Positions 1 through 64,000 of a stretch of 64,000 bases of DNA are shown piece by piece. The stretch's first letter is position 1. The number at the start of each line of letters is the position of its first letter. The stretch is from positions 1 through 64,000 of IMG/VR virus record IMGVR_UViG_3300035667_000058. One strand, 5' to 3'. The notes under the pieces were generated by a model, which was not told the origin of the DNA, did no database searches, and saw only the letters and a list, made by a program, of their open reading frames with translations. The position numbers and the translations under genes were made by a program. This DNA is from a virus.

Positions 1-1308
1 GGTCGCGCGATGGGTATCCGCGTCGAGCGCTACCATCGCTTGCGCCGTGAGCTCGCGTTCGGCCGACGGATGCATGCCCCGGTCAGTAGGCTTTTTGAAG
101 TTGGCAATGCCCTGCAGGCCGTCACGTAGCCCCGTGATGCGAACGTCCTTGCCGGTCAGCATGAGTTGCTGCAACTCGGCTACGCGCTGCTCGTGCTCTG
201 TAAGCGCAGTCTCGAGCACCGTCACCCGTTCGCGGGCTTGCTCGGCGCGTTTGCCAGCCGCCAGCACCGCGTCACGCTCGGCGAGGCGCGCTTCGGTGCG
301 TACAGCGCGCTCGTGGGTTTGCTGGTGGTGTTGCTGCGCGCGCTTGTGCGCGGCGTCCGCTGCGACCGCCTGCGCCCGGCGCGTCTCGACCTCGGTGCCG
401 ATCGCTGTCATGGCAGCGCGCTTTTCATCGTACTGTATTTGCAGGGCGCTCGACCGAGCGACCGCCTGCCGAATGGTCTCGCCGCGGCCGAGTAGCGCGC
501 GGTTGTTGTCGATGCGCACGGTGATCTCTGCGCTCTGTGCTGCGAGCAACGCCTTGCGGGCCAGCACCGCTTTGCGTTGCTCGCCAATCTCGCGCGCCCG
601 CCGCACGTCCTCGGCCGCGGCGAGCACCCGCTCAAGCGCGACGCGGGCCGCGAGCAACCCTTCGGTCGCCAAGCCCACCAAGCGCCCATGCTCCAAAGCC
701 AGCGCGCGCAAGCTCTCTATGTCAGGCGGGGCTAGGTCCGTAAGGCGCGCGTTCAGGACCTCGAGCGCGGTCTGCGAAAACCGCGCGCGGCTGCGGGCGT
801 CGTCCGCCAGGCGTTCGAGGCGTTCAAGCCCGAGCACGCGCACCAGCACTGCCTTGCGTTCGGCTGGCGTGCAATCGAGAAACCCCCGCCTGCCCTGCAC
901 GGCAAACGAACTGGTGTACAGCACCTCGGGCAACGTCAGGTGCTTTTGTGCCCATTCGTCGAACTGACGCACCTTGCCACTGTCCAGCACCGTTGCGCCG
1001 TGCTCGTCGAGCACCAGCGATTCGCCCTTGCCGCTGCTGGCATCGACCGTCTGGCGAATCGTGTACGACTGGCCGTTGGTGACACGCACCTCGCAGAACG
1101 CATCGCGGCCAGTGGCCAAGCTCGCGAGCGTGCCGCGCGTGGGCGTGGTTCGGTACAGCGTGCCGGCGAGCAACTCGAGCAGCGTGCTTTTGCCCGCGCC
1201 ATTGGGCCCGCACACCGCAATGAGCGGCCCGGGCAACGCGTTGAAGTCAATCGACACCGCGCCCTTGTATGCGCCCATATGCAAGAGTGTCAGCCCGTCG
1301 AATCGCAT
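1..1308 (-). CDS. SbcC/Rad50-like ATPase, C-terminal part missing at window edge
   Basis: Reading leftward from ATG at 1308, the protein opens with MRFDGLTLLHMGAYKG and a Walker A motif GPNGAGKST around residues 33-41, then a long Arg/Ala/Glu-rich coiled-coil stretch. This is the N-terminal ATPase half plus first coiled coil of the SbcC/Rad50 family. About 436 residues are visible before the window edge; the signature and Walker B half must lie outside. The start overlaps the end of the SbcD-like gene by 19 nt, the usual sbcD-sbcC order. In the family the pair forms a DNA end-processing nuclease; here it probably serves phage recombination or replication. Family call is firm, phage role is inferred. 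Confidence 0.85.
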   Translation of the reverse strand, partial: MRFDGLTLLHMGAYKGAVSIDFNALPGPLIAVCGPNGAGKSTLLELLAGTLYRTTPTRGTLASLATGRDAFCEVRVTNGQSYTIRQTVDASSGKGESLVLDEHGATVLDSGKVRQFDEWAQKHLTLPEVLYTSSFAVQGRRGFLDCTPAERKAVLVRVLGLERLERLADDARSRARFSQTALEVLNARLTDLAPPDIESLRALALEHGRLVGLATEGLLAARVALERVLAAAEDVRRAREIGEQRKAVLARKALLAAQSAEITVRIDNNRALLGRGETIRQAVARSSALQIQYDEKRAAMTAIGTEVETRRAQAVAADAAHKRAQQHHQQTHERAVRTEARLAERDAVLAAGKRAEQARERVTVLETALTEHEQRVAELQQLMLTGKDVRITGLRDGLQGIANFKKPTDRGMHPSAERELTAQAMVALDADTHRAT

Positions 1309-2528
1309 TTGCCCTCAAGGTCCCGAGCCTTGCCAAGAAGTGCTGCGTCGCGCGGTGGCACCGGCTCGGTCTGCCGCGCACGCCAGTACGCCATCAACTT
1401 GTCGGTGAGCGTGCGGGCCAATGCAACTTCAGGCGCGCGCGCTGTCGCGGTAGACTGTACCACCTCTTCGACCTTGACGTCGATTGCCCCCATGTCTCTT
1501 AGCTTAGCTTCCTGCACTGCAGCCGCTACGCGAGCCTCGGCACGCATGTCGCTTGGCACGTAGTAGCGAAAGCGCACCTCGGCGCCCACGAGTGCCGAAC
1601 GCTCGGGCGCGCCATGCCAGCCAACGACCCAGCTGCGCGCACCCTCGGGGTTGTTTTCTGGGTCAACGCCCCACTGGTCCTCAATGAGAAACATCGGCGC
1701 GCACGGGGTCGCGATGCGTTCCCAGCGCATGCACTTGCTGCCCTCGAAGTCGGCGATGATGTAGCCCTTGGACTCGGTTTCGCCGAAGCTCGTGCGCCGG
1801 GGCGAGCCCGGGTAGACCACCGGCGCGTTGCAGGTGCCGCTCTGCACGGTCCATTCCTGCGGCAAGTGGATGTGCCCGAGCGCGATGAAGTCCGCGCGCG
1901 CGAGGGACAGATCCTCGATGCCGAGTTCGAGGTCGCAGCCCACTAAGGGCTGGCCCGAGCTCACGCGCGAGCCCCGGACCATGGCGTGCATGAGCAGGAT
2001 CTTGGGCACGTCGCCGCCAGCTTGCTCAACGCCGATGTCCATCTCGTTGCCGACCCATCTGAGCACGTTGCGCAGCGCGTCGGCCGCAATGCGATCGGAG
2101 TCTTGTTGTGCTACCCCCTCGGCTGCGGCCAGCGTGGCGAGCACCGATGCCTTGGTCGGCCACGCGACCGCGCCGACCACTACACCGCGTAGGCCATGCA
2201 CGCCCACCGCTTCCTCGACGGTGATCGGGTGCTTGCCCTCAAGCCGACCGAAGATCGCCAGGTCGAGCGGCACGTCATGGTTGCCGCGTACTACCAGCAC
2301 CGGCGCGATCTCCGCGAGCGCTTGCAGCCACTGCGCCACAGCGTCGCGCTCGGTCGGTGATGACTTGCGCTCGAAGATGTCGCCCGAGTGCAGGATGGCA
2401 TCGACGTTGCGCTGGGCGATGTCCTGCGCGATGAAGTCGTGCACGTGGATGCACTCGGCGAACCGGCCCGACGGCGCATCAAAGAAGTGCGAGTCGGCGA
2501 TCACCGCGGCGCGGTACGTGGCCACCAT
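1290..2528 (-). CDS. SbcD/Mre11-like DNA exonuclease subunit
   Basis: A 412-residue calcineurin-type metallophosphoesterase. The phosphodiesterase motifs appear in order: IADSHF near the N-terminus, HSGDIFE, VRGNHD, LLMHA and LGHIHL. These supply the His, Asp and Asn metal ligands of SbcD/Mre11 nucleases. The start chosen is the ATG at 2528, which overlaps the TGA of the upstream gene as ATGA; a TTG one codon earlier is less likely. The downstream partner is the SbcC-like ATPase, so both subunits are present. Likely role: processing of DNA ends or hairpins during phage replication and recombination. Confidence 0.88.
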   Translation of the reverse strand: MVATYRAAVIADSHFFDAPSGRFAECIHVHDFIAQDIAQRNVDAILHSGDIFERKSSPTERDAVAQWLQALAEIAPVLVVRGNHDVPLDLAIFGRLEGKHPITVEEAVGVHGLRGVVVGAVAWPTKASVLATLAAAEGVAQQDSDRIAADALRNVLRWVGNEMDIGVEQAGGDVPKILLMHAMVRGSRVSSGQPLVGCDLELGIEDLSLARADFIALGHIHLPQEWTVQSGTCNAPVVYPGSPRRTSFGETESKGYIIADFEGSKCMRWERIATPCAPMFLIEDQWGVDPENNPEGARSWVVGWHGAPERSALVGAEVRFRYYVPSDMRAEARVAAAVQEAKLRDMGAIDVKVEEVVQSTATARAPEVALARTLTDKLMAYWRARQTEPVPPRDAALLGKARDLEGKCDSTG

Positions 2529-3730
2529 CAATATTTCTCCGACGGGTTCGTGGTGAGCTCCTGTTGCTGGCCGACGGGCTTACTCGCTGCGCTCACGTTC
2601 AGCGCGTTGCCGGGCACGCTCGCCCCGTCGACCAGTTGTGCGGGCGCGCTGGTGGCAGCGGGCGTATTCACCTCGCCCGTCTCTTTGTCGTAGTCGCTCC
2701 AGTCATCCTCGGCGGCCGTGCCGATGGGCGGCGGATCGTGCGGCGGTAGTTGGTGGTGCGTCGGGCCCGGTGTCATGTGCCGGGGTTGGCCGCCACCGTA
2801 GAGCGCTTGGCGACTGCCCAAGAACGCATCGGCAGTCTTGCCGGCAAACATCATCTTGAGCGCGGGGTCATCGGTGACCCCGGTGAACATGATCTTGACG
2901 ATCACGAACGGCTTTTGCAGATCAGCACGGCTGTACTTGCTGCGCACGCCGAGCCGTCGGATCACGCGATTCATGGCCTTTGACTCTGCGTGGCGCAGGA
3001 TGAATTTACGCGTCATCGGCAGCTCTTTGTCCTTGCTCGCAAGCATGGCCTCGGAGCCATCACGCAAATCCATCTCGACCGAGCCGATTTCAGTGCGCAA
3101 CGTGCCGTCGAAGTTTCGCACGTACCCAACGGCCCGGTAGTGCACGTAGTGAGGATCGCGCCCGTTATCCAAGCGCGAGCACTGTGCAGCATCCCAGTCG
3201 ATGCCGGCCGCGGCGCTGATCTTCGCGAGCGCCGTCTTGTCTAGGCCGCGCTCGGCACTGTCTGGGTGGGGAATGCCGTAGGTCTCGCGGTCAACGTCGA
3301 TGTACACGCAGCTGACTGCCAGCGCGCAGCCCGCCGGCAGCTGTCCGCAGCTGGTTTGCGGCGTGATCAAGTGGCCGACCTGCGACGCAGTGGCCATGAT
3401 GGCGCCGATCTCATCGGGCTTGCTGTAGGTGCCTTGTAGATCATCGGGCTGGCGAGTGACGATGGCGCTGCCGCTGTTGCCACCCGCAGGCGCCGCAGCC
3501 GGCAGCGCGCTCGAAGCTTTGGGCGCAGCCTGAGCGCCACCTGCTTGTCGCCTTGCGATCTCAGCGCGCAGCCCGGCCACGAGCTTTTTGTCGCGGTCGG
3601 GATAGCGCGACTCACCTGCATCGAGCGTCTTGCTGATGCGATCATTCCAGTACGTCAGTGATGAGGTCTGCGCGGCGTCGAGCGTCATGCCCTTGTCGTT
3701 GCCGCCGGGGATCTTCAGTTGCTCGCTCAT
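2528..3730 (-). CDS. Putative recombination protein (single-strand annealing-like)
   Basis: A 400-residue protein starting MSEQLKIPGG, with GGAG about 11 nt upstream of ATG 3730. The N-terminal 90 residues are Ala/Gln-rich and probably flexible. The core from about residue 95 to 290 contains a conserved-looking block, RHAESKAMNRVIRRLG, followed by KYSRADLQKPFVI. I have seen this arrangement in uncharacterised phage recombination-module proteins but cannot place it in Bet, Erf or Rad52 families from sequence alone. The Pro-rich tail is probably disordered. It is first in the operon with the SbcD/SbcC-like pair, ATGA-coupled to it, which supports an annealing or DNA-pairing role. The function is an inference from context. 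Confidence 0.55.
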   Translation of the reverse strand: MSEQLKIPGGNDKGMTLDAAQTSSLTYWNDRISKTLDAGESRYPDRDKKLVAGLRAEIARRQAGGAQAAPKASSALPAAAPAGGNSGSAIVTRQPDDLQGTYSKPDEIGAIMATASQVGHLITPQTSCGQLPAGCALAVSCVYIDVDRETYGIPHPDSAERGLDKTALAKISAAAGIDWDAAQCSRLDNGRDPHYVHYRAVGYVRNFDGTLRTEIGSVEMDLRDGSEAMLASKDKELPMTRKFILRHAESKAMNRVIRRLGVRSKYSRADLQKPFVIVKIMFTGVTDDPALKMMFAGKTADAFLGSRQALYGGGQPRHMTPGPTHHQLPPHDPPPIGTAAEDDWSDYDKETGEVNTPAATSAPAQLVDGASVPGNALNVSAASKPVGQQQELTTNPSEKY

Positions 3731-3786
3731 GAGTGAACGCTCCAATCTGCACGCGCGGTGATTCGCGGTGGTCTTGGTGTAGCACA

Positions 3787-3815
3787 GGCTATGCATGGCG
3801 TGCATAGATTTTCAA
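3787..3815 (-). promoter_or_regulatory. Leftward promoter with palindromic operator for the recombination operon
   Basis: On the minus strand a TTGAAA -35 candidate (3810-3815) is followed by a near-perfect palindrome, CTATGCA-tggcg-TGCATAG at 3789-3807 (7-bp arms), occupying the -35/-10 spacer; the -10 candidate ATAGCC (3787-3792) is poor. The same TATGCA/TGCATA half-site recurs in the immunity region at 5013-5049. A repressor bound here would block the recombination operon. Confidence 0.6.
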
Positions 3816-4150
3816 AGTGCTTTTCTATCCATGGAAGGGCGCGCTTCTGTGGTGTTTTTTTCCACCATGAGATCGCTTGTTGGCGCCCTTACACGTCCCA
3901 ATCCCCCGAACTCCCTACAGCTAGCGCTGCACAGATACAGCGCGATAACCTTGCGTAACCATTTGCGATGCGGCGTAGATAAGTAAGTGATTTCAGAGGC
4001 ATAGCCATAATTGGCTGCACAGAACGCGGCTCTTGCAAGCGGCGCTGCGCTGGGCGCACATTTCGCCCATGACACGGCACAGGGTCGAACTGGGCGCAGT
4101 CGTGCAGGACGTGTTGGCTGTGGCGCGGATGCAACCTGGGGGGGTGTAGT

Positions 4151-4181
4151 CCCCCCCCCATGGTGGGGGGGGGGGGGGGGG
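4151..4181. repeat. C9 then G17 homopolymer tract
   Basis: Nine C (4151-4159), then ATGGT, then seventeen consecutive G (4165-4181). The two runs can pair as a hairpin. A start codon ATG lies between them at 4160, so a change in G-run length would move it in or out of frame with the open frame that continues through 4252-4476. Such runs are also prone to sequencing error, so the exact length is uncertain. Confidence 0.8.
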
Positions 4182-4251
4182 ACATTTTCCTTCTCAGCTG
4201 CCGCGGTTCGATAGCCCGTACGGGCTCGCGTACAAGCTCGGGGTCCGCACT

Positions 4252-4476
4252 GTGCCCAGCGCACGCCGTGGCGTGCGCGTAGTCGGCCACGTGATCTACT
4301 TTTGTCGGTCGGCGAACGTCGCAGGCGCGCGGCAGCTCGTGCGCCAGGGCATCGCGCGCTGGGCGCTACGCCAGGCCGATATGGCCGAGAGTGCGGACTC
4401 GATCAAGATCGTCGCGGCCGGACTGCTCACTTCGTCGGCGGGGCCTGGTCCTGGCGGCGCCGCGCTTGAATTCTAG
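4252..4476 (+). CDS. Possible small protein, unknown
   Basis: An open frame with GTG at 4252 ending at 4476. In-frame sense codons continue upstream (reading FDSPYGLAYKLGVRT), so the true start may lie nearer the G17 run. The middle (VVGHVIYFCRSANVAGARQL) looks protein-like. The C-terminus overlaps the repressor gene on the other strand by 50 nt. No family recognised and no good ribosome-binding site, so this may be a chance frame. Confidence 0.3.
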   Translation: MPSARRGVRVVGHVIYFCRSANVAGARQLVRQGIARWALRQADMAESADSIKIVAAGLLTSSAGPGPGGAALEF

Positions 4477-4990
4477 CCCGCGTGCGCTTGGGCTGGGCTT
4501 GGGCGGCACTGCTCGTCTCGCGAATCGCGGCCTCTCGTGCAGCTTGCGCGACGGCTGCGTTGCCCGCTCGGCGCGGGCTTGCGTGCGCTCGATAGCAGCC
4601 GAGCCACGCCGTGACATACGCTGCTGTCATCCGGTGGTGCTGGTTGTCTCGCAAGTAACGCTCCAGCAAGAGTTGCTCTTGCTGGGTCGCGTGCAGTCGT
4701 GTGAGCAGATTCTCGAAGCCCTCGGTACTGAGCGTGGGGTCGGTGTCCTTCTCAACGCCGGAGATGATCCAGTCAAGCGAGCGCCCGAGCACGGTGGCGA
4801 CGATGATGAATTCGCGCGCCGAGAGCCCATGCATGCCCCGCTCGTACTTGTACACCGATGCGCCCGTCCGATAGCCCAGCCGACGGGCAAGCTCGACCTG
4901 GTCCATTCCGATGGCCAGCCTAGCCTTGCGGATCCGTTGACCAATTTCGCGGTGCAGCGGCTCCATCGCGGCGCGGGTACGGGGTGGCAT
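4427..4990 (-). CDS. XRE-family HTH regulator, likely lysogeny repressor
   Basis: Starts at ATG 4990 (MPPRTRAAMEPL; a second ATG lies eight codons on). Residues about 12-70 form a Cro/CI-type HTH: IGQRIRKARLAIGMDQVELARRLG... ending in a LDWIISG helix. The rest (about 110 residues) is Ala/Arg/Gln-rich with no peptidase motif, so RecA-stimulated LexA-type autocleavage is not suggested. It is divergent from the HTH gene at 5094 across a 103-bp gap with shared operator half-sites, the classic repressor/Cro arrangement. A -10-like TATAAG (minus strand, plus coordinates 5001-5006) lies only 10 nt before the start, and a TGCATA half-site sits in that promoter's spacer, consistent with autoregulation. 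Confidence 0.75.
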   Translation of the reverse strand: MPPRTRAAMEPLHREIGQRIRKARLAIGMDQVELARRLGYRTGASVYKYERGMHGLSAREFIIVATVLGRSLDWIISGVEKDTDPTLSTEGFENLLTRLHATQQEQLLLERYLRDNQHHRMTAAYVTAWLGCYRAHASPRRAGNAAVAQAAREAAIRETSSAAQAQPKRTRARIQARRRQDQAPPTK

Positions 4991-5012
4991 AACGCTGAGT
5001 CTTATACGCCTG

Positions 5013-5058
5013 GTGCATAACAGGCTAGGGGTTCCCGCCAACTATGCACGGATAGCAT
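5013..5058. promoter_or_regulatory. Operator half-sites between the divergent regulators
   Basis: Contains GTGCATA at 5013-5019 and its inverse TATGCAC at 5043-5049, and a shorter palindrome ATGC-N7-GCAT at 5044-5058 abutting the -35 of the rightward promoter. The half-site matches the palindrome at 3789-3807, so one regulator probably binds both. Confidence 0.6.
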
Positions 5059-5085
5059 TGACACGGGCTACCGCTCGTCTATGCT
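5058..5085 (+). promoter_or_regulatory. Strong rightward sigma-70-type promoter
   Basis: A consensus -35 TTGACA (5058-5063), a 16-bp spacer and -10 TATGCT (5080-5085). Transcription would begin about 5092-5094, at the ATG of the HTH gene (5094), so the mRNA is probably leaderless or nearly so. It drives the early/replication genes. Confidence 0.7.
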
Positions 5086-5093
5086 CGGCGAGC

Positions 5094-5510
5094 ATGTTTT
5101 TGGGCCAACGTATCAGGGCTGCACGACAAGAGGCGAAGCTCAGCCCCGTCGAGCTCGCCACTGAACTCGGGATCACCCAGCCCACGCTGTGGCGCTACGA
5201 AGCCGGCAAGGTCACGCCCAAGCTCAGTCGGCTGACCGATATCGCAGCGCGAGTCGGCAAGAGCCTCGAGTATTTTATCGTGCACCGGCCCAAGCGCGTG
5301 GCGGTGCGCGCGAGCGCTGCCAGCAGGCCGAAAAAGACGAAACGTCGCGTGGCCAAGCGCACGAGCACGGCCGGTGCCGCTGCGCGTGACAGCGCCGCGC
5401 AGAAGGGATCCGGCTCATGGCAGACCAAGGTCACAGTGCAGGGGAAGGTCCGCGCTCGTTCACGCGGTTCATTGAGGCGCTCGGCGACGGGCAAGCCAAC
5501 AGCGATCTGA
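5094..5510 (+). CDS. XRE-family HTH regulator, Cro-like
   Basis: A 138-residue protein. The first 65 residues are a complete HTH_3-type domain: LGQRIRAARQEAKLSPVELA, then ELGITQPTLWRYEAGKVTPK, closing with a SLEYFIV helix. The remaining half is Lys/Arg/Ser/Thr-rich and probably disordered. ATG 5094 is chosen because the HTH starts there and the promoter at 5058-5085 leaves no room for an upstream start. It faces the repressor gene divergently. The 3' end overlaps the next gene by 94 nt, which is long for this genome and suggests the basic tail is a recent or non-essential extension. Confidence 0.8.
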   Translation: MFLGQRIRAARQEAKLSPVELATELGITQPTLWRYEAGKVTPKLSRLTDIAARVGKSLEYFIVHRPKRVAVRASAASRPKKTKRRVAKRTSTAGAAARDSAAQKGSGSWQTKVTVQGKVRARSRGSLRRSATGKPTAI

Positions 5511-5815
5511 GTAACGAGCTGTTCGATCTGGGCGCGGTGCTGCGTCGCGAATCCGTAGAGCGCGGCGAGTGCAGAGGCGAGCTGCAGCTAACGCTGAAAT
5601 TCAAGGTCGACCAGTTCGGCCAGGTGATCACCAGCTATCAGATCAAGATCAAAGAGCCCGAGCCCGGCCGGCCGGCGAGCATGTTCTGGCTCACCAAACA
5701 CGGCAACTTCAGCGTGGACAACCCGCGTCAGCAGAGCTTGCCGTTGCACGAGGTGGTCACCCAAGACGGCGAAGTCATCGAAGTCGGCGGCCAGCGTCCC
5801 GCGCGGGAGGTTTGA
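5417..5815 (+). CDS. Conserved phage early protein, unknown function
   Basis: A 132-residue protein starting MADQGHSAGEG after a purine-rich site (GGATCCGG). Residues 14-45 (SFTRFIEALGDGQANSDLSN...LGAVLRRESV) resemble a family of short proteins found beside DUF2303 genes in other phages; the C-terminal half alternates charged and hydrophobic residues as in a small beta domain. It sits 3 nt before the DUF2303 gene, so they are cotranscribed. No catalytic motif seen. Confidence 0.7.
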   Translation: MADQGHSAGEGPRSFTRFIEALGDGQANSDLSNELFDLGAVLRRESVERGECRGELQLTLKFKVDQFGQVITSYQIKIKEPEPGRPASMFWLTKHGNFSVDNPRQQSLPLHEVVTQDGEVIEVGGQRPAREV

Positions 5816-5818
5816 GCC

Positions 5819-6733
5819 ATGAGTTACGACGACGATGACGACGGCAGCAATGGCGACAATCCGCAGACCAACGCGCAGGCGATCATCAACACGGTCCGCG
5901 AACTCGTCAACGCCGATGTGATCCACCTCGCCGACGCGCCTGCGGTGTTGGTCTTGCCCGCTGGCAAGACTGCGCAGAGCGTCAAGCCGTTCCTGGACGC
6001 GTACCTCAAGGCGCCCGAGCGCAAGACCGGCACGGCGCAGCTCAGCACGCTCGACAGTTTTTGCCAGCACGTCAATCGGTTCAGCGATGAGGACAGCGCG
6101 CTGTTCGCCGACGACAACCCCACCAGTCCCAGGCTCGTGGGCGTGCTGAACTATCACGAGAGCAAGGCGGGCTCGCCGCGGTTTGGCGACCATCGCGCGT
6201 CGTACACGTTTCCGCTGTCGGTCGAGTGGCTGTGCTGGACGCGCACCAGGCCCATGAATCAGGCGCAGTTCGCCGAGTTCATCGAGGACCACATCGCCGA
6301 CGTGCTCGACCCGAGCAAGATCGGTGAGGACACGTGGGCGTTTTGCGAGCAGCTCGAGATCGTGCTCGCGCAGCCCTCGGCGCTCATGGCTCTTAGCAAG
6401 GGTTTGAGCGTGTACGTCGATGGCAAGGTCACCAACAACGTGAACCTTGCGGACGGCACGGGGTCGATCGCGTTCAGCGAGGAGCACAAAGACGCGCAGG
6501 GTGCGCCGCTCAAGGTGCCGCGCGGGTTCGCCGTGGGGATCCCGGTGTTCACGGGCGGCGAGCGGTACGCGTTGCCAATGCGACTTCGATACAAGGTCAT
6601 GGGCGGCAAGGTGACGTGGGAGCTGTTGCCGCACCGGGTGCAGCAGGCGTTCAGGCATGCGGTCACCGAGGCCTGCACCAAGGCTGCGGAGGCGACCAAG
6701 CTGCCGCTGTACTACGGGACGCCTGAGACATGA
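5819..6733 (+). CDS. DUF2303 (YfdQ-like) phage protein
   Basis: A 304-residue protein. After an acidic N-terminus (YDDDDDGSNGD) it shows the DUF2303 pattern: ADVIHLADAPAVLVLPAG, a central TFCEQ/GEDTWAFCEQLE region and the C-terminal PVFTGGERYALPMRLRYKV block. The family is common in the early or replication regions of temperate phages; its biochemical role is unknown. It overlaps the downstream methyltransferase gene as ATGA. Confidence 0.85.
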   Translation: MSYDDDDDGSNGDNPQTNAQAIINTVRELVNADVIHLADAPAVLVLPAGKTAQSVKPFLDAYLKAPERKTGTAQLSTLDSFCQHVNRFSDEDSALFADDNPTSPRLVGVLNYHESKAGSPRFGDHRASYTFPLSVEWLCWTRTRPMNQAQFAEFIEDHIADVLDPSKIGEDTWAFCEQLEIVLAQPSALMALSKGLSVYVDGKVTNNVNLADGTGSIAFSEEHKDAQGAPLKVPRGFAVGIPVFTGGERYALPMRLRYKVMGGKVTWELLPHRVQQAFRHAVTEACTKAAEATKLPLYYGTPET

Positions 6734-7905
6734 ATATCGCGCTCGCAGAGATTCGGGTGGGCAAGCGGCATCGCAAGGACATGGGCGATATCGATGGCCT
6801 GGTCGAATCGATGCGAGTGTTGGGGCTGCTGCAGCCCATAGGCGTGACAGCGGACTACGAGTTGGTGTTCGGCCAACGGCGATTGAAGGCTGCCAAAAAG
6901 CTCGGGTGGGAGACGATCGCAGCGCGTGTCATCAAGGTCGACAAACTGCTCGCCGAGCAGGACGAGAACGAAGTACGCAAGGAGTTCACGCCCAGCGAAC
7001 GGGTGGCAATCACCGAGGCGATTCGCGAGCGGATCACAGAGCGACGGGGCCGGCCGGGGAAAACAAATGTGGAAGTTTTTCCACAAATACCGGCTGGCAC
7101 GAAGACCCGCGAACACGCCGCGGTCAAAGCCGGTTTTGGCAATGACGCCACCTACCGCCAGGCCAAGGCGGTCGTCGACCGGGGCACGGCCGACCTGGTG
7201 CGCGCCATGGACAGCGGTGGGCTTTCCATCAACCTCGCGAGCAAACTCGCCGAGCGCCCAGTCAAAGACCAGCAACGCGTCGCGACGGCCGTGCTCGGCG
7301 GCCAAGACGCGCGCAATGCCGTGCGCGAACTGCACCGCGAGCAACGCATTGCCCGGCTTGCCGAAGTCGTGGGCAGCAACGTCGAGCTTGGGGGCAGCCT
7401 CGGCAAGCACCCGATCATTTACGCCGATCCGCCGTGGCGCTACGAGCACGCCGAGTCCATGAGCCGCGAGATTGAAAACCAGTATCCCACCATGGAAATC
7501 GCCGACATCTGCGCGCTGCCCGTGCGCGACGTGAGCACCGAAGACGCGGTGCTGTTTCTGTGGGCGACCTCGCCCAAGTTGGCCGAGGCGCTGCAGGTAG
7601 TGACCGCTTGGGGCTTCACGTACCGCACGTGCATGGTGTGGGATAAAGAGCGGATCGGCATGGGCTACTACGCCCGCCAGCAGCACGAGTTGCTGTTGAT
7701 CGCGACGGTGGGCCAGCCACCAGCGCCGCGGCCAGAAGCTCGCCCGCCCAGTGTGATCCGTGCACCGCGTGGCGAGCACAGCAGCAAGCCCGTGCGCTTC
7801 TACGAGATCATCGAAAACATGTATCCCGAGCTGCCGCGGCTCGAGTTGTTCAGCCGCTCGCCGCGCACGGGCTGGAAGGTATGGGGCAATCAAAGTGCCG
7901 CATGA
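6730..7905 (+). CDS. ParB-domain / MT-A70 adenine-N6 DNA methyltransferase
   Basis: A 391-residue two-domain protein. Residues 1-70 are a ParB/Srx-like domain (GLLQPIGVT then ELVFGQRRLKAAKKLG). Residues about 226-391 are an MT-A70 methyltransferase with the catalytic DPPW at 233-236 (IIYADPPWRYEH), then AVLFLWAT and a C-terminal YPELPRLELFSRSPRTGW. The family transfers methyl from S-adenosylmethionine to adenine N6. The fused ParB-like part probably helps DNA recognition. No restriction enzyme is clearly partnered, so self-protection against host restriction or regulation of replication is more likely than restriction-modification, although the nuclease-like gene that follows deserves a look. 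Confidence 0.88.
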   Translation: MNIALAEIRVGKRHRKDMGDIDGLVESMRVLGLLQPIGVTADYELVFGQRRLKAAKKLGWETIAARVIKVDKLLAEQDENEVRKEFTPSERVAITEAIRERITERRGRPGKTNVEVFPQIPAGTKTREHAAVKAGFGNDATYRQAKAVVDRGTADLVRAMDSGGLSINLASKLAERPVKDQQRVATAVLGGQDARNAVRELHREQRIARLAEVVGSNVELGGSLGKHPIIYADPPWRYEHAESMSREIENQYPTMEIADICALPVRDVSTEDAVLFLWATSPKLAEALQVVTAWGFTYRTCMVWDKERIGMGYYARQQHELLLIATVGQPPAPRPEARPPSVIRAPRGEHSSKPVRFYEIIENMYPELPRLELFSRSPRTGWKVWGNQSAA

Positions 7906-8566
7906 CGTGCACGACTTCGAGCAGCAGAAGCAATTCGCCGAATCGGTGCGAAGCGAATCGTTCTGGGCCGAAGTCTACAAGCGCGCGTTTCCTGACATGA
8001 CGACCAGCTACCTCAACCGCCGCAACAACGGCGCGCAGCGTGCCGGCATCGATCGCGTGATCGTGCTGCGCAGCACCAAGGTTCTTCGTATCGATGAGAA
8101 GCTGCGCCGCGATGTGCGTGACGACATCTTACTTGAGTACCTTTCCAATGATCGAACGGGTGCGCTGGGCTGGATGGAGAAGGATCTTATGATCGACTAT
8201 CTCGCCTATGCCATGCTGCCGGCGCAGCGGTGCTACCTGTTTCCGTGGGACATGTTGCGCAGGGCGTGGCTCGCGCACCGGGACGATTGGATTGAGCGGG
8301 GCAAACGCGGACTCGATGGGTTCAAATGCCCTCCGCCCGCACAGAACAGGGGCTATGCAACGCATTCGGTATGTGTGCCCACTGCAGTGCTGCGCCGCAC
8401 GGTGGCGCGCGCGGGCGTGATTCAACTCGACGCGCCGGACGGGCCCGCCGGCCCGGCCATGGGGCCGTCAGATGGGCTCAAGCCGCTGGCCTTCAACCGT
8501 GACGATGGCGCCCAGCAGAAGCTCAACTTCGGCGTCACGAGTGGGCTCGGGAAAGGCCATCGCTGA
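7895..8566 (+). CDS. PD-(D/E)XK superfamily nuclease-like protein
   Basis: Starts at GTG 7895 (MPHDVHDFEQQ), 11 nt inside the end of the methyltransferase gene; about 223 residues. The core AGIDRVIVL, KVLRIDEKLR and DILLEY fits the Asp...Glu-X-Lys catalytic layout of the PD-(D/E)XK fold (Asp in GIDR, Asp-Glu-Lys in IDEK). A C-terminal run of Pro/Gly/Ala-rich sequence is probably flexible. Coupled to the methyltransferase and to the replication initiator. The fold call is from motif spacing only; target and activity are unknown. Confidence 0.6.
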   Translation: MPHDVHDFEQQKQFAESVRSESFWAEVYKRAFPDMTTSYLNRRNNGAQRAGIDRVIVLRSTKVLRIDEKLRRDVRDDILLEYLSNDRTGALGWMEKDLMIDYLAYAMLPAQRCYLFPWDMLRRAWLAHRDDWIERGKRGLDGFKCPPPAQNRGYATHSVCVPTAVLRRTVARAGVIQLDAPDGPAGPAMGPSDGLKPLAFNRDDGAQQKLNFGVTSGLGKGHR

Positions 8567-9486
8567 TGCAATGGGTGCGGCTCGATAGCCAGGCGATGAG
8601 CCATCCCAAGCTCCTGCGAGCGGGCGCGGAGGCCGCTGCGCTATGGGTTTCGGGGCTCTGTCACTGCAACACCCACACGACCAATGGACGCATTGACGCC
8701 GATATGGTGCCGCTTTTGTATCCGCCACTGGGGTGGGCAAAAGCCCGCAAGGCCGCTCAGCAACTGTGCAACGTCGGTCTGTGGAGTGACCGTGGCGACC
8801 ACTTTATGGTGCACGACTACGAGGACTTTCAATCTGAGGCGACCAAGGATGCCATCATCGCCAAGCGAGAATATGAACGATCTCGCAAGGCTGAGCAGCG
8901 CTCGCGCAGTCATCGTCCGGGACATGTCCCGGACAATGTCCCGGACATGTCCCACGGGACAATCACTGAAAGTCCCGGACTGTCCCCTCGCGCGGGCGTG
9001 CGCGCGGGCACGCCCGCGTCCGACCGACCGACCGACCGACCGACCGACCGGGGGGGTTGTCCCGCTGGGACAAAAACCGGAAACGGCCACCACCCCCCAC
9101 CCCAAATTCAAAACGAACCCGGACTGAGCAAGCCGGTGCATCAGTTCTGGGCGATTTGGGAAGAGCTCGCAGGTGGCGGTCCTGGAACGTGCGGATCGAT
9201 CAAGGCGCACCAGGCCGACCTTCAAGCGGCATGGGTTGCGTGCTGCAATCGCTCGGGCTGCAATCGCTCGGCGAACCCCGAGACCACCGCCGACTCGCTG
9301 TGGCGCTCGATCGTGACGGCCTACCTCACCGATCGCCGCGCGAGTGGTAAGCGCATCGACCTTGGGTTTCTGTGCACGCGCGACTTCGCTGGCTACGCCG
9401 ACCTGGCGACCCGCAACGGGTCAACACCCTTGCCAGCGATGTACCAGGATTATCCCTTGCCTAAGATCCCTGGGGAGTCGTCATGA
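8566..9486 (+). CDS. Replication initiator / replisome organiser-like protein
   Basis: A 306-residue protein just before the DnaB helicase gene. The N-terminal 105 residues (WVRLDSQAMSHPKLLRAG...GLWSDRGDHFMVHDYEDFQ) match the N-terminal winged-helix domain of phage replication proteins. Residues 120-175 are low-complexity (Pro/Thr/Asp/Arg) and are encoded by palindromic repeats and a tandem tetranucleotide. The C-terminal part (HQFWAIWEELAGGG...FLCTRDFAGYADL) is a second helical domain. Placing the origin in the middle of the initiator gene is known in lambdoid phages. Overlaps both neighbours by 1-4 nt. Confidence 0.75.
   Translation: MQWVRLDSQAMSHPKLLRAGAEAAALWVSGLCHCNTHTTNGRIDADMVPLLYPPLGWAKARKAAQQLCNVGLWSDRGDHFMVHDYEDFQSEATKDAIIAKREYERSRKAEQRSRSHRPGHVPDNVPDMSHGTITESPGLSPRAGVRAGTPASDRPTDRPTDRGGCPAGTKTGNGHHPPPQIQNEPGLSKPVHQFWAIWEELAGGGPGTCGSIKAHQADLQAAWVACCNRSGCNRSANPETTADSLWRSIVTAYLTDRRASGKRIDLGFLCTRDFAGYADLATRNGSTPLPAMYQDYPLPKIPGESS
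8915..9073. other. Putative origin of replication (iteron-like repeats)
   Basis: Inside the initiator gene lie a perfect 20-bp palindrome GTCCGGGACATGTCCCGGAC (8915-8934), two tandem copies of ATGTCCCGGACA (8924-8935, 8936-8947), TGTCCC-AC-GGGACA (8948-8961), a further GTCCCGGACTGTCCCC (about 8972-8987) and TTGTCCC-GCT-GGGACAA (9057-9073). All share the TGTCCC/GGGACA half-site. A less GC-rich patch with AAATTCAAAA follows at about 9103. This resembles initiator binding sites flanking an unwinding element. Confidence 0.6.
9021..9048. repeat. Tandem tetranucleotide (CGAC)x7
   Basis: Seven copies of CGAC within the putative origin, encoding a DRPTDRPTDR-type run in the initiator linker. The 4-bp unit is not a multiple of three, so gain or loss of one copy would shift the reading frame. 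Confidence 0.85.
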
Positions 9487-10883
9487 AGCCTCTTGCCATG
9501 CCTCACGACTCGCAAGCGGAGACCGCAGTACTCGGCAGCGTGCTGCTCGACTCAGAGTGCTGGGCGGTTGCGGCGGAGTTGCTACGAGCTGGTGATTTTT
9601 ACGTGCCTCGCAACGGCGAGGTGTGGCGTGCGATGGCAGCGCTGATGAAGTCGGGCAGCGCGATCGACATGGTGTTGCTCACGAGCCAGTTGCGTCAGTC
9701 TGGCAGGCTCGAGCAAGCGGGGGGCGAAGAGTATTTGTTTGAGCTCACGGCGGTCATTCCCACCGTCGAGCACACCGAGCAGATGGCCAAGCGCGTCGCA
9801 GAGCTTGCGACGATCCGTGACGTTGTCCGCGTTGCGCTCGGTGTTGCCCAAGAGGGCAGCGGGTCGATCGAGGACGTCGCAGATTATCTCGATCGTGCGA
9901 CTATCGTGATTGGGCTCGTGACCGAGCGACGCGTGGGGCAAGTGCAAGTCGCGATGCTCGGTGAGCTTCTGCACGAGAGCTACGCAGAACTCGCGCGCCG
10001 GCAGTCGCAAGGCCAGACGTTGATCGGGCATGCGACGGGGTACACCGACCTCGACCACAGTCTCGGCGGGTTTGCCAGCGGCGATCTGATCGTGCTCGCC
10101 GGCCGGCCCGGTATGGGCAAGACCGCGCTCGCCAACGGCCTAAAGCTCGGCGTTGCTCGCAACAGCGGTATGACAGTGCTCTCGCTCGAACTCGAAATGA
10201 ACCGCGAGCAAATCAGTCATCGCGTGTTCAGCAGCGAGACCGACGTCGACTTGCAACGCCTGCGTAAAGTGCAGCTCGCGCACGCCGAGTTCAGCAGGCT
10301 GGCCAATGCCGCCGAGCGACTTACGGATCTGCCCGTGGCGGTGATCACGCGACGCGACACCAAGATTTCAGAGTTGCGCACCGCCGCGCGCAAGCTCGGC
10401 CGTGAGCGCGGCGGACTCAGCATGGTGGTGGTGGACTACCTGCAGCTGGTGAGGCCCGAGAGACGCGAGCAGAACCGCGAGATTGAAGTTGCCGGCATCA
10501 CCAAAGCGCTCAAGAGTCTAGCGGGCGAGCTGGACTGCCCGGTGGTCGCGCTTAGCCAGCTCAACCGCGGGCTTGAGAGTCGCTCGGGCAACGACAAGCG
10601 GCCGCGGCTGTCAGACCTGCGCGAGTCGGGCGCGATCGAGCAGGACGCAGATACCGTGCTGTTTATTCATCGGGACGACCAGCGTAGCTCTGACCCCGTG
10701 CCGGACGACATCGCGGAGATCATCATCGGCAAGCAGCGTAGCGGCGCGGTCGGGGTGGTGCGGCTGCGGTGGGTCAAAGAGTTCACGCGGTTCGAGAACC
10801 TGTATGCGCCAGCGGTCGCACAGGCGGAGCTCGGCTACGACAACAGCAGCAACGGCAACGCAAGGGGGGAGCGATGGCAATGA
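9483..10883 (+). CDS. dnaB: Replicative DNA helicase, DnaB family
   Basis: A 466-residue hexameric helicase of near-standard length. The N-terminal DnaB domain (PHDSQAETAVLGSVLLD..., residues 7-105) leads by a linker to a RecA-like C-terminal domain with Walker A GRPGMGKT (207-214), Walker B MVVVDYLQL (about 310), SQLNRGLESR and the final DLRESGAIEQDAD motif. It unwinds the fork 5' to 3' and is loaded in phages by the neighbouring initiator. The start overlaps the initiator's stop (ATGA). Carrying its own DnaB suggests host-independent fork assembly. Confidence 0.95.
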   Translation: MKPLAMPHDSQAETAVLGSVLLDSECWAVAAELLRAGDFYVPRNGEVWRAMAALMKSGSAIDMVLLTSQLRQSGRLEQAGGEEYLFELTAVIPTVEHTEQMAKRVAELATIRDVVRVALGVAQEGSGSIEDVADYLDRATIVIGLVTERRVGQVQVAMLGELLHESYAELARRQSQGQTLIGHATGYTDLDHSLGGFASGDLIVLAGRPGMGKTALANGLKLGVARNSGMTVLSLELEMNREQISHRVFSSETDVDLQRLRKVQLAHAEFSRLANAAERLTDLPVAVITRRDTKISELRTAARKLGRERGGLSMVVVDYLQLVRPERREQNREIEVAGITKALKSLAGELDCPVVALSQLNRGLESRSGNDKRPRLSDLRESGAIEQDADTVLFIHRDDQRSSDPVPDDIAEIIIGKQRSGAVGVVRLRWVKEFTRFENLYAPAVAQAELGYDNSSNGNARGERWQ

Positions 10884-11125
10884 GTGAAGACCTGCGATTT
10901 CACGGGGCGCTACCCATGGGCGACATGAGCGGGGCGATCTTGAAAGCCCGTGAACTCGGTCGGCACGAGCTGGCCGACGAGCTCACGGCGTTGCGGGACC
11001 TTTGGGCGCGCGCGGTGGCTCGGGCATGCAAGCCGCTGGCACATCGGCGTGCGACGCAGCGAGAGCGCCTGGCGCGCGAATCTGGGCTATCGCGCAGGCG
11101 CGCGCGCGAGGTGGCGCATGGCTAA
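10880..11125 (+). CDS. Small basic protein, unknown
   Basis: An 81-residue protein. ATG 10880 is preferred over ATG 10874 because it leaves about 8 nt from the GGGGGGAG site and overlaps the helicase stop as ATGA. It contains an amphipathic helix (ILKARELGRHELADELTALRDLWARA) and an Arg-rich tail. No family recognised. A helicase-associated role is only positional. Confidence 0.6.
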   Translation: MSEDLRFHGALPMGDMSGAILKARELGRHELADELTALRDLWARAVARACKPLAHRRATQRERLARESGLSRRRAREVAHG

Positions 11126-11390
11126 GCTCGTCCCGGTTTCCGAACGCAATCACGCGCTCGCGCATGCATCTGTGCCACCGTGCGCCCATGCGGATGCGCT
11201 CATCATCGGGCGCGACGCAACGGTATTCATCGCAGCGCCGGACGCGACGCGCGTCATCGCACTCAAGGGTTGCACGCTCAGCTGGTGCACGCAGTGCGGG
11301 GCAACTCGGTGCAACAATGGCCGGTGGGCTGCGCCGGGCACTGAAATCGATTCGGTGAGCCCGGCCGGGGACGGGGCCGCGCATGCGTAA
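11118..11390 (+). CDS. Small Cys-containing protein, unknown
   Basis: A 90-residue protein beginning MAKLVPVSERNHALAH, with a CTLSWCTQCGATRCNNGRW segment whose four cysteines could bind zinc. The N-terminal half carries two short beta-like segments (DALIIGRDATVFIAA, TRVIALKG). Overlaps its upstream neighbour by 8 nt and the resolvase by 8 nt. Function unknown. Confidence 0.65.
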   Translation: MAKLVPVSERNHALAHASVPPCAHADALIIGRDATVFIAAPDATRVIALKGCTLSWCTQCGATRCNNGRWAAPGTEIDSVSPAGDGAAHA

Positions 11391-12060
11391 GATTCGCGCC
11401 GTTGCCCCGCTGACGCTGCCCGGCATGGACGCCGGGCCGAGCCGCAAGCCCATCACCCCGCTTGCGCGCGCAATGTCCCTGCGCGGCCACAAGGCCCGCA
11501 AGCGAACCGCGCCAGCGCCGCGGCCATGGGAGTGCGTGACACTGAACGTCGACACGGCGAAAAACAGCGGCTGGGCGATCGGTGTGCGCGGCAAGCTCAT
11601 CAGCTACGGCGAGCACAACACCGAGAAGTACCCGGGAGCGACCGAGTGCGTGGTCATGCAGGTGATCGCGCTTGGCCGCCAATACAAACTGCCCGTGATC
11701 ATGGTGCTTGAAGCGCCCTACGGCGGCGCGGTGTACATGGTGGTTGCTTTGGGCGTTGCCAAAGAGCGCTGGCTCAAAGCGTGGCGTGAATGCCTGCAGG
11801 CCAAGGGCCGGGTGGTGACGGTCGAGCCCAACGTGTGGCGGGGCCCGGTGCTGGGAAGCTGGGCGGTGGGCCTTCCGCGTGAACAGGTGCGTGCAAGCGA
11901 AATGAGCATGGCGCTTGGCATCACGAAACGGTCAGTGCTTGGCGCCGACACCGCCGCGGCGGTGTGCATTCACCACTGGTCGACTTACGCGCCGCAGGTG
12001 GGCAAGGCGATCGGCGAGAGGGCCATCAAGGCAAGCGTGAAAGCGTGGTGCGGGCAATGA
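11383..12060 (+). CDS. RuvC-like Holliday junction resolvase
   Basis: A 225-residue protein. After a 50-residue basic N-terminus comes an RNase H-like fold: TLNVDTAKNSGWAIG (Asp57), VIMVLEAPYGG (Glu110) and SVLGADTAAAVCIHHW (Asp189). These acidic residues match the metal-binding set of RuvC-type resolvases. It would cut branched intermediates before packaging. It follows the helicase and is coupled to its neighbours by short overlaps. Confidence 0.75.
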   Translation: MRKIRAVAPLTLPGMDAGPSRKPITPLARAMSLRGHKARKRTAPAPRPWECVTLNVDTAKNSGWAIGVRGKLISYGEHNTEKYPGATECVVMQVIALGRQYKLPVIMVLEAPYGGAVYMVVALGVAKERWLKAWRECLQAKGRVVTVEPNVWRGPVLGSWAVGLPREQVRASEMSMALGITKRSVLGADTAAAVCIHHWSTYAPQVGKAIGERAIKASVKAWCGQ

Positions 12061-12857
12061 TCGATACGGTGAAATACGGCTTGCTCGAGCGTGTGCGCGA
12101 GACCGGCCAGTTTCAACGCCGGGTTGTTGTCGGCGTGCAGGTCGGGCGCTTTGCGATCCGTTGCACCGATCCCAATGAGCCGTGCATCTTGCCAGACGGC
12201 GCTAGTAGCATATTGGGCAATCCGTACGCCCTCGACCACATGGCATCGGGCGCTGGGCTTGGCGACTTCGCGACGTGGGCCGATGCGGTGGCGATCGCAG
12301 ACGACGTGTCGCGGTTCAGTGAGCGCGACCCCGACGGTACAACGCCGACCGAGCTGATCGAGCAATTGGGGCCAGTGATGTTTTACGTGGCTGCAGCACT
12401 GCGCGCGAGTGCCGGTGCAGATTCCGTTTCGCACATGGCTGCGGGAGCGCGGGCAATGAAGCCATGCCCCGAGAACTACGGCACGCACGTTGTGACGGCG
12501 GGCGAGCAGCATTGCCAGCACTGCGGCCAGAAGGTGCTCCGCGTGCACAACGTGACCACAATGATCGGCACCGCACTCGGGACGTGCGGCAAGCACGGGA
12601 CCTACGAGTTCAAGAGCAGCGCCACAGCCTGCCCGATGTGTGCGCTTGAGCAGCGTGTGCCGTTGGGCGAGGTGCTCAGCCAACAACACGAAGTCCGCGC
12701 GCAGCTGTGGGCGCAAACGTACGTCACCATCATGGCAACGCTCGTCAACACGTGCGTTGACACCGACACGTCCGCAAGAGTCAGGCGGACAGCGATCGGG
12801 GTTGCCGCCTATGCCGTTGCCGACTTCGACGAGCACTACCGGGAGCCAAGCACGTGA
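12057..12857 (+). CDS. Conserved phage protein with C-terminal zinc ribbon
   Basis: A 266-residue protein from ATG 12057 (ATGA overlap with the resolvase). Residues 1-130 form a mixed domain (RRVVVGVQVGRFAIRC...); from about residue 134 a Cys-rich part begins, MKPCPENYGTHVV...CQHCGQKVL...CGKHGTYEFKSSATACPMCA, enough CxxC pairs for one or two zinc ribbons. An internal ATG before MKPCPEN could start a shorter product. Function unknown. Confidence 0.7.
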   Translation: MIDTVKYGLLERVRETGQFQRRVVVGVQVGRFAIRCTDPNEPCILPDGASSILGNPYALDHMASGAGLGDFATWADAVAIADDVSRFSERDPDGTTPTELIEQLGPVMFYVAAALRASAGADSVSHMAAGARAMKPCPENYGTHVVTAGEQHCQHCGQKVLRVHNVTTMIGTALGTCGKHGTYEFKSSATACPMCALEQRVPLGEVLSQQHEVRAQLWAQTYVTIMATLVNTCVDTDTSARVRRTAIGVAAYAVADFDEHYREPST

Positions 12858-13141
12858 ACTACGCCAACCTCACCGTGCAGCGCCCGGATTTGTGCAAGGG
12901 CTGTCTTGCGGGCACACCTTGCACGCGTGTGGCGAGCCGAGGCATCAGCTGCATGGACGCGCGCAATTTGTATGACGCGGGCTTTCATTCGGGGCTGACC
13001 AAGATTCAAAACGCGCTTGCGGCAGCGCGCGCGCAGAAGTCCGAGCGCATTCCAGCGCCGCCGCGCCGTAGGCCACGGCGACGCATTCCGAGCACCACCA
13101 TCATCCGCGCGCAACTCGACCCCGAACCCGAAGAGACATAA
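12854..13141 (+). CDS. Small basic protein, unknown
   Basis: A 95-residue protein, ATGA-coupled to the gene before it. The N-terminal third has Cys residues (DLCKGCLAGTPC), a middle DAGFHSGLTKIQNALAAARAQ helix and a very basic Pro/Arg linker (PPRRRPRRR). Might be a small nucleic-acid-binding protein; that is a guess from composition. Confidence 0.6.
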   Translation: MNYANLTVQRPDLCKGCLAGTPCTRVASRGISCMDARNLYDAGFHSGLTKIQNALAAARAQKSERIPAPPRRRPRRRIPSTTIIRAQLDPEPEET

Positions 13142-13143
13142 GA

Positions 13144-13587
13144 ATGACCAAGGTATGCCTGATTCTGACCGTGCTACTTGCAAGCAGTTGCGCCACCACC
13201 CAGAGCGCGCACCCCGTGACATGGCCCGCGATCGTGCAGTGCACGGCACCCGCGGAGGGCGTGCTCTTGGACAAGGTGGTGGCCATCCTGCTCGGCGAGG
13301 GTGGCGATGCGCAGGTGATCGGCGAATCGGCGTTCAGCCAACTCGAAACCATCGCGCAGGACAAGGGCCCCGAGGCTGTGCTGTGCATGGTCAACCTCGC
13401 GGTGGCGAGTCTTACGCCTGCAAGCGTGAGCACCAATGCGCTGACCAGCGACGGCAGTCCAGCGGCAGCGGGTGAGCCCAAGTTGACCGAGCACGCGGCG
13501 GGCAAAGAGCTCGCGAGCTTGGCAGCGGCGCAGCGTGGCCGGGACTTTCTGCGGCGGGCGGGGACCACCGTCGAGACCGAGGAGTAG
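13144..13587 (+). CDS. Predicted lipoprotein
   Basis: A 147-residue protein with a short signal peptide and lipobox: MTKVCLILTVLLASSC, Cys16 being the lipidation site. The mature part is small, acidic and without a recognised domain. Located among early small genes rather than with lysis genes, so it is more likely a membrane-associated early or superinfection-type factor than an outer spanin. Exclusion function is speculative. Confidence 0.7.
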   Translation: MTKVCLILTVLLASSCATTQSAHPVTWPAIVQCTAPAEGVLLDKVVAILLGEGGDAQVIGESAFSQLETIAQDKGPEAVLCMVNLAVASLTPASVSTNALTSDGSPAAAGEPKLTEHAAGKELASLAAAQRGRDFLRRAGTTVETEE

Positions 13588-13593
13588 GGGGCT

Positions 13594-13845
13594 ATGCCGA
13601 CCCTCGAAGAGCAGCACGTTCGCGAAGAGCTGCACGCTCTAGAGCAGCTTAGGGAGTATTGCCACCGCACCCGACTCGGCATGAGCGAGCAGAGCGCGGT
13701 GAAGCTCTTGCGCGCCGAGGTCTGGGCCAAGGTGTACGCTGCCGAGTTCGTGCGCGATGAGGCCACCGGCCCCGTCAACGCAAGCGCGGTCGCAGACAGG
13801 GCAGCCGCGGACTTCGACAACTACTGCCAGAGCCAAGGGCTATGA
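13594..13845 (+). CDS. Small helical protein, unknown
   Basis: An 83-residue, almost entirely helical protein (EEQHVREELHALEQLREY..., AKVYAAEFVRDEATG). Follows the lipoprotein gene by 6 nt with AGGAGTAGGGGG as the ribosome-binding region. The DEATGPVNASAVADRAAADFDNY motif is typical of small phage proteins of unknown role. Confidence 0.6.
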   Translation: MPTLEEQHVREELHALEQLREYCHRTRLGMSEQSAVKLLRAEVWAKVYAAEFVRDEATGPVNASAVADRAAADFDNYCQSQGL

Positions 13846-14240
13846 GAACCGGGCGCACACTTGACATGCGGAGGGCACGAAGCGTTGGCCTGGAGCCCTA
13901 TCCGGACACGTTGCACCGGCCCACGTTGCGCGGAGATTGTCTACCAGGCGGCTTCAACGAACAGCGCCCGTGCCCATTTGTGTCGTGTCGGTATCACCTG
14001 TACCTAGAAGCGAAGAGCAACGGCAATATCCGGCTCAATGCGCCGGGTCTCGAAGTCGAGGAGCTACAGCACAGCTGCGCGCTTGACGTTGCGGACGACG
14101 GCTGCGTGACGCTTGACGACATCGGCAAGCTTTTGCACGTGAGCCGCGAGCGCAGCCGGCAAATCTCGGACGACAGCATAGACAAGATCAGGCAGAGCGG
14201 GGCCGCGTGCGCTCTCCTACAAGCGAGCAGGTGCCTATGA
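13842..14240 (+). CDS. Sigma-70 region 4-like HTH protein
   Basis: A 132-residue protein. Residues about 30-50 hold a Cys pair (RPCPFVSCRYHLYLE), and a C-terminal HTH reads VTLDDIGKLLHVSRERSRQI, then SDDSIDKIR. The latter closely follows the helix-turn-helix of sigma-70 region 4, which contacts the -35 element. There are no region 2 motifs, so it is not a complete sigma factor. Family members are small transcription regulators; it could control late genes. Overlaps both neighbours by 4 nt. Confidence 0.7.
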   Translation: MRTGRTLDMRRARSVGLEPYPDTLHRPTLRGDCLPGGFNEQRPCPFVSCRYHLYLEAKSNGNIRLNAPGLEVEELQHSCALDVADDGCVTLDDIGKLLHVSRERSRQISDDSIDKIRQSGAACALLQASRCL

Positions 14241-14479
14241 GAAAGCACGGCCGAGCCCGTCGCAAGGTGTTCCCCGAGTGCGGGCATCGCGGCTGGGGCA
14301 AGCACTGCCACCGCTGCGCGCAAGCGACGCTGTTTGAGGCGGGCGTGGCGCTGCGTGTCGACGGGCGCGTGGTGTCGGTCGACGCCATCAAAGCCGAGGC
14401 GGCGCGGTTGCGCACGGGTGGCGTACCCGTGCCGTGGTTCGTGCAGCACCAGCACCGCGTGGTGGAGCAAAGCGCATGA
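14237..14479 (+). CDS. Small Cys/His protein
   Basis: An 80-residue protein starting MRKHGRARRKVFPECGHRGWGKHCHRCAQ, where Cys and His are spaced as in a zinc finger (C-x2-H...C-x-H-x-x-C). The C-terminal half is a short helix plus a basic tail. ATGA-coupled at both ends. Function unknown. Confidence 0.6.
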   Translation: MRKHGRARRKVFPECGHRGWGKHCHRCAQATLFEAGVALRVDGRVVSVDAIKAEAARLRTGGVPVPWFVQHQHRVVEQSA

Positions 14480-15096
14480 CCGAGCCGAGCAAAGAAGCGC
14501 AGGAGCTCGCGCGCTCTCTTACGGGGACTTCGGCGCGAACCATGGCCGACGCGCTGCAGCAGCTCATGGACGAGCGGGACACTGCGCGAGACGATGCGCT
14601 GTCATCGACCGCCGCTGCGGCCCGCGAGTCTGGGCGCGCCGAGAAGGCGGAAGAGAAGTACGCGGCGGCCATCGAGTGGAACGCGCACCTGAACGCGCGC
14701 GCGGATGCGAACATGCAACGCGCCGAGGCGGCCGAGGCCAAGCGGCACGAACTCGAGACGCGGGCTGCGGGGGCGGAAGATAAGCTCTCCATGTTCGCGC
14801 GGAAGGTGCGCGAGTGGTACCACAGCATCCCATTTGACGGCTCACCGGGCTTCGCTCACCTGGCCGCTATCCTCGCCGAGTTCGGGGGCGGCGAGATGGC
14901 GCGCAGCTGCGTCACCGTGTCGTTTGAGGGCCGCGACGGCGGGTTCGTGAGCAACGACTACCTGCACTCGCTGGCTGTTGGGCTGGGCGCGAATGCCAAG
15001 CCGCTGACCGAGCTTCGCAAGCTCAAGCATGGCAGTCCGCAGTGTGACCAGGGGTGCGAACTGGGGTGCCGTTACAATCCGGAGGCAACGCCATGA
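14476..15096 (+). CDS. Coiled-coil protein, unknown
   Basis: A 206-residue protein. Residues 1-115 are heptad-like and rich in Ala/Glu/Arg (DALQQLMDERDTARDDAL..., RAEAAEAKRHELE); the C-terminal part (WYHSIPFDGSPGFAHLAAIL) is globular and ends in a Cys cluster QCDQGCELGC. A metal-binding tail on a coiled coil is the visible architecture. No function assigned. Confidence 0.6.
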   Translation: MTEPSKEAQELARSLTGTSARTMADALQQLMDERDTARDDALSSTAAAARESGRAEKAEEKYAAAIEWNAHLNARADANMQRAEAAEAKRHELETRAAGAEDKLSMFARKVREWYHSIPFDGSPGFAHLAAILAEFGGGEMARSCVTVSFEGRDGGFVSNDYLHSLAVGLGANAKPLTELRKLKHGSPQCDQGCELGCRYNPEATP

Positions 15097-15323
15097 GCGC
15101 CCAGCCCGCAAACGCTGCGCGCGAATGGCTCGCGAAGGTCCGCACCCAAGGCCAGCAGCACTGCTTTGCGCTCAAGAGCGCGCAATCGGTGTGCGGCGGC
15201 GCCCAGCGCACAGACGGCCGCTGGGAAGTGCGCCCCGAGCGCCCGCGGTGCCTGCAATGCGTGCAGCGGCTACGCGAACCTGAGCGCGAGCCATTGACCG
15301 ACAGTACGGGGTGCGACGTATGA
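15093..15323 (+). CDS. Small zinc-finger-like protein
   Basis: A 76-residue protein with HCFALKSAQSVCGG and RPRCLQCVQRL, a pattern seen in many short phage proteins with one treble-clef-like zinc site. The start follows GGAGG with suitable spacing. Function unknown. Confidence 0.55.
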   Translation: MSAQPANAAREWLAKVRTQGQQHCFALKSAQSVCGGAQRTDGRWEVRPERPRCLQCVQRLREPEREPLTDSTGCDV

Positions 15324-15490
15324 CCGAACTCGGCGCGCTCACCGCAGATGAACTCGAGCTGATGCTGGGCATCCTGCACGCCGTCGAGAACGGCGACAAG
15401 GTCATGCTGGTTGCGAATCAAAAGCGCGCGCTGCAGGTCCTCGCGGCCAAGATCGAGCATGCGCGCAGAGAGGCGGCCAAGCGTGACTAA
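15320..15490 (+). CDS. Very small helical protein
   Basis: A 56-residue protein, MTELGALTADELELMLGILH onward, ending AKIEHARREAAKRD. Mostly amphipathic helix. ATGA overlap with the gene before it supports translation. No family recognised. Confidence 0.5.
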   Translation: MTELGALTADELELMLGILHAVENGDKVMLVANQKRALQVLAAKIEHARREAAKRD

Positions 15491-15716
15491 GCCCAGCTAC
15501 ACCGATGCGGATTTGGAGCGGGCGAAACGATTGTGCGGCGAGCACCGCGGCGGGCGCTGGCCAAGCTCGGCAGATGTGGCGACTGAGTTCGCCGACATAC
15601 GCAACGAGACGATTGAGCGCTGCGCGCGCGCGTTCGAGGGCGACGACGCTGTGCAAGGCGACATTCTGCCGCGGGATGCTGCCGAGATCATCCGCGAGCT
15701 CAAGGACACGCCATGA
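15483..15716 (+). CDS. Small protein, unknown
   Basis: A 77-residue protein from GTG 15483 (MTKPSYTDADLERAKRLCGE), overlapping its neighbour by 8 nt. Contains FADIRNETIERCARAFEGDDA, similar in tone to the ERERCA motif seen in later small genes. Function unknown. Confidence 0.5.
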   Translation: MTKPSYTDADLERAKRLCGEHRGGRWPSSADVATEFADIRNETIERCARAFEGDDAVQGDILPRDAAEIIRELKDTP

Positions 15717-15859
15717 TCGGGCGCCTCATCTGCTGGCTTCGCAATCACCACCACTTTGGGCCCATCACCCAGTTGTACATCTGCGACCGCTGGCATACGG
15801 GCCGCGTCTGCCGGACGTGCAAGCGCGTGCATAGCTGGCCGCTCGAGGCTTCGCCATGA
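15713..15859 (+). CDS. Very small Cys/His protein
   Basis: A 48-residue protein, MIGRLICWLRNHHHFGPITQ, then a CDRWHTGRVCRTCKRVH segment that could hold one zinc. Both ends are ATGA-coupled, which is the main argument that it is real. Confidence 0.45.
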   Translation: MIGRLICWLRNHHHFGPITQLYICDRWHTGRVCRTCKRVHSWPLEASP

Positions 15860-16107
15860 AGGCCCCGCCGACCGTGCTGTGCACGCGCTGCCGCGGCACC
15901 GGGTATTGCCCGTTACCACCGCGCGCCCTCGAGACGCTCGCCGCGGTGCCAGCCAAGGGCTCGCGCAGCACGGTGTGGATCGCGGAGACGCTCGGTATCC
16001 GGCACACCGCGGTGTGCCGACGGCTCGGGTGGCTTGAGGAGCGCGGCTTCATCAAGCGCGCAGGCGCGGGGCGCAGGTACGATGTTTGTTTGTGGAGGCG
16101 GGCATGA
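15856..16107 (+). CDS. Small winged-helix protein with CxxC motif
   Basis: An 83-residue protein. The N-terminus has CTRCRGTGYC (a zinc knuckle), followed by a winged helix: SRSTVWIAETLGIRHTAVCR, RLGWLEERGFIKRAGAGRR. This is the MarR/ArsR-like layout of a DNA-binding domain. Likely a small transcription regulator; target unknown. Confidence 0.6.
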   Translation: MKAPPTVLCTRCRGTGYCPLPPRALETLAAVPAKGSRSTVWIAETLGIRHTAVCRRLGWLEERGFIKRAGAGRRYDVCLWRRA

Positions 16108-16268
16108 TCGAGGAGCTCAAGCCCATGCACGCCCGCCCGCTCACCCGCGGCACGTGGCTCATCAGCATCGGTGAAAGCCGGGTGCTGTGCCTGGCATTCC
16201 GGCGACGACGTTACTACGTGACCATCTGGCCGCCCAAGCTGTGGCACCGGCGATGGAGGGCGCCATGA
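16104..16268 (+). CDS. Very small basic protein
   Basis: A 54-residue protein with alternating beta-like segments (GTWLISIGESRVLCLAFRRR, YYVTIWPPKLW). GGAGGCGGG precedes the start. Unknown function. Confidence 0.45.
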   Translation: MIEELKPMHARPLTRGTWLISIGESRVLCLAFRRRRYYVTIWPPKLWHRRWRAP

Positions 16269-16501
16269 CGGCCCCGCCCGTCTGGCTCGCACGCCCCGAC
16301 GTGGGCATGGCGCACGCGTTCAGGCTCAACAAGCTTGCGGCGCGCCCCGACATCGTCATGATCAGAAGCGTCTGCGGCAACGTGCGCCGCGAGCCGGGCC
16401 TGCCATGGGAGCCAGCGGCGGCCGGTAGGTCGCGCTGCTTTCCATGCACGCGCGCCGAGATCAAGCGCGAGCGGGCAACGCGGGAGACCAAACGGCCATG
16501 A
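16265..16501 (+). CDS. Small protein, unknown
   Basis: A 78-residue protein starting MTAPPVWLARPDVGMAHAFR, ending in a basic tail with CFPCTRAEIKRERA. Its stop lies 5 nt before the tRNA gene. No family recognised. Confidence 0.45.
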   Translation: MTAPPVWLARPDVGMAHAFRLNKLAARPDIVMIRSVCGNVRREPGLPWEPAAAGRSRCFPCTRAEIKRERATRETKRP

Positions 16502-16506
16502 CGTAC

Positions 16507-16589
16507 GGGGCGATAGACCGCTATGGAGACGGGGCAGGCTGTAGACCTGTCGTCGCGAGACCCTTGGGGTTCGATTCCCTGGCGCCCCA
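16507..16589 (+). tRNA. tRNA-Tyr (anticodon GUA)
   Basis: The sequence folds as a class II tRNA. The acceptor arm GGGGCGA / GCGCCCC pairs at six of seven positions, with discriminator A (16589). The anticodon arm GCAGG-CTGTAGA-CCTGT gives anticodon GTA. The long variable arm GTC-GCGA-GAC is expected for bacterial tRNA-Tyr, and the T arm has the TTCGATT loop. The D arm is short (CCG/CGG). CCA is not fully encoded (ACCG). It sits among coupled early genes. Phage tRNAs usually supplement codon supply or can serve as attachment sequence. Confidence 0.75.
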
Positions 16590-16607
16590 CCGGAAGACGC
16601 GGCGGCC

Positions 16608-16901
16608 ATGACGATCGCGCTAAGGCTGATGCAATTCGACCAGGCGCTTACCGCCGTCCTGTGGCTCGGCATACTGATCGGCTGGTTGATGGCGGGGGCG
16701 TTCCTGCTCGGGCGCATTGTCGCCTTCGGCATCGCCACACGCGGCATCAAGCCCGCGACCGACAGCGCCTATCTGCGTGGCCGGATGGCATTCGCGCACG
16801 ACGTGTTCATGCTGGTCGCGACCAAGGCCGATCGCGAACTGGTGAAAGAGCTCTCTGCGGCGTGCTGCGCCGAACTCGACCTGACACGGGTGCAACCTTG
16901 A
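16608..16901 (+). CDS. Small membrane protein
   Basis: A 97-residue protein with one long or two short membrane segments at about residues 15-42 (AVLWLGILIGWLMAGAFLLG) and a soluble C-terminal half with two Cys. First gene after the tRNA. Its stop overlaps the TTG start of the cytosine methyltransferase. Function unknown. Confidence 0.6.
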   Translation: MTIALRLMQFDQALTAVLWLGILIGWLMAGAFLLGRIVAFGIATRGIKPATDSAYLRGRMAFAHDVFMLVATKADRELVKELSAACCAELDLTRVQP

Positions 16902-17629
16902 CGCTGACCATTGGCTCTGTGTGCAGTGGCGTTGGCGGGCTTGAGCTTGGGCTTGAGCGCGCTGGACTGGGCCCAGTGGTTTGGCAAATCGAGCACGACC
17001 AAGCGGCGCGTCTTGTGCTGCAGCACCACTGGCCCGAGGTGAAGCGGTATGAGTACGTCGAACGCGCCGGCCGAACAAACCTGGCTCCTGTTGAACTCGT
17101 GTGCGGCGGATTCCCGTGCCAGGATGTCTCATCTGCCGGCGCACGAGCTGGCCTTGCTGGTGCTCAAAGCGGCTTGTGGTGTGAGTTCAAGCGCATTATC
17201 GCCGAGCTGCGGCCAGCGTGGGTCGTTGTCGAAAACGTCGCCAGCGGTGCGCATCTATGGGTTGACGCGGTCGCTCGGGACTTGGAAGAGCTCGGGTATG
17301 CGTGCCTACCGATCCCGCTTGCGGCAAGCGATGTCGGAGCACCGCATCGCCGACCACGCGTTTTCATCATCGGGGCTGCTCCCCACGCTCACGCGCAAGG
17401 GCAACCACGCCAAGCACCCATTGCGGGGTGGGACGCCGACGGGCGGCGATGGACTGGCGACGGCGCTGCAGGTCACTGGGCCCATGAGCCCGCGTTGGCT
17501 CGAGTGGTTCATGGGCTTTCCGGACGGGTGGACCGAGAGCGCTTCTTGGCAAATGCCGTCGTGCCCCAGTGCGCCGAAGTCGTCGGGTGGGTGATCCGCG
17601 AACTGTGCGCGGCGGAGGCGGCAGCATGA
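16898..17629 (+). CDS. C5-cytosine DNA methyltransferase
   Basis: A 243-residue protein from TTG 16898, which overlaps the preceding TGA (TTGA). Motif I is IGSVCSGVGGLELGLERAG, motif IV GGFPCQDVS with catalytic Cys about residue 74, motif VI VVENV, motif VIII HRRPRVFI and motif X FLANAVVPQ. It methylates cytosine C5 using S-adenosylmethionine. It is shorter than typical family members (300 or more), with a reduced target-recognition region, so specificity may be relaxed. No partner endonuclease is adjacent. Probably protects phage DNA from restriction. Confidence 0.88.
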   Translation: MTLTIGSVCSGVGGLELGLERAGLGPVVWQIEHDQAARLVLQHHWPEVKRYEYVERAGRTNLAPVELVCGGFPCQDVSSAGARAGLAGAQSGLWCEFKRIIAELRPAWVVVENVASGAHLWVDAVARDLEELGYACLPIPLAASDVGAPHRRPRVFIIGAAPHAHAQGQPRQAPIAGWDADGRRWTGDGAAGHWAHEPALARVVHGLSGRVDRERFLANAVVPQCAEVVGWVIRELCAAEAAA

Positions 17630-18096
17630 CAGCCCTCTCGCTACGGCCCATGACCCGCGACGACGCCAACGTGCTCGTGCGCCAGTGGCACTCGCACCAC
17701 AAGCCCGTTGTCGGGCACTGCTACGCGATCGGCTGCTACCGCGACAGCGAACCATGCGGCGCCGTGATCGTCGGTCGTCCCGTCGCGCCAGCGCTGCAAG
17801 ACGGGCTGACGTTTGAAGTCACGCGCTTGGTCACCGACCGCACGCCACACGCGGCATCCAAGCTACTCGGCGCGGCATGGCGCGCAGCCCGAGCCATGGG
17901 GTGCAAGCGCATGATCAGCTACGTGCGCGCGGATGAAGCAGGCGCTTGCTATCTCGCTGCGGGATGGCGGCCAGTCGCGAGCGTGCGCGGGGAAGCATGG
18001 ACGCACGGCAACAAAGCCGCGCGCTGGCTGCCGGGCCTGTACGAGCCCAGTAGCGAGATTGTCGACCGGGTGCGATGGGAGGTTGCAGCCGCATGA
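17626..18096 (+). CDS. XF1762-family GNAT-like protein
   Basis: A 156-residue protein. The diagnostic pattern is LRPMTRDDANVLVRQWHSHH, HCYAIGCYRD, EVTRLVTDRTPHAASKLLGA, AWRAARAMGCKRMISYVRAD and GACYLAAGWRPVA. The family has an acetyltransferase-like fold and is frequent in phages next to methyltransferase or small early genes; its substrate is unknown. ATGA-coupled to the methyltransferase gene. Confidence 0.8.
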   Translation: MTALSLRPMTRDDANVLVRQWHSHHKPVVGHCYAIGCYRDSEPCGAVIVGRPVAPALQDGLTFEVTRLVTDRTPHAASKLLGAAWRAARAMGCKRMISYVRADEAGACYLAAGWRPVASVRGEAWTHGNKAARWLPGLYEPSSEIVDRVRWEVAAA

Positions 18097-18320
18097 TCAA
18101 CGACACCTGCACCAACTGCGACGGCCTGCTCAACGAGCGCTTGCGCCCCGGCCTCGGCATTGATTGGCAATGCGCCTGGTGCGGGCAAGCCGGCACGCAC
18201 TTTCGTAACGGCCAGCGCACCGCGCGACTGGTCACCGTCAAGGGCGACCCCGCGCGATATGCCAAGTGGGTGGCTGCCGAGAGCATGCCGTATGCAGAGC
18301 GTGTTGCGAGGGTGGCATGA
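18093..18320 (+). CDS. Small zinc-ribbon protein
   Basis: A 75-residue protein with CTNCDGLLNERLRPG, then WQCAWCGQAG: two CxxC pairs 19 residues apart, a compact zinc ribbon. ATGA-coupled. Unknown function. Confidence 0.55.
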   Translation: MINDTCTNCDGLLNERLRPGLGIDWQCAWCGQAGTHFRNGQRTARLVTVKGDPARYAKWVAAESMPYAERVARVA

Positions 18321-18508
18321 ACGGCGTGCTCATAGCTGTGATGGCGGTGGTCGGCGTTGTCTTTCTACTCGACATGGGGATGCACCTCGGCGAGTGGGCC
18401 GACGCCCGCCGATGCCGTGAGGTGTGCCGCGAGAAGCACCACGCGTTTTCAACGTGGGACTTCATGCAAGGCTGCCGCTGCGCGACGCCGACATGGGTGA
18501 AGCCATGA
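18317..18508 (+). CDS. Small single-pass membrane protein
   Basis: A 63-residue protein with an N-terminal transmembrane helix (VLIAVMAVVGVVFLLDMGM) and a short Cys-containing cytoplasmic or periplasmic tail. Overlaps both neighbours by 4 nt. Unknown function. Confidence 0.55.
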   Translation: MNGVLIAVMAVVGVVFLLDMGMHLGEWADARRCREVCREKHHAFSTWDFMQGCRCATPTWVKP

Positions 18509-18999
18509 CGCACGCCGATCTTGTGGCCCGCGCTGCGCGCTGGCTTGCCAACACGCGGCGTTGCTCCGTGGTCGCGACCGAGCGCAACGCATGGGGCGCC
18601 GGCGAAGCGCCCGATGCGATCGGCTGGACCTGCTACGGGCACTCGGTGCTGGTCGAGTGCAAGACCACGGTCGCCGACTTCTACAGCGACCAACGCAAGC
18701 CGGGCCGTCGCGCTGGCTCACTCGGGATGGGACGCGAGCGGTTCTATCTGACGCCGGAGGGGCTGCTCGCGGGCAAGTACCTGCCTGATGGGTGGGGCTT
18801 GCTCGAGCTGCGCGGGCGCTCGGTCCGCGTGATTGCGCACGCGGCCGTGCGTGTCGACCCGCACGCGACCTGCCGCGAGGCGCCGCTGCTCGTTGCCATC
18901 GTGCGCCGCGGACTCGACGGCAGGTTCCCGGGGCTACTGGCCGGCGCACGCGCACTGCCCGATGCCGGGTGCGTTGTCACGGGGAGGACGGGAGCATGA
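18505..18999 (+). CDS. PD-(D/E)XK nuclease-like protein
   Basis: A 164-residue protein. The motif set EAPDAIGW, VLVECKTTVADFYSDQRKPG and MGRERFYLTPEGLL matches the Asp...Glu-X-Lys core of PD-(D/E)XK nucleases (Asp in PDAIGW, Glu and Lys in VECK), with the trailing block typical of a phage/prophage subfamily. DNA cleavage or repair is possible; no substrate can be inferred. Confidence 0.6.
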   Translation: MTHADLVARAARWLANTRRCSVVATERNAWGAGEAPDAIGWTCYGHSVLVECKTTVADFYSDQRKPGRRAGSLGMGRERFYLTPEGLLAGKYLPDGWGLLELRGRSVRVIAHAAVRVDPHATCREAPLLVAIVRRGLDGRFPGLLAGARALPDAGCVVTGRTGA

Positions 19000-19445
19000 G
19001 CACCAACGCGGTCGGTTATGGCCCGTGTCCCCGCTGCGGCAAGAACGTAGCGCAGGGCGCGGCCGGGCACACGCTTCGCGAGCGTTCACCTACGGGCAAC
19101 ACAGTCTGCGGCGCGTGCGCTTACAAGGGACCGACCAGCGAATGGCCACGCGAAGCGTATGCGTTCGCGGTGGTGCTCGACTACAAGCCACGCGCAGCAA
19201 CGGACATCATCTTCGACCCGCCGAAGTTCCCGGAGACCCGGTCGCAGGCGGACGACCACCTCGACGAAGACGCGCGGCTCTTGCTGTCGGAGCTCGACGG
19301 TCACCACGCGACCGACATGCGCACGGTGCGCGACTGGCTGACGAAGGTTCGCGACGCCGAGCGTGAGCGTTGCGCCCGGATCGCCGACAACGAGTGGCGA
19401 TACAAGCAAATCGCCAAGCGCATCCGCAGCGGGGTGACAACATGA
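18996..19445 (+). CDS. Zinc-ribbon protein with ERERCA motif
   Basis: A 149-residue protein. The N-terminus has CPRCGKNV and CGACAYKG for a zinc ribbon. The C-terminus, VRDAERERCARIADNEW, then KQIAKRIRSG, is shared in form with the next gene, suggesting a common short helical module spread by duplication. Function unknown. Confidence 0.55.
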   Translation: MSTNAVGYGPCPRCGKNVAQGAAGHTLRERSPTGNTVCGACAYKGPTSEWPREAYAFAVVLDYKPRAATDIIFDPPKFPETRSQADDHLDEDARLLLSELDGHHATDMRTVRDWLTKVRDAERERCARIADNEWRYKQIAKRIRSGVTT

Positions 19446-19750
19446 CCGTCTGCACGCACGGCCGCGAGTTCATGACCGCGGGCGGCTGCCTGAAGTGCCG
19501 CGAGCAGGCGCGCGCTACCGAGACGAGCCCGTCGGCCGATATCGATCTCGTGCTGGCGTTCCCTCGGCCAACGTGTAAGGCGGACCTGTTGCCGCTCGTC
19601 GCTAGCGTTCGGACTGCGGCGACGCTGGCAGAGCGCGAGCGTTGCGCGGCATTCGTAGATGGGTGGGCACACAAGGCGGGACGCACCACGTTCCAAGGCA
19701 ATGTGTACGCCGAACTCGCACGGCGTTTGCGCAGCGGGGCAGAGACATGA
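19442..19750 (+). CDS. Small protein, paralogous C-terminus with upstream gene
   Basis: A 102-residue protein: CTHGREFMTAGGCLKCREQ at the N-terminus (Cys/His zinc site) and TLAERERCAAFVDGW with AELARRLRSGAET at the end. The tail repeats the pattern of the gene at 18996-19445. ATGA-coupled. Function unknown. Confidence 0.55.
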   Translation: MTVCTHGREFMTAGGCLKCREQARATETSPSADIDLVLAFPRPTCKADLLPLVASVRTAATLAERERCAAFVDGWAHKAGRTTFQGNVYAELARRLRSGAET

Positions 19751-20082
19751 CGCGCCCAGCACAGTGCGCGTTCTGCTCGGGCGAGCAGCCCGGCCTAAAA
19801 GAGTGCCAAGTTTCCTACCAGGTGGAGTGTTCCGAGTGGGCGGAGGCGTACGACGAAGGCGTTGCCGATGAGCGCGAGCGCCATTCGATGCCGGTGGAGC
19901 ACTTCGATGTACTGCTTGAGCTGTATCCGATCACGCTCGGCAACCATGGTCGGTGCGCTGTGCTCGATGCGATCCGGCATCAAATGCTTGTGCTCGCGGT
20001 GTGCCGCGGCGACGTCAACGTGCCCTTGCTTGATGGGGTCTATGCCCGCGATGCCGAAGACGACACCGAGGCCCCGCCATGA
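19747..20082 (+). CDS. Small Cys-containing protein
   Basis: A 111-residue protein with CAFCSGEQPGLKEC near the start and a DEGVADERERHSMPVEHFD segment that echoes the ERERCA module of its neighbours. The acidic C-terminus ends DDTEAPP. Unknown function. Confidence 0.5.
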   Translation: MTRPAQCAFCSGEQPGLKECQVSYQVECSEWAEAYDEGVADERERHSMPVEHFDVLLELYPITLGNHGRCAVLDAIRHQMLVLAVCRGDVNVPLLDGVYARDAEDDTEAPP

Positions 20083-20333
20083 GGTACACCGCCGAGCACC
20101 TGGCCGCTGCGCACAAGCTCGACCTGCACCTGGGGAGCAAAGCTACCGAGCGCATCGCGCAAGCGCTGGCCGACCATGAAATGCGCGGCGAAGTGCGGGG
20201 CCGCGGGTCGATGAGCGCAGACATCGAAGATGCGTTGCGACAAACGATGGCGTTTGCACTTGGCGATAAAGCCATCGTGCAGCTGGTTGAGTGGCTACAG
20301 ACGAACCGCACACCAAGGGGCAAGAGCGCATGA
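20079..20333 (+). CDS. Small helical protein
   Basis: An 84-residue, mainly helical protein (RYTAEHLAAAHKLDLHLG, then KATERIAQALADHEMRG). ATGA overlaps at both ends. No family recognised. Confidence 0.5.
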   Translation: MRYTAEHLAAAHKLDLHLGSKATERIAQALADHEMRGEVRGRGSMSADIEDALRQTMAFALGDKAIVQLVEWLQTNRTPRGKSA

Positions 20334-20521
20334 CACACATCGAAACCGTGATCGGGGTAGGGCTGTTTATATATCTGGGCTTGGTCGCGCAAGGTTGGAT
20401 CGCAAAGATCGCCGACGGGCCAGCAACGCGGGTGCAGACGACGGCGCGCATCGTGGGCGGGCTGCTGACGGTGCTCGCGCTGGTGCTCGTGCTGCTGAGC
20501 CTTGGTGCGGGACTGCGATGA
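20330..20521 (+). CDS. Small two-helix membrane protein
   Basis: A 63-residue protein with two hydrophobic segments, VIGVGLFIYLGLVAQGW and GGLLTVLALVLVLLSLGAG. The hairpin layout resembles class II or III holins by size and topology, but it lies far from the endolysin (55 kb), so a holin call is not justified. Confidence 0.55.
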   Translation: MTHIETVIGVGLFIYLGLVAQGWIAKIADGPATRVQTTARIVGGLLTVLALVLVLLSLGAGLR

Positions 20522-20751
20522 CCCGTCTTTGGCCAACGCTTTCCTGGCATGTCGCAGCGACAGACGGCAACGCAGCGCCGGCCGTGAAGCTAGAGACGGC
20601 GATCGCGGAGCGTGACGAAGCCAGGTTGCGTATCAACCTCATCGTGATCGCCTTGAACGAGGAGCCGGTGTACCCAGTCCCCGAGCGCCACGCCAACCTC
20701 GTGCGCGCAGTCATCGACGCGCTGCAGCCAGTGCGCGAGCTGCTCAAATGA
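20518..20751 (+). CDS. Small protein, unknown
   Basis: A 77-residue protein (MTRLWPTLSWHVAATDG...KLETAIAERDEARLRINLIV). The central helix is amphipathic. ATGA-coupled both sides. Confidence 0.5.
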   Translation: MTRLWPTLSWHVAATDGNAAPAVKLETAIAERDEARLRINLIVIALNEEPVYPVPERHANLVRAVIDALQPVRELLK

Positions 20752-21011
20752 TCCTGCCGTTCCTCACCAGCGCGATCGACCTACTCATGGGGACGATCCT
20801 CAAGGCATCGGCCACCAAGCGCTTGCAGCGAGCGGCCAAGAGCACCGAGCCACTGCAGCCGCCACCGCCGATCGGGATGGGCACCACGGCCGCGTACATG
20901 CAGGGGCGCACCGACGAGCAGATCAAGGGGCAGACGCAAGAGCACACGGAACAGATGACGGGCGACGCGCGCGACAAGCTGGGCGCGCCGCCAAAGGAGC
21001 CAGGGGCATGA
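20748..21011 (+). CDS. Small Pro/Gln-rich protein
   Basis: An 87-residue protein with an N-terminal hydrophobic segment (ILPFLTSAIDLLMGTILKA) and a hydrophilic tail (GRTDEQIKGQTQEHTEQ). Possibly membrane-anchored. Unknown function. Confidence 0.5.
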   Translation: MILPFLTSAIDLLMGTILKASATKRLQRAAKSTEPLQPPPPIGMGTTAAYMQGRTDEQIKGQTQEHTEQMTGDARDKLGAPPKEPGA

Positions 21012-21214
21012 CTGACAAAGACTACCAACCGATCGAACTGGGCCGGCGCGTGAGTGACTGCATCACGGGCTTCACCGGCATCGCCACCATGCGCACCGAG
21101 ACCCTACACGGGCCCATCATGGTGACCGTGGAAGCTGAAGGGGTCGATGAGCGTGGAACCATTGCCGAGAGCTTCGTAGACAAGCGCCTCGCGTACGTGA
21201 GTGACCATGCTTAG
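21008..21214 (+). CDS. Small conserved phage protein
   Basis: A 68-residue protein, ELGRRVSDCITGFTGIATMR onward. The D-x-I-T-G-F-x-G-I-A pattern recurs in short phage proteins predicted to form a single beta barrel. Function unknown. Confidence 0.55.
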   Translation: MTDKDYQPIELGRRVSDCITGFTGIATMRTETLHGPIMVTVEAEGVDERGTIAESFVDKRLAYVSDHA

Positions 21215-21407
21215 GTGGCAATGCATGCAATGCGCGGGCATCACCGAGCACGAACTCGTGGAGGTAGGCGCCCGCGAGGGCCGAGTCGGCACGCGCTACA
21301 GGTGCAGTGAGTGCGGCACAGCGAGCGAGGACCGCATCGGGCATGCCGAGCCATTCGACATCGCTGAGCGCGACACCAAGCCCGATTTGGAGCGACGCAA
21401 GTCATGA
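21207..21407 (+). CDS. Small zinc-ribbon protein
   Basis: A 66-residue protein from ATG 21207, overlapping the previous gene by 8 nt. WQCMQCAGITEHELVE and RYRCSECGTASE form two CxxC pairs of a zinc ribbon. Unknown function. Confidence 0.5.
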   Translation: MLRWQCMQCAGITEHELVEVGAREGRVGTRYRCSECGTASEDRIGHAEPFDIAERDTKPDLERRKS

Positions 21408-21781
21408 GCAGCGCGCAACTCACAGCATGGTTGCTGTCTGCGGTCGCCGTCGGCACGTTCATTCGCACTGCACTGCATGCGGCCATCCCTGTGATTCGAG
21501 CGTACGTAGACGCGACGGCCACCAAGAAAGATGACGAGTGGCTGCAGAAGTGGCTGCCGCGCTACGACGCCGCAATCGGCATGTTCGACGTGATGCGGCG
21601 GTACGTGCCCGGCATGGTGGTCGGACCGTTGTTCGCCAACCAACCCAAGGCGACCATCATCGGCCGGCCGACCTTGCCGAGCATCAAGCCCTTGAGCATG
21701 CCGCCACCCATGCCAGTCGCGGTGGCGGGTCGGCTCATCATGCCACCACCACCACCGCCAATGGGGGGCGGCAAGCCGTGA
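21404..21781 (+). CDS. Membrane-anchored protein with Pro-rich tail
   Basis: A 125-residue protein with one hydrophobic N-terminal segment (LTAWLLSAVAVGTFIRTALH) and a low-complexity end (MPPPMPVAVAGRLI, PPPPPPMGGG). Its Pro-rich tail resembles that of the protein at 20748-21011 (PPPPIGMGTT). Unknown function. Confidence 0.5.
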   Translation: MSSAQLTAWLLSAVAVGTFIRTALHAAIPVIRAYVDATATKKDDEWLQKWLPRYDAAIGMFDVMRRYVPGMVVGPLFANQPKATIIGRPTLPSIKPLSMPPPMPVAVAGRLIMPPPPPPMGGGKP

Positions 21782-21818
21782 GAGATGGCAACCAAATCTA
21801 CTGCGGGGAGCAGCGGCC

Positions 21819-22400
21819 ATGAGCCTCGACCCCGAGATTGCGAGCGAGCTCGACCGTCGCATGATGGCGGCCCTTGACAAGCAACTGCAGCAAGCCCGCG
21901 CGACCAACGCGCGGCTGCACCGCCGGTGCCAGCTCGCGGAGCAAGCCGCGCTGCAGAACCTCGAAGCGTGCCAGCGCGGAGGCGTGTCCGTGGGCGGCTC
22001 GCTCGCGTGGTTCGCTGCGCGCGCCTACGCGCGTCAGGCGGTGCTTGCGCGGGCATGGAAGCAACTAGCGAGGAAACAACGCGCAGCCGGTCGGGGGCAT
22101 GACGCAGCGCACGATATCGAACTCGACAAGCTCACCGGGCACTGTGATTGGGCGCTGGCGAACCTCGAGCGCGCCAACGCGCACGTGACCGACCTGCAAA
22201 CGCGCGGCACTGAACTGGTGCTCGAAAACCGCTTGCTCAAAGATCGCATGACCGAGGTCGGCCCCCGCCGCGAGCTGTGGGTCGGCTGCGGCGGGTGCAA
22301 AGCCAGAGCGCGGCACCCGAGCGAGATCAAACACAGGCCGGGCTGCACACCGATCAAGACCAACGGCAACGGAGCCACCACCACCACGAAAGGCGACTGA
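21819..22400 (+). CDS. Coiled-coil protein, unknown
   Basis: A 193-residue protein. The first 130 residues are helical and Ala/Arg/Leu-rich with heptad character (RMMAALDKQLQQARATNARL). The C-terminal part has CGGCKARARHPSEIKHRPGC, probably one zinc site, and a Thr-rich end. Unknown function. Confidence 0.55.
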   Translation: MSLDPEIASELDRRMMAALDKQLQQARATNARLHRRCQLAEQAALQNLEACQRGGVSVGGSLAWFAARAYARQAVLARAWKQLARKQRAAGRGHDAAHDIELDKLTGHCDWALANLERANAHVTDLQTRGTELVLENRLLKDRMTEVGPRRELWVGCGGCKARARHPSEIKHRPGCTPIKTNGNGATTTTKGD

Positions 22401-22402
22401 AT

Positions 22403-22624
22403 ATGGCAACCAAGAACGATAGCAAGTGCCTACAGAACGCGGCCGACGACGAGCCGATCTTCGTGCTGCGTGCCAAAGATAAGCTCGCGCCGCTCATGGT
22501 GCGTAGCTGGGTGCACCTGGCAGCGGCCGAGGGCACTCCCAACGGCAAGATCGCGCAGGCTCTCGAAGTCGCTACGCAGATGGAAGCGTGGGGCCGAGAG
22601 CACGGCAGTAAGGTGCCCGACTGA
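22403..22624 (+). CDS. Small phage protein with FxLxAKDxLAP motif
   Basis: A 73-residue protein: DDEPIFVLRAKDKLAPLMVR and WVHLAAAEGTPNGKIAQALE, then a helix of the MEAW type. This pattern is common in short phage proteins of unknown function encoded near SNase-like or MazG-like genes. AAAGGCGA precedes the start. Confidence 0.65.
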   Translation: MATKNDSKCLQNAADDEPIFVLRAKDKLAPLMVRSWVHLAAAEGTPNGKIAQALEVATQMEAWGREHGSKVPD

Positions 22625-23019
22625 TGCTCACCCCGATCAAAGGGCCGAGTTGGGAGCGAGAGGCCACGCTGCGACGTGTGCTCGACGGCGACACGATGCA
22701 GCTCAACGTAGACGTTGGGTTCGACCATGACGCGCACCCGAAGTTCCGTTTGTACATGGTCAACGCGCCCGAGAAGACCGGCAAGACCAAGGCAGCGGGG
22801 CTCGCGGCGATGGCGTTCGTAACGCAGTGGTTCGTGGGCAAGCCGCTGTTTCTGGTGCGCACTTTCAAAGCGGCACCCGAGCAAGAGAAGTACGGCAGAT
22901 GGCTGGTCGAAGTCTGGAGCCTCGATGGCACCAGCTGCCTAAACAAAGAGTTGATCGCGAGCGGCCACGCCGTCCCGATGAACGCGGACGGCAGCATGCC
23001 GAAGGCCGCACCACCATGA
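22624..23019 (+). CDS. SNase-like (thermonuclease family) protein
   Basis: A 131-residue protein with the staphylococcal-nuclease fold pattern: RRVLDGDTMQLNVDVGFD, FRLYMVNAPEKTG and EKYGRWLVEVW, ending LNKELIASGHAVP. Arg of FRLY, Glu of APE and Arg of YGRW correspond to the three catalytic positions of the family, so it may be an active calcium-dependent nuclease. No signal peptide, so it would act inside the cell. Possible roles are host DNA degradation or DNA processing. Confidence 0.78.
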   Translation: MLTPIKGPSWEREATLRRVLDGDTMQLNVDVGFDHDAHPKFRLYMVNAPEKTGKTKAAGLAAMAFVTQWFVGKPLFLVRTFKAAPEQEKYGRWLVEVWSLDGTSCLNKELIASGHAVPMNADGSMPKAAPP

Positions 23020-23273
23020 CCGACTACGACGCCAGCAACCCCGCGGTCAACTACGCCCGGCATCGCGACACGGGCTTGTATGTCTTTGTGCACGCGGGCG
23101 AGGTGCCCGAAGTCGAGTGGTGCGCGCTACCATGGGTGTGGTTCAAAGAGCCCAGCGGCCGGCGCGAGTGTGCGCGCGCGTGGCTGATTGGTGAATCGAG
23201 CAACATGTACTGCGAGCGTCACCAGCACGAGCCCAAGGTGTGCCCGTTTTGTAGAGGAGTTCCAAAAACGTGA
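23016..23273 (+). CDS. Small Cys/His protein
   Basis: An 85-residue protein. NYARHRDTGLYVFVHAG is followed by CERHQHEPKVCPFCRG, a possible zinc site of Cys/His residues. ATGA-coupled to the SNase-like gene. Unknown function. Confidence 0.5.
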   Translation: MTDYDASNPAVNYARHRDTGLYVFVHAGEVPEVEWCALPWVWFKEPSGRRECARAWLIGESSNMYCERHQHEPKVCPFCRGVPKT

Positions 23274-23291
23274 TGACGAAAGGACCTGAGC

Positions 23292-23480
23292 ATGGCTGAC
23301 ATGGAGCTGATAGCGAAGAACGCATATGCCGCCTACGGCGCTGTCACCGACCACAAAAACTACCAGGGCTTGCCGATGCCCGAGTGGGAGAATCTGACGC
23401 CGAAGATTCGCGAGGCGTGGGTCGCCGCGGCGGTCAACGTGTGGGACGCCGCAACCGCAACGCCGAAGGGAATCGAGTGA
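23292..23480 (+). CDS. Small protein, unknown
   Basis: A 62-residue protein, AYAAYGAVTDHKNYQGLPMP then WENLTPKIREAWVAAA. The pattern E-x-L-x-x-x-x-R-x-A-W is frequent in short phage proteins. A GGACCTGAGC site precedes the start. Confidence 0.55.
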   Translation: MADMELIAKNAYAAYGAVTDHKNYQGLPMPEWENLTPKIREAWVAAAVNVWDAATATPKGIE

Positions 23481-23481
23481 C

Positions 23482-23616
23482 ATGTCACTGCTCAACATCC
23501 TTGTCATCGCGTTCATCTTCTGTGTGCTCTTTGGCGCGTTTGGCCACGGCCGCTACGGCCCCGCGCCGAGTTGGTCGCCCGCGGGCATTGTCGTGGCTGT
23601 GCTGCTTGTCTTGTGA
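23482..23616 (+). CDS. Small DUF3309-like membrane protein
   Basis: A 44-residue protein: a hydrophobic helix (LLNILVIAFIFCVLFGAFG), a short loop HGRYGPAPSWSPAG and a second hydrophobic stretch. This layout matches DUF3309-type mini membrane proteins found in bacteria and phages. Below the usual gene-calling length. Confidence 0.55.
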   Translation: MSLLNILVIAFIFCVLFGAFGHGRYGPAPSWSPAGIVVAVLLVL

Positions 23617-23646
23617 CTGACCGGCAACCTGCACCGCTAAACACAC

Positions 23647-23886
23647 ATGACGCTCATCGCCCGATCACGCACCCCGAACCCGCGGACCCTGCGCACCGCG
23701 CTCTGCGTTGCGCTTGTGGCAGCGCTGGTCACGGCCGTTGGGAGCGCGGCGGCGCTCGGGCTTGGGCTTGAGATTGGCCGGCGGCTGTGCTTGCGGTTAT
23801 GGCCCCGCTGGCCCGCGGCCGAGGTGTTCGGCGCTGCGACGGCCGATGACTTGGCCGCGCAGTGGGCAGGCGAGGGCGAGTCATGA
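23647..23886 (+). CDS. Small membrane protein
   Basis: A 79-residue protein with one transmembrane segment (ALCVALVAALVTAVGSAAAL) after a basic N-terminus, then a basic and an acidic patch. ATGA overlap with the methyltransferase gene. Unknown function. Confidence 0.5.
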   Translation: MTLIARSRTPNPRTLRTALCVALVAALVTAVGSAAALGLGLEIGRRLCLRLWPRWPAAEVFGAATADDLAAQWAGEGES

Positions 23887-26288
23887 GCAGCAACAACACA
23901 GTCCGCGCTCACTGCGAGCGTAACGGCCCTACTGGTGAGGCCGCGGCGGATCCTCCCGCGGTGGGCGCGGACGCTGTACCCGTGCGCGTGCTGTGCGGCG
24001 ACATGCGGGAGGTGCTCGCGGCCATGGCGCCCGAGAGCGTGCACGCGATCGTGACCGACCCGCCGTACGGGCTTGAGTTCATGGGCAAGCAGTGGGACCA
24101 GCAGGTGCCCGGCGTTGAGTACTGGCGGGCGTGTCTGCGCGTGGCCAAGCCCGGGGCGTACTTGCTGGCGTTCGGGGGCACGCGTACGGCGCACCGGCTG
24201 GCGTGCGCGATCGAGGATGCGGGGTGGGAGCTGCGCGATTGCGTGTGCTGGCTGTACGGGTGCGTCACGCCGGATACGAAGGCGCTCTCGCGGCGCGGCT
24301 GGCTGACGCATGACGAAATCACGCCGCAAGACGAACTCGCACAATGGTCACCCACGAGCAGACAGATCACATGGGCACGTGCTGAGCGCATCAACGTCTG
24401 GGATTTCGCAGGTGAGTTGGTCCACCTGCAAAACCGCCACACTGATCAGCTACTGACACCGAACCATTCGGTGCACGCCGTGGTTCGTCGACATGCGCGG
24501 GACGATGCGCCGACTCGGCATGAAGTGGTGCAAGCCGGTGAGCTAAAGCCCTGCTGGCAGGTGCAGATCCCGATGTCTGGCATTCTGAACGAAGGTCGCG
24601 AGATCGATCCCGAATACGCCTATATCGTTGGGTGGTGGTTGACCGATGCCTGGCGTCACGGCGACGGCAAGGCGTGCATGTTTTCGCAGTGCAAGCCTGA
24701 GAAGCTCGCGAAGTTGAGAGCAGCTCTGTCGCCGTACGCACCGAGCGAATATGTAAAACAGGCACGCGAGCCGCAGCACTCCAACGAGCACACATTCTAT
24801 GTAACCGGACCGCTGGCGAGACGCTTGATCGAAGAGTTCCCCGCGCGCGTGCTGAGCTGGGAACAACTCGGGTGGTCGCGAGAAGCTCGCATGTCATTGA
24901 TGCGTGGTCTTCTGGACGGCGATGGGACCGAGCGCGCCAGTCAGCACGGCAGCGCTTTCTGGTCCAAGGACCCTGCGCGGAGGGAAGTGGTCCTAGCCAT
25001 TTGCGTCAGCATCGGCTGGCGCGCCTACATCGACGTCGACAACGACTGTGTGAACTTCCATCGTGAGCGCGGCGCCACGCAGCTTCAAAAGCGACACCGC
25101 GACCGAGCGCCAGCACGGCCGTACAATGGCAAAGTCTGGTGCCCGACGATGCCAGAAGGCACATGGATAGCGCTTCGCAACGGGCGGCCATTCATCACGG
25201 GCAACAGTGGCTTTCCGAAATCGCATGACATCAGTAAGGCGATCGATCGTGAGCTTGGTGCGGTGAGGGAACTGACTCGTGCGGGGCGAGTCCAGCGAGA
25301 CGGTTACGGCGACGATTGGGATACAGGTAGCAGCGAAAGCCGCCCGCGCTATGACGCACCCGCCACGCAAGCCGCGCAGCAGTGGCAAGGCTGGGGCACT
25401 GCGGCCAAGCCCGCATGGGAGCCCGTGTACCTCGCGCGCAAGCCGTTTCGGGGCACCGTCGCGCAGTGCGTGCTCGAGCATGGCTGCGGCGGGCTGAACA
25501 TTGACGGGTGCAGGATTGGGACCAGTGAGGACTTGAACGGCGGCGCGTACTCGTCTGATGGCGGGCGCGACGGCGCTGCGTACCAGCTGCGCGGCGAATG
25601 CGGCCAGTACAAACAGCCGCTCGGCCGATGGCCGGCGAATCTGGCGCTGGACGAACGGGCGGCAGAAATGCTGGATGCTCAGACGGTCGGGCAAGTGCAC
25701 GGGGCGGGCTGCCGTCGAGCGGGCTCAAGTGCTCCGCGCGAGAGCACTTCGGGCGAGCACGTCTATAACCCGCGGGTCACCACGACCGGCGCAATGCATC
25801 GCTTCGGCGACGACGGCGGCGCCTCACGTTTCTTTTACACGAGCAAGGCGTCCCGCTCCGAGCGCGAAGCCGGGCTCGAGCGCTTCACGCCCGCCATCGT
25901 CAACGACGGCCGCGACACCAGCATGGACACGCCCTACCAGCGCGGCGACACCTTACGCAAGTGCCTTCATCCCACGGTCAAACCGATCTCCCTGATGCGC
26001 TGGCTCGTGCGCCTGGTCACCCCGCCAGGCGGCATCGTGCTCGACCCGTTCACGGGCTCGGGCAGCACGGGCGTAGCCGCAGTACTCGAGGGCGCGCGGT
26101 TCATCGGTGTTGAACTCTCGCCCCAGTACGCCGAGCTCGCGACCGCGCGCATCGCGCACGCCAGCGACGAGGACGACGGCCCGCAGCTGACGCTGTTCGA
26201 CAAGCAGGAGATAGCCCGGCCGGTCAGGCCCGCGCAGACAAGCCTGTTTGACGACGTGCCCAATGACGAGCACGAGGGCGCCCAATGA
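23883..26288 (+). CDS. DNA methyltransferase (DPPY class) interrupted by an intein
   Basis: A continuous 801-residue precursor. The host protein is an N4-cytosine/N6-adenine methyltransferase: VRVLCGDMREVLAAM, catalytic TDPPYGLEFMGKQWD (DPPY at residues 59-62), and C-terminal VLDPFTGSGSTGVAAVLEGA, then FIGVELSPQYAELA, the S-adenosylmethionine-binding motif. Between WLYG (residue 126) and SGFPKSHDISKAID a 315-residue intein is inserted. Splicing would restore about 486 residues. SGFPKS...ISKAID and GRWPANLALDE are hallmarks of this phage/bacterial methyltransferase family. It is the third methyltransferase in the window and has no partner endonuclease. ATGA-coupled to its neighbours. Confidence 0.9.
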   Translation: MSSNNTVRAHCERNGPTGEAAADPPAVGADAVPVRVLCGDMREVLAAMAPESVHAIVTDPPYGLEFMGKQWDQQVPGVEYWRACLRVAKPGAYLLAFGGTRTAHRLACAIEDAGWELRDCVCWLYGCVTPDTKALSRRGWLTHDEITPQDELAQWSPTSRQITWARAERINVWDFAGELVHLQNRHTDQLLTPNHSVHAVVRRHARDDAPTRHEVVQAGELKPCWQVQIPMSGILNEGREIDPEYAYIVGWWLTDAWRHGDGKACMFSQCKPEKLAKLRAALSPYAPSEYVKQAREPQHSNEHTFYVTGPLARRLIEEFPARVLSWEQLGWSREARMSLMRGLLDGDGTERASQHGSAFWSKDPARREVVLAICVSIGWRAYIDVDNDCVNFHRERGATQLQKRHRDRAPARPYNGKVWCPTMPEGTWIALRNGRPFITGNSGFPKSHDISKAIDRELGAVRELTRAGRVQRDGYGDDWDTGSSESRPRYDAPATQAAQQWQGWGTAAKPAWEPVYLARKPFRGTVAQCVLEHGCGGLNIDGCRIGTSEDLNGGAYSSDGGRDGAAYQLRGECGQYKQPLGRWPANLALDERAAEMLDAQTVGQVHGAGCRRAGSSAPRESTSGEHVYNPRVTTTGAMHRFGDDGGASRFFYTSKASRSEREAGLERFTPAIVNDGRDTSMDTPYQRGDTLRKCLHPTVKPISLMRWLVRLVTPPGGIVLDPFTGSGSTGVAAVLEGARFIGVELSPQYAELATARIAHASDEDDGPQLTLFDKQEIARPVRPAQTSLFDDVPNDEHEGAQ
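24261..25205 (+). mobile_element. Intein with LAGLIDADG-like homing endonuclease motifs
   Basis: Encodes 315 residues from Cys1 (CVTPDTKALSRRGW, block A) to Asn315 (NGRPFITGN, block G), followed by Ser as the first C-extein residue. Block B is LLTPNHSV with Thr66 and His69. Two endonuclease helices are visible: YIVGWWLTDAWRHGDG (121-136) and MRGLLDGDGTER (about 214-225), each with an acidic residue at the LAGLIDADG position. The penultimate residue is Gly instead of the usual His, a known variant. The segment is visibly less GC-rich than its flanks, consistent with independent mobility. Removing it joins ...CWLYG to SGFPKSHD..., an uninterrupted motif in homologues I know. Confidence 0.9.
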
Positions 26289-26551
26289 AAGCTCTCACCA
26301 TCCCGGCGCTCGCCCTTGCCATCTTCATCGCCAGTCTGCCGGCATGGGCCACCGTGAGCAACGAGCGCGCAGCGGGCATCCTCGACCATCAGGGCTACTA
26401 CGATCCGCGGTTCGCGGGCTACCGGTACCTGGTATGCGGGGGCGACCTGTTCGTGACCAAGTTCGTTGCCCGCGCGCCTGACGGCGAGTTTGTAACGGGC
26501 TACGTGTGCTGCGGCTTGGTGCAGGCCTGCACGTTGCGATGGGAGCAGTAA
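26285..26551 (+). CDS. Small secreted protein
   Basis: An 88-residue protein with a classical signal peptide: MKALTIPALALAIFIASLPA then WA before the predicted cleavage. The mature part contains three or four Cys (LVCGGDLFV, YVCCGLVQACTLRW) that could form disulphides. Exported, perhaps periplasmic. Overlaps the methyltransferase stop. Function unknown. Confidence 0.6.
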   Translation: MKALTIPALALAIFIASLPAWATVSNERAAGILDHQGYYDPRFAGYRYLVCGGDLFVTKFVARAPDGEFVTGYVCCGLVQACTLRWEQ

Positions 26552-26553
26552 GC

Positions 26554-27198
26554 ATGAGCAACTGGGCAACACTACACACCCAACCAAGTCAGCTGCCGCA
26601 ACTGCCGGCGGGCACCGACCCGCGCACCGACTGGTTCACGTGCAAGGCGTTCGCGTGCAAGCTGCCCAAGCAAGGCTGCGCCAACCGCTACCGGCTCGCG
26701 CAAGGCCGCACCAGCGACGGGCTATCGTATGAAGCTGTGACCTACGGCGCATGCCGTAACTGCCCCATCGGGGCAGCACACGCGGCGGGCCTACCCACCC
26801 CAACCGAGCAAGGCACGAGTATGGAAGAGTCAATCACCACCACCAACGGCAACGGCACCAACGGCCACGCGGCCAAGCACTACAAAGACCGGATCTGCGG
26901 CAAGTGCAAGCGCGCGTTCAGCCCCACGACGGCGACCGAGCGACGCTGCCGAGCGTGCACGGCCGAAGCCAAGCCCTTGCCCGCTCGGCGCGCGGCGCGC
27001 AACGGGGTCAAGGGCCGACGGCCGGCGGCAGGGATCCGTCTGGGATCCCTGGATCCGTCCGGGATCCCGCCCGCACGCGCCGAGCCTCGCGTGCTGCACG
27101 AGCGGCAGATCGCCACGGCGACCGAGTTGCTCGAAATAGCGGGCTTCACGGTCCGCGCCATCCGTACGCCTGCGGGCGAGTTTTTGCAGGTGACGTGA
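26554..27198 (+). CDS. Zinc-ribbon protein upstream of terminase
   Basis: A 214-residue protein from ATG 26554. Residues about 25-75 hold a Cys-rich segment (CKAFACKLPKQGCANRY, CRNCPIG), residues 90-100 a Thr/Asn/Gly linker, and residues 110-135 a zinc ribbon ICGKCKRAFSPTTATERRCR. The last 30 residues form a helix-strand element. An internal ATG at 26821 could give a shorter product. May be a DNA-binding protein; homologous ribbons occur in phage packaging regions. Confidence 0.6.
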   Translation: MSNWATLHTQPSQLPQLPAGTDPRTDWFTCKAFACKLPKQGCANRYRLAQGRTSDGLSYEAVTYGACRNCPIGAAHAAGLPTPTEQGTSMEESITTTNGNGTNGHAAKHYKDRICGKCKRAFSPTTATERRCRACTAEAKPLPARRAARNGVKGRRPAAGIRLGSLDPSGIPPARAEPRVLHERQIATATELLEIAGFTVRAIRTPAGEFLQVT

Positions 27199-27204
27199 GA
27201 GCCC

Positions 27205-27639
27205 ATGGCCCGGCGTAGCAAATTCACCCCGGCCACTGGCGCCAGGATATGCAAGCTCGTGGCGCTTGGCGTCACCCTTGATGCCGCTGCTGGCCATGAG
27301 GGCGTGAGCAAGCAGACCGTCTACAACTGGCGCGACCAGGGCCGCGCCGGCCGCACGGGCGGGTATGTGACGTTCGCCAAGCAGTTGCATCAGGCACTCT
27401 CCAAGGCCGAGGTGCAGCAAACCAAGAACGTCATCGCCATGGGCAAGCGCGACTGGAAAGCGTCAGCGTGGTGGCTCGAGCGACGCCGGCCCGAGGTGTA
27501 CGGCGACCGTTCCAAGATCGAACACCACCTGATGGGTGAGGTCGAAAGAGTGCTCGATGTTGCAAAAGCCACGCTCCCCGCCGGGCCGTACGCCGTCCTA
27601 CTCGGCGCGCTATCTAAGCCAGATAGCGGCGCAGCGTAG
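27205..27639 (+). CDS. terS: Terminase small subunit
   Basis: A 144-residue protein with an N-terminal HTH (RICKLVALGVTLDAAAGHEG then VSKQTVYNWRDQG) that would recognise the packaging site, and a helical part ending in WWLERRRPEVYGDRSKIEHH, a signature of phage small terminases. It lies directly before the large subunit and overlaps it by 80 nt. In the family it forms a ring that recruits TerL to phage DNA. Confidence 0.85.
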   Translation: MARRSKFTPATGARICKLVALGVTLDAAAGHEGVSKQTVYNWRDQGRAGRTGGYVTFAKQLHQALSKAEVQQTKNVIAMGKRDWKASAWWLERRRPEVYGDRSKIEHHLMGEVERVLDVAKATLPAGPYAVLLGALSKPDSGAA

Positions 27640-29197
27640 GCTTGACGAGCTGCGCCTGGCGCAGGCGCCCGCGGTCAGCCACCCGTTCGCGGCAGAGCGC
27701 GAGCGCTGCGCCGAGAGCTTTGCGTACTTCATGCAGGCGGCCTGGCCCAGCGTTGACAGTCAGCCGCTCATCTGGGGCTGGCACAACGATGCCATTGTCG
27801 AGCACCTTGAAGCCGTCACGCGCGGGCACATCCGTAAGCTGCTGATCAACGTGCCACCGGGCGCAACCAAGACCATCAGCGTGCAAATCATGTGGCCGTC
27901 ATGGGAGTGGATTTGTAACCAGCATCCGCGCACCGAGCACAACCCGACCGGATTGCGTCCAGACCTGCGCTACATCTACTCCACATACAGCGAGCAGCTC
28001 GCGCTCGACAAAGCGCTTGAGCACCGCCGGCTACTTGAAAGTGAGTGGTACCAGGAACGCTTTGGTGACCGGTGGCAGCCCAGCCCGGACCAGTGGGGGC
28101 AAGCCAAGTTCAGCAACCAGCAAGGCGGCTGGCGGCTGGCGACAAGCGTTGGCGGCATCGCTACCGGTCAGCATGCGGATAGAAAGGTGCTCGACGATCC
28201 CATCAAGCCCCAAGACGTATTGGCGGGCACGGTCGGCACCAAGAAATGGGCGCTCGATAACGCGTGGACGTTCTGGACGCAGACCATGGGTTTGCGCAAC
28301 ACCGGGCCCAACACCAAAGAGATTGTGATCATGCAGCGCATTCACGAGCGCGACGTCGCGGGCCGGTGCATCGCGGAGTTCCCCGATTACGAACTGCTCG
28401 TGATCCCGCAGCGCTTCGAGAGCAAGCACCCATACGTGCGGCGCACGGTGCTCGAGCGTGACATCGACGGCGAGCCGGTCAGAACGTGGCAAGACCCGCG
28501 CACCGACGAGGGCGAGCTCATGTGCCCCGAGCGCTTTCCGCCGGCTGACGTCGAACGCCGCGCGAAGATTCTTGGCTCGCAAGGCTGGGCTGCGCAAGAG
28601 CAGCAGCGGCCGAGCCCCGCGGGCGGCAGCATGTACCACCGCGAGCAGTTCAAGCACTGGTCGATCGTGCCGAGCGAAGGCACATGGGTCATCAGCGGCG
28701 ACTGCACCTTCAAAGCGCTCGACAACTCCGATTGGGTGGTGCTGCAGGTGTGGTGTGCCCGCGGCCCTGACTTCTACCTGATTGACCAGGTGCGCGATCG
28801 CATCGATGTGCTTGGGACGTGCAGCGCAATTCAATCGCTACGCGCCAAGTGGACGCGCGTCGGGGCGATCCTAATCGAGGACGCGGCCAACGGCCCGGCC
28901 GTCACGCAGATAATGAGCAAGAGCCTGCCGGGCATGAAGCTGGTGCGACCGCTCGGCGGCAAGATCGCGCGCGCGAACGCGTCAGCCGTCTACCACGAAT
29001 CGGGCAACGTGTACCTGCCCCTGCCGCAGCGCGCACCATGGGTGCACGACTATATCGAGGAACACGTGGGGTTCCCGTTCGGCGGCAACGATGACCAGGT
29101 GGACGCGCAGAGCCAAGCGATCAATCACCTGGCGATGCAGGCCGCAGACTACGAAGCCATGCTCGCGACCATGCGTAACTTGGGGGTGGCGGATTGA
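27560..29197 (+). CDS. terL: Terminase large subunit
   Basis: 545 residues from ATG 27560 (a GTG eight codons earlier is possible). The ATPase part has a Walker A-like VPPGATKT (about 99-106) and YIYSTYSEQLALDK; the acidic HADRKVLDDPIK follows. The nuclease part has VISGDCTFKALDNSDWVVLQ, ILIEDAANG and FGGNDDQVDA, with the acidic residues expected for the RNase H-like nuclease. It pumps and cuts phage DNA at the portal. The gene ends 24 nt before a convergent leftward gene. Confidence 0.93.
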   Translation: MQKPRSPPGRTPSYSARYLSQIAAQRRLDELRLAQAPAVSHPFAAERERCAESFAYFMQAAWPSVDSQPLIWGWHNDAIVEHLEAVTRGHIRKLLINVPPGATKTISVQIMWPSWEWICNQHPRTEHNPTGLRPDLRYIYSTYSEQLALDKALEHRRLLESEWYQERFGDRWQPSPDQWGQAKFSNQQGGWRLATSVGGIATGQHADRKVLDDPIKPQDVLAGTVGTKKWALDNAWTFWTQTMGLRNTGPNTKEIVIMQRIHERDVAGRCIAEFPDYELLVIPQRFESKHPYVRRTVLERDIDGEPVRTWQDPRTDEGELMCPERFPPADVERRAKILGSQGWAAQEQQRPSPAGGSMYHREQFKHWSIVPSEGTWVISGDCTFKALDNSDWVVLQVWCARGPDFYLIDQVRDRIDVLGTCSAIQSLRAKWTRVGAILIEDAANGPAVTQIMSKSLPGMKLVRPLGGKIARANASAVYHESGNVYLPLPQRAPWVHDYIEEHVGFPFGGNDDQVDAQSQAINHLAMQAADYEAMLATMRNLGVAD

Positions 29198-29220
29198 GCA
29201 GGGTGGTCCCCCGGGGTCAT

Positions 29221-29466
29221 CTACGGCGCTTCACCAGCGGCCTTGGCGAGCCTCGATTTGCGCAGCCGAACGGCTGCGCGCTGTGCGCTCTGCAACTGCT
29301 TGGGAAGCGCGGAGACCTCGGAGGCGGCATTGAGCACGGCGCGGCACCAGGCTTGCCGGCTCATGCCCGCAGCCGCGGCTGCGGCTGCCTCCCACGCAAT
29401 CACCTCCTGGCGGTCGGCTTTGATGGTCACGGGCACGTGCACGTCTTTGGGGTCGGGCTCGTTCAT
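29221..29466 (-). CDS. Small ribbon-helix-helix-like protein
   Basis: An 81-residue protein starting MNEPDPKDVHVPVTIKADRQ, followed by EVIAWEAAAAAAAGMSRQAW and CRAVLNAAS. A beta strand and two helices in this order resemble ribbon-helix-helix DNA-binding domains (as in MobC or ParG relatives). It is the last gene of the leftward cassette, overlapping the one before by 4 nt. It could be the regulator of the cassette, but this is speculation. Confidence 0.55.
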   Translation of the reverse strand: MNEPDPKDVHVPVTIKADRQEVIAWEAAAAAAAGMSRQAWCRAVLNAASEVSALPKQLQSAQRAAVRLRKSRLAKAAGEAP

Positions 29467-29723
29467 GTTCCGGGGCCCTCCCCAACGATCGACGTCCACT
29501 CGGGGTCGGCTTCGACGGCCAGCCGCGCGCAGGTGAGGCACGCGCCGTAGCGCTCGGCGCAGTTGAGCGGGTACACGCCGCGATTGCCAGCCTTGGTGTG
29601 GCTGTCGCGATGCTGCCGCGGCATCGTCTCTATCTGGACTTCGAGCGCAGCCCCACAGCCGCAGGGCCGCTCGCTGGCATCGCCGTCATCCGAACTCGTC
29701 AACGCTTCGATTGTCGTCGCCAT
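29463..29723 (-). CDS. Small Cys-containing protein
   Basis: An 86-residue protein. The N-terminal acidic part is followed by RPCGCGAALEV, HTKAGNRGVYPLNCAERYG then ACLTCARLAV: two Cys pairs consistent with a zinc-binding fold. Unknown function. Confidence 0.55.
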   Translation of the reverse strand: MATTIEALTSSDDGDASERPCGCGAALEVQIETMPRQHRDSHTKAGNRGVYPLNCAERYGACLTCARLAVEADPEWTSIVGEGPGT

Positions 29724-29764
29724 ACGCGCCTTCCCTCTTTCGCAAAAACAGCAACCCCGGGCGC

Positions 29765-30151
29765 TCAGTCCTCGTGCGGCAGCATGAACGTCAAGCACTG
29801 CTCTGCGTGGTCGCCGCCGTGCACAACCGCTTTGAGTCGCAGCGAACTCGCGGCAACCTCGACCCGAAACGATATCGCAATGTCGCGCGCGCGCACGGGG
29901 CGGCTCAAGATGGCGAGGTAAAGCGCCTCAAGCACGGCGAAGTAGCACGCAGCCATCGTTGGCGCGCCGTGCTGACCGGGTTCGATTGCAGCGGCAAACG
30001 CAGCTGCCGTGCACGCAATGTGGGCGCTGGCAAACGGGCTTGTGCGCCAAGCATTCGCAAAGTCGCCGATTGTGAGGTCGCAAAGCACGCCGTCGGCGAT
30101 GGCCTGCGCGCGGGTGTAGCTGTAGATCACTGCGGCGCGGCGCTCGCTCAT
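29765..30151 (-). CDS. DUF6573-like protein
   Basis: A 128-residue protein starting MSERRAAVIYSYTRAQAIAD, then GVLCDLTIGDFANAWRTSPFA. The phrase S-Y-T-R-A-Q-A-I-A-D-G-V-L is the hallmark of the DUF6573 family, common on plasmids and phages with unknown function. The remaining part is a mixed helix/strand domain. ATGA overlap with the upstream gene. Confidence 0.75.
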   Translation of the reverse strand: MSERRAAVIYSYTRAQAIADGVLCDLTIGDFANAWRTSPFASAHIACTAAAFAAAIEPGQHGAPTMAACYFAVLEALYLAILSRPVRARDIAISFRVEVAASSLRLKAVVHGGDHAEQCLTFMLPHED

Positions 30152-30324
30152 GGCTCGCCGGGCGCCATGAAGCGCACCGCGCCGTTGGTTTGATTCTCGG
30201 TCCACACCGGCTCGCCGTTGCAATAGGTTGCACGCTCAGTCCGTCCGTCGGACTCGGCTTGCTCGGATGTTTCGCGGATCGGACCGTACCATCCACTCGT
30301 CAGATCGTATGCTCGGTACATCAT
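30148..30324 (-). CDS. Small protein, unknown
   Basis: A 58-residue protein starting MMYRAYDLTSGWYGPIRETS, then ERATYCNGEPVWTENQT. Coupled by 4-nt overlaps. No family recognised. Confidence 0.5.
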   Translation of the reverse strand: MMYRAYDLTSGWYGPIRETSEQAESDGRTERATYCNGEPVWTENQTNGAVRFMAPGEP

Positions 30325-30533
30325 GGCGCCCCAACCTCCCTTGCCGGCACGTGCATGCGGCAATCGTCAATGCGCTCGGGCTTGCGGCCCTGCAGCGCGA
30401 ACAGTTCGAACGCGCGGCGTCCGTCCTCGGGCATCCGAAAGCGCAGCGACAACCCGTGCGCGCTGACCGCAATGTCGGCCGCGCGGTTACAAAGGTCCGC
30501 GAGCTCGCAGCGGTCTCGGTCGGTCATGGTCAT
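30321..30533 (-). CDS. Small protein, unknown
   Basis: A 70-residue protein starting MTMTDRDRCELADLCNRAAD, with a conserved-looking middle (SLRFRMPEDGRRAFELFAL). Its MTMTD start resembles that of the upstream gene (MTMTDKKC), suggesting a shared origin of the translation initiation region. Unknown function. Confidence 0.5.
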   Translation of the reverse strand: MTMTDRDRCELADLCNRAADIAVSAHGLSLRFRMPEDGRRAFELFALQGRKPERIDDCRMHVPAREVGAP

Positions 30534-30718
30534 GTTGCCTGGACTCGCTGACAGTCGGTGCACTGCGCCCACCGCACACTGTTTTGCCCCTGCCCGCGCC
30601 CGCCGCGGGTGCAGCAACGACTGCACACTAGGCGCCCGCAGCCCGAGCCACAACGAAAGCGCCGCGAACCCTGCGTGTCTCGCTGACAGCGTTCGCACTT
30701 CTTATCGGTCATGGTCAT
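30530..30718 (-). CDS. Small Cys-rich zinc-finger protein
   Basis: A 62-residue protein packed with Cys: KKCERCQRDTQG, RCGSGCGRLVCSRCC and QCTDCQ. Nine or more Cys in 62 residues would bind two zinc ions. Overlaps neighbours by 1-4 nt. Role unknown. Confidence 0.6.
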   Translation of the reverse strand: MTMTDKKCERCQRDTQGSRRFRCGSGCGRLVCSRCCTRGGRGQGQNSVRWAQCTDCQRVQAT

Positions 30719-30918
30719 TACATCCACCTGCCCTCGTACAGCGCCAGCAACTCGTCGCACTGCGCCGCGCGCTTGCGGGGCACCAACCAGCCCGCATCGG
30801 ACAGCTCACCAAAGCCCCGGTCTCCAGGCTGAGATACTATGATGCTACGCAGCGCCCTGTAGAGCGCCGGTGTGGCACACTCAAACCTACGCGCGGGAAG
30901 TAACCACGGCTTGCTCAT
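30718..30918 (-). CDS. Small protein, unknown
   Basis: A 66-residue protein starting MSKPWLLPARRFECATPALY, ending ECDELLALYEGRWM-like. Start and stop overlap neighbours (ATGA, TAATG). No family recognised. Confidence 0.5.
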   Translation of the reverse strand: MSKPWLLPARRFECATPALYRALRSIIVSQPGDRGFGELSDAGWLVPRKRAAQCDELLALYEGRWM

Positions 30919-31031
30919 GGGTTGCGCTCCGATTGCATCACCCTGACAAGCGGCAAGCCCGTGCGGGGCGAGCATGGCAAACTCAGCGTGCCAACGGCGG
31001 CTGCGATTCGTTCAGATACAGCGTTGTTCAT
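30915..31031 (-). CDS. Very small first gene of the leftward cassette
   Basis: A 38-residue protein (MNNAVSERIAAAVGTLSLPC onward) with AGGTGG 4 nt before the ATG. It lies directly downstream of the operator at 31044-31067 and is ATGA-coupled to the next gene, so it may act as a leader for translation of the cassette. Confidence 0.55.
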   Translation of the reverse strand: MNNAVSERIAAAVGTLSLPCSPRTGLPLVRVMQSERNP

Positions 31032-31043
31032 GTCCACCTCTAT

Positions 31044-31067
31044 ATCGTAACCCCGGGAGGTTACGAT
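31044..31067 (-). promoter_or_regulatory. Promoter-operator A (GTAACC-N6-GGTTAC)
   Basis: A 9-bp-arm palindrome ATCGTAACC-CCGGGA-GGTTACGAT. On the minus strand -35 TTGCTA lies 17 bp before -10 TACGAT (plus 31044-31049); the palindrome fills the spacer and its end is part of the -10. It drives 30915-31031 and genes beyond. Confidence 0.75.
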
Positions 31068-31084
31068 AGCAAGGGGGGGGCATC

Positions 31085-31258
31085 TCAAACCCACTGCCCG
31101 TGCGCGAGTGCGTTGCCTTCGGCGCGCTGCAGGCGCGCGATCGTCTCAAGCCACTCGCCGTATGTGCGCCCGTAGCGCTCCGCGCGCGGCGCTTCCCTCG
31201 TTGCGAGATACGCGATGCGCTCGGCCTTGCGGGCGGCAATCAGTTCTTGGCGGTGCAT
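31085..31258 (-). CDS. Small helical protein
   Basis: A 57-residue protein starting MHRQELIAARKAERIAYLAT, highly charged and helical, with AGAGGA upstream. It ends just before a G8 run and operator A. Unknown function. Confidence 0.45.
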   Translation of the reverse strand: MHRQELIAARKAERIAYLATREAPRAERYGRTYGEWLETIARLQRAEGNALAHGQWV

Positions 31259-31272
31259 GTGCAATCCTCTGC

Positions 31273-31503
31273 TCACGACGTACCACCGAGAAAGCCCTCG
31301 GTGAACCATGCGAGCGCTTGATCGACGTCAGACGATGGTGCGTCCGCAGGCAGTCGCCACTGCGGCGCTGGGCCATACACGAGTTCGCCGCAGCCGGTGG
31401 TGAACGCGTGGTGCGCATCATTCCAGCCGACTTTCGGACCGATGTAGAGCTTGCGATACGCGGACCCGCTCGCCACCCACCATTGCTTACTGTGCTGCTT
31501 CAC
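31273..31503 (-). CDS. Small protein under operator B
   Basis: A 76-residue protein if it starts at GTG 31503 (MKQHSKQWWVASGSAYRKLY), which has AGGA 8 nt upstream. An ATG at 31548 is in frame but lies almost on the -10 of the promoter. Contains WNDAHHAFTTGCGELVYGPA and a WFTEGFLGG tail. No family recognised. Confidence 0.5.
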   Translation of the reverse strand: MKQHSKQWWVASGSAYRKLYIGPKVGWNDAHHAFTTGCGELVYGPAPQWRLPADAPSSDVDQALAWFTEGFLGGTS

Positions 31504-31550
31504 GGCTTGCTTCCTAACCCTTCCCACATCCGTTCCAATGCTACCCATAT

Positions 31551-31571
31551 ATTGTAACCCCGGAAGGTTAC
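31551..31571 (-). promoter_or_regulatory. Promoter-operator B (GTAACC-N6-GGTTAC)
   Basis: GTAACC 31554-31559 and GGTTAC 31566-31571. Minus strand: TTGCAC, 18 bp, then -10 TACAAT (plus 31551-31556, five of six consensus bases). The palindrome again ends inside the -10. Confidence 0.75.
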
Positions 31572-31589
31572 CCAGTGCAAGAGGTCCGG

Positions 31590-31877
31590 TCAGTACTCGG
31601 CAAGCGTCTCCGGCTCCGAGCGCTCGTTGTAGGCAAGCAGGCTACCGGGGGCGGGGTTGCGCGTGTCCGCGTCCAGAGCGAACCAGCTCGCGAACTGCGC
31701 GCGCGTGCCGGTGGCCGTCGCCGCAACCAGGCCGGGCATGCGCCTGGTTGTCGCGAAAGCAAACACTGCGATCCCCAGCGCCTGCAACGCCGCCGAGGCC
31801 TCCTGTTCCGTGCCCTTGATAACCAAGCTGAAATGCGCGAGCGCGAACATGGTTGCGAGCTCTGACTGAATGTCCAT
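31590..31877 (-). CDS. Small protein under operator C
   Basis: A 95-residue protein starting MDIQSELATMFALAHFSLVI, with GGAG 8 nt before ATG 31877. The central FSLVIKGTEQEASAALQALG and ATTRRMPGLVAA read like a small alpha/beta domain. No family recognised. It is the most upstream gene of the leftward cassette and borders the toxin-antitoxin pair. Confidence 0.5.
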   Translation of the reverse strand: MDIQSELATMFALAHFSLVIKGTEQEASAALQALGIAVFAFATTRRMPGLVAATATGTRAQFASWFALDADTRNPAPGSLLAYNERSEPETLAEY

Positions 31878-31913
31878 CCCGGTACTCCGATTGTTGCTGC
31901 TGTCCACTTCTAA

Positions 31914-31934
31914 AGAGTAACCCTCCGGGGTTAC
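31914..31934 (-). promoter_or_regulatory. Promoter-operator C (GTAACC-N6-GGTTAC)
   Basis: GTAACC 31917-31922 and GGTTAC 31929-31934. Minus-strand -10 TACTCT at plus 31914-31919, 17 bp from a weak TCGCAA -35. Same geometry as sites A and B. Confidence 0.65.
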
Positions 31935-31988
31935 ATTTGCGAGGGGTGGGCGCTGCAATTCGACATTGGGCCCCGGTGCGGAAGACCC

Positions 31989-32017
31989 TTGCGCACTACC
32001 CCGCGGCGGGGTATTAT
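31989..32017 (+). promoter_or_regulatory. Promoter with palindrome for the toxin-antitoxin pair
   Basis: -35 TTGCGC (31989-31994), 17 bp, -10 TATTAT (32012-32017), with the palindrome TACCCCG-CGG-CGGGGTA (31997-32013) across the spacer. The -10 overlaps the toxin start region, so the mRNA may begin at the GTG of 32023 (leaderless). The palindrome is a plausible autoregulatory operator. Confidence 0.6.
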
Positions 32018-32019
32018 GA

Positions 32020-32304
32020 ATGGTGGTCAACGTAGTGGAGTTCAGCGACGCGGTGGTCAAGGCAATGCCGAAGCTGCCGCCGCAAGTGGCGGTGAAGCTG
32101 CGCCTGTGGGCCGGTGCCGTGCGCGCCGCGGGCATTGACCAGGTGCGCAAGCAACAACACGGGTACCGCGACAAGCCGCTCAGCGGAGATCGCAAGGGCC
32201 AGCACTCGATACGGCTCAACCGCGCTTACCGCGCGTTTTACACCGTGGTGCGCAACGAGGTGACGGTGGTGCGGGTGATTGAAGTCAACAAGCACGAATA
32301 TTGA
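32020..32304 (+). CDS. RelE/HigB-like toxin
   Basis: A 94-residue protein: VVEFSDAVVKAMPKLPPQVA, then KPLSGDRKGQHSIRLNRAYR and AFYTVVRNEVTVVRVIEVNK. This follows the HigB/RelE mRNA-interferase pattern (Arg/Lys in the RxxYR region and a C-terminal strand). The first ATG (32020) lies at the -10 edge; GTG 32023 is an alternative start. Located before its partner, as in higBA. If active it would cleave mRNA at the ribosome. Confidence 0.75.
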   Translation: MVVNVVEFSDAVVKAMPKLPPQVAVKLRLWAGAVRAAGIDQVRKQQHGYRDKPLSGDRKGQHSIRLNRAYRAFYTVVRNEVTVVRVIEVNKHEY

Positions 32305-32325
32305 TGAGCGGGGGGGCAAGTGGAG

Positions 32326-32640
32326 ATGGCAAAAACGCGACAAGACAAAGCGATGGCGGCACTCGAGCGTGCGGCCGGTGGACCGTTGACGATCGGGCGC
32401 GCATTGTGGGCGATACGCGAGTGCGACGAGATCAGTCAGGCGGTGTTCGCCAAGCGGCTCGGCATCTCTGCGCAACACCTCTGCGACATCGAGAAAGGCC
32501 GGCGAGCGCCGCGAGCGGCGCGAGCGGCGAAGTGGGCGAAGGTGCTGGGGTACTCACCCGAGCAGTTCGCGGAGCTCGCGCTCCAGGCCGAACTCGACGC
32601 AGCGGGCTTGAAGCTACGCGCACGTGTGAAGGCAGCGTAA
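32326..32640 (+). CDS. HigA-like XRE antitoxin
   Basis: A 104-residue protein starting MAKTRQDKAMAALERAAGG (a GTG two codons upstream is possible). Core HTH: LTIGRALWAIRECDEISQAV, FAKRLGISAQHLCDIEKGRR. Encoded directly after the toxin, it would bind the toxin and the upstream palindrome. Such modules on phages stabilise lysogeny or block other phages; either is an inference. Confidence 0.75.
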   Translation: MAKTRQDKAMAALERAAGGPLTIGRALWAIRECDEISQAVFAKRLGISAQHLCDIEKGRRAPRAARAAKWAKVLGYSPEQFAELALQAELDAAGLKLRARVKAA

Positions 32641-32711
32641 GCCGCGAAGGCGGCAGGCGAATTCGCGTAGGCTGGTGACACCGCGCCGGCTGCCCGCTAG
32701 ACGTTGCAGAC

Positions 32712-34451
32712 GTGCTCGGCAGCTACCTACAAAGCGCCCTGTTGCGCCTCGACGGCTGGGAAAACGCGGTCACGGGGCTCGGCACCGCGCTCGACAAGAC
32801 GGTTGCCGCCCTGTTCAGCCGCAACGGCGCTGCGGCCTATGGCGATGAGTACTTCGGGCAGCTCTACGAAGACGACCCGCTCGCGCGCCGCATCTGCGAA
32901 AAAATCCCCGACGAGATGCTACGCGCCGGGTTTGACCTGCTCATGGGCGATGCGGACAACGCCCAGCAGCTTGCGACCAGCGTCCGCGACGCGCTCAAGG
33001 ACCTGCACGCGATCGCGCGCGTCAAAGACGCACTCGTGTGGGAACGCGTGCACGGTGGCGGCGCGGTGTTTATCGGCGCCGAGGACGGGGTGGGCGATTC
33101 AGCGCTGCCGCTCGACGAAGAGCGCTTGCAAGCGATCACGCACCTGACGGTGATCGACAAGCCCACCATGGTTGCAAAGACATGGTATGGGCCGGCGGAG
33201 CGCGGCGCCGGCCGCCCTGCGACGTGGGAGATCACGCCGGTCGACGCTGGCGGCAGCGGCCCGATCGAGGTGCATGAAAGCAGGCTGCTGCTGTTTCCAG
33301 GCGGTCGCGTCACGCACAAGCGCCGGATCGAGCTCAGGGGGTGGGGGCAGAGCACTCTGCGCGCGATTCACGACGCGCTGCGCGATTACAACATGAGCTG
33401 GGCCGGCGTGTCGCACATGCTGCAATCGGCCAATCAAGATGTCTGGTACATGGACGGTCTGAAGAACGCGCTCGCGAGCGGCAGCGCGGGCATGCGCGAG
33501 TTTTTCAGCGCGCGCTTTGCGATGGCCCAACAGAAGATGGGCCCCAACCATGCGATCGCGCTGGATTCTGAGCGCGAGAAATTCGAGCGTCACCCGTCGA
33601 CGCTCACGGGCATCCCTGAGACGCTGCAGCAGGTCTGTCTGCGCATGAGCGCGATCAGCGACATGCCCCTGACGGTGCTGTTCGGCATGAGTCCCGCGGG
33701 GATGAACGCGACCGGCGAAAGCGACCTGCAAATCTGGCACTCGGCCGTCGGCGCGATGCAGGGCGAGAAGCTGCAGCCGGCGCTCGAGCGCTTGATCCGC
33801 TTGCTGATGATCAGCGACAAGGGGCCCACGGGCGGCGAAGAAATCGAAGGCTGGTCGATCCGGTTTCGCGCGCTGCGCACGCTCAGCGAAATCGAGCAAG
33901 CGGACCTGCGGGCCAAGCAGGCGGGTACCGATAAGCTGTACGTGGACATGACGGCGCTGTTGCCCGAAGAGGTCGCGACCAACCGGTTCCGGCCCGAGGG
34001 CTTCTCGACTGCTACCAGCATCGATCTCGACGTGCGCAAGCAGATCATGGCAGCCGAGTTGCAGCGCATGGACGAGCCTGACGATCCCGCGAAGGATGAC
34101 AGCGCCGCGGGTGACCCCGCACCTGACGGCGGGGCGCCTGCGGGGGGCGACACCACCACCGTGGCCGACACGGCGATGAACGGTGCGCAGGTGGCGTCGT
34201 TGCTCGAGGTGATCCAGGCCGTCGCGGCAGAGACCATCCCGCGCGCAACGGGCGTGCAGCTGCTCATTCGCGCATTCCAACTCACCGCTGAGCAAGCCGA
34301 GTTGCTCATGGGCGACGTGGGCAGGGGCTTCGAACCCAAAAAACCGGCCGCCCCGCAGGCATTTGGCGGCCTGCCAAAGCCGCCCGTGCCACCCGAACCC
34401 GACCCGGCCACCACGCCGCCCCCACCAAACACCACCAAGCCCAAGCCGTGA
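32712..34451 (+). CDS. Portal protein (DUF1073 family)
   Basis: 579 residues from GTG 32712. Features of the DUF1073/SPP1-type portal: YEDDPLARRICEKIPDEMLR, KDALVWERVHGGGAVFIGAE, HESRLLLFPGG and the FGMSPAGMNATGESDLQIWH block. The last 110 residues are acidic, then Pro-rich, probably disordered. It forms the dodecameric DNA channel at the capsid vertex and docks the terminase. A 72-nt gap separates it from the antitoxin gene. Confidence 0.9.
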   Translation: MLGSYLQSALLRLDGWENAVTGLGTALDKTVAALFSRNGAAAYGDEYFGQLYEDDPLARRICEKIPDEMLRAGFDLLMGDADNAQQLATSVRDALKDLHAIARVKDALVWERVHGGGAVFIGAEDGVGDSALPLDEERLQAITHLTVIDKPTMVAKTWYGPAERGAGRPATWEITPVDAGGSGPIEVHESRLLLFPGGRVTHKRRIELRGWGQSTLRAIHDALRDYNMSWAGVSHMLQSANQDVWYMDGLKNALASGSAGMREFFSARFAMAQQKMGPNHAIALDSEREKFERHPSTLTGIPETLQQVCLRMSAISDMPLTVLFGMSPAGMNATGESDLQIWHSAVGAMQGEKLQPALERLIRLLMISDKGPTGGEEIEGWSIRFRALRTLSEIEQADLRAKQAGTDKLYVDMTALLPEEVATNRFRPEGFSTATSIDLDVRKQIMAAELQRMDEPDDPAKDDSAAGDPAPDGGAPAGGDTTTVADTAMNGAQVASLLEVIQAVAAETIPRATGVQLLIRAFQLTAEQAELLMGDVGRGFEPKKPAAPQAFGGLPKPPVPPEPDPATTPPPPNTTKPKP

Positions 34452-35332
34452 GCGCGGCGTCGCAACGCACCATTGCCGAGTTGCGGGTGCGTCGCATGAT
34501 GGCGCAGCTCGCCGGACGCAAGCAGCGCAGAGCCCGCCGCAAGATACCCGAGCAGGGCTACCCGCGTGCATCGCAGCTCGCGTACTTCCAGCTGTGTAAG
34601 CGCGTGATTGCGGACTTGGCGGGGCTCATCACTGCCGAGGTGCTGCCACAGCTGCCTGCGCTGCTCGCGCAAATTCGTGTGCTGCACCCGACGCGTACGC
34701 TTCGTACAGATGCCGCCGACGATATCGATTCCGCGTTCCCCAGCGCAGCACGCGTGCTGTTCGACTTGCCCGTGGACCTCATGGAGATCGCTCGCAGCGT
34801 CAGCGTGTTCAACCGCCGCGCACTGCTCAAGCAGGTGCATGCCGGGCTCGGGATCGATCTGCTGGCGGGCGAGCCGTACCTCGCAAACCACCTTGAGCTG
34901 TTCGTCGCGGACAACGTGCGGCTCATCACTTCAGTCGCAGAAACGCACATGGACACCATCCGCGGGATCGTCATGCGCGCAGCGCGCGAGGGCACGCGGG
35001 CATCCGACGCGGCAAAGGAAATCGCAGCACGGACAGACGTCTCTGAGTCACGTGCGCAGCTGATCGCGCGCGACCAGATCGGCTCGCTCAACGGCGAACT
35101 CACGCAGCTACGTCAAGAGAGCCTGGGAATCGAGCGTTACACGTGGGTCACATCGCGTGACGAGCGGGTGCGCGACGACCATGCCGAGCTCGATGGGACC
35201 ACTCAAAGCTGGGACGATCCGCCGGTCGTGAACCAGAAGACAGGTCGCACCGGGCACCCGGGCCAGGACATCAACTGCAGGTGTACAGCAAGCCCAGTGG
35301 TCGATGACCTTCTCGAAGCACTGGGCGCGTAG
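34448..35332 (+). CDS. Phage head morphogenesis protein (Mu gpF / SPP1 gp7-like)
   Basis: 294 residues from GTG 34448, overlapping the portal stop (GTGA). The C-terminal domain has SESRAQLIARDQIGSLNGEL, YTWVTSRDERVRDDHAELDG and the Cys-ligand motif GHPGQDINCRCTA, diagnostic for the minor head protein family. The N-terminal 170 residues are helical. It is a minor capsid protein ejected with or attached to the portal. Confidence 0.88.
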   Translation: MSAASQRTIAELRVRRMMAQLAGRKQRRARRKIPEQGYPRASQLAYFQLCKRVIADLAGLITAEVLPQLPALLAQIRVLHPTRTLRTDAADDIDSAFPSAARVLFDLPVDLMEIARSVSVFNRRALLKQVHAGLGIDLLAGEPYLANHLELFVADNVRLITSVAETHMDTIRGIVMRAAREGTRASDAAKEIAARTDVSESRAQLIARDQIGSLNGELTQLRQESLGIERYTWVTSRDERVRDDHAELDGTTQSWDDPPVVNQKTGRTGHPGQDINCRCTASPVVDDLLEALGA

Positions 35333-35376
35333 CCCATGGCGCAGCTCTTGCCAGCCACTGCCGCGCCGTTAGACGT

Positions 35377-36942
35377 GTGCAGGTGTCAATGCCCGCGCGT
35401 GAGCGCCCTACCGGCAGTGTGTTGCGCTTGGACTTCGCGCCGATCCGCGGCGCGCGGGTAACACCGCAGGGGTTTTTGCGGCTCGACGCGTCGCTAGGCC
35501 GCACGGGCGTGCTCACGTATCAGACCCCCGATGGGCCGCGCCGTGAGCTGCGCTTGCCCGAAGAAGTGTTCAAGGCCGATTCGCTCGCAAGTGCGATGGG
35601 CGCAGTGGTCACCGACCTGCACCCGCCGCGCGAAGACGCATTCATCACCACGCAGAACTACCGCAAGTGGGGCGTGGGGTATGTCGGCGACGACGTGCGC
35701 CAGGACGGCAACCTCGTGCGCGCCAGCATCGTCATTCAGGACCAGGCCGTTCAGGAGATGATCCTCGCGGGCAAACGCCGCGAGATCAGCCCCGGCTACA
35801 TGTGCCGGCTGGACCCCACAGCAGGCCGGTACGACGGCATCGAGTACGACGCGGTTCAACGCGATATCGTGGTGAACTCTGTTGGGCTCGGGCCGAGCAA
35901 CTGGGGCCGGCAGGGCAGCGAAGTCGCGTTGCGGCTCGACAGCTTCGATGCCACGGCTGCGATCGGCCAATACGGCAGCAACACGGCGTTGGGCGACTTC
36001 GTGCGCACCACCATGCTTGCGCGCGGGATGACCGTCACCCAACTCGCCGAGCAGACGGGCATCATCGCGCCCAAGCCCAAAGAAGAGTCACCCTTGCTGC
36101 GCGTCGGATCGCTCGTCGACCGCTCATACATCTTGCGCGAGATCCTCGAAGGCTGGACACCGCGGCCGAGTGACGAGCAGCTCAAGGCGCTTGCCAAGGT
36201 GCTCGATTGCACGCTTACGCAGCTGCTGGACCTCATACCCGAAGAGCTGCGCGCTGATTCGCGCACGAGCGCACGCACTGTTGCAAACGCAGGCGTTGTA
36301 GACGCCGGCAAAGAACCGCTTATACGCGATCACGTTGACCCGACAACGGGCAAGGCGACCCAGAAGAAGAGGCCATGCATGGATCCAATCGAGATACGGC
36401 TAGACGGACTCACGATCTCGCTGCCCAAGCACGAGGCCGAGGTTGTGCAAAAGGCGGTGGGCGAGCGCGACGCAAAGATCAAGGCGCACACGGCCGAGCA
36501 GAGCACGTTGCAGGCCAAGCTCGACGGGCTGACCGAGCAGCACGCCAAGGCCAAGAAAGACTTGGCCGAGCTGCCCGAGAAGCTGCGCACGGAGATGAGC
36601 GCGCGGGCTGACCTGCTGGGCCATGCACGCCGGGTGCTCGGGCCGGATATCAAGCTCGACGGCAAGACCGATCGGCAGGTGCGCGAGGAGGTGCTCAAAA
36701 AGCTTTCTCCCAACGTGGTGCTCGACGCCAAGGACGACACCTACATCGCAGTGCGTTTCGACGTCGCACTCGAGGGCTTCAAAGAGCCCAGCGCCAGCGA
36801 AAAGGTGCGCGCAGCAGTGACCGGCGGCACCGATCCCAAGGTTGCGCGCACCGATGCCAAGGACGATCCCGATCCGGCCAAGGCACGCGCCGAGATGGTC
36901 GAGCGCAACCACAACGCGTGGAACACCAAGCCGGCGAACTGA
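35377..36942 (+). CDS. Capsid protease-scaffold (DUF2213) with internal XRE-type HTH
   Basis: 521 residues (GTG 35377; ATG 35389 possible). Residues 15-190 are the DUF2213 protease part: His82 in VVTDLHPPRED and Ser138 in KRREISPGYMC are likely catalytic, then YDAVQRDIVVNSVGLGPSNW with Ser replacing the usual His of the NH motif. Residues about 204-290 form an unexpected Cro/CI-like HTH: LGDFVRTTMLARGMTVTQLA with EQTGI, then REILEGWTPRPSDEQLKALA. Residues 330-430 are a coiled-coil scaffold (AEVVQKAVGERDAKIKAHTA). The C-terminus is Lys/Asp/Ala-rich. Scaffold and protease fusion is usual; the HTH is not. Confidence 0.82.
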   Translation: MQVSMPARERPTGSVLRLDFAPIRGARVTPQGFLRLDASLGRTGVLTYQTPDGPRRELRLPEEVFKADSLASAMGAVVTDLHPPREDAFITTQNYRKWGVGYVGDDVRQDGNLVRASIVIQDQAVQEMILAGKRREISPGYMCRLDPTAGRYDGIEYDAVQRDIVVNSVGLGPSNWGRQGSEVALRLDSFDATAAIGQYGSNTALGDFVRTTMLARGMTVTQLAEQTGIIAPKPKEESPLLRVGSLVDRSYILREILEGWTPRPSDEQLKALAKVLDCTLTQLLDLIPEELRADSRTSARTVANAGVVDAGKEPLIRDHVDPTTGKATQKKRPCMDPIEIRLDGLTISLPKHEAEVVQKAVGERDAKIKAHTAEQSTLQAKLDGLTEQHAKAKKDLAELPEKLRTEMSARADLLGHARRVLGPDIKLDGKTDRQVREEVLKKLSPNVVLDAKDDTYIAVRFDVALEGFKEPSASEKVRAAVTGGTDPKVARTDAKDDPDPAKARAEMVERNHNAWNTKPAN

Positions 36943-36987
36943 CGCCCGCCAGCAACCCCAAGCACGAAAGAAACGGGCCCCACCACC

Positions 36988-37758
36988 ATGCAAACGACCT
37001 TCCCACTGCGCCCCCTGCGCGCCTTCGCTGGCATGCACGCCGACACCTACCCGTCAGCGTTCATTAGCCGCGCGCTGTCGACGCGTCAGCTCGTGGAGCT
37101 GACCTTCGGCACGGCCGATGGCACGTACACCGTGACCATCAACGGCGTCGAAGTCGCAAACTTTGTGGCTGCGACCAAGACCGCCACGCAGATCCGCGAC
37201 GCCATCGCGGCCGACCTCGCTGCGAGCGCCGCGCCGGTGATCGCGACCCCGAGCAGCACCAACAAGCTGCTGCTCGAAAACGCCGGTTACGAAGCCGCGT
37301 TCACCATCGCGATTCCCACCATCGCGGGTTACACCAGCAGTCAGACAGTACCGCAGGGCCAAGTCGCGCCGTTCGGCGCGGGCGTGGTACGCGACGACGG
37401 TGCGGCCGTCAGCGGCAAGCAGTGCCGGCTGCCACGCTTGGCCGCCGATGTGACGTTGGGCGGGTTCCTCGGAGTGCTCGCAAGCAATACGGCCAAGATG
37501 CCGGCCAACGGCTGGCCCGACAAGTCCATGCCCGACATCATGCGCGCCGGGCACATCTACGTACTGGTCGAAGGCACGGGCATCGAAGGCGCGGGGCTGT
37601 TCATGCGCTTCGCGACCGGCGCCGGCGGCAGCCAGCTCGGCGCGTTCCGCGGCGATGCCGACAGCGGCACCGCAGTCGCAGTGCCCGGCATGCGCGCACT
37701 CGAGACATGGACCACGGGCGGCATCGTGCTCGCCGAGCTCCAGCCGCAAACGGCCTGA
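36988..37758 (+). CDS. Capsid decoration/cement-like structural protein
   Basis: 256 residues, directly before the major capsid gene. Residues 35-115 form a beta-rich domain (YTVTINGVEVANFVAATKTA) of the kind inserted in phage structural proteins, followed by QVAPFGAGVVRDDGAAVSGK, AGHIYVLVEGTGIEGAGLFM and a C-terminal region, a pattern seen in Gp24-like cement proteins. Position and composition are the main support. Confidence 0.65.
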   Translation: MQTTFPLRPLRAFAGMHADTYPSAFISRALSTRQLVELTFGTADGTYTVTINGVEVANFVAATKTATQIRDAIAADLAASAAPVIATPSSTNKLLLENAGYEAAFTIAIPTIAGYTSSQTVPQGQVAPFGAGVVRDDGAAVSGKQCRLPRLAADVTLGGFLGVLASNTAKMPANGWPDKSMPDIMRAGHIYVLVEGTGIEGAGLFMRFATGAGGSQLGAFRGDADSGTAVAVPGMRALETWTTGGIVLAELQPQTA

Positions 37759-37797
37759 CAGCCGCCGGACGCGTAACGAAAAAGGAAATCCAGTCAC

Positions 37798-38763
37798 ATG
37801 CTCGACGAACGGCGACAGCAAGACCTACTGGCCATGAAGGCGGCTTTATGCAGCCTCAACCTCGACGCGAATGAGACGGCGATGCTCGATCGCCAACTCA
37901 AGTACGTCGAGACCACCATCTACAAAGTGCAGTACCCGGATTTGCGGCACAGGCAATACATTCCGCAGGACGGCAGCACGCCCGCGGGCGCGGACTCGAT
38001 TCTGTATCGGCAGTTCGACACCGTGCGCAACGCGAAGATGATCAGCGACTTCGCTGATGATCTTCCCTTTGCAGACGTCATCCAACGAGAGTTCCCCATC
38101 CCGATCAAGCCGCTCGGCAGCGCGTACAAGTACAGCCTGCGCGACCTGCAGCACGCGGCATTCAGCGGCGTGCCGCTCGATACGCTGCGCGCGTCCGCTG
38201 CGCGCGACTCGATCGAGTACGAGCTCGACGACATTGCGTGCTTTGGCCGTCCGGAGGTCGGGTTGCTCGGCCTGGTCAACAACCCCAACGTGGACGTCAT
38301 CTCGGTGGGCACCGGCGTCGGCGGCAACACATGGGCGCTCAAGACGGCGCTGGAGATCATCGCGGACCTCGCGCGGCTCAACAGCTACATCGTCACCAAG
38401 ACGAACCAAATCTACCGGGCTAACACGATCCTGATGGGAACGGCGCTGTTCGAGAAGCTCAGCAGCATGCCGTTTTCGAACCTCAGCGACCGCACCGTCA
38501 TCGAGTGGTTCCGATCGAACAACCCGGGCATCACCATCGATGGCTGGCACCGGCTGAGCACCGCGAACGCAGCCGGCACCGGCCCGCGCGTGGTGGCGTA
38601 CCTGCGCGATCCGCGCGTGCTTCAAGAAAAGATCCCGATGGAGTTCACGCAACTTCCGCCCCAGCCCAAGGGCCTGGCGTTCGTCATCAACACATGGGCG
38701 CTCACTGCAGGCGTGCACGTGTATCAGCCCGGCGCGATGGTCTACATGGACGGCGCGGCGTAG
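37798..38763 (+). CDS. Major capsid protein (DUF2184 family)
   Basis: 321 residues with a GGAAA region before the ATG. HK97-fold motifs of DUF2184: VQYPDLRHRQYIPQDGSTPAG, the insertion FADVIQREFPIPIKPLGSAY, ASAARDSIEYELDDIACFG, LLGLVNNPNV and the P-domain end QLPPQPKGLAFVINTWALTA. It forms the icosahedral shell and is assembled on the upstream scaffold. Confidence 0.9.
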   Translation: MLDERRQQDLLAMKAALCSLNLDANETAMLDRQLKYVETTIYKVQYPDLRHRQYIPQDGSTPAGADSILYRQFDTVRNAKMISDFADDLPFADVIQREFPIPIKPLGSAYKYSLRDLQHAAFSGVPLDTLRASAARDSIEYELDDIACFGRPEVGLLGLVNNPNVDVISVGTGVGGNTWALKTALEIIADLARLNSYIVTKTNQIYRANTILMGTALFEKLSSMPFSNLSDRTVIEWFRSNNPGITIDGWHRLSTANAAGTGPRVVAYLRDPRVLQEKIPMEFTQLPPQPKGLAFVINTWALTAGVHVYQPGAMVYMDGAA

Positions 38764-38812
38764 GAGCGCTGACGACAGGTCTTTTTTACCCGACGGGAGG
38801 GCGAGTTTAGTC

Positions 38813-39193
38813 ATGGCGGTGATCTTCAACAAACGGCTGCACAACCTGGTCGTCGGCGACACGACGCTCGCGCCAGGCGAGAACACGGTCGATGACGCGT
38901 TGTGGGGCAAGCTCAATACCAAGGGTAGCCAGGTCGAGAGTTGGCTGCGCTTGAACTGGCTCGGCGAAAAGCGCAGCTTGCCGCTGGCCAAGGGCGAGCA
39001 GCCCAAGCAGACCGGCTCTGCCAAGGGCGGTGCGGTGTTCGCGGCCCCCACGGTCGATGGCCCGGTCTCCGAAGCGGGTGGCGGCCCGGCCGGTGGTCCG
39101 GCGAGCAAGGCGGGCAACGACGAGACGGTGGTGCGCGAGGGCGGCCCGGCAGTCATCCCCGACGGCAGCAACCACCCACGCCGCGGCCGGTAG
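38813..39193 (+). CDS. Small structural protein, unknown
   Basis: A 126-residue protein: MAVIFNKRLHNLVVGDTTLA, then a Gly/Ala/Pro-rich low-complexity end. GGGAGG upstream gives a good start. Located between capsid and connector genes, so probably a minor head protein. Confidence 0.6.
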   Translation: MAVIFNKRLHNLVVGDTTLAPGENTVDDALWGKLNTKGSQVESWLRLNWLGEKRSLPLAKGEQPKQTGSAKGGAVFAAPTVDGPVSEAGGGPAGGPASKAGNDETVVREGGPAVIPDGSNHPRRGR

Positions 39194-39202
39194 GCCCGGC
39201 GC

Positions 39203-39505
39203 ATGGCGGCTGCGTACCAAGCCTTTATCGACCGCTGGCCGCATTTCAAAGCGGACAAGCCCGCCGAGCAGGCCGCGCGGCAGGCGCTCATCGAGAGCGA
39301 ACTCGGCTACGCTAGCAAGCAGGTCAACGTCGAGTACTGGGGCGAGCAGACGACCGATGCGGTGATGCTGCTGGCGGCACACCGGATTGCGACGCAGCCC
39401 GGCGGCCAGTTCTCGCGCCTGCAAAACAAGTCGGGCGGCACCGCGTATCTCGAGGAGTACACGCGCATGGAAAAGCGGCTGCTGATCGGCGATCGGGTGT
39501 TCTGA
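39203..39505 (+). CDS. Head-tail connector protein (DUF4054)
   Basis: A 100-residue helical protein: AYQAFIDRWPHFKADKPAEQ, ALIESELGYASKQVNVEYW, AVMLLAAHRIATQ and YLEEYTRMEKRLL. Matches the DUF4054/gp6-like adaptor pattern (first connector ring below the portal). Confidence 0.8.
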   Translation: MAAAYQAFIDRWPHFKADKPAEQAARQALIESELGYASKQVNVEYWGEQTTDAVMLLAAHRIATQPGGQFSRLQNKSGGTAYLEEYTRMEKRLLIGDRVF

Positions 39506-39507
39506 CC

Positions 39508-39990
39508 ATGACGAGCAGCCTGCACGATATCGACAAGGGCTTTCGCCACATCGTGCACTCCATGGCGGTTGCAGCGGGTAGCCCCGACGCGCACGTGGTG
39601 GTGGGCTGGCCTGAGCGCACGGCAGGCTCGCCGCGCACGGACGGCAGCGGGATGACCAACGCTGCCATAGCGGCCGTGCACGAGTACGGCGCGCCAGCCC
39701 GCGGCATTCCCGAGCGCAGCATGCTGCGCGGCACCGCCGACGCCAACCAAGCCAGGTACATCGAGATGACGCGGCTGATCGCGCGCGGTGTGGCAGAGGG
39801 CCGCGCGAGCCTGCGCCAAGGGCTTGACCTGCTCGGTGTGACGTTCAAGGGGGACATGCAGAGCCGCATCAGCGACGGCATCGCTCCGCCCAATTCCCCG
39901 GCAACGATCAAGCGCAAGGGCAGTAGCACCCCGCTCATTGCCAGCGGCCAGATGCGCCAATCGATCGATCACGAAGTGCGTGGGTGCTGA
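39508..39990 (+). CDS. Neck/tail completion protein (HK97 gp10-like)
   Basis: A 160-residue protein. AIAAVHEYGAPARGIPERSM with LRGTADAN is the signature of the HK97 gp10 family; the C-terminus ends in PATIKRKGSSTPLIASGQMR, typical of this fold. It joins head connector and tail. Confidence 0.85.
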   Translation: MTSSLHDIDKGFRHIVHSMAVAAGSPDAHVVVGWPERTAGSPRTDGSGMTNAAIAAVHEYGAPARGIPERSMLRGTADANQARYIEMTRLIARGVAEGRASLRQGLDLLGVTFKGDMQSRISDGIAPPNSPATIKRKGSSTPLIASGQMRQSIDHEVRGC

Positions 39991-39994
39991 TGGC

Positions 39995-40978
39995 ATGATG
40001 ATCATCGATGATGACGCGGGCGAGCAGCTACGCGCGTGGCTCGCTGCGCGCGTTGACCGCACCGTCATGTGGATGGACCAGCCCGATCGGTACCTGCCTG
40101 ATGACTACCTGATATTGGGCGTGCTCGACATCGCCAAGCGCGGTCAAGACGGGGTGCGCTACGCGCTCGACGTGGGCACGGGCAAGCTCGTGCCCACTGT
40201 GGTGGGGCAGCGCGAATTCACCTTGCGCGTTGAGGCCCGCGCATGGAGCCAGGAGCTCAGCCAAACGGCCGGGAGCATGCTCTTGCCGCTGCAGGCGGCG
40301 CTCTGCATGCCAGCGGCCGAGCAGCTCTTCAACGCGCTCAATATCGGGCTCATTGGGTCGGGTCCGGTGCACACGGTGGATGTGATCGTGGACGAGCGGG
40401 CGCAAAGCCGTGCCGTCATGGACATCCGCTTTGCCACCTCTATACAGCTGACTGACGCCAATGATGCGCAGGACTACATCGCTTCGGTCGAGTACGTGGC
40501 AACGCTGTCCGGCGGTGGCAGCGGTGACACGGCGATCGATGACAGCGTTTGGGACGCCGCCATGACCGCGCAGCTTGCCGAGCTGATCTCGCGGGTGACA
40601 GTGCTCGAGGCGCAGGTTGCGGCCGGGGTGGACCCAGCGCTACTCGACCGCATCGCGGTCCTCGAAGGGCAGGCACCGGGGCCGCTCGCGATTGCGTGGT
40701 TCAACCCATTTACCGAGAGCGTGCACGCGCAGATGGGGTCGCTGTTCGAGGGCATCACGCGCGTTAGCGCGGGCGTCTACGAAATCGCAATGACGGTATT
40801 TTTCCCCAACAGCGATCGGTATGCGGGCGTGCTGCTCAGCGCGCTCGATGTCAGCCCGCGGATCATGGCGTTCGCCATCAGCGGCAGCACCCTCACCGTG
40901 CGCTCATGGGACGCAGCCGGCGCGCTGATCGACACCGCGTTTGTCGCGGCCCTATTCACGCCGTACCCGCAAGGATGA
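39995..40978 (+). CDS. Neck terminator protein (LIC_12616-like) with C-terminal extension
   Basis: 327 residues from ATG 39995. The N-terminal 170 residues (QREFTLRVEARAWSQELSQT, VDERAQSRAVMDIRFATSIQ) resemble the phage neck terminator family. The C-terminal 150 residues contain a coiled-coil-like segment (ISRVTVLEAQVAAGVDPALL) and a beta domain that looks like a receptor or collar appendage. The fusion is unusual but not unique. Confidence 0.65.
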   Translation: MMIIDDDAGEQLRAWLAARVDRTVMWMDQPDRYLPDDYLILGVLDIAKRGQDGVRYALDVGTGKLVPTVVGQREFTLRVEARAWSQELSQTAGSMLLPLQAALCMPAAEQLFNALNIGLIGSGPVHTVDVIVDERAQSRAVMDIRFATSIQLTDANDAQDYIASVEYVATLSGGGSGDTAIDDSVWDAAMTAQLAELISRVTVLEAQVAAGVDPALLDRIAVLEGQAPGPLAIAWFNPFTESVHAQMGSLFEGITRVSAGVYEIAMTVFFPNSDRYAGVLLSALDVSPRIMAFAISGSTLTVRSWDAAGALIDTAFVAALFTPYPQG

Positions 40979-40982
40979 GGCC

Positions 40983-42299
40983 ATGTCGCTAGATTCCATC
41001 GTCAACGTCATCATCAACAGCACCGCGGTCAACCTCAGCCGCGCGGGCTTTGGCAACATGGCGCTGTGCGCTTGCCACGCCTTCTGGCCCGAGCGCGTCA
41101 AGCGCTTCGGCAGCGGCATCTTGACCGAGTTGGCGGACCTTGCGGTTCCGATCACCCACCCGCTGTACCTGATGGCGAGCGCCGCGCGCGCGCAGAACCC
41201 CGCCACCAAAGACTTCTACGTGCTGCGCCGCACGCGGCTGCCCAGCCAGGTTTGGGAGTTCACGCCCGCCACGCCCATGGCGGGCGAGGTGTACGCGATG
41301 ACGGTGGACGGCACGCTGATCGAGGTGACCGCGGGGGCATCGCCGACCGTAGCCAGTATCGTTGCCGCGCTGACCGCTGCGTTGGCCGCTTTGGCCGACA
41401 GCACAGCAACCGACGGCACCACCAAGACCACCTTCACCGCGACCACCCCGGGCGCGCTGCACTCGCTGACGGGTGTGACCGGCAACATCGCGTTTGCCGA
41501 CCTGACGACCAACCCGACCGGCGGCGGTATCGCGCAGGACCTCACAGACGCGAACAACGTAAATAGCGGCTGGTACGGGTTGCAGATCGACAGCCAGAGC
41601 AAGCCCGAGATATTGGCTGCGGCCGCATGGGTCGAAGCCAATAAAAAGCTCTTCGTGCCCGCATCCGCGGATGCGGCTTGCAAAGACCCAGCGTCCACGA
41701 CGGACGTGATGGCGCTGGTGGACGCAGCGAACTACGCGCGCACTGCCGTCATCTATCACCCTAGCCCTAGCCACTATGCCGGCGCGCGCTGGATGGGCAA
41801 GCAGTTCCCCAAGCCCGCGGGCTCGACCAACTGGGCACACCAGCAGCTCTCGGCCGAGGCGTACGCGCTGACCGGCGCGGAGATCGCAGCCATCGAAGAC
41901 AAGTCGGGCAACTTCTTCATCACCAACAACTCGCTGAGCACCACGTTTTGGGGCACGTCGGGCGCGGGCGAGTGGATCGACACCACGCACTTTTGCGACT
42001 GGATGCGCGCCCGCACCCAGGAGCGCTACTTCGCGCTGCTCGTGGGGCTCGAAAAGCTGCCGTACACCCAGGCCGGACTCGAAGCGGCCGGCGCCGAGTT
42101 GCACGCGCAGTTTCTCGAGGGCGTAGCAGCGGGCGGCATCGACGGCGATAGCCCGATCGTGATCGAGGTGCCCAACCTCGCCGACATCGATCCGGCGGAC
42201 AAAGCCGGCCGCAACCTGCCGGGCATACGCGGCAGCGCGCGGCTCGCGGGGGCCGTCAACACCATCGACCCGCTGACGATCACCCTGACGCTCGACTGA
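40983..42299 (+). CDS. Tail sheath protein (DUF3383)
   Basis: 438 residues from ATG 40983. Contains DUF3383 motifs: VNVIINSTAVNLSRAGFGNM, DFYVLRRTRLPSQ, DAANYARTAVIYHPSPSHYA, and FCDWMRARTQERYFALLVG, with YTQAGLEAAG. A beta-rich insertion (residues 105-185) is also present. The sheath contracts to drive the tube into the host, which proves a myovirus-type tail. Confidence 0.92.
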   Translation: MSLDSIVNVIINSTAVNLSRAGFGNMALCACHAFWPERVKRFGSGILTELADLAVPITHPLYLMASAARAQNPATKDFYVLRRTRLPSQVWEFTPATPMAGEVYAMTVDGTLIEVTAGASPTVASIVAALTAALAALADSTATDGTTKTTFTATTPGALHSLTGVTGNIAFADLTTNPTGGGIAQDLTDANNVNSGWYGLQIDSQSKPEILAAAAWVEANKKLFVPASADAACKDPASTTDVMALVDAANYARTAVIYHPSPSHYAGARWMGKQFPKPAGSTNWAHQQLSAEAYALTGAEIAAIEDKSGNFFITNNSLSTTFWGTSGAGEWIDTTHFCDWMRARTQERYFALLVGLEKLPYTQAGLEAAGAELHAQFLEGVAAGGIDGDSPIVIEVPNLADIDPADKAGRNLPGIRGSARLAGAVNTIDPLTITLTLD

Positions 42300-42305
42300 G
42301 GCACC

Positions 42306-42740
42306 ATGGCAAAAACCTACAACGCGAATCAGGTGATTGTGACGTTCGCTGGCATCGAGATGAAAGAGCTCGGCGAAGACGAGTTCGTGCGCATCAAGCG
42401 CAATAAGCCCGCGTACGAGCTCACCATGTCGGTGGACGGCAAGGGCGTGCGCGAGCAGAACAACGATGCGAGCGCTCAAATCGACGTCATCTTGCTGCAC
42501 ACCAGCATCGTCAATGCGCAGCTGACCGTGCTGCATGACCTCGACAAGGTCAGCAAAAACGGCTCGGGCCAGGCCGTGCTGAAGATCATCGACCTCAACA
42601 GCAACGCCAAGACGGAGTTGCACTTGGCACCGTCGGCATGGATCCGGGAAGAGCCCGAGGTCACGTTCGCCCGCGGCGTCAAAGAGAAGATCTGGAAGTT
42701 CGAGACCGACAAACTCGTGAGCTTCCACGGCGGTCACTGA
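42306..42740 (+). CDS. Tail tube protein (DUF3277)
   Basis: 144 residues: MAKTYNANQVIVTFAGIEMK, ELGEDEFVRIKRNKPAYE, VILLHTSIVNAQLTVLHDLD and KEKIWKFETDKLVSFHGGH. Matches the DUF3277 tube family usually next to DUF3383 sheaths. Six nt separate it from the sheath gene. Confidence 0.88.
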   Translation: MAKTYNANQVIVTFAGIEMKELGEDEFVRIKRNKPAYELTMSVDGKGVREQNNDASAQIDVILLHTSIVNAQLTVLHDLDKVSKNGSGQAVLKIIDLNSNAKTELHLAPSAWIREEPEVTFARGVKEKIWKFETDKLVSFHGGH

Positions 42741-43264
42741 TGGTTGGGCTCGCAAGCACGACTGTTCGCATCGGCGCGTGCGAGTACGAGTTCACGCTCT
42801 TGCCCGTCGAAATCGGCCACCCACTTCGCTGGGAACTGATCGGGTTCTTGGGCGAGCCGCTCTTGCAAGCGGCTGCTGCCATGGTCGAAGGCAAGAGCGT
42901 GGCCGATACGAAGGTCGAGACGCTGCTGGTCGGGCTCTCGGGATTGTTCAGCCGGCTCGACCCGCGCTTTGTGTTGCGGCTGCAGCAAACGTTCATCAAC
43001 GTGACGCAGTACCGCAGCGCTGGCAACGACTGGATTGCGCTCGCTAAAACGTGGCCGCTGCACTTCGCGGGCAAGTACCACGAACTCGACGCCCTCACGT
43101 GGGCGCATCTGAGGGCGAACTACCTCAGTTTTTTAGACGATTCGGAAGGCTGGCGAGCGTTCCTGCGCGTCGGTCAGCGAGCCTTGTCAGGCGCGACGTC
43201 CCCCGGCACCTCGCCCTCGACTGGGACATCTGGCGCGTCGTCAGTAGCGACAAACTCAGCGTAG
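42740..43264 (+). CDS. Tail assembly chaperone, short form
   Basis: 174 residues from ATG 42740 (TGATG overlap with the tube gene). It has RIGACEYEFTLLPVEIGHPL near the start and KTWPLHFAGKYHELDALTWA. Between tube and tape measure this position nearly always encodes a chaperone pair made by -1 frameshifting. The tail end is Ser/Thr/Gly-rich. The heptamer T-TTT-TTA at 43129-43135 is in the reading frame. Confidence 0.75.
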   Translation: MVGLASTTVRIGACEYEFTLLPVEIGHPLRWELIGFLGEPLLQAAAAMVEGKSVADTKVETLLVGLSGLFSRLDPRFVLRLQQTFINVTQYRSAGNDWIALAKTWPLHFAGKYHELDALTWAHLRANYLSFLDDSEGWRAFLRVGQRALSGATSPGTSPSTGTSGASSVATNSA

Positions 43265-43395
43265 GGCTAGACGAGGTCTTGAGGCGATGGAGCATGCCCG
43301 ATCTCGTCAGTGCACTAGACACGCTTGATTTCCTGATGGACCTCGCGATTGACGCGAGCAAGCCAGCGCCTGAGGAGGGCGACGACACGCTATGA
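42740..43395 (+). CDS. Tail assembly chaperone, -1 frameshift fusion product
   Basis: Translation of the chaperone to Leu (TTA, 43133-43135), then slippage by -1, continues in the frame reading RRFGRLASVPARRSASLVRR, ... ALDWDIWRVVSSDKLSVGLD, EVLRRWSMPDLVSALDTLDF to the stop at 43395. This second reading frame has no good start of its own, and the fusion ends 4 nt before the tape measure start (overlap). It matches the G/GT arrangement, where the longer form binds the tape measure protein. Confidence 0.65.
43129..43135 (+). promoter_or_regulatory. Slippery heptamer TTTTTTA for -1 frameshifting
   Basis: In the zero frame it reads T-TTT-TTA, the X-XXY-YYZ type. A run of six T in a GC-rich coding region is conspicuous, and the -1 frame stays open from here to 43395. 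Confidence 0.7.
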
Positions 43396-45020
43396 ACGTG
43401 CGCGAACTGGTAGCCAAGTTCGGCGTCGAGTTCGACGACCACGGTGCCAAGCACGCCGAGCACGCGATCGAGGAGCTCAAGGAGGGCGCCAAGGAGCTGC
43501 TCGAGGTGATCGGCGGCGCTGAAGCGCTGCACGTGCTCGCCGAATTCGTGATCGGGCAAGTCGAGATGGGGTCGGCGATCGGCACGACCGCCGACCGCAT
43601 CGGCATCGGCGTTGAGCGGTTGCAAGAGCTGCGCTTTGCGGGCGAAGAGGCGGGGCTGAGTGCCGAGGGTGTGGATGCGGCATTGGTACGGCTCACGCGT
43701 TCGGCGGCTCAAGCCGCTGCCGGGGAGGCAGAGACGGGCAAGGCGTTCGCTGCACTGGGTCAGGGGCTGACTGCAGCATCACTCAAGACCATGTCGGTGG
43801 ACGAGTTGCTTGAGCACGTCGCCGAGGGAATGAAGCACGCCAAGACCGCAGGCGATCGGCTACGCATTGGTCAAGCGCTGCTCGGCCGCGAGGGTGGGCG
43901 CCTGTCCGAAGTCCTCAAAAACGGCAAGGAGGGACTCGAAGAGATGCGCGAGCACGCCAAGAAACTTGGGTTCGTTCTCAGCAAGGAGCAGGTTGCAGCA
44001 GCGAGAAAAGCCGCCGAAGCAATGCACGATTTTCACGGCGCGGTGCAGGGCGTCAAGAATCAGATCGCTACGTACTTTATGCCGGTCTTCACGCATGCCG
44101 TTGAGAAGCTCGGGGAGTGGGCCGTCAAAGCCAAAGACGCTGCCGGCAGCACCCACATCATCGAAGCGGCTGCCATCACGGCAGGTCTTGCCATCGCCGC
44201 GCTCTTTGGGCCCGAGGTGATCGGGACGATGCTCGTAGCAGGCGTGGCGCTCGCAACGATGGCGCTCGCGATCGAGGACATCATCACTTGGACCAAGGAC
44301 GGCGATTCGGTCCTGGGCCGGTTCATCGACAAGTTCCTTGGACTAGGCGCGTCCAAGCTCATACTCGACGACTGGAAAGCTGGCCTGCACATCATGGTCA
44401 AGCTGTCTGGTGAGTGGGCGAAAAATCTAGAAGCGGGGTGGGCGATCATGAAGAAGACCGCCGACAAGCGCAAGGCTGCTTCGGCGGACGACGACTTCAA
44501 AGAAGAGCACGAACACTGGGAAGCTGCGCACGCGGGGTGGAAGACTCGCAAGGACTTCAACGAGAAGTGGGTGCCCAAACGCTGGCGTGACAAGCCAATG
44601 CCCGAGCCCGTCGAGCCCACCAGGCGCAGCTACAAAGTGGACAGTACTGATGCCGTGTGGGAGGAGCGACGCACGCGCGAAGTCGCAACAGAGCGAGGCA
44701 TGGGGCACGGACCGCTCGCGCTCTTCGGCGGCGCCGAGAGCGCAGAAGATCACGCGCGCGAGCAGCATCGGCAAACGGCTGTTGCGGAGGCCTCCGCAAC
44801 AGCGACAGCTGCGGCGCACCCCACAGCCGAAGCGGTCAAGCACGGCGGGGCCGCAGGCGAGCATGGCACCACCATCAATCACCACACCGCTGTCACAGTG
44901 AACGCGCACACCGGTGCGAACCCAGAGGAGATCGGACGCGTAGTTGTGCAACACATTCACAAGCATCATGCCGAAGCCAACGCCACGGCGCACCGCGCCG
45001 TGCGCCAGGTGGCTCCGTGA
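43392..45020 (+). CDS. Tape measure protein
   Basis: 542 residues. Long helical N-terminus (AEHAIEELKEGAKELLEV), a central hydrophobic segment (EAAAITAGLAIAALFGPEVI and GTMLVAGVALATMALAIED, residues about 245-285) and a charged C-terminus with His-rich low complexity (INHHTAVTVNAHTG). At about 0.15 nm per residue it predicts a short tail, near 80 nm. Its position after the chaperones is diagnostic. Confidence 0.82.
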   Translation: MNVRELVAKFGVEFDDHGAKHAEHAIEELKEGAKELLEVIGGAEALHVLAEFVIGQVEMGSAIGTTADRIGIGVERLQELRFAGEEAGLSAEGVDAALVRLTRSAAQAAAGEAETGKAFAALGQGLTAASLKTMSVDELLEHVAEGMKHAKTAGDRLRIGQALLGREGGRLSEVLKNGKEGLEEMREHAKKLGFVLSKEQVAAARKAAEAMHDFHGAVQGVKNQIATYFMPVFTHAVEKLGEWAVKAKDAAGSTHIIEAAAITAGLAIAALFGPEVIGTMLVAGVALATMALAIEDIITWTKDGDSVLGRFIDKFLGLGASKLILDDWKAGLHIMVKLSGEWAKNLEAGWAIMKKTADKRKAASADDDFKEEHEHWEAAHAGWKTRKDFNEKWVPKRWRDKPMPEPVEPTRRSYKVDSTDAVWEERRTREVATERGMGHGPLALFGGAESAEDHAREQHRQTAVAEASATATAAAHPTAEAVKHGGAAGEHGTTINHHTAVTVNAHTGANPEEIGRVVVQHIHKHHAEANATAHRAVRQVAP

Positions 45021-45697
45021 TCGACCTCATGTATGAGGACGGCTGGGCGCGCATCGGCGCAATTGCCATCGATGCCGTGGTGCGCGAGGTGCACAAGTTT
45101 GCCGGCGAAGTCACCGAGCACCCAGTCGAAGAGGGGGCCGACATCAGCGATCACTACCGGCCGGCGCCGCGTGGCGTGCAGCTTGAGGGTGTGATCAGCG
45201 ACACCCCGCTTCGGGTGCCGGGAAGCCACAGCAACGACGCCCAACAGATTCAGCGCACGTTCGACATCCCGACCGAGCTTTTCGCGCTGCAGCTTGGGCC
45301 GATTCCGATTCGCATCGCAGGCCCCACGCACCAAGGGTCGGTGACCACGTTTTCCAAGCCCATGGAGCGCGTCAAATCCACATGGGAGGAGTTCGAGGCG
45401 ATCTTTGCGCAGCAAAAAATCATCACGATCGTGACGACGTTGCGCGTCTATCCAGACATGGCGCTGCGTGAGCTCGATGTCGAGCGACGCGCGAACAGCT
45501 ACCACTTCACGTGCTTTGCGCTGCAGATCCGCACCGTCGTCAGTGGCAGGTCCGCCGCAGCCATCCCGATTCCCAAGGTCAAGCGCGCTGTGCCCACGGT
45601 CGAGAAGGGCAAGCAGGACACAGCGCCCGTCGAACCGGCCAAACGCAGTCTGGCCGTTCAGGCGGGCCTTGCCAAACTGATAGGGCTCGGCACGTGA
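45017..45697 (+). CDS. Dit-like tail/baseplate protein
   Basis: 226 residues from GTG 45017 (overlapping the tape measure stop; ATG 45029 possible). The N-terminal part AVVREVHKFAGEVTEHPVEE then GADISDHYRPAPRGVQLEGV is the N-terminal Dit-like domain of distal tail proteins. C-terminal 50 residues are Lys/Pro/Ala-rich. It links the tube tip to the baseplate hub. Confidence 0.8.
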   Translation: MIDLMYEDGWARIGAIAIDAVVREVHKFAGEVTEHPVEEGADISDHYRPAPRGVQLEGVISDTPLRVPGSHSNDAQQIQRTFDIPTELFALQLGPIPIRIAGPTHQGSVTTFSKPMERVKSTWEEFEAIFAQQKIITIVTTLRVYPDMALRELDVERRANSYHFTCFALQIRTVVSGRSAAAIPIPKVKRAVPTVEKGKQDTAPVEPAKRSLAVQAGLAKLIGLGT

Positions 45698-46044
45698 CGA
45701 TCCTGCGCATTGCAGTGCCCAAGAGCACCCCCTCATGGACGGCCCGCGTCATGCTCGAGCAGGTCGAGTACGTGCTTGCCATGCGCTGGAACGATCGCGC
45801 CGGCCGCTGGTTCTTCGAGCTCAGCGACTCCACCGGCGCGCTCATCACCGCTCGCAAGGTGGTGCCAAACTGGCCACTGCTCTTCGGGCTCGTGCAGGGC
45901 ACCCGTCCGCCAGGCGAACTCATTGCCGTTGACACTCTGCAACTGGACACGCCTATCGGCTTTGATGATTGGGGCGATCGGGTGGCGCTGAACTACTTCG
46001 ACGCCGCCGAGGTGGCGGCGCTCGTAGCGCAAGCGGGACCCTGA
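45694..46044 (+). CDS. Baseplate plug protein (Pam3 gp18-like)
   Basis: 116 residues from GTG 45694 (overlaps the preceding TGA). EYVLAMRWNDRAGRWFFELS, then LVQGTRPPGELIAVDT and FDDWGDRVALNYFDAAEV match the small baseplate plug family known from contractile-tail phages such as Pam3. Confidence 0.78.
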   Translation: MTILRIAVPKSTPSWTARVMLEQVEYVLAMRWNDRAGRWFFELSDSTGALITARKVVPNWPLLFGLVQGTRPPGELIAVDTLQLDTPIGFDDWGDRVALNYFDAAEVAALVAQAGP

Positions 46045-46045
46045 C

Positions 46046-46987
46046 GTGGGGGAGCTCTTTGGCAGGGCTGCGCGGGTCGTCATCGACCAACTCGAGATCA
46101 CCGGGCTCGATGTGCAGTTCCGAGTGCAAAAAACGCTCAAGCCCCACGAGCCAGACACCATGGTGCTGAGCATTTGGAATCTGAACGAGCAGCACCGTGG
46201 CGAACTGCAGCGGCACGTCACGCCCACCAACCCCGCAGGCACAAAGCGCACGGCCGCACAAAAGGCGGCCGCAACGGCAGCACGCTTGAAAGCTCCATCG
46301 GTCCAGGTGCGGCTTGAAGCCGGCTACAAGCTGCGTGACCCCAGCGCCATGGCCGAACTCGATGCGATCGGGGTGACGGGCGGTTCCCTGCCGCTCATCT
46401 TCGGCGGCGACGTGCGCGAGATCGCAAGCTCGAGGCAGGGCCCTGACTGGGTCACCGTGCTTACCGGCGGCGACGGCGACCGATCACAGACGCTGCGCGT
46501 CAACAAGGCGTTTGGTCCCGGCACGCCGCTGAAGTTCGCAGTGGAACAGGTGGCAACCGAGCTCGGGCTGGGTCTTGGGCAGCTACTTCCCGAACTCGCC
46601 AACGCGGAACTCTTCGACGGCGGCCAGCAGTTCGCATCAGGCGTGGTGCTCAGCGGCAACGGCTTCAAAGTGCTCACGCGGTTACTCGCCACCGCGGGCT
46701 ACACATGGACCGTGCAGGACGGCCAGATCCTCGTGGTGAAGAAGGGCGCGAGCTTCGGGTCGGCCGTGCTGCTCACGCCCGACACGGGTCTAGTGGGCAG
46801 CCCCGTGCCGGCGAACGACGGCCGGATCACCGCGCGCTGCCTGCTACAGCCAGACTTGGTGCCGGGCCGACAGGTCGAGTTCCGGGCGCAGAGCGTGCAA
46901 GGTCACTACCTGGTCGAGACCGCCACGTACGTGGGCGAGACCGCCGGCGCCGATTGGTTTGTCGAGATCGAGGTGCGGCCCCTATGA
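46046..46987 (+). CDS. Baseplate hub protein (gpD/gp27-like)
   Basis: 313 residues from GTG 46046. VVIDQLEITGLDVQFRVQKT, VQVRLEAGYKLRD, LIFGGDVREIASSRQGPDWV, and LLATAGYTWTVQDGQILVVK with the C-terminal QVEFRAQSVQGHYLVETATY follow the hub protein pattern of phage late control protein D. It forms the ring on which the spike sits. Confidence 0.8.
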   Translation: MGELFGRAARVVIDQLEITGLDVQFRVQKTLKPHEPDTMVLSIWNLNEQHRGELQRHVTPTNPAGTKRTAAQKAAATAARLKAPSVQVRLEAGYKLRDPSAMAELDAIGVTGGSLPLIFGGDVREIASSRQGPDWVTVLTGGDGDRSQTLRVNKAFGPGTPLKFAVEQVATELGLGLGQLLPELANAELFDGGQQFASGVVLSGNGFKVLTRLLATAGYTWTVQDGQILVVKKGASFGSAVLLTPDTGLVGSPVPANDGRITARCLLQPDLVPGRQVEFRAQSVQGHYLVETATYVGETAGADWFVEIEVRPL

Positions 46988-47691
46988 AGACGCAGGTGAG
47001 CCAAGCCGAGGTGATCTTCGCAGCCCTCGACGCGCGCATGACCGACGTCCACACGGTCATGGTGGGCCGGGTGGTGGCCGTGAACCTCGCTGCCCGCAAG
47101 GTGGACGTCCAGCCCGTCATGCAGCGCGTGCTGCAGACCGAGGAGGGCGATCTCGTCACCGAGGCACTACCCGCGCTACCCCAGGTGCCGCTCGGTGCCC
47201 TGCGGGCGGGTAGCGCGCGCATCGATATGCCCGTGCAGCCCGGCCATTGGGTGGTGGTCTTCTTCTTCGAGGACAATATCGGCAAGTGGCTCGCTGCCGG
47301 TGGCGTGGGGGTATCCCCGGGCGACGTCGAGCGCCACGGGTTGACGGGCGCGGTCGCGGTGCCACTGCTGTGGCCAGACAACGCACAGCCTGCGCAAGCG
47401 CTTGACCCTGCTAACATCGTGATCACTGCGGGCGCAGGCGAGGTGCATATCGGCGAGTCCGCCGGTCAGGACTACGTGGCGCTGGCTGCCAAGGTGGCAA
47501 CCGAGTTAGACCGCATAAAGACTGACTTGACGACGCTCAAGGCAGCAATCGCTGCGGGGCTAAATGGCATAGGATTGGGCACAGCCGCCAGCGGGACCGC
47601 TGGGGCTGCCGCATTCAACGCTGCGGCCGGTATGGGCACGTTTCCGAGTTCGCCTGTGTCAGTGGCTGCCGCCAAGGTCAAAGCCACCTGA
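46984..47691 (+). CDS. Baseplate spike protein (Gp138/gpV-like)
   Basis: 235 residues from ATG 46984. The OB-fold N-terminus (VMVGRVVAVNLAARKVDVQP, then PVQPGHWVVVFFFEDNIGKW) is typical of Gp138-type membrane-piercing spikes; the C-terminal helix and Ala/Gly-rich end are variable. It would form the trimeric needle at the tail tip. Confidence 0.82.
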   Translation: MKTQVSQAEVIFAALDARMTDVHTVMVGRVVAVNLAARKVDVQPVMQRVLQTEEGDLVTEALPALPQVPLGALRAGSARIDMPVQPGHWVVVFFFEDNIGKWLAAGGVGVSPGDVERHGLTGAVAVPLLWPDNAQPAQALDPANIVITAGAGEVHIGESAGQDYVALAAKVATELDRIKTDLTTLKAAIAAGLNGIGLGTAASGTAGAAAFNAAAGMGTFPSSPVSVAAAKVKAT

Positions 47692-47756
47692 GGGCATCCT
47701 CGTGGCGGCGCAAGCCCGCTATTGCGTGGCCGGCAGCGCTCTCTATACGTGCGCCG

Positions 47757-48158
47757 GTGTCGGATTTCGCATTGACTGGCGACGGCGATCTCGACGTCCA
47801 AACCGGACGGCTGCGGGCGGTCACGGGCACCGAAGCGCTGGCACAGCGCCTGCGTGTGCGGCTGCGGCTGTTTCGGGGCGACTGGTTTTTGAACGTGCTT
47901 GAGGGCGTGCCCTATCACGATTTTGTGCTCCGCAAGCGCACCAGCCCCGGCGTGCGGCGCGAGGTGTTCCGGCGTGCGATTGCCGAGATGCGGGGCGTGC
48001 TCGACGTGGTCTCGCTCGACGTGCAGGTCGACCCCCGTACGCGCACCCTCAGCGTTACGGGCGAAGTGCGCGGGCAGGACCTCGGCAGCGTCCCGTTTGC
48101 AATCAACGAGCCGATCTTCGACCTCGGCAGCGTGCCGCCCGAAGGGGCCGCAGCTTGA
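47757..48158 (+). CDS. Baseplate wedge protein (gpW/gp25-like)
   Basis: 133 residues from GTG 47757. MSDFALTGDGDLDVQTGRLR, VTGTEALAQRLRVRLRLFRG and DWFLNVLEGVPYHDFVL are the gp25/gpW signature. A 65-nt gap after the spike gene shows no gene. Confidence 0.85.
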   Translation: MSDFALTGDGDLDVQTGRLRAVTGTEALAQRLRVRLRLFRGDWFLNVLEGVPYHDFVLRKRTSPGVRREVFRRAIAEMRGVLDVVSLDVQVDPRTRTLSVTGEVRGQDLGSVPFAINEPIFDLGSVPPEGAAA

Positions 48159-49339
48159 CCTACGGCGTCACCGATGCCGGATTTGTGCTCAAGCCGCAGT
48201 CAGCGATCTTGGACGAACTTGCCGCGCGGCAACGTGCCGAAATCGATCCGCAGTGGAACACCGAGAGCGACAGCCTGGCCGGCCAGTACAACGGCATCAT
48301 TGCCGACGCGATCGCGCAAAACTGGGAAGTCTTGCAAGCCACCTACCACGCGCTCAGCCGCGCCGCGGACGGGGCTGCGCTCGATGCGATCGGCGCGCTC
48401 AACAGCACGGCACGCAGGGCAGCCACCAAGAGCCTGGTCACCCTTACGCTGAACCTCGTCACGGGCACGACCGTGCCAGCGGGCTCGGTCGTGAGCGAAA
48501 CGAACAACCCGGCGACACGCGTTGTGACGCTTGCTGCAGCGAGCTACAGCGGGGTGGGCAGCGCCAACGTTGCGGCTGCAGCGCGGGCCGAGAGCGCGGG
48601 CGCTGTGACCGCCAACCCGGGCACACTGAGCGTGATCGAGACACCGGTTGCGGGCTGGACCAGCGCCACCAATGCCGACCCGCTGGGCGGTGGTTTGCCC
48701 ATTGAGACCGACTACGCGTATCGGCTGCGGCAGCTCGATGAGCTGGCCGCCGGTGGTGGCGGCAGCGTACCGGGCTTGCGCGCGGACTTGCTGAAAGTCG
48801 ACGGCGTCACTGCGGCGCTTGTGCTCGAAAACGAAACCGACGTGGCGGTGGACGGCTTGCCAGGGCACTCGCTCGAAGCGGTGGTGCTGGGTGGCGCGGA
48901 CGGCGATGTGGCGCGCGCTGTGTTCGAAAGCAAGTCAGCGGGGATCTACACGTACGGCAGCGCGGGCCCGTTCACAGTGACCGACGACCAAGGCGTCGAT
49001 CACGCGGTGCGGTTCAGCCGTCCGGGCTCTGTCGTGGTGTACGCAGCGCTCGGGCTTGCGACCGTGGGCGACTATGCCGGGATCGCGGCCGCAGCGCAGA
49101 CTGCGGTGGTGGCAGCGACGATCGACCCGACCGATCCGGGGTTTTTGGGCATCGGCGCCGACGTGTATGCCGGGCGTATCGTGGTCTCAGCGCTCAGTGT
49201 CGCAGGCGTGCTCAATGCGCGCGTGGGGCTGTCCTTGTCGCCGATCACCGACCCGACGCTTGGCAGCGCATCGCTACCGATCACCAATCGGCAACTCGCC
49301 ACGCTCTCCATCGGCCACATCGTGGTAAGCGCGCTATGA
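48155..49339 (+). CDS. Baseplate J-like protein
   Basis: 394 residues from TTG 48155, overlapping the previous TGA. FVLKPQSAILDELAARQRAE, DGAALDAIGALNSTARRAAT, PAGSVVSETNN and RLRQLDELAAGGGGSVPGLR match gpJ/gp6 wedge proteins that form the baseplate periphery. Confidence 0.88.
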   Translation: MTYGVTDAGFVLKPQSAILDELAARQRAEIDPQWNTESDSLAGQYNGIIADAIAQNWEVLQATYHALSRAADGAALDAIGALNSTARRAATKSLVTLTLNLVTGTTVPAGSVVSETNNPATRVVTLAAASYSGVGSANVAAAARAESAGAVTANPGTLSVIETPVAGWTSATNADPLGGGLPIETDYAYRLRQLDELAAGGGGSVPGLRADLLKVDGVTAALVLENETDVAVDGLPGHSLEAVVLGGADGDVARAVFESKSAGIYTYGSAGPFTVTDDQGVDHAVRFSRPGSVVVYAALGLATVGDYAGIAAAAQTAVVAATIDPTDPGFLGIGADVYAGRIVVSALSVAGVLNARVGLSLSPITDPTLGSASLPITNRQLATLSIGHIVVSAL

Positions 49340-49986
49340 CGCTCGAGCACATCACCGATCACGAAGTGCGCGGCAGCAAACTGCTCACCGAGCAGTTCAA
49401 GCACAAGGCAACCATAGCCGCGCTGCTCAAGAGCTGGCTTGGGCAAATCCAAGAACTCGAAGACGCAACGTATCAGCTGCAGCTACAGCGCGTGCTCGGG
49501 ACCGCGACCGGCGCGAACCTCGATGTCTTGGGCGAGCTCGTCGGCCAGGCACGCGCTGGACGATCCGACACACAATACCGGGTGTGGATTGCAGGACGCG
49601 TGCTGGTCAACAAGAGCCGCGGCAAGACGGTGCAGCTCATCGCCATCGCGAGCAAGCTGACGCAGGGACCGGTGCGGCTCGCGGAGTACTACCCCGCATC
49701 GTTCACGATCTATTCGGGCGCACCGATACGGGGCAGTGACGGCGTCGAGATTGCCAAGCTGTTGCACATCGCCAAGGCCGCAGGCGTGGCGATGCAGTTC
49801 GTTTGGTACGACTCCGCGACCGCGTTTCGGTTTGCCATCAGCGGCGTTCCGAACATGGACAGCCCTCGCGGATTTGGCTTGGGGCGCTTTGCCGCTGTGA
49901 GCGACGGCCGCGACATGGCGTTTGACGACGTGCCGCCACCGGTCTTCGTTGGTGGCGGAGGCGGCGAGCTTCTGGTGGTGCTCTAG
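49336..49986 (+). CDS. DUF2612 baseplate-associated protein (gpI-like)
   Basis: 216 residues: LTEQFKHKATIAALLKSWLG, LQLQRVLGTATGANLDVLGE and LVGQARAGRSDTQYRVWIAG match DUF2612. The C-terminal part ends in a Gly-rich loop (FVGGGGGELLVVL). It connects baseplate to fibre. Confidence 0.85.
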   Translation: MTLEHITDHEVRGSKLLTEQFKHKATIAALLKSWLGQIQELEDATYQLQLQRVLGTATGANLDVLGELVGQARAGRSDTQYRVWIAGRVLVNKSRGKTVQLIAIASKLTQGPVRLAEYYPASFTIYSGAPIRGSDGVEIAKLLHIAKAAGVAMQFVWYDSATAFRFAISGVPNMDSPRGFGLGRFAAVSDGRDMAFDDVPPPVFVGGGGGELLVVL

Positions 49987-51156
49987 ATGGATCTCAAACT
50001 CGATCAATGGGCAACAGTGCTGCCGACTGGGTTCCCCGGTGCGATCGCACCATCGACCGGAAAAAAGCAGGAGGGCTTTGCCAACGGCGAAGAGCCCGCG
50101 GCGGGGCATGTGAATCACGTATTTCAGGCAGTCGCAGATGTGCAGCAAGAAGTCAGAGCGGCGATCGAGGGCGCCGGGCTGACCCTGTCGAACCTCGACA
50201 ATGCGCAACTGGACCGCGCGGTCAAAACGCTGATCGGCCGCGGAGCGGAAAAGCGCGCGCTCAGTGGCTTCCAAAGCATTTCCACAGGCGTGGCGCAGGC
50301 GCTCAATGCGCTGGCATCGGACGGCACAAGCGTAGTGGCGGTGGGCAATGCCGGCGCGGTCACATCGTGGGCTGGCACGGTCAGCGGCGCTTGGGTCACG
50401 CGCGCGCCCGGGTCGATCTATGGTGGCAACTTTGCAGCCGTGTACTTCGATGCAGTGCACAACCTGTGGATCGCAGGCGGCGCGGGAGGTGAGATCCAGA
50501 CAGCTCCGCCTGCCATGACCCCTTGGACTCGGCGAAACAATACGGGCGGCGACGTCACGAGCATCGCGGGCAGCGCCGCGGGAGTGATCGTGGCCGGTAT
50601 GGCCGGTGCGCCCTATCTCAAGCGCAGCGCCGACGGTGTGACGTACACGAGCCCAACCCCATCGCACGCGGCCAGTATTCACGAAGTGGCCTACGGTGCC
50701 GGCGTGTTCGTGGCCGTGACGGTTGACGGTTATGTAATGTACTCGGTCGATGGCACCACGTGGACCACTGGCATATCGTCACCAAGCGCAGGCGGCCAGG
50801 GTCACGTTGCCTATCACCCGGACTGGGGTTTCATTGCGACCTACGAGCAATTTGCGTTTCACTCCATAAACGGCATGACGTGGACCAGCATTCAGAACGC
50901 CATGCCGACGGCTGAGAGTGGGTTCTCGGCAGCCCGGGGCGCGCTTGTCCTTACGCCGCACGCATGGCGGGTTATATTCACCGGCGCGACTTCAGGCTTC
51001 TGGGGCTGGCATACAACGACCGTCAACGCAGCACCCGACTTCAAAACTGCCGGTGCGCGGATGGGTGCTATCGCCCGGATTTGCATCTTCAATGACCAGG
51101 CATGGGCCGTCAACGGCGCCGATGACAAGGTCTACGTTTCAAGCCCGATCGCATGA
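49987..51156 (+). CDS. Tail fibre-like protein, beta-propeller pattern
   Basis: 389 residues. The first 90 residues form the attachment part (VFQAVADVQQEVRAAIEGAG); from residue 95 onward repeated segments of the Asp-Gly-x-x-W-T type (DGTSVVAVGNAGAVTSWAG, SVDGTTWTTGISSPS, SINGMTWTSIQNAMP) suggest a beta-propeller receptor-binding domain. Last gene of the tail block before the reversed protease gene. Confidence 0.7.
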   Translation: MDLKLDQWATVLPTGFPGAIAPSTGKKQEGFANGEEPAAGHVNHVFQAVADVQQEVRAAIEGAGLTLSNLDNAQLDRAVKTLIGRGAEKRALSGFQSISTGVAQALNALASDGTSVVAVGNAGAVTSWAGTVSGAWVTRAPGSIYGGNFAAVYFDAVHNLWIAGGAGGEIQTAPPAMTPWTRRNNTGGDVTSIAGSAAGVIVAGMAGAPYLKRSADGVTYTSPTPSHAASIHEVAYGAGVFVAVTVDGYVMYSVDGTTWTTGISSPSAGGQGHVAYHPDWGFIATYEQFAFHSINGMTWTSIQNAMPTAESGFSAARGALVLTPHAWRVIFTGATSGFWGWHTTTVNAAPDFKTAGARMGAIARICIFNDQAWAVNGADDKVYVSSPIA

Positions 51157-51167
51157 TCGCGCCGAGC

Positions 51168-51782
51168 CTAGCGCGTCACATCAACTAGGGCTGGCTGCCC
51201 ACGGGCCCAGTTGAGCGCCACCACTTCACCATCGGCATTGAACACTGGCGCGCCCGAATCCCCGGCGCAGGCGCAACCGTCGGCGTCGTACTCGCGGCCC
51301 TGCGTGTAGGCGCCCGAGCGCCGTGTTACCGCGCGCGTAACCTGTGCGCCGGTGCAGCCGTAGCCGACCAGAGTGAGCGCATCGCCAAGTGCAGGCGGCG
51401 TCGTAGCCATACGCGCTGGCTGCGCAGTCAGTAGCGGCGACGAGAGTTCAAGTAGCGCCACGTCTTCGCCGCCCGGACCGCCGACCCAGCGCGGGAGTGC
51501 AAGATAGCGAACACCACCGATCTTGACCTGCATGTCCGGGTGCACACAGTGCGCGGCCGTCATGATCTCAGACTGGCTCACAAGCACGCCCGAGCAGCCC
51601 ACCGCGGCGGCACCTGCAAAGACCTGCACAACTGAGGGATCTTCGGACGGCTCACCGATACAAGCCAGGGTGGGCTCGCCGCTCGCAGCACCGGATGCGC
51701 CGACCTGCGTAGAGCAGGCGCCTGCCAAGAGTGCCAGCCACAACCTCAGTGCGTGCGCCAGGATCGTCAGTTTTCTAGCCAT
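51168..51782 (-). CDS. Trypsin-like serine protease, predicted lipoprotein
   Basis: 204 residues starting MARKLTILAHALRLWLALLA with lipobox LAGAC (Cys23). Catalytic triad: His78 in IMTAAHC, Asp107 in GEDVALLEL, Ser176 in CAGDSGAPV; paired Cys fit S1-family disulphides. So it is exported, lipid-anchored and likely active in the envelope or outside. It is antisense to flanking structural genes, under its own operator (51789-51809), with an ATG about 7 nt after the -10. This is the layout of a lysogenic conversion gene. Target unknown: envelope defence, host physiology or another phage's receptor are all guesses. Confidence 0.88.
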   Translation of the reverse strand: MARKLTILAHALRLWLALLAGACSTQVGASGAASGEPTLACIGEPSEDPSVVQVFAGAAAVGCSGVLVSQSEIMTAAHCVHPDMQVKIGGVRYLALPRWVGGPGGEDVALLELSSPLLTAQPARMATTPPALGDALTLVGYGCTGAQVTRAVTRRSGAYTQGREYDADGCACAGDSGAPVFNADGEVVALNWARGQPALVDVTR

Positions 51783-51788
51783 ACTCTC

Positions 51789-51809
51789 ATTGTAACCGTA
51801 GAGGGTTAC
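51789..51809 (-). promoter_or_regulatory. Promoter-operator D (GTAACC-N6-GGTTAC)
   Basis: GTAACC 51792-51797 and GGTTAC 51804-51809. Minus-strand -10 TACAAT at plus 51789-51794, immediately before the protease start; no good -35, so an activator or weak promoter is possible. Identical geometry to sites A-C twenty kilobases away. Confidence 0.7.
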
Positions 51810-51946
51810 CAAATACTAGGCCGGACCGTCCTTTTCCGCGATGGACCCAATCAAGCCGGTGGGCTCCTGTGCGCTTACGTTTCCGCGTGTAGTCAACGTG
51901 GCTGCCCTATTGCGGTCGATGCCAAACGCCAATATCCAACGATGAT

Positions 51947-53113
51947 GTGACCCTGAACTACGCCGACCCCGTAACCGGGACCAACGTCCCGCTCCGATCG
52001 CGCACACTCGCGGGTGAACAGGTGCCAGGTCATGACGTGCTGGCACTGCCGGGCACGGTCGAAACCGACATCACCGCGACCAAGACCGCGACGCAATCGA
52101 TCGTTACGGCGCTTGGGTCTTTCCTTTCCACGCTCGCAGGAGCGGTGACCGCGAACCGCGTCGCAGTGGACCTCGCGACCACCCCGACAGCGAACCTCGC
52201 AACACTCGCCACTGCACCGGGCAAGCTGGACACCATCATCACGGCGCTCGGCGGCTACCTGTCTACGCTTGCGGGTGCAGTCACGGGGTCGCGCGTCGCG
52301 GTCGATCTACCTGCGACTCCGACCGCGAACCTCGCAACGATCGCGACCGGCCCGGCCAAGCTCGATACGATCATCACCGCCCTTGGATCGTACCTTTCTA
52401 CGATTGCCGGTGCGATCGTCGCCGGCCGCGTTGCAGTGGACCTCGCGACCACCCCGACCGCGAACCTCGCGAGCATCGCGGCCGACAGCGCGACCACCAA
52501 CACCAAGCTCGACGCACTGCATGCCGACCTTGCGCTCGTGCCGGTCAGTCTACCTGCGACTCCGACCGCGAACCTCGCAACGATCGCGACCGGCCCGGCC
52601 AAGCTCGATACGATCATCACCGCCCTTGGATCGTACCTGTCCACGCTCGCAGGCGCGGTCACGGCCGCTCGCGTCGCGGTGGACCTCGCGACCACCCCGA
52701 CCGCGAACCTCGCAACACTCGCGGGCGCGATCACTGCTGCGCGGATGGCGGTCAACGTCGACAGTGTTACCACCGGCAAGCTCGACACGCTGCATACCGA
52801 CCTTGCGGCGCTTGCCACCAACCAAGGCGTCCCGAGTGGCGGCGCGATCATGGGCTACGTCGGCGGCATCAACACGACCACCGATACAGCATTCGCGAGC
52901 AAGACCACAGTGCGCGGCATCGTGATTACAAACCTCGACCTGGTCAACAACCTGCTGATCAAAAAGGCCGCAGCACCAACCAGCACCGACGTCGATACGG
53001 TCACGGTTTTGCCAGGCCGCAACTCGCCGTTTTTGCCATGTACTGACCCAAGCGTGTTCAAGCTGCGCAGCTCGTCGGGCAGCACGACAGCCGCTTGCTA
53101 CGCGGGCGCGTGA
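51947..53113 (+). CDS. Repeat-rich tail fibre-like protein
   Basis: 388 residues from GTG 51947. Residues 40-290 repeat a unit of 25-40 residues (variants of TPTANLATIATGPAKLDTII, ALGSYLSTLAGAVTAARVAV), likely a long helical or trimeric coiled shaft. The C-terminal 100 residues (GGAIMGYVGGINTTTDTAFA, LVNNLLIKKAAAPTSTDVDT) form a tip domain. Unit number is probably variable because the DNA repeats are exact in places. Confidence 0.72.
   Translation: MTLNYADPVTGTNVPLRSRTLAGEQVPGHDVLALPGTVETDITATKTATQSIVTALGSFLSTLAGAVTANRVAVDLATTPTANLATLATAPGKLDTIITALGGYLSTLAGAVTGSRVAVDLPATPTANLATIATGPAKLDTIITALGSYLSTIAGAIVAGRVAVDLATTPTANLASIAADSATTNTKLDALHADLALVPVSLPATPTANLATIATGPAKLDTIITALGSYLSTLAGAVTAARVAVDLATTPTANLATLAGAITAARMAVNVDSVTTGKLDTLHTDLAALATNQGVPSGGAIMGYVGGINTTTDTAFASKTTVRGIVITNLDLVNNLLIKKAAAPTSTDVDTVTVLPGRNSPFLPCTDPSVFKLRSSSGSTTAACYAGA
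52306..52395. repeat. 90-bp direct repeat, copy 1
   Basis: Identical over 90 bp to 52549-52638 (offset 243 bp, 81 codons) inside the fibre gene. Exact identity over this length points to a recent in-frame duplication or gene conversion. Confidence 0.85.
52549..52638. repeat. 90-bp direct repeat, copy 2
   Basis: Second copy of the repeat at 52306-52395. Recombination between copies would remove or add 81 codons while keeping the frame. Confidence 0.85.
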
Positions 53114-53114
53114 G

Positions 53115-54728
53115 ATGAGCGGGTTCGGTGATGCGCTGATGGTGCCTGCGCTGGAGCAGCACCATTCGCCGGCCGCCTGGGCGGCAGTGAACACACCCGG
53201 ACTCGATGCGATCAGCGCGACGCCACTCGCTGCGTTTTCCGCGACTCGCAGGCTGCGTACGGCGTACACGGGCCCGTGCATGCGCATTCGCCGCACGGAC
53301 AACGCGGAACTCGATGTTGGCTTTGGCGCTGACAACCTGCTCGATGCCGCTGCGATTGCGACGTTCTGCGCGGGGTCCACGGGCTACGTCAAGACCTGGT
53401 ATGACCAAAGCGGCCACGGCAACGACGTCACGCAGTCAGTCACAACCAAGCAGCCCATTATCTATGCGTCGGGTGCGATCACTGTCAACAGTGCCGGAAA
53501 GGCCGCGTTCCACCTTGACGGCGTGGATGACTACATGGGCCGCGCCGACGCGCTCGGCCTGACGGGTAGCCCAGCGCTGACGGTCGGCTCGGTCATTCAA
53601 AGCGCGAGTGCTGATGCGTGGGGCTGGGGCTTCGGCGGCACCGCTGCCAACGCAAGCTGGGACTTCGAGCTGTACAAGGGCGGCTCGAACCTCGCCATCA
53701 CGCAGACATCCGGCGGGTTCCGCAACTTCAACTGGGCTTGGCAAACCGGCGTCCACCAATACATCTGCGGCAAGGCTGCGGCTGCCACGTCTGGCAGCTG
53801 GACCTGTGAGCAGGACGGCATTGCTCTCAGCCAGCAAAGCGCGCACGGCGCGCCCAGTGCGTTGAACCTAGCGAACTCGGTCTTCAACATCGGCACCGGC
53901 GCAACGGTCGGCCAGAGCGGCGTATGGGGAGAGGAGTACACGAACTTCATAGTCGTCTATAACGCAGTGCTTGCGGGCGCGGACTCGGTCGCGCTTCGCA
54001 ACGAGCAGGCGCAGCACTCAATCCCGGGACCAGGCGACCTTATTGCGATTGCCGATCAACGGTCGTGGTTCCGGGCGGACTCGGGGGTCACATCCGCGAG
54101 CAACCGCGTCAGCGCGTGGGCGGACGTGTTTGGCAACGGCAACCTGGCGCAGGCGACGGGCGGCTCGCAACCGCTGCTGGTGGCGGTATCCGTCGGAGGG
54201 CAGCCCGGCGTGTCCGACGACGACGGCAACCGGTTCATGAAGGCAACGCTCACGACGCCCGTAGCGATCGGGCAACGGGCCTATGTATGGATCATGCTGA
54301 AGGTTGCCTCGCTTGCCGCGACGGCACAGTACACAGGTGGACTCGGCGGGGTCGGATCCAACCGTGCGCTTATAGCCGTTGAGGCTGCCAATAAGTGGCG
54401 CAAGTTCGTGCAGAGTGGAACGGCCTCCGATACAGCGGCGAGCACCATCACGGCAGACACGACCACCTTCCACCTACTCGAAACAGGGATGACTACGGGC
54501 GGTTTTGCCGGTCTGGTCGTGAGCGGCGTTGCAGTGGACCTCGCGGCCGAGCCTGGGCCGATCCTCGCTAGCCAGAATGTGGCCACCATTTTTGCGAGCA
54601 GCGGGAGCGTCGGCGGCACCGGTATGTCTTCCTCCGTTGCCGAGATGATAATCATGGCTGCCGAGCCAGCACCCGCAGTGAAAACTGCCATGCGCGCATA
54701 CTTCGCTGCTCGTTACGGTTCCATCTAA
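53115..54728 (+). CDS. Tail protein with arabinofuranosidase-B-like/LamG-like domains
   Basis: 537 residues. The N-terminal 330 residues follow the pattern FSATRRLRTAYTGPCMRIRR, LDVGFGADNLLDAAAIATFC, GYVKTWYDQSGHGNDVTQS, AAFHLDGVDDYMGRAD, found in alpha-L-arabinofuranosidase B-like and LamG-type domains attached to phage tail proteins. A second lectin-like part covers residues 340-537 (WFRADSGVTSASNRVSAWAD). It probably binds or trims surface polysaccharide during adsorption. Catalytic residues cannot be assigned. Confidence 0.65.
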   Translation: MSGFGDALMVPALEQHHSPAAWAAVNTPGLDAISATPLAAFSATRRLRTAYTGPCMRIRRTDNAELDVGFGADNLLDAAAIATFCAGSTGYVKTWYDQSGHGNDVTQSVTTKQPIIYASGAITVNSAGKAAFHLDGVDDYMGRADALGLTGSPALTVGSVIQSASADAWGWGFGGTAANASWDFELYKGGSNLAITQTSGGFRNFNWAWQTGVHQYICGKAAAATSGSWTCEQDGIALSQQSAHGAPSALNLANSVFNIGTGATVGQSGVWGEEYTNFIVVYNAVLAGADSVALRNEQAQHSIPGPGDLIAIADQRSWFRADSGVTSASNRVSAWADVFGNGNLAQATGGSQPLLVAVSVGGQPGVSDDDGNRFMKATLTTPVAIGQRAYVWIMLKVASLAATAQYTGGLGGVGSNRALIAVEAANKWRKFVQSGTASDTAASTITADTTTFHLLETGMTTGGFAGLVVSGVAVDLAAEPGPILASQNVATIFASSGSVGGTGMSSSVAEMIIMAAEPAPAVKTAMRAYFAARYGSI

Positions 54729-54746
54729 ACGAAAGGTCACAGTCAC

Positions 54747-55082
54747 ATGAATTTCCTGGTTGTACCCAACGAAGACGCCGACAAGGTCAACGAAGCATTG
54801 GGCAGGCTGTATGCCGCTTCGATGGACCCGCCTGCCGATTATCCGATCGTCGGCATCCTGTCAGACACCGGGCTGCCCGATCCCGATCCCGACCACACCA
54901 CGCGGTACTATCAACAGCCTCGCCCCGGCGTCAACGGCACGCAAACGGCGTTCTTCGCCGATGCGTTGGTGCAAACGTGGCTCGGCCAAACCGTGCAAAC
55001 CGATCTTGGCGAGGTAACGTTGCCGAGCGAGGTGACGGTGCTCGCCAACAGCTGGTTCCCTCCCAATCCCGACGACGAATGA
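54747..55082 (+). CDS. Small tail-associated protein, unknown
   Basis: A 111-residue protein: MNFLVVPNEDADKVNEALGR, DYPIVGILSDTGLPDPDPDH. Acidic, no membrane segment. Between fibre and endolysin genes; perhaps a fibre chaperone or a small structural protein. Confidence 0.55.
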   Translation: MNFLVVPNEDADKVNEALGRLYAASMDPPADYPIVGILSDTGLPDPDPDHTTRYYQQPRPGVNGTQTAFFADALVQTWLGQTVQTDLGEVTLPSEVTVLANSWFPPNPDDE

Positions 55083-55864
55083 CCCTGCAACTCGGCAGCC
55101 ACGGTCCCGATGTGCTCGCATGGCAAAGCGCGCTCTCGGGCCGTGGCTACGCAGTCGGCACGCCAGACGGCGACTTCGGCAAGGTCACCCACAATGCCAC
55201 GTGCGCGTTTCAAACCTGCTCGGCGCTACCAACCACGGGCATCGTGGGCGCTGCCGAGCAGGCTGCGCTGCACGGCAGTTCGGCGCCGAGGCCTGCGCCG
55301 GTGCTCGGCTACAGCATTCCGTTTGTGGCGTCGCGGTTTTTTGGGGCGGTGCGCGCCATCATCGATGACATCGTGCTGCATTCAATAGAGTGTCCGGAGG
55401 CCAGCACGCGCGCCGAAACGTGCGCGCAGTACATGGCAGACCTGCCTGTGGATGGTCCCAAGAAGTCAGCGCATTACTACTGCGACAGCGACACCGTTGT
55501 GCAGGGCGTGCCCGATCACCGCGTGGCCTACGCAGCGCCTGGCGCCAATGCCCATGGCCTGCACATCGAGCACGCGGGCTACGCGCGGCAGACGCGTGCG
55601 GAGTGGCTCGATGATTTTTCGATCCGCATGCTGAGTCTTTCCGCGCAACTCTGCGCCCGCAAGTGCCGCGAGTACGATATCCCGATCAGGTTCTTGCGCA
55701 GCGCTGACTTGCGCAGTGCGCGCCCTCGCGGCATCACCACGCACTACGAAGTCAGCCAGGCGTTCCTGAAGTCCGACCACACCGACCCGGGCAAGGAGTT
55801 CCCCATCGACTGGTACATCGCGCGCGTGCAGCTTGCGTACGATGTGGCGGGCGCGCGGGTATGA
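55079..55864 (+). CDS. Endolysin: peptidoglycan-binding domain plus amidase_2
   Basis: 261 residues from ATG 55079. Residues 1-65 are a PG_binding_1 domain (LQLGSHGPDVLAWQSALSGR, GYAVGTPDGDFGKVTHN). The catalytic part is an N-acetylmuramoyl-L-alanine amidase: DDIVLHSIE, KKSAHYYCDSDTVVQGVPDH, HGLHIEHAGYARQ, TTHYEV and SDHTDPGKEFPIDWY, giving the His/His/Asp-type zinc ligands. It cuts the amide bond between sugar and peptide at lysis. No signal peptide, so a holin is needed. Confidence 0.9.
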   Translation: MTLQLGSHGPDVLAWQSALSGRGYAVGTPDGDFGKVTHNATCAFQTCSALPTTGIVGAAEQAALHGSSAPRPAPVLGYSIPFVASRFFGAVRAIIDDIVLHSIECPEASTRAETCAQYMADLPVDGPKKSAHYYCDSDTVVQGVPDHRVAYAAPGANAHGLHIEHAGYARQTRAEWLDDFSIRMLSLSAQLCARKCREYDIPIRFLRSADLRSARPRGITTHYEVSQAFLKSDHTDPGKEFPIDWYIARVQLAYDVAGARV

Positions 55865-56394
55865 CCGAGCCGGGCCCGGCCAAGGCGCAAACGGTCGACT
55901 CGCTGGCCGCGCCGGTCATGGCGATCATGACCAACCGGCGCGTGGGCGGATGGCTATGGAGGGCGTTGCCGTGGCTGTTCTGCCTGGTGACCGGGTACGC
56001 AGGCGACATGCTCGGCGAGTACCGGACCCGGTACAGCCTCAAGGCCGAGATGCAGGCGTATCTCGATGTGCGCGCCGCGGACAAAACGCGTGACGCGCTG
56101 GCCACGCAGCGGCACGCCGACGAGATGGCTGCCCTCGCCGAACTCGATCGCAAGTTGCTCGATGAGTCGCAGAAGGCGCCCGGCCGCGTCATCGCGCTCG
56201 AGCGCGGGCAGTGGTTTACGTGGCGCGCGTTGGCCGAGCTGCGCGCCGCCGCGTATGCCGGGCAGACCGCCAAGCACACCGAGCTCATGGATCGGCTTGG
56301 GCAGAAGTTCGCGGTCATGTGGACGAAAGCCGCCGTGCAGCAAGAGCCCGGTGTGGCGTACGATTACGTATTCAGCCACGCGCACGTCGAGTGA
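55861..56394 (+). CDS. Membrane/coiled-coil protein, holin or spanin candidate
   Basis: 177 residues coupled to the endolysin (ATGA). One hydrophobic segment at about residues 30-48 (GGWLWRALPWLFCLVTGYAG) followed by a long Ala/Glu/Arg helical region (MAALAELDRKLLDESQKAPG). Topology fits an inner spanin or an unusual holin; neither is provable. Last rightward gene; its end overlaps the convergent gene. Confidence 0.5.
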   Translation: MTEPGPAKAQTVDSLAAPVMAIMTNRRVGGWLWRALPWLFCLVTGYAGDMLGEYRTRYSLKAEMQAYLDVRAADKTRDALATQRHADEMAALAELDRKLLDESQKAPGRVIALERGQWFTWRALAELRAAAYAGQTAKHTELMDRLGQKFAVMWTKAAVQQEPGVAYDYVFSHAHVE

Positions 56395-56744
56395 AACGTC
56401 AACCCGGGAACGCGCCGGCCGCATGCAGCTTCTCGTAGCACACGTCGCACAACGAACGAGACCGGCTCCCCGGGCGGGGGCAGGAGGCCAGCCGCCTTGG
56501 CTTCGGCGATAGCTTCTTCATCGGTCCACCCCATCATGAACTCTTCGCGGCACGCGTCGCAGGTGAACGTCTGCACATACGTCACACGCACCGTTCCCGT
56601 GCTGGTCGAGAGCTTGTGGTCTGGCCGCGGATGGCGCGCGGCGACGGCAAGCGCGAACAGTCGCAAGCCCTGGCACGCGAGCGCACTTGCGAGTTCGTTC
56701 ACGGCGCATCGGATGCGCGCATCGCCCGGGTCATCGGCGGGCAT
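56364..56744 (-). CDS. Small protein with Cys pair
   Basis: 126 residues starting MPADDPGDARIRCAVNELAS. Contains QTFTCDACREEFMMGWTDEE and more Cys near the end; part of a zinc site. Last gene of the right-hand leftward array. Confidence 0.5.
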   Translation of the reverse strand: MPADDPGDARIRCAVNELASALACQGLRLFALAVAARHPRPDHKLSTSTGTVRVTYVQTFTCDACREEFMMGWTDEEAIAEAKAAGLLPPPGEPVSFVVRRVLREAACGRRVPGLTFHSTCAWLNT

Positions 56745-56926
56745 CAGAGATGCTGCCGAACGTCGATGCCCCATTGAATGGGCCGGATGCCTGCGTGCGT
56801 GCCGTAGGCCCCGCACTCGCACTTGTGCACAATCACACCGTCGATGGTGTGGCTTTCAAACGATGAGACGCTTATGTGCACGTGGTCGTCCGTTGGCTGC
56901 GCGGGCTCGTGTGGAAGGTTCGTCAT
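56744..56926 (-). CDS. Small Cys/His protein
   Basis: 60 residues: HVHISVSSFESHTIDGVIVH then KCECGAYGTHAGIRPIQWG. One Cys/His metal site likely. Start/stop overlap with the next gene. Unknown. Confidence 0.5.
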   Translation of the reverse strand: MTNLPHEPAQPTDDHVHISVSSFESHTIDGVIVHKCECGAYGTHAGIRPIQWGIDVRQHL

Positions 56927-57053
56927 CTTTGAAACCGCGCAGCGTCCGGAAACGGCGGATCGTTCGGACACGAACCTACCCAGCAGAGACCTTCAATGGG
57001 GCCGGACGACTGCGCAGGGGCACAAGTACCGCACGATGCGGACCGGCGTCAAG
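56927..57053. other. Short intergenic gap in the leftward array
   Basis: 127 bases without a gene. It contains a GTTCGG/CCGGA-rich stretch with partial inverted repeats but no recognisable terminator or promoter. No GTAACC or TATGCA operator found. Confidence 0.4.
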
Positions 57054-57389
57054 TCACCGCCTGTTCGGTACGCGGGTCACCTTGACGTCAATCGTGAAGC
57101 GCTCGTGCGCCACCAGCGCGGTGGGGTCTAGCTTGATCGCGGGCATCGCCCGACCGTAGTAGAGTTCGTCGAGCGAGTAGCCCACCAACTGCGCGGCATC
57201 GGCGAAGCGCGAGAGCCCCGGGTCGGTCTTGCCGCCCTCCCACTGGTCGTAGCCGGTGTAGCTCATCTTGAGTGCCTCGGCCATTTGCGTGCGCTTCATG
57301 CCCTTGGCTATCCGCGCAGCCCAAAGGCGTCGTCGCCATGTGGGCTCTGATAGCGGATCGGCGGGGTTGGGTTCATTGCGGGGCGGCAT
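57054..57389 (-). CDS. XRE-family HTH protein
   Basis: 111 residues: WRRRLWAARIAKGMKRTQMA, EALKMSYTGYDQWEGGKTDP, GLSRFADAAQLVGYSLDELY. A full HTH_3-type domain with a short tail. It could be the regulator acting at the GTAACC sites or a modulator of the main repressor; no evidence links it to either. Confidence 0.7.
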   Translation of the reverse strand: MPPRNEPNPADPLSEPTWRRRLWAARIAKGMKRTQMAEALKMSYTGYDQWEGGKTDPGLSRFADAAQLVGYSLDELYYGRAMPAIKLDPTALVAHERFTIDVKVTRVPNRR

Positions 57390-57585
57390 CGTCCTCGGCG
57401 TGCATCATGGCCCCCGACCACAGCATCAACTCCATCACTGACGTCTTCGAGGGCAGGCGGTCGCGGTGCGTCGATATGAAGCACGCGACGAGCTCGTCGA
57501 GCGCTGCGTGGAGCTCGGCATGCCGCGCCGCGTGGCCGACGCACGGTGTGGACATCGAATTGATCAAGTCGCGTGCGCGAGTCAT
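57373..57585 (-). CDS. Small helical protein
   Basis: 70 residues (MTRARDLINSMSTPCVGHAA, then RHAELHAALDELVACFISTH). Overlaps the HTH gene by 17 nt. Unknown. Confidence 0.45.
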   Translation of the reverse strand: MTRARDLINSMSTPCVGHAARHAELHAALDELVACFISTHRDRLPSKTSVMELMLWSGAMMHAEDDAAPQ

Positions 57586-57588
57586 AGG

Positions 57589-57822
57589 TCAGCGAGCCTC
57601 GCGCACGCGCTCGCTGTCGGCAGGGTCGAGCGGCCATGTGTTGGCGATGGCGAGAAACAAGTCCATGTAGTGCCGGTCGCCATTGCTGTAGGCTGCGCTC
57701 ACTACGATCAGCACGGTCGCGAGGTCACTCGCGATTGGGTCGGTCTTGCCGACGTCGAGCGCCTTCCCGGTCGCGCAGCCAAGTTCCCACATCAGCAGCG
57801 CTTTGGGAGATGGCTCGTTCAT
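57589..57822 (-). CDS. Small protein, unknown
   Basis: 77 residues: MNEPSPKALLMWELGCATGK, ATVLIVVSAAYSNGDRHYMD. Mostly helical. ATGA overlap with the next gene upstream. Unknown. Confidence 0.5.
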   Translation of the reverse strand: MNEPSPKALLMWELGCATGKALDVGKTDPIASDLATVLIVVSAAYSNGDRHYMDLFLAIANTWPLDPADSERVREAR

Positions 57823-58292
57823 GACATTGTGCCGATCACTTGCGTCATGGCGTCGGCGTACGAGCTTTGCAAGGTCATGACGAGGTGCACTGCGCGGGGA
57901 ACGCCCACCGCGACCGCCAGCTCGAGCAGCTTTCGTTCAGCGTCCGTGAACGGCGTGCGCGGCGTGCGCGTGGTGAGCATGTCGCCGATGGCAGAGCGCG
58001 ACAGGGCAGCGTCGGCGGTGGTGGGCACCCTCTTCTTTACAACGTAAGCCCGCGCGGGCTTGGGCTTGGCATTGACCGCGTGCCCGTTGCTCGCGTTGCT
58101 ATTGGTGGGCACCGCTGGCAATAGCCCGCGCTTGCGCGCGTGGCTGCGGCAGACCTGCACCGACTGGACGGTGGTGCTGATGCCGCGGGCCTTGGCGCGC
58201 GCCACCACCTCGCGAGCGGGCAGGCTTGCGGGCTGCGCGAGGATGAATGCCGACTTGGTGCCCGGCTTGGGCTTCGCTAATTTGGATTGCAT
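57819..58292 (-). CDS. HTH-like protein of a myxobacterial-type family
   Basis: 157 residues. Block PGTKSAFILAQPASLPAREV, VARAKARGISTTVQSVQVCR SH resembles short repeats (S-A-F-x-L-x-x-P...A-x-E-V-V-x-x-A-K-x-x-G) that I associate with myxobacterial proteins; the spacing suggests a small winged-helix. The C-terminal half (FTDAERKLLELAVAVGVPRA) is a second helical motif. This is the main sequence hint about host range, and it rests on memory, not a search. Confidence 0.55.
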   Translation of the reverse strand: MQSKLAKPKPGTKSAFILAQPASLPAREVVARAKARGISTTVQSVQVCRSHARKRGLLPAVPTNSNASNGHAVNAKPKPARAYVVKKRVPTTADAALSRSAIGDMLTTRTPRTPFTDAERKLLELAVAVGVPRAVHLVMTLQSSYADAMTQVIGTMS

Positions 58293-58528
58293 GGTTCTTC
58301 GTCTCCTTCGGTGAACGTTTTGAGCCGCTCGATCTCGACTTCGAGTTGATCGGCGCACGCCTCGACTGTGTGCACTTTGGCGAGCAACTCTGCTTCGAGA
58401 CGCCGCACCCTGCCAGCCGCTGCTATCAGCGTAAGCGCGTATGATCGCAGGTACAGGTACCCGAACACGGAGCCGACACAGAATCCCGCGAACGTGCACA
58501 GCAGCACGGAGCATACTGCCGACGTCAT
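58277..58528 (-). CDS. Small membrane/coiled-coil protein
   Basis: 83 residues: MTSAVCSVLLCTFAGFCVGS, then VFGYLYLRSYALTL (membrane segment) and a coiled coil (RVRRLEAELLAKVHTVEACA). Its 3' end overlaps the next gene by 16 nt. Layout resembles a small inner-membrane protein; unknown function. Confidence 0.5.
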   Translation of the reverse strand: MTSAVCSVLLCTFAGFCVGSVFGYLYLRSYALTLIAAAGRVRRLEAELLAKVHTVEACADQLEVEIERLKTFTEGDEEPCNPN

Positions 58529-58983
58529 CGGCTGCGCTCCACGGGAGCCACGAAGCCAAATCCCCCGATCGGCTCGATGTCGACCGCGCCGATGATCGCG
58601 CCCTTGCTGAGTTCGCACAGCGCCGCGGTCTCGGCGTCCCAGGGGCCACTGTTTCCGCTGCGTTTGCAGTGGCCCAGGGCTTCATCCAGCGTGTAACGTT
58701 TCGCGACGACGGACTCAAACGGCAGCGCGAGCAGTGCGTAGTAGGCGCGTCGCCCGTCCTCAAGAATCCCAGCTTGCCAGATCACCGGGGGCTGCGCGCC
58801 GTTCCGCTGCTCGACCCACGCATGAGCGAAGCGCTCTGCACGCAGCTCGCAGATTGCGTGCACGATGCGGTAGTCGCTGTGACACTCGCGCAGCGCGTGA
58901 GGCTCGATCAGCTCGAAAAAATCGACGGCGTCATCAAAGCAATGGTGTGTCGGCGCGATGGGCCCGCTGTGGTGTTTGGGCAT
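58525..58983 (-). CDS. Conserved-looking protein, unknown
   Basis: 152 residues: CFDDAVDFFELIEPHALREC, RIVHAICELRAERFAHAWVE, GRRAYYALLALPFESVVAKR. No catalytic motif recognised. ATGA overlap with the next gene downstream. Confidence 0.55.
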   Translation of the reverse strand: MPKHHSGPIAPTHHCFDDAVDFFELIEPHALRECHSDYRIVHAICELRAERFAHAWVEQRNGAQPPVIWQAGILEDGRRAYYALLALPFESVVAKRYTLDEALGHCKRSGNSGPWDAETAALCELSKGAIIGAVDIEPIGGFGFVAPVERSR

Positions 58984-58986
58984 GGG

Positions 58987-59271
58987 TCAGTTGAGTCCTT
59001 TGTCCGGCCGCCCGGCCGCCTTGAGCCGTTGCGCGGCACCGCGCACGCGTGCAATCCATCCGCTATCAGCAACATCGATGGCGTCATCGAGTAGCGCGAG
59101 CATGCCGCGCGCCCGGTCGGGATTCTGCGCAGCCATGGTGACGCGGCGTAGCCATCGCAGCCGCTCGCGGTCGACGCCGGCTTGGTACGCAATGCGCACG
59201 CCGATAGCAACGCCGAGCAGCCACGGCAGCAGCGCCCAGAGCAAGAGCGTCCACGCGTGCACGGCGGTCAT
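58987..59271 (-). CDS. Small membrane protein
   Basis: 94 residues from ATG 59271: a transmembrane helix (LLLWALLPWLLGVAIGVRIA) and a basic helical tail. Unknown. Confidence 0.5.
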   Translation of the reverse strand: MTAVHAWTLLLWALLPWLLGVAIGVRIAYQAGVDRERLRWLRRVTMAAQNPDRARGMLALLDDAIDVADSGWIARVRGAAQRLKAAGRPDKGLN

Positions 59272-59696
59272 GCCAACCCCGGCTTGCGCAACCAAACCAT
59301 CATCGGCGGTGGTCGTTCGGGCGCACGCGTATCGCTGCGTGCCTCGGCCGCCTCACGCAGCTCGGCCGCGCGGTGCCGTATCCACGGATCCATACGCGTG
59401 TCGAGCATCATCACCAGGACCATCCGCTTTTCCTCGGTGCTCAGCGCATCGAAGTCTTGGTCCGTCATCACGCGCTGGGTCAGGTCTGCGTTGAATAGCA
59501 GCGGTTTGTAGCAGTGGGCGCAGACTGACCACATGCCAGGCGCAACGGGGGTGACCTCAAGTTCGCTCGGCAGCTCGTGGGGTTGCCCACAGCAAGGCGC
59601 CTTGCGCGTGCGGACGTTGGGCCAGTCACTGCATTCGACGTTGCCGTTCGGTGGCATAGGTGGCGGGGGGCCCTTGCGTTTGCGGCGTTTGGTCAT
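59268..59696 (-). CDS. Protein with CxxC zinc motif
   Basis: 142 residues. Basic Pro-rich start (RKRKGPPPPMPPNG), then VRTRKAPCCGQPHELPSELE and MWSVCAHCYKPLLF, two Cys pairs of a zinc ribbon, and a helical DQDFDALSTEEKRMVLVMM region. Unknown function. Confidence 0.55.
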   Translation of the reverse strand: MTKRRKRKGPPPPMPPNGNVECSDWPNVRTRKAPCCGQPHELPSELEVTPVAPGMWSVCAHCYKPLLFNADLTQRVMTDQDFDALSTEEKRMVLVMMLDTRMDPWIRHRAAELREAAEARSDTRAPERPPPMMVWLRKPGLA

Positions 59697-60097
59697 CGCT
59701 CGGTCTCGTCATCGCCGGATTTGGGCAGGTGCTGCGCGCCCGGCCCGTCCGGCAGGTGTTCGCTCGTCAGGTACCCGACCGCGCGCTCGGCAACGAGTTG
59801 CGCTACGCCCCGTGGCCTCGCAGCCGCCTTGGCCTCGCCGGCAGCTATCCACGCATCAACCTGCGCGCGCGAGCCCCACGAGAGCGGCGGCATCTCCCAC
59901 TTGAGAAACTCGGCGAGGGCCATCAGCTGCGCGGCGCTGATGAAGTTCGCGCGCGTGCAGGCTTCGACAAAATCGTTTTCCAAGCAGGCGCGCAGGAAGC
60001 TACCCGTTGGAATGCCGTGCTCGATGTAGCGCGTCAAGCCTCCGGCGATGAGTTCTGGGATATCGTAGTCGACACTCGTGTTGACGTGGCCTTTCAT
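59693..60097 (-). CDS. Small protein, unknown
   Basis: 134 residues from ATG 60097, preceded by GAGGTG at good spacing. YDIPELIAGGLTRYIEHGIP, TGSFLRACLENDFVEACTRA resembles a short family found on phage and plasmid early regions that controls nothing known. Helical. Confidence 0.6.
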   Translation of the reverse strand: MKGHVNTSVDYDIPELIAGGLTRYIEHGIPTGSFLRACLENDFVEACTRANFISAAQLMALAEFLKWEMPPLSWGSRAQVDAWIAAGEAKAAARPRGVAQLVAERAVGYLTSEHLPDGPGAQHLPKSGDDETER

Positions 60098-60133
60098 GGT
60101 GCACCTCAATCTTTTGTCTAGGCCCATCGGCGA

Positions 60134-60445
60134 TCAGCTGTCCTGCTGTTCGCGCTCCCACAGGCCCATCCGCTGCAGACTGCCGCGGCACGCCGCCATC
60201 GCCATTGCCAGCAAGTTGTACGTGGTCCTGGCGAGCACCTTGCGCCCGTCGGGCAACTCGAACACAAACATCACCGCCGCACGCCCGAAGTCGCTGGTGG
60301 CTTCGGGCTGAAGTAGGCACGCCACCAAGGGCACGTTGAAAATGGGGTTGTCGAGTCCGTGCTCGACCAAATACGCGTCGGCCTCGTCGGGGTGCGTGAT
60401 GAGGGTCATCATCGCGCCAAGGGTCGGGTGTTGGTTGTCGGTCAT
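60134..60445 (-). CDS. Small protein, unknown
   Basis: 103 residues: LITHPDEADAYLVEHGLDNP, AAVMFVFELPDGRKVLART, TYNLLAMAMAACRG. Alpha/beta composition, no recognised family. Confidence 0.5.
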   Translation of the reverse strand: MTDNQHPTLGAMMTLITHPDEADAYLVEHGLDNPIFNVPLVACLLQPEATSDFGRAAVMFVFELPDGRKVLARTTYNLLAMAMAACRGSLQRMGLWEREQQDS

Positions 60446-60774
60446 GCTGGGCTTTCCTTTTCTCGTCGTACGTGATCACAGACCGTGAACAACAGCTTGA
60501 CGCGCGGGCCAGTCTCGTCGCAGCCGATCGCCACGATCAGTGCGTCATCGGGCACGTCGCCGGGTACGTCCATGCCGAAGTAGCGCAGCGCGCCCACGTC
60601 GATCTCCCAACCGTATAGCTGCATGTGCGCGGTCAGAACGCCCGCGACTACGGCGTGGTAGCTCCCCACAAGATCGGGATCGTCGGCCGGCGGCGTCAGC
60701 ATGTATCCCTGTAGGAACTTCTTGGCCTTGGCTGCGACGCGCTTGAGATCGGCTTCGGCGATGCGGCTGGTCAT
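60442..60774 (-). CDS. Small protein, unknown
   Basis: 110 residues: DLKRVAAKAKKFLQGYMLTP, YHAVVAGVLTAHMQLYGWEI, DVGALRYFGMDVPGDVPDDA. ATGA overlap. Unknown. Confidence 0.5.
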   Translation of the reverse strand: MTSRIAEADLKRVAAKAKKFLQGYMLTPPADDPDLVGSYHAVVAGVLTAHMQLYGWEIDVGALRYFGMDVPGDVPDDALIVAIGCDETGPRVKLLFTVCDHVRREKESPA

Positions 60775-60777
60775 GGG

Positions 60778-61065
60778 TCAGTTGCTCGGCTCGGGCTTGG
60801 CATCATCATCGTCATCGTCGTCGCCCCCGATCAGCACGATCTGCATGGTACCGAGCACGGCCGCGGGCACGTCGGCATCGTCAAGCTCACTCTCGAAGCG
60901 AGCCATGATTTCCGCAGGCGTGTCCTTGGCGACCCCGATCCGGGTAATCATGCAGATCACCTTTGCGCCACCATCGGACTCGCCCTCCCACACTCGCGCG
61001 GGCACAGTGCCCGTGGGCGTCCGGATCAGCACCACTTCGTCGGTGCTTTCGATGGTGATTTTCAT
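60778..61065 (-). CDS. Small acidic protein
   Basis: 95 residues: MKITIESTDEVVLIRTPTGT, VPARVWEGESDGGAKVICMI then a strongly acidic tail (GGDDDDDDDAK). Beta-rich N-terminus is a small domain seen in phage early regions. Unknown. Confidence 0.5.
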   Translation of the reverse strand: MKITIESTDEVVLIRTPTGTVPARVWEGESDGGAKVICMITRIGVAKDTPAEIMARFESELDDADVPAAVLGTMQIVLIGGDDDDDDDAKPEPSN

Positions 61066-61271
61066 AGGTCGCTCGGGTCGAGCTCCGCTTCGATGGCCCG
61101 GTCCATTACCGCCACCAACCCGCGCTTGTTTTCGGCGCGCAGCATGGCGCGCAGTTGCTTGAGGATCATCTCGGTCAGCGTCGCGAGTTGGTCGTCTTGG
61201 TACTCGGCGCCGTAGCCCGCGATTTCCTCGGCGGCGTTCAGGGCGATGAGCAAGGGTGCGCGGTTGATCAT
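61062..61271 (-). CDS. Small helical protein
   Basis: 69 residues: MINRAPLLIALNAAEEIAGY, TEMILKQLRAMLRAENKRGL. ATGA-coupled. Unknown. Confidence 0.5.
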   Translation of the reverse strand: MINRAPLLIALNAAEEIAGYGAEYQDDQLATLTEMILKQLRAMLRAENKRGLVAVMDRAIEAELDPSDL

Positions 61272-61540
61272 TTGGTCCGCCCTGCGTTGAATAGGGAAAG
61301 CTGTGCGACCACATCGAGCAATTCGTCGGGGACGTCCGCTCGCTCGGCCGGCGTAGGCCAGCGCAGCCGTACGTGCGCGTCGAACACCAGGATGGCCGTG
61401 CACGCAAAGCAGATCACGTAGTCGCCCGCGGCGGGCGCGTTCGTTGCGTCGGACTCGGCATTGCTAGCCGCCTCGATCACCTTGCCGCAGTCGGGGCAGT
61501 TGTTGCGCGGGGTGTCGTGCATCCACGGTGGGTTGGTCAT
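61268..61540 (-). CDS. Small zinc-ribbon protein
   Basis: 90 residues: NNCPDCGKVIEAASNAESDA, GDYVICFACTAILVFDAHVR, a zinc ribbon of CxxC pairs with a C-terminal helix (TPAERADVPDELLDVVAQLS). Unknown function; the same scheme is common in short phage proteins. Confidence 0.6.
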   Translation of the reverse strand: MTNPPWMHDTPRNNCPDCGKVIEAASNAESDATNAPAAGDYVICFACTAILVFDAHVRLRWPTPAERADVPDELLDVVAQLSLFNAGRTK

Positions 61541-61803
61541 GCGGGCACCATGTCGCCGCCGAAGGCGGGCACGCGGTGCCCGCCCGGCGCGAGCTTGTAG
61601 AGCCTGCGCGCGATGCCGATGTGTGGCGGGGTGTAGTCCTCGGCGCGCGATACGACCACGCCGCGCGCTTCGAGGCGTTCGAGGTGCACGTAGATCGTGC
61701 CGCGGCTGAGGTGCCCGCCGGATGCTTTGACGATCTCTAGGCCGCCCATCTCGCGGCCGTGGGCGTCGAGAATCTCTACGATGAGCTCTTGCGCTGTGAT
61801 CAT
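61537..61803 (-). CDS. Winged-helix protein, PadR/MarR-like
   Basis: 88 residues: MITAQELIVEILDAHGREMG, GLEIVKASGGHLSRGTIYVH, LERLEARGVVVSRAEDYT, then HIGIARRLYKLAPGGHRV. A classical PadR-type winged helix (recognition helix SRGTIYVHLERLE). Probably a local transcription regulator. Confidence 0.68.
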   Translation of the reverse strand: MITAQELIVEILDAHGREMGGLEIVKASGGHLSRGTIYVHLERLEARGVVVSRAEDYTPPHIGIARRLYKLAPGGHRVPAFGGDMVPA

Positions 61804-62291
61804 CCGACTGCCTCAAGTGCTTGGCGGGCGAGCAGCTCGCACTGCGCGCGCGCGTAATTCACGTCGCGGTACTCTGGCGGCGGGGGATGAACCATGTCGC
61901 CCGCGGTCACGGCGATCGCTAACTCTGTCATTGCGAACACTTCAAGTTCCGGGTGCGCCACCGGCCGGACGTCCCAATAGTGGCTGCAGTCAAAGCCCAC
62001 CAGCCAGCACCCGCGGCGCAACCCCGATGTGGAAGCCTTGGCATAGGTGACGTTGCCGTGGACGCGGACGTGGCTCAGATCAAACCACTTGCGCCCGTGC
62101 CACGGGTGACCAGGCGGCAGGCTGACGTAGCCGCACCACGCGCCGCATGCAGGGTTGCGCGTGAGCATGCACGGCAGTCCGCTGCTCACCCATAGCGCGC
62201 GGTCAGGTTCGTCCTGCCACGGGCCCGGGCCCCACGCGCGCTTGTCGACGCCTTCGGGGTCGGGGGGCGGATTGACCGGCTCATCGTCCAC
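61800..62291 (-). CDS. Protein of unknown function
   Basis: 163 residues: KRAWGPGPWQDEPDRALWVS, CGYVSLPPGHPWHGRKWFDL, VHGNVTYAKASTSGLRRGCW, LVGFDCSHYWDVRP. This H/W/D-rich scheme recurs in short phage proteins (GYVSLPxGHPxxGK); it is known in many phages, role unknown. Confidence 0.6.
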   Translation of the reverse strand: MDDEPVNPPPDPEGVDKRAWGPGPWQDEPDRALWVSSGLPCMLTRNPACGAWCGYVSLPPGHPWHGRKWFDLSHVRVHGNVTYAKASTSGLRRGCWLVGFDCSHYWDVRPVAHPELEVFAMTELAIAVTAGDMVHPPPPEYRDVNYARAQCELLARQALEAVG

Positions 62292-62730
62292 TGCTCAACC
62301 TCTCGTTGAAGTGCCGGCACGCGATTGCCCAGTGCCGTCGGTAGTCGCGGTCCGGCGTCAGTGCGCCGCGTATGACCTTGTCGACGCACGTGCCCATGAA
62401 GGCGATCGCCTGCCCGTCGGTGCACGGCCCGAGCTGCCCGAAGACTTCGGCGTCTGGGTACACCACAATGCTGGACGCAATGTCGGGGTCAGGCTCCGAG
62501 CCGGCCAGGACCGAGCGGGACAAGAGTTCGTGCGTCGCGTTTGGGTACTGCAGCACCGGCCTTGGGAAGCCGACGAACTCACGCAGCGACACGAGTGTGA
62601 GCATCCAATCCCGATTGACGATGTGTAGGCCCGGCCAGCGCACGAGCCACGCATCGATACAGAACAGCGACGGCTTGACTGGGACGCGCCACACCGAGAC
62701 CTCACCGCCGCTTTTGTCGGGCGCGCGCAT
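62281..62730 (-). CDS. Protein of unknown function
   Basis: 149 residues from ATG 62730: SLFCIDAWLVRWPGLHIVNR, WMLTLVSLREFVGFPRPVLQ. Overlaps its neighbours by 1 and 11 nt. Unknown. Confidence 0.5.
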   Translation of the reverse strand: MRAPDKSGGEVSVWRVPVKPSLFCIDAWLVRWPGLHIVNRDWMLTLVSLREFVGFPRPVLQYPNATHELLSRSVLAGSEPDPDIASSIVVYPDAEVFGQLGPCTDGQAIAFMGTCVDKVIRGALTPDRDYRRHWAIACRHFNERLSSGR

Positions 62731-63257
62731 CACACCGCCACCTCGGGCACGAGCACGTTGTCGCGGTAGACCCACCAGCGTATCGATGTGGGCGGGCTGA
62801 AAGCCGCATACCATGACCCGTTGGCCCGCACCGGCTCGTAGTCTTCGCACAACGCGAGCCCGAGGCGCGACGGCTTGGGGGGCAGCTCGTCAGGCGGCAC
62901 GAGCGTGCCATAGCCGGCGGGCGTCGCCCCCGTGCGATCGTGACCCCACGCCCAATCTTGCTGAGCCAAGAACGGGCACAGCACGAGCGCTGCCAGCGCG
63001 CAGCGCTCGTGAACCGGCGTGCCGAACACAACGCCCTCCTCCAAGCACAGCGGGCCGACTTGAAAGAAGTACGGCGGGCCGCCAGACCACAGGCCGCAGA
63101 TCGAGCAGAGCCCGAAGCGCACCGCCCGCTCGTGCTTGGCGACGTCGCGCACGCGGAACTGGTACCGCCCGTCCTTGTCGCGGTGCACAAACCACGGCAC
63201 GAGCAGCGAGCCTTGGCGGGGCAGGTGCGCGAGGAATGAAGGCACGTCGGTCGTCAT
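62730..63257 (-). CDS. Cys/Trp-containing protein, unknown
   Basis: 175 residues: LVPWFVHRDKDGRYQFRVRD, CSICGLWSGGPPYFFQVGPL, CLEEGVVFGTPVHERCAL. A CxxC plus further Cys/His could bind zinc; Trp-rich C-terminus. Unknown. Confidence 0.55.
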   Translation of the reverse strand: MTTDVPSFLAHLPRQGSLLVPWFVHRDKDGRYQFRVRDVAKHERAVRFGLCSICGLWSGGPPYFFQVGPLCLEEGVVFGTPVHERCALAALVLCPFLAQQDWAWGHDRTGATPAGYGTLVPPDELPPKPSRLGLALCEDYEPVRANGSWYAAFSPPTSIRWWVYRDNVLVPEVAV

Positions 63258-63589
63258 CAGTTGCTGTCCCATGGGTAGAAGTGAAAGCGCAGGTGCGGCA
63301 TGCCCATGCACACGCACTTGCGCAGCACTGCGTGATCGGGGATTTCGTAATCGGCGAGATGCGCAGCTAGGCCAATGCCTCGCAGGTGCTTGGCCGTGAT
63401 CGTCTGGCCTGCACGCAGCCGGGCCTGCAGCTCGCCCAAGATAGCGCGCGCCATCATCACGAGCATGGGCGTGCTCGTGTCGCATGCCTCCATGCGGTCC
63501 CAAAGGCTCGGGTCGCCGTGGGCATCGACGCGATCGACGATGCCTTGGCGGATCGACCACGCGAGTTGGGCATCCGGATCTTCAGACAC
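63257..63589 (-). CDS. Small protein, unknown
   Basis: 110 residues from GTG 63589: LAWSIRQGIVDRVDAHGDPS, MLVMMARAILGELQARLRAG. Helical N-terminal and Cys-containing C-terminus. Unknown. Confidence 0.5.
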   Translation of the reverse strand: MSEDPDAQLAWSIRQGIVDRVDAHGDPSLWDRMEACDTSTPMLVMMARAILGELQARLRAGQTITAKHLRGIGLAAHLADYEIPDHAVLRKCVCMGMPHLRFHFYPWDSN

Positions 63590-63827
63590 GGCCGGCCTCC
63601 ACGGGCTCGAGCCAGTCGAGTTCGACAACGCTATTGAGCCACGAGTCGGGCCCATCGGGCGCGCCCGTCTGGTCCTGTCCCGCGTCCCACTTCACCTCGG
63701 CGAACGGGCCTTGGACGTTGGTGATGGTCCCTGTCCGCGCTGGCCGTTCGTGGTTGAGGTTCACGATGATGGCACCAGCAATTTCTCGCACGCGGTCGCC
63801 CGGCTTGAGCCGCGCGGCATCACTCAC
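63582..63827 (-). CDS. Small KOW-like domain protein
   Basis: 81 residues from GTG 63827: ARLKPGDRVREIAGAIIVNL, NHERPARTGTITNVQGPFA then EVKWD. The R-x-G-T-I-T-x-V...E-V-x-W-D pattern is a short beta barrel (KOW/SH3-like). Unknown function. Confidence 0.55.
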   Translation of the reverse strand: MSDAARLKPGDRVREIAGAIIVNLNHERPARTGTITNVQGPFAEVKWDAGQDQTGAPDGPDSWLNSVVELDWLEPVEAGRV

Positions 63828-64000
63828 GGCCGGCCCCAAGTCGGCTCACCATGCGCTTCCACGCGTCCAGCATGCCCACCAGAACCTCGAACGGCACAGT
63901 TGCGGCGGGCTGGTCGAGCGACACGAACGGCTCGCCCATGCCGTTGGCGTATCCGTTGCCCTCGATGAGACCGTACGCCAGCGCCTCACGGTGCACGGGC
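63820..64000 (-). CDS. Protein cut by the right window edge
   Basis: A leftward open frame entering from the right edge: visible part reads HREALAYGLIEGNGYANGMG, EPFVSLDQPAATVPFEVLV, GMLDAWKRMVSRLGAGRE to TGA at 63820. Its GTGAGTGA end overlaps the next start. N-terminus outside the window; no family recognised. Confidence 0.5.
   Translation of the reverse strand, partial: PVHREALAYGLIEGNGYANGMGEPFVSLDQPAATVPFEVLVGMLDAWKRMVSRLGAGRE

Follow-up and report, generated by a model that had tools for sequence, protein, structure and literature searches.

Does the 315-residue segment that separates the two halves of a phage DNA methyltransferase encode an intein and, if so, by which route would it splice and how did it come to lie in this gene? 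The segment was found in the window, a 64,000-nt stretch of DNA taken from a virus record of 66 kb. The methyltransferase ORF (23883-26288, plus strand) encodes an N6/N4 (beta-order) DNA methyltransferase that matched PF01555 in Pfam (E 1.1e-26) and phrog_67 in PHROGs; a GTG at 23862 is a possible upstream start. The intein and both extein halves share one open frame, and translation reproduced to the base the element that the original prediction had placed at 24261-25205, with 315 residues running from Cys1 to Asn315 and Ser at +1. We are nearly certain that this element is an intein of class 1, complete in length and equipped with a LAGLIDADG homing-endonuclease domain; as it shares its insertion site with the mycobacteriophage DNA-methylase intein already known, the two are allelic.

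The predicted TPNHSV block B (intein residues 66-71) and both LAGLIDADG-like motifs are present in the translation (Table 1). Cys1, T66, H69, D221, C294, G314, and N315 are invariant in a 23-member alignment of the intein family, and the class 1 residue set is complete in the window intein, namely a nucleophile at position 1, the block B TxxH, the terminal Asn, and Ser+1. The penultimate residue had also been read correctly as Gly rather than His; Gly314 is common to all 23 aligned members, and block F of the window intein holds no substitute His.

Table 1. Positions in the window of the intein, its motifs, and the methyltransferase halves that flank it.
Feature	Positions	Strand	Remarks
N-extein, 126 aa	23883..24260	+	ATG at 23883; PF01555, phrog_67
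DPPY motif IV, in N-extein	24057-24068	+	
Intein, 315 aa, Cys1 to Asn315, +1 Ser	24261..25205	+	stop-free translation, family alignment, structure prediction
Block A, CVTPDTKALSRRGW	24261..24302	+	nucleophile Cys1, the same in all 23 aligned members
Block B, TDQLLTPNHSV	24441..24473	+	T66, H69 invariant; B12 = Val
LAGLIDADG motif 1, YAYIVGWWLTDA, residues 119-130	24615..24650	+	acidic residue D129
LAGLIDADG motif 2, MRGLLDGDG, residues 214-222	24900..24926	+	acidic residue D221, invariant
Block F, YNGKVWCPTMP	25122..25154	+	F4 = Cys294, invariant
Block G, FITGN	25191..25205	+	G5 Thr313, penultimate Gly314, Asn315
C-extein, first residues SGFPKSHDISKAID	25206..26288	+	
DPFTGSG motif I, in C-extein	26043-26063	+	
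Methyltransferase stop codon	26286-26288	+	

As a single sequence, the intein gave weak matches in Pfam, NCBIfam, and PHROGs (LAGLIDADG_3 at 0.19, phrog_85 at 9e-4) that fell under the Pfam cut-offs for inteins and LAGLIDADG domains, while phmmer returned chance matches only from the PDB, so that a profile was required. The Pfam check for intein blocks proposed at the outset thus came up short for the single sequence, although blocks A, B, F, and G are all present in the 23-member alignment. Since the single sequence lies under the Pfam thresholds, the evidence for an intein comes from aligning the family, from the predicted structure, and from empty sites in homologues. The window intein has matches over at least 80% of its length in 148 phage records, and its full-length homologues in viral contigs reach 56% identity. 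A profile of the family matched the solved inteins AceL NrdHF and Mtu RecA as well as the endonuclease regions of PI-PkoII and PI-SceI, and LAGLIDADG_3 was found in 16 of the 23 aligned members. AlphaFold2 predicted a HINT plus LAGLIDADG structure (pLDDT 94.4, pTM 0.92), and Foldseek comparison of this model with the PDB aligned it along its entire length with the PI-SceI and TliVMA/PhoVMA inteins (E values as low as 3e-14) and gave fold matches to I-DmoI and PI-SceI for the LAGLIDADG endonuclease. Its best match in BFVD was the DNA methylase of Mycobacterium phage Atcoo (E 1.5e-30). On the evidence of the model, the window intein has the HINT fold.

The intein interrupts the methyltransferase at WLYG/SGFPKS, and comparison with intein-free homologues bore out this split, the junction being exact in Mycobacterium phage Mahavrat, whose methyltransferase reads WLYG-SGMPKS without interruption, and in 80 further homologues returned by a viral-contig scan with the extein alignment. 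A script scored the site as uninterrupted in 76/80, which is not a population frequency because such a scan favors intein-free genes; the other four sites are likewise empty but carry a changed residue (Val at +1 in L038 and L039, YAQGFPKS in L052, and YFSGFPKS in L066). At exactly the equivalent point, the methyltransferase is interrupted by 981 nt in Lilac and by 999 nt in StAnnes. Together with earlier hits, scans seeded by either the intein or a small intein alignment identified a homologous intein at an identical junction (...G/C...GN/SGFPK) in more than 20 loci. These derive from contigs of cultured phages and environmental viruses, from one Actinomycetes MAG, and from one Streptomyces plasmid; the junction matches that of the window in Lilac, StAnnes, and the viral-contig loci L014, L017, and L030. 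The MAG locus (L035) and the plasmid locus (L037, Streptomyces sp. ITFR-21) carry the methylase intein allele outside recognized phage records and are possibly prophage or plasmid-phage elements.

The +1 residue is Ser in most methylase homologues other than L038 and L039; these two, at 61-62%, resemble the window methylase more closely than any other intein-free homologue. Because Ser, Thr, or Cys is needed at +1, the Val-bearing L038/L039 allele would be unable to support class 1 splicing. A relative of the intein is also found in another protein at L028 (3001-3951) and L029 (495-1445), where the +1 residue is Thr (NDIH/C...GN/TVTAAK).

These comparisons bear on whether the segment could instead be a non-splicing insert or a true methyltransferase domain. 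An insert of the first kind, similar to the out-of-frame HNH insertion of ShiLan, is known in other members of this methyltransferase family (PMC11855218; BUCT618). However, the segment has a complete predicted HINT fold and every splice-block residue, and no hidden endonuclease was apparent in its other frames, where a search of the window insert for out-of-frame or antisense endonucleases gave no convincing Pfam match. The original prediction had named the presence of the segment in all homologues as grounds for rejecting an intein, but most homologues are uninterrupted and the intein reading stands, making a domain or inert insert hardly credible. A self-splicing intron acting at the RNA level has a practically negligible probability: while phage genes can carry introns, no Rfam match was obtained in 23800-26400, even at E 1, and the segment is open and encodes a HINT protein.

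If the segment is an intein, to which class does it belong? Class 3 inteins are defined by Trp at B12, Cys at F4, and Thr at G5 and lack an A1 nucleophile (PMC5050341). The window intein has the F4 Cys and G5 Thr together with Val at B12 and Cys at A1. The Val and Cys1 leave the defining set of class 3 incomplete, which favors an assignment to class 1. A class 3 or mixed-class intein, in which splicing would start at Cys294 of block F rather than at Cys1, would account for two of the three WCT residues, since the F4 Cys is invariant and the G5 Thr is found in 21/23 members. It is nevertheless very unlikely, given that every member has Val or Ile, never Trp, at B12, that Cys1 is invariant, and that a Trp plus the lack of an A1 nucleophile is what defines the class (PMC5050341).

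The penultimate Gly raises the related question of whether splicing is impaired or regulated. A phage RDF intein with a penultimate Gly splices completely, already at time zero, and its splicing is strongly slowed when this Gly is changed to His; the penultimate His is usual but not essential in phage inteins (PMC5050341). Since Gly is present at this position in every member of the family and the RDF intein splices completely, we regard it as a family trait that does not point to a defective or regulated intein. The idea that the penultimate Gly, with the invariant F4 Cys and the G5 Thr, marks a mechanistic sub-type lying between class 1 and class 3, or an intein tuned to release methyltransferase activity at a set time of infection, is very doubtful indeed. 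The original prediction had further suggested that a modification enzyme inactive until spliced could delay DNA protection; slow or conditional splicing would then act as a timer for methylation of the phage DNA. The precursor is probably inactive, since the insert lies between DPPY and the SGFPKS core, but the rapid splicing of the related RDF intein, complete at time zero with the same penultimate Gly (PMC5050341), makes delayed protection less likely, and most homologous methyltransferases have no intein to set such a timer. Nothing found in this analysis supports delayed protection, and we consider splicing-controlled timing extremely improbable.

Under the class 1 assignment, the methyltransferase would first be made as an 801-residue precursor, in which the HINT domain would catalyze an N-S acyl shift at Cys1, transfer of the chain to Ser+1, and cyclization of Asn315 without help from a penultimate His. 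The products would be a 486-residue methyltransferase, joined at WLYG-SGFPKS, and the free intein. During co-infection, the endonuclease would cut methyltransferase genes with an empty site, and repair would copy the intein in. We infer that splicing and cutting by the window intein persist today; in the literature cited here, we found no demonstration of splicing or endonuclease activity for any methylase intein.

Have the intein and its host gene travelled separately? The window intein shares 50-56% identity with those of L009, L002, and L010 and 28-30% with the mycobacteriophage alleles, whereas the methyltransferase part shows the opposite trend, with 37-40% identity to L009, L002, and L010 and 46-49% to the mycobacteriophages. 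The intein tree groups the window with L009, L002, and L010 with a support of 100/100. The extein data rejected this group, which had been fixed from the intein tree ahead of the extein test (AU p = 0.00024); long branches in the extein tree weaken the exact p-value but not its direction. The intein has thus spread separately from the gene that hosts it, in line with homing. No co-conversion tract was evident relative to the closest empty relatives, L038/L039, since mismatches around the junction (6/24 nt) were no more frequent than in the rest of the gene.

Whether the endonuclease is still functional is less certain. Both LAGLIDADG acidic residues, D129 and D221, are retained, so the endonuclease may be active; the final residue of motif 1 is Ala rather than Gly, which leaves activity likely, judging by sequence, but short of certain. 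Alternatively, the splicing part could be intact and the endonuclease decaying, such that the intein is a vertically inherited remnant that has lost homing. Members of this kind are expected from the homing cycle, and the L027 intein has lost its motif 1 acid (AKG); the replacement of the last Gly of motif 1 by Ala in the window could be read the same way. However, the presence of both D129 and D221, the high confidence with which the endonuclease domain is predicted, and the movement of the intein independently of its host gene make such decay unlikely, although a realistic prospect. We thus favor a mobile intein whose endonuclease is probably active.

Several related methylases carry endonuclease genes in other arrangements. 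The 484-kb uncultured phage LR756508.1 (locus L007, 298387-303597) has a methylase intein (1771-2826 of the locus) at the same site as the window, in which the in-frame LAGLIDADG domain is missing and an HNH ORF (1856-2737; PF13392, E 8e-9) lies in another frame. The intein frame remains open across the 294 codons of the HNH gene, with 0 stops compared to 17 expected by synonymous resampling (0/20,000 as low). In the cited literature, we found no description of an intein whose endonuclease gene lies out of frame, and the HNH gene of L007 had no relatives in a scan. Escherichia phage BUCT618, whose methylase belongs to the same family as that of the window, has a ShiLan-type out-of-frame HNH insert downstream of SGFPKS, where the open host frame is only mildly unlikely by chance (0.035). 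The L007 and BUCT618 findings are possibly of more interest than the window intein. The intein-bearing methylase of L002 has a second, N-terminal insert (1957-2794) between DPPY and GFMGKKWD, which contains an antisense ORF (1972-2775, minus strand) of 268 codons with Cys-pair (zinc-finger-like) motifs. This ORF looks like a free endonuclease from its sequence features, with no significant match in Pfam.

The capsid protein of the window phage has matches in Vibrio, Enterobacter, Synechococcus, Rhizobium, and Pseudomonas phages (30-35%), and its terminase has matches in Aeromonas, Paracoccus, and Rhizobium phages (up to 39.5%). Based on these relatives, the host is probably a proteobacterium, although this is unproven.

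How does the window intein compare with known systems? The insertion allele is already published. Kelley et al. (2016) listed the DNMT-1 and DNMT-2 inteins in mycobacteriophage DNA methyltransferases (PMC5050341), and Gosselin et al. (2023), who reported 21 intein-bearing methylases among 271, described Dorothy_75 (PMC9957025). Methyltransferase inteins had been expected to be rarer than terminase inteins, which is a fair reading of the 50 TerL1 inteins compared to 7+4 methyltransferase inteins counted in 2016 (PMC5050341). The window intein opens no new mechanism. What is new is a divergent intein subfamily (window, L009, L002, and L010) in a phage with head genes like those of proteobacterial phages. 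The published methylase allele, described in actinophages, is thereby extended to a phage that probably infects proteobacteria, and the conflict between the intein and extein trees is one more clear-cut instance of homing-type transfer among unrelated phages.

The VMA inteins PI-SceI (1vde) and TliVMA/PhoVMA (7qsu, 7qst) have the same HINT plus LAGLIDADG architecture but share only ~10% identity with the window intein and reside in another host gene. The ShiLan domain (PMC11855218) is a mobile insert in the same methylase family; in contrast with the window intein, it is an out-of-frame HNH gene at another site and no intein. Phage phosphoesterase inteins (Tripl3t, MrGordo) match the window intein over residues 1-315 at ~24% identity. 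The mycobacteriophage RDF/metallophosphoesterase intein (Bethlehem gp51), whose splicing has been shown experimentally (PMC5050341), has the same penultimate Gly but a different host gene and insertion site. The mycobacteriophage DNA-methylase intein (Dorothy_75; DNMT-1/2) shares with the window its insertion site, host-gene family, LAGLIDADG domain, Cys1, F4 Cys, FITGN end, and Ser+1, although the two are only 28-30% identical, the window intein falls into a separate subfamily with L009, L002, and L010 (50-56%), and the capsid and terminase relatives of its phage, in contrast with the mycobacteriophage carriers, mostly infect proteobacteria.
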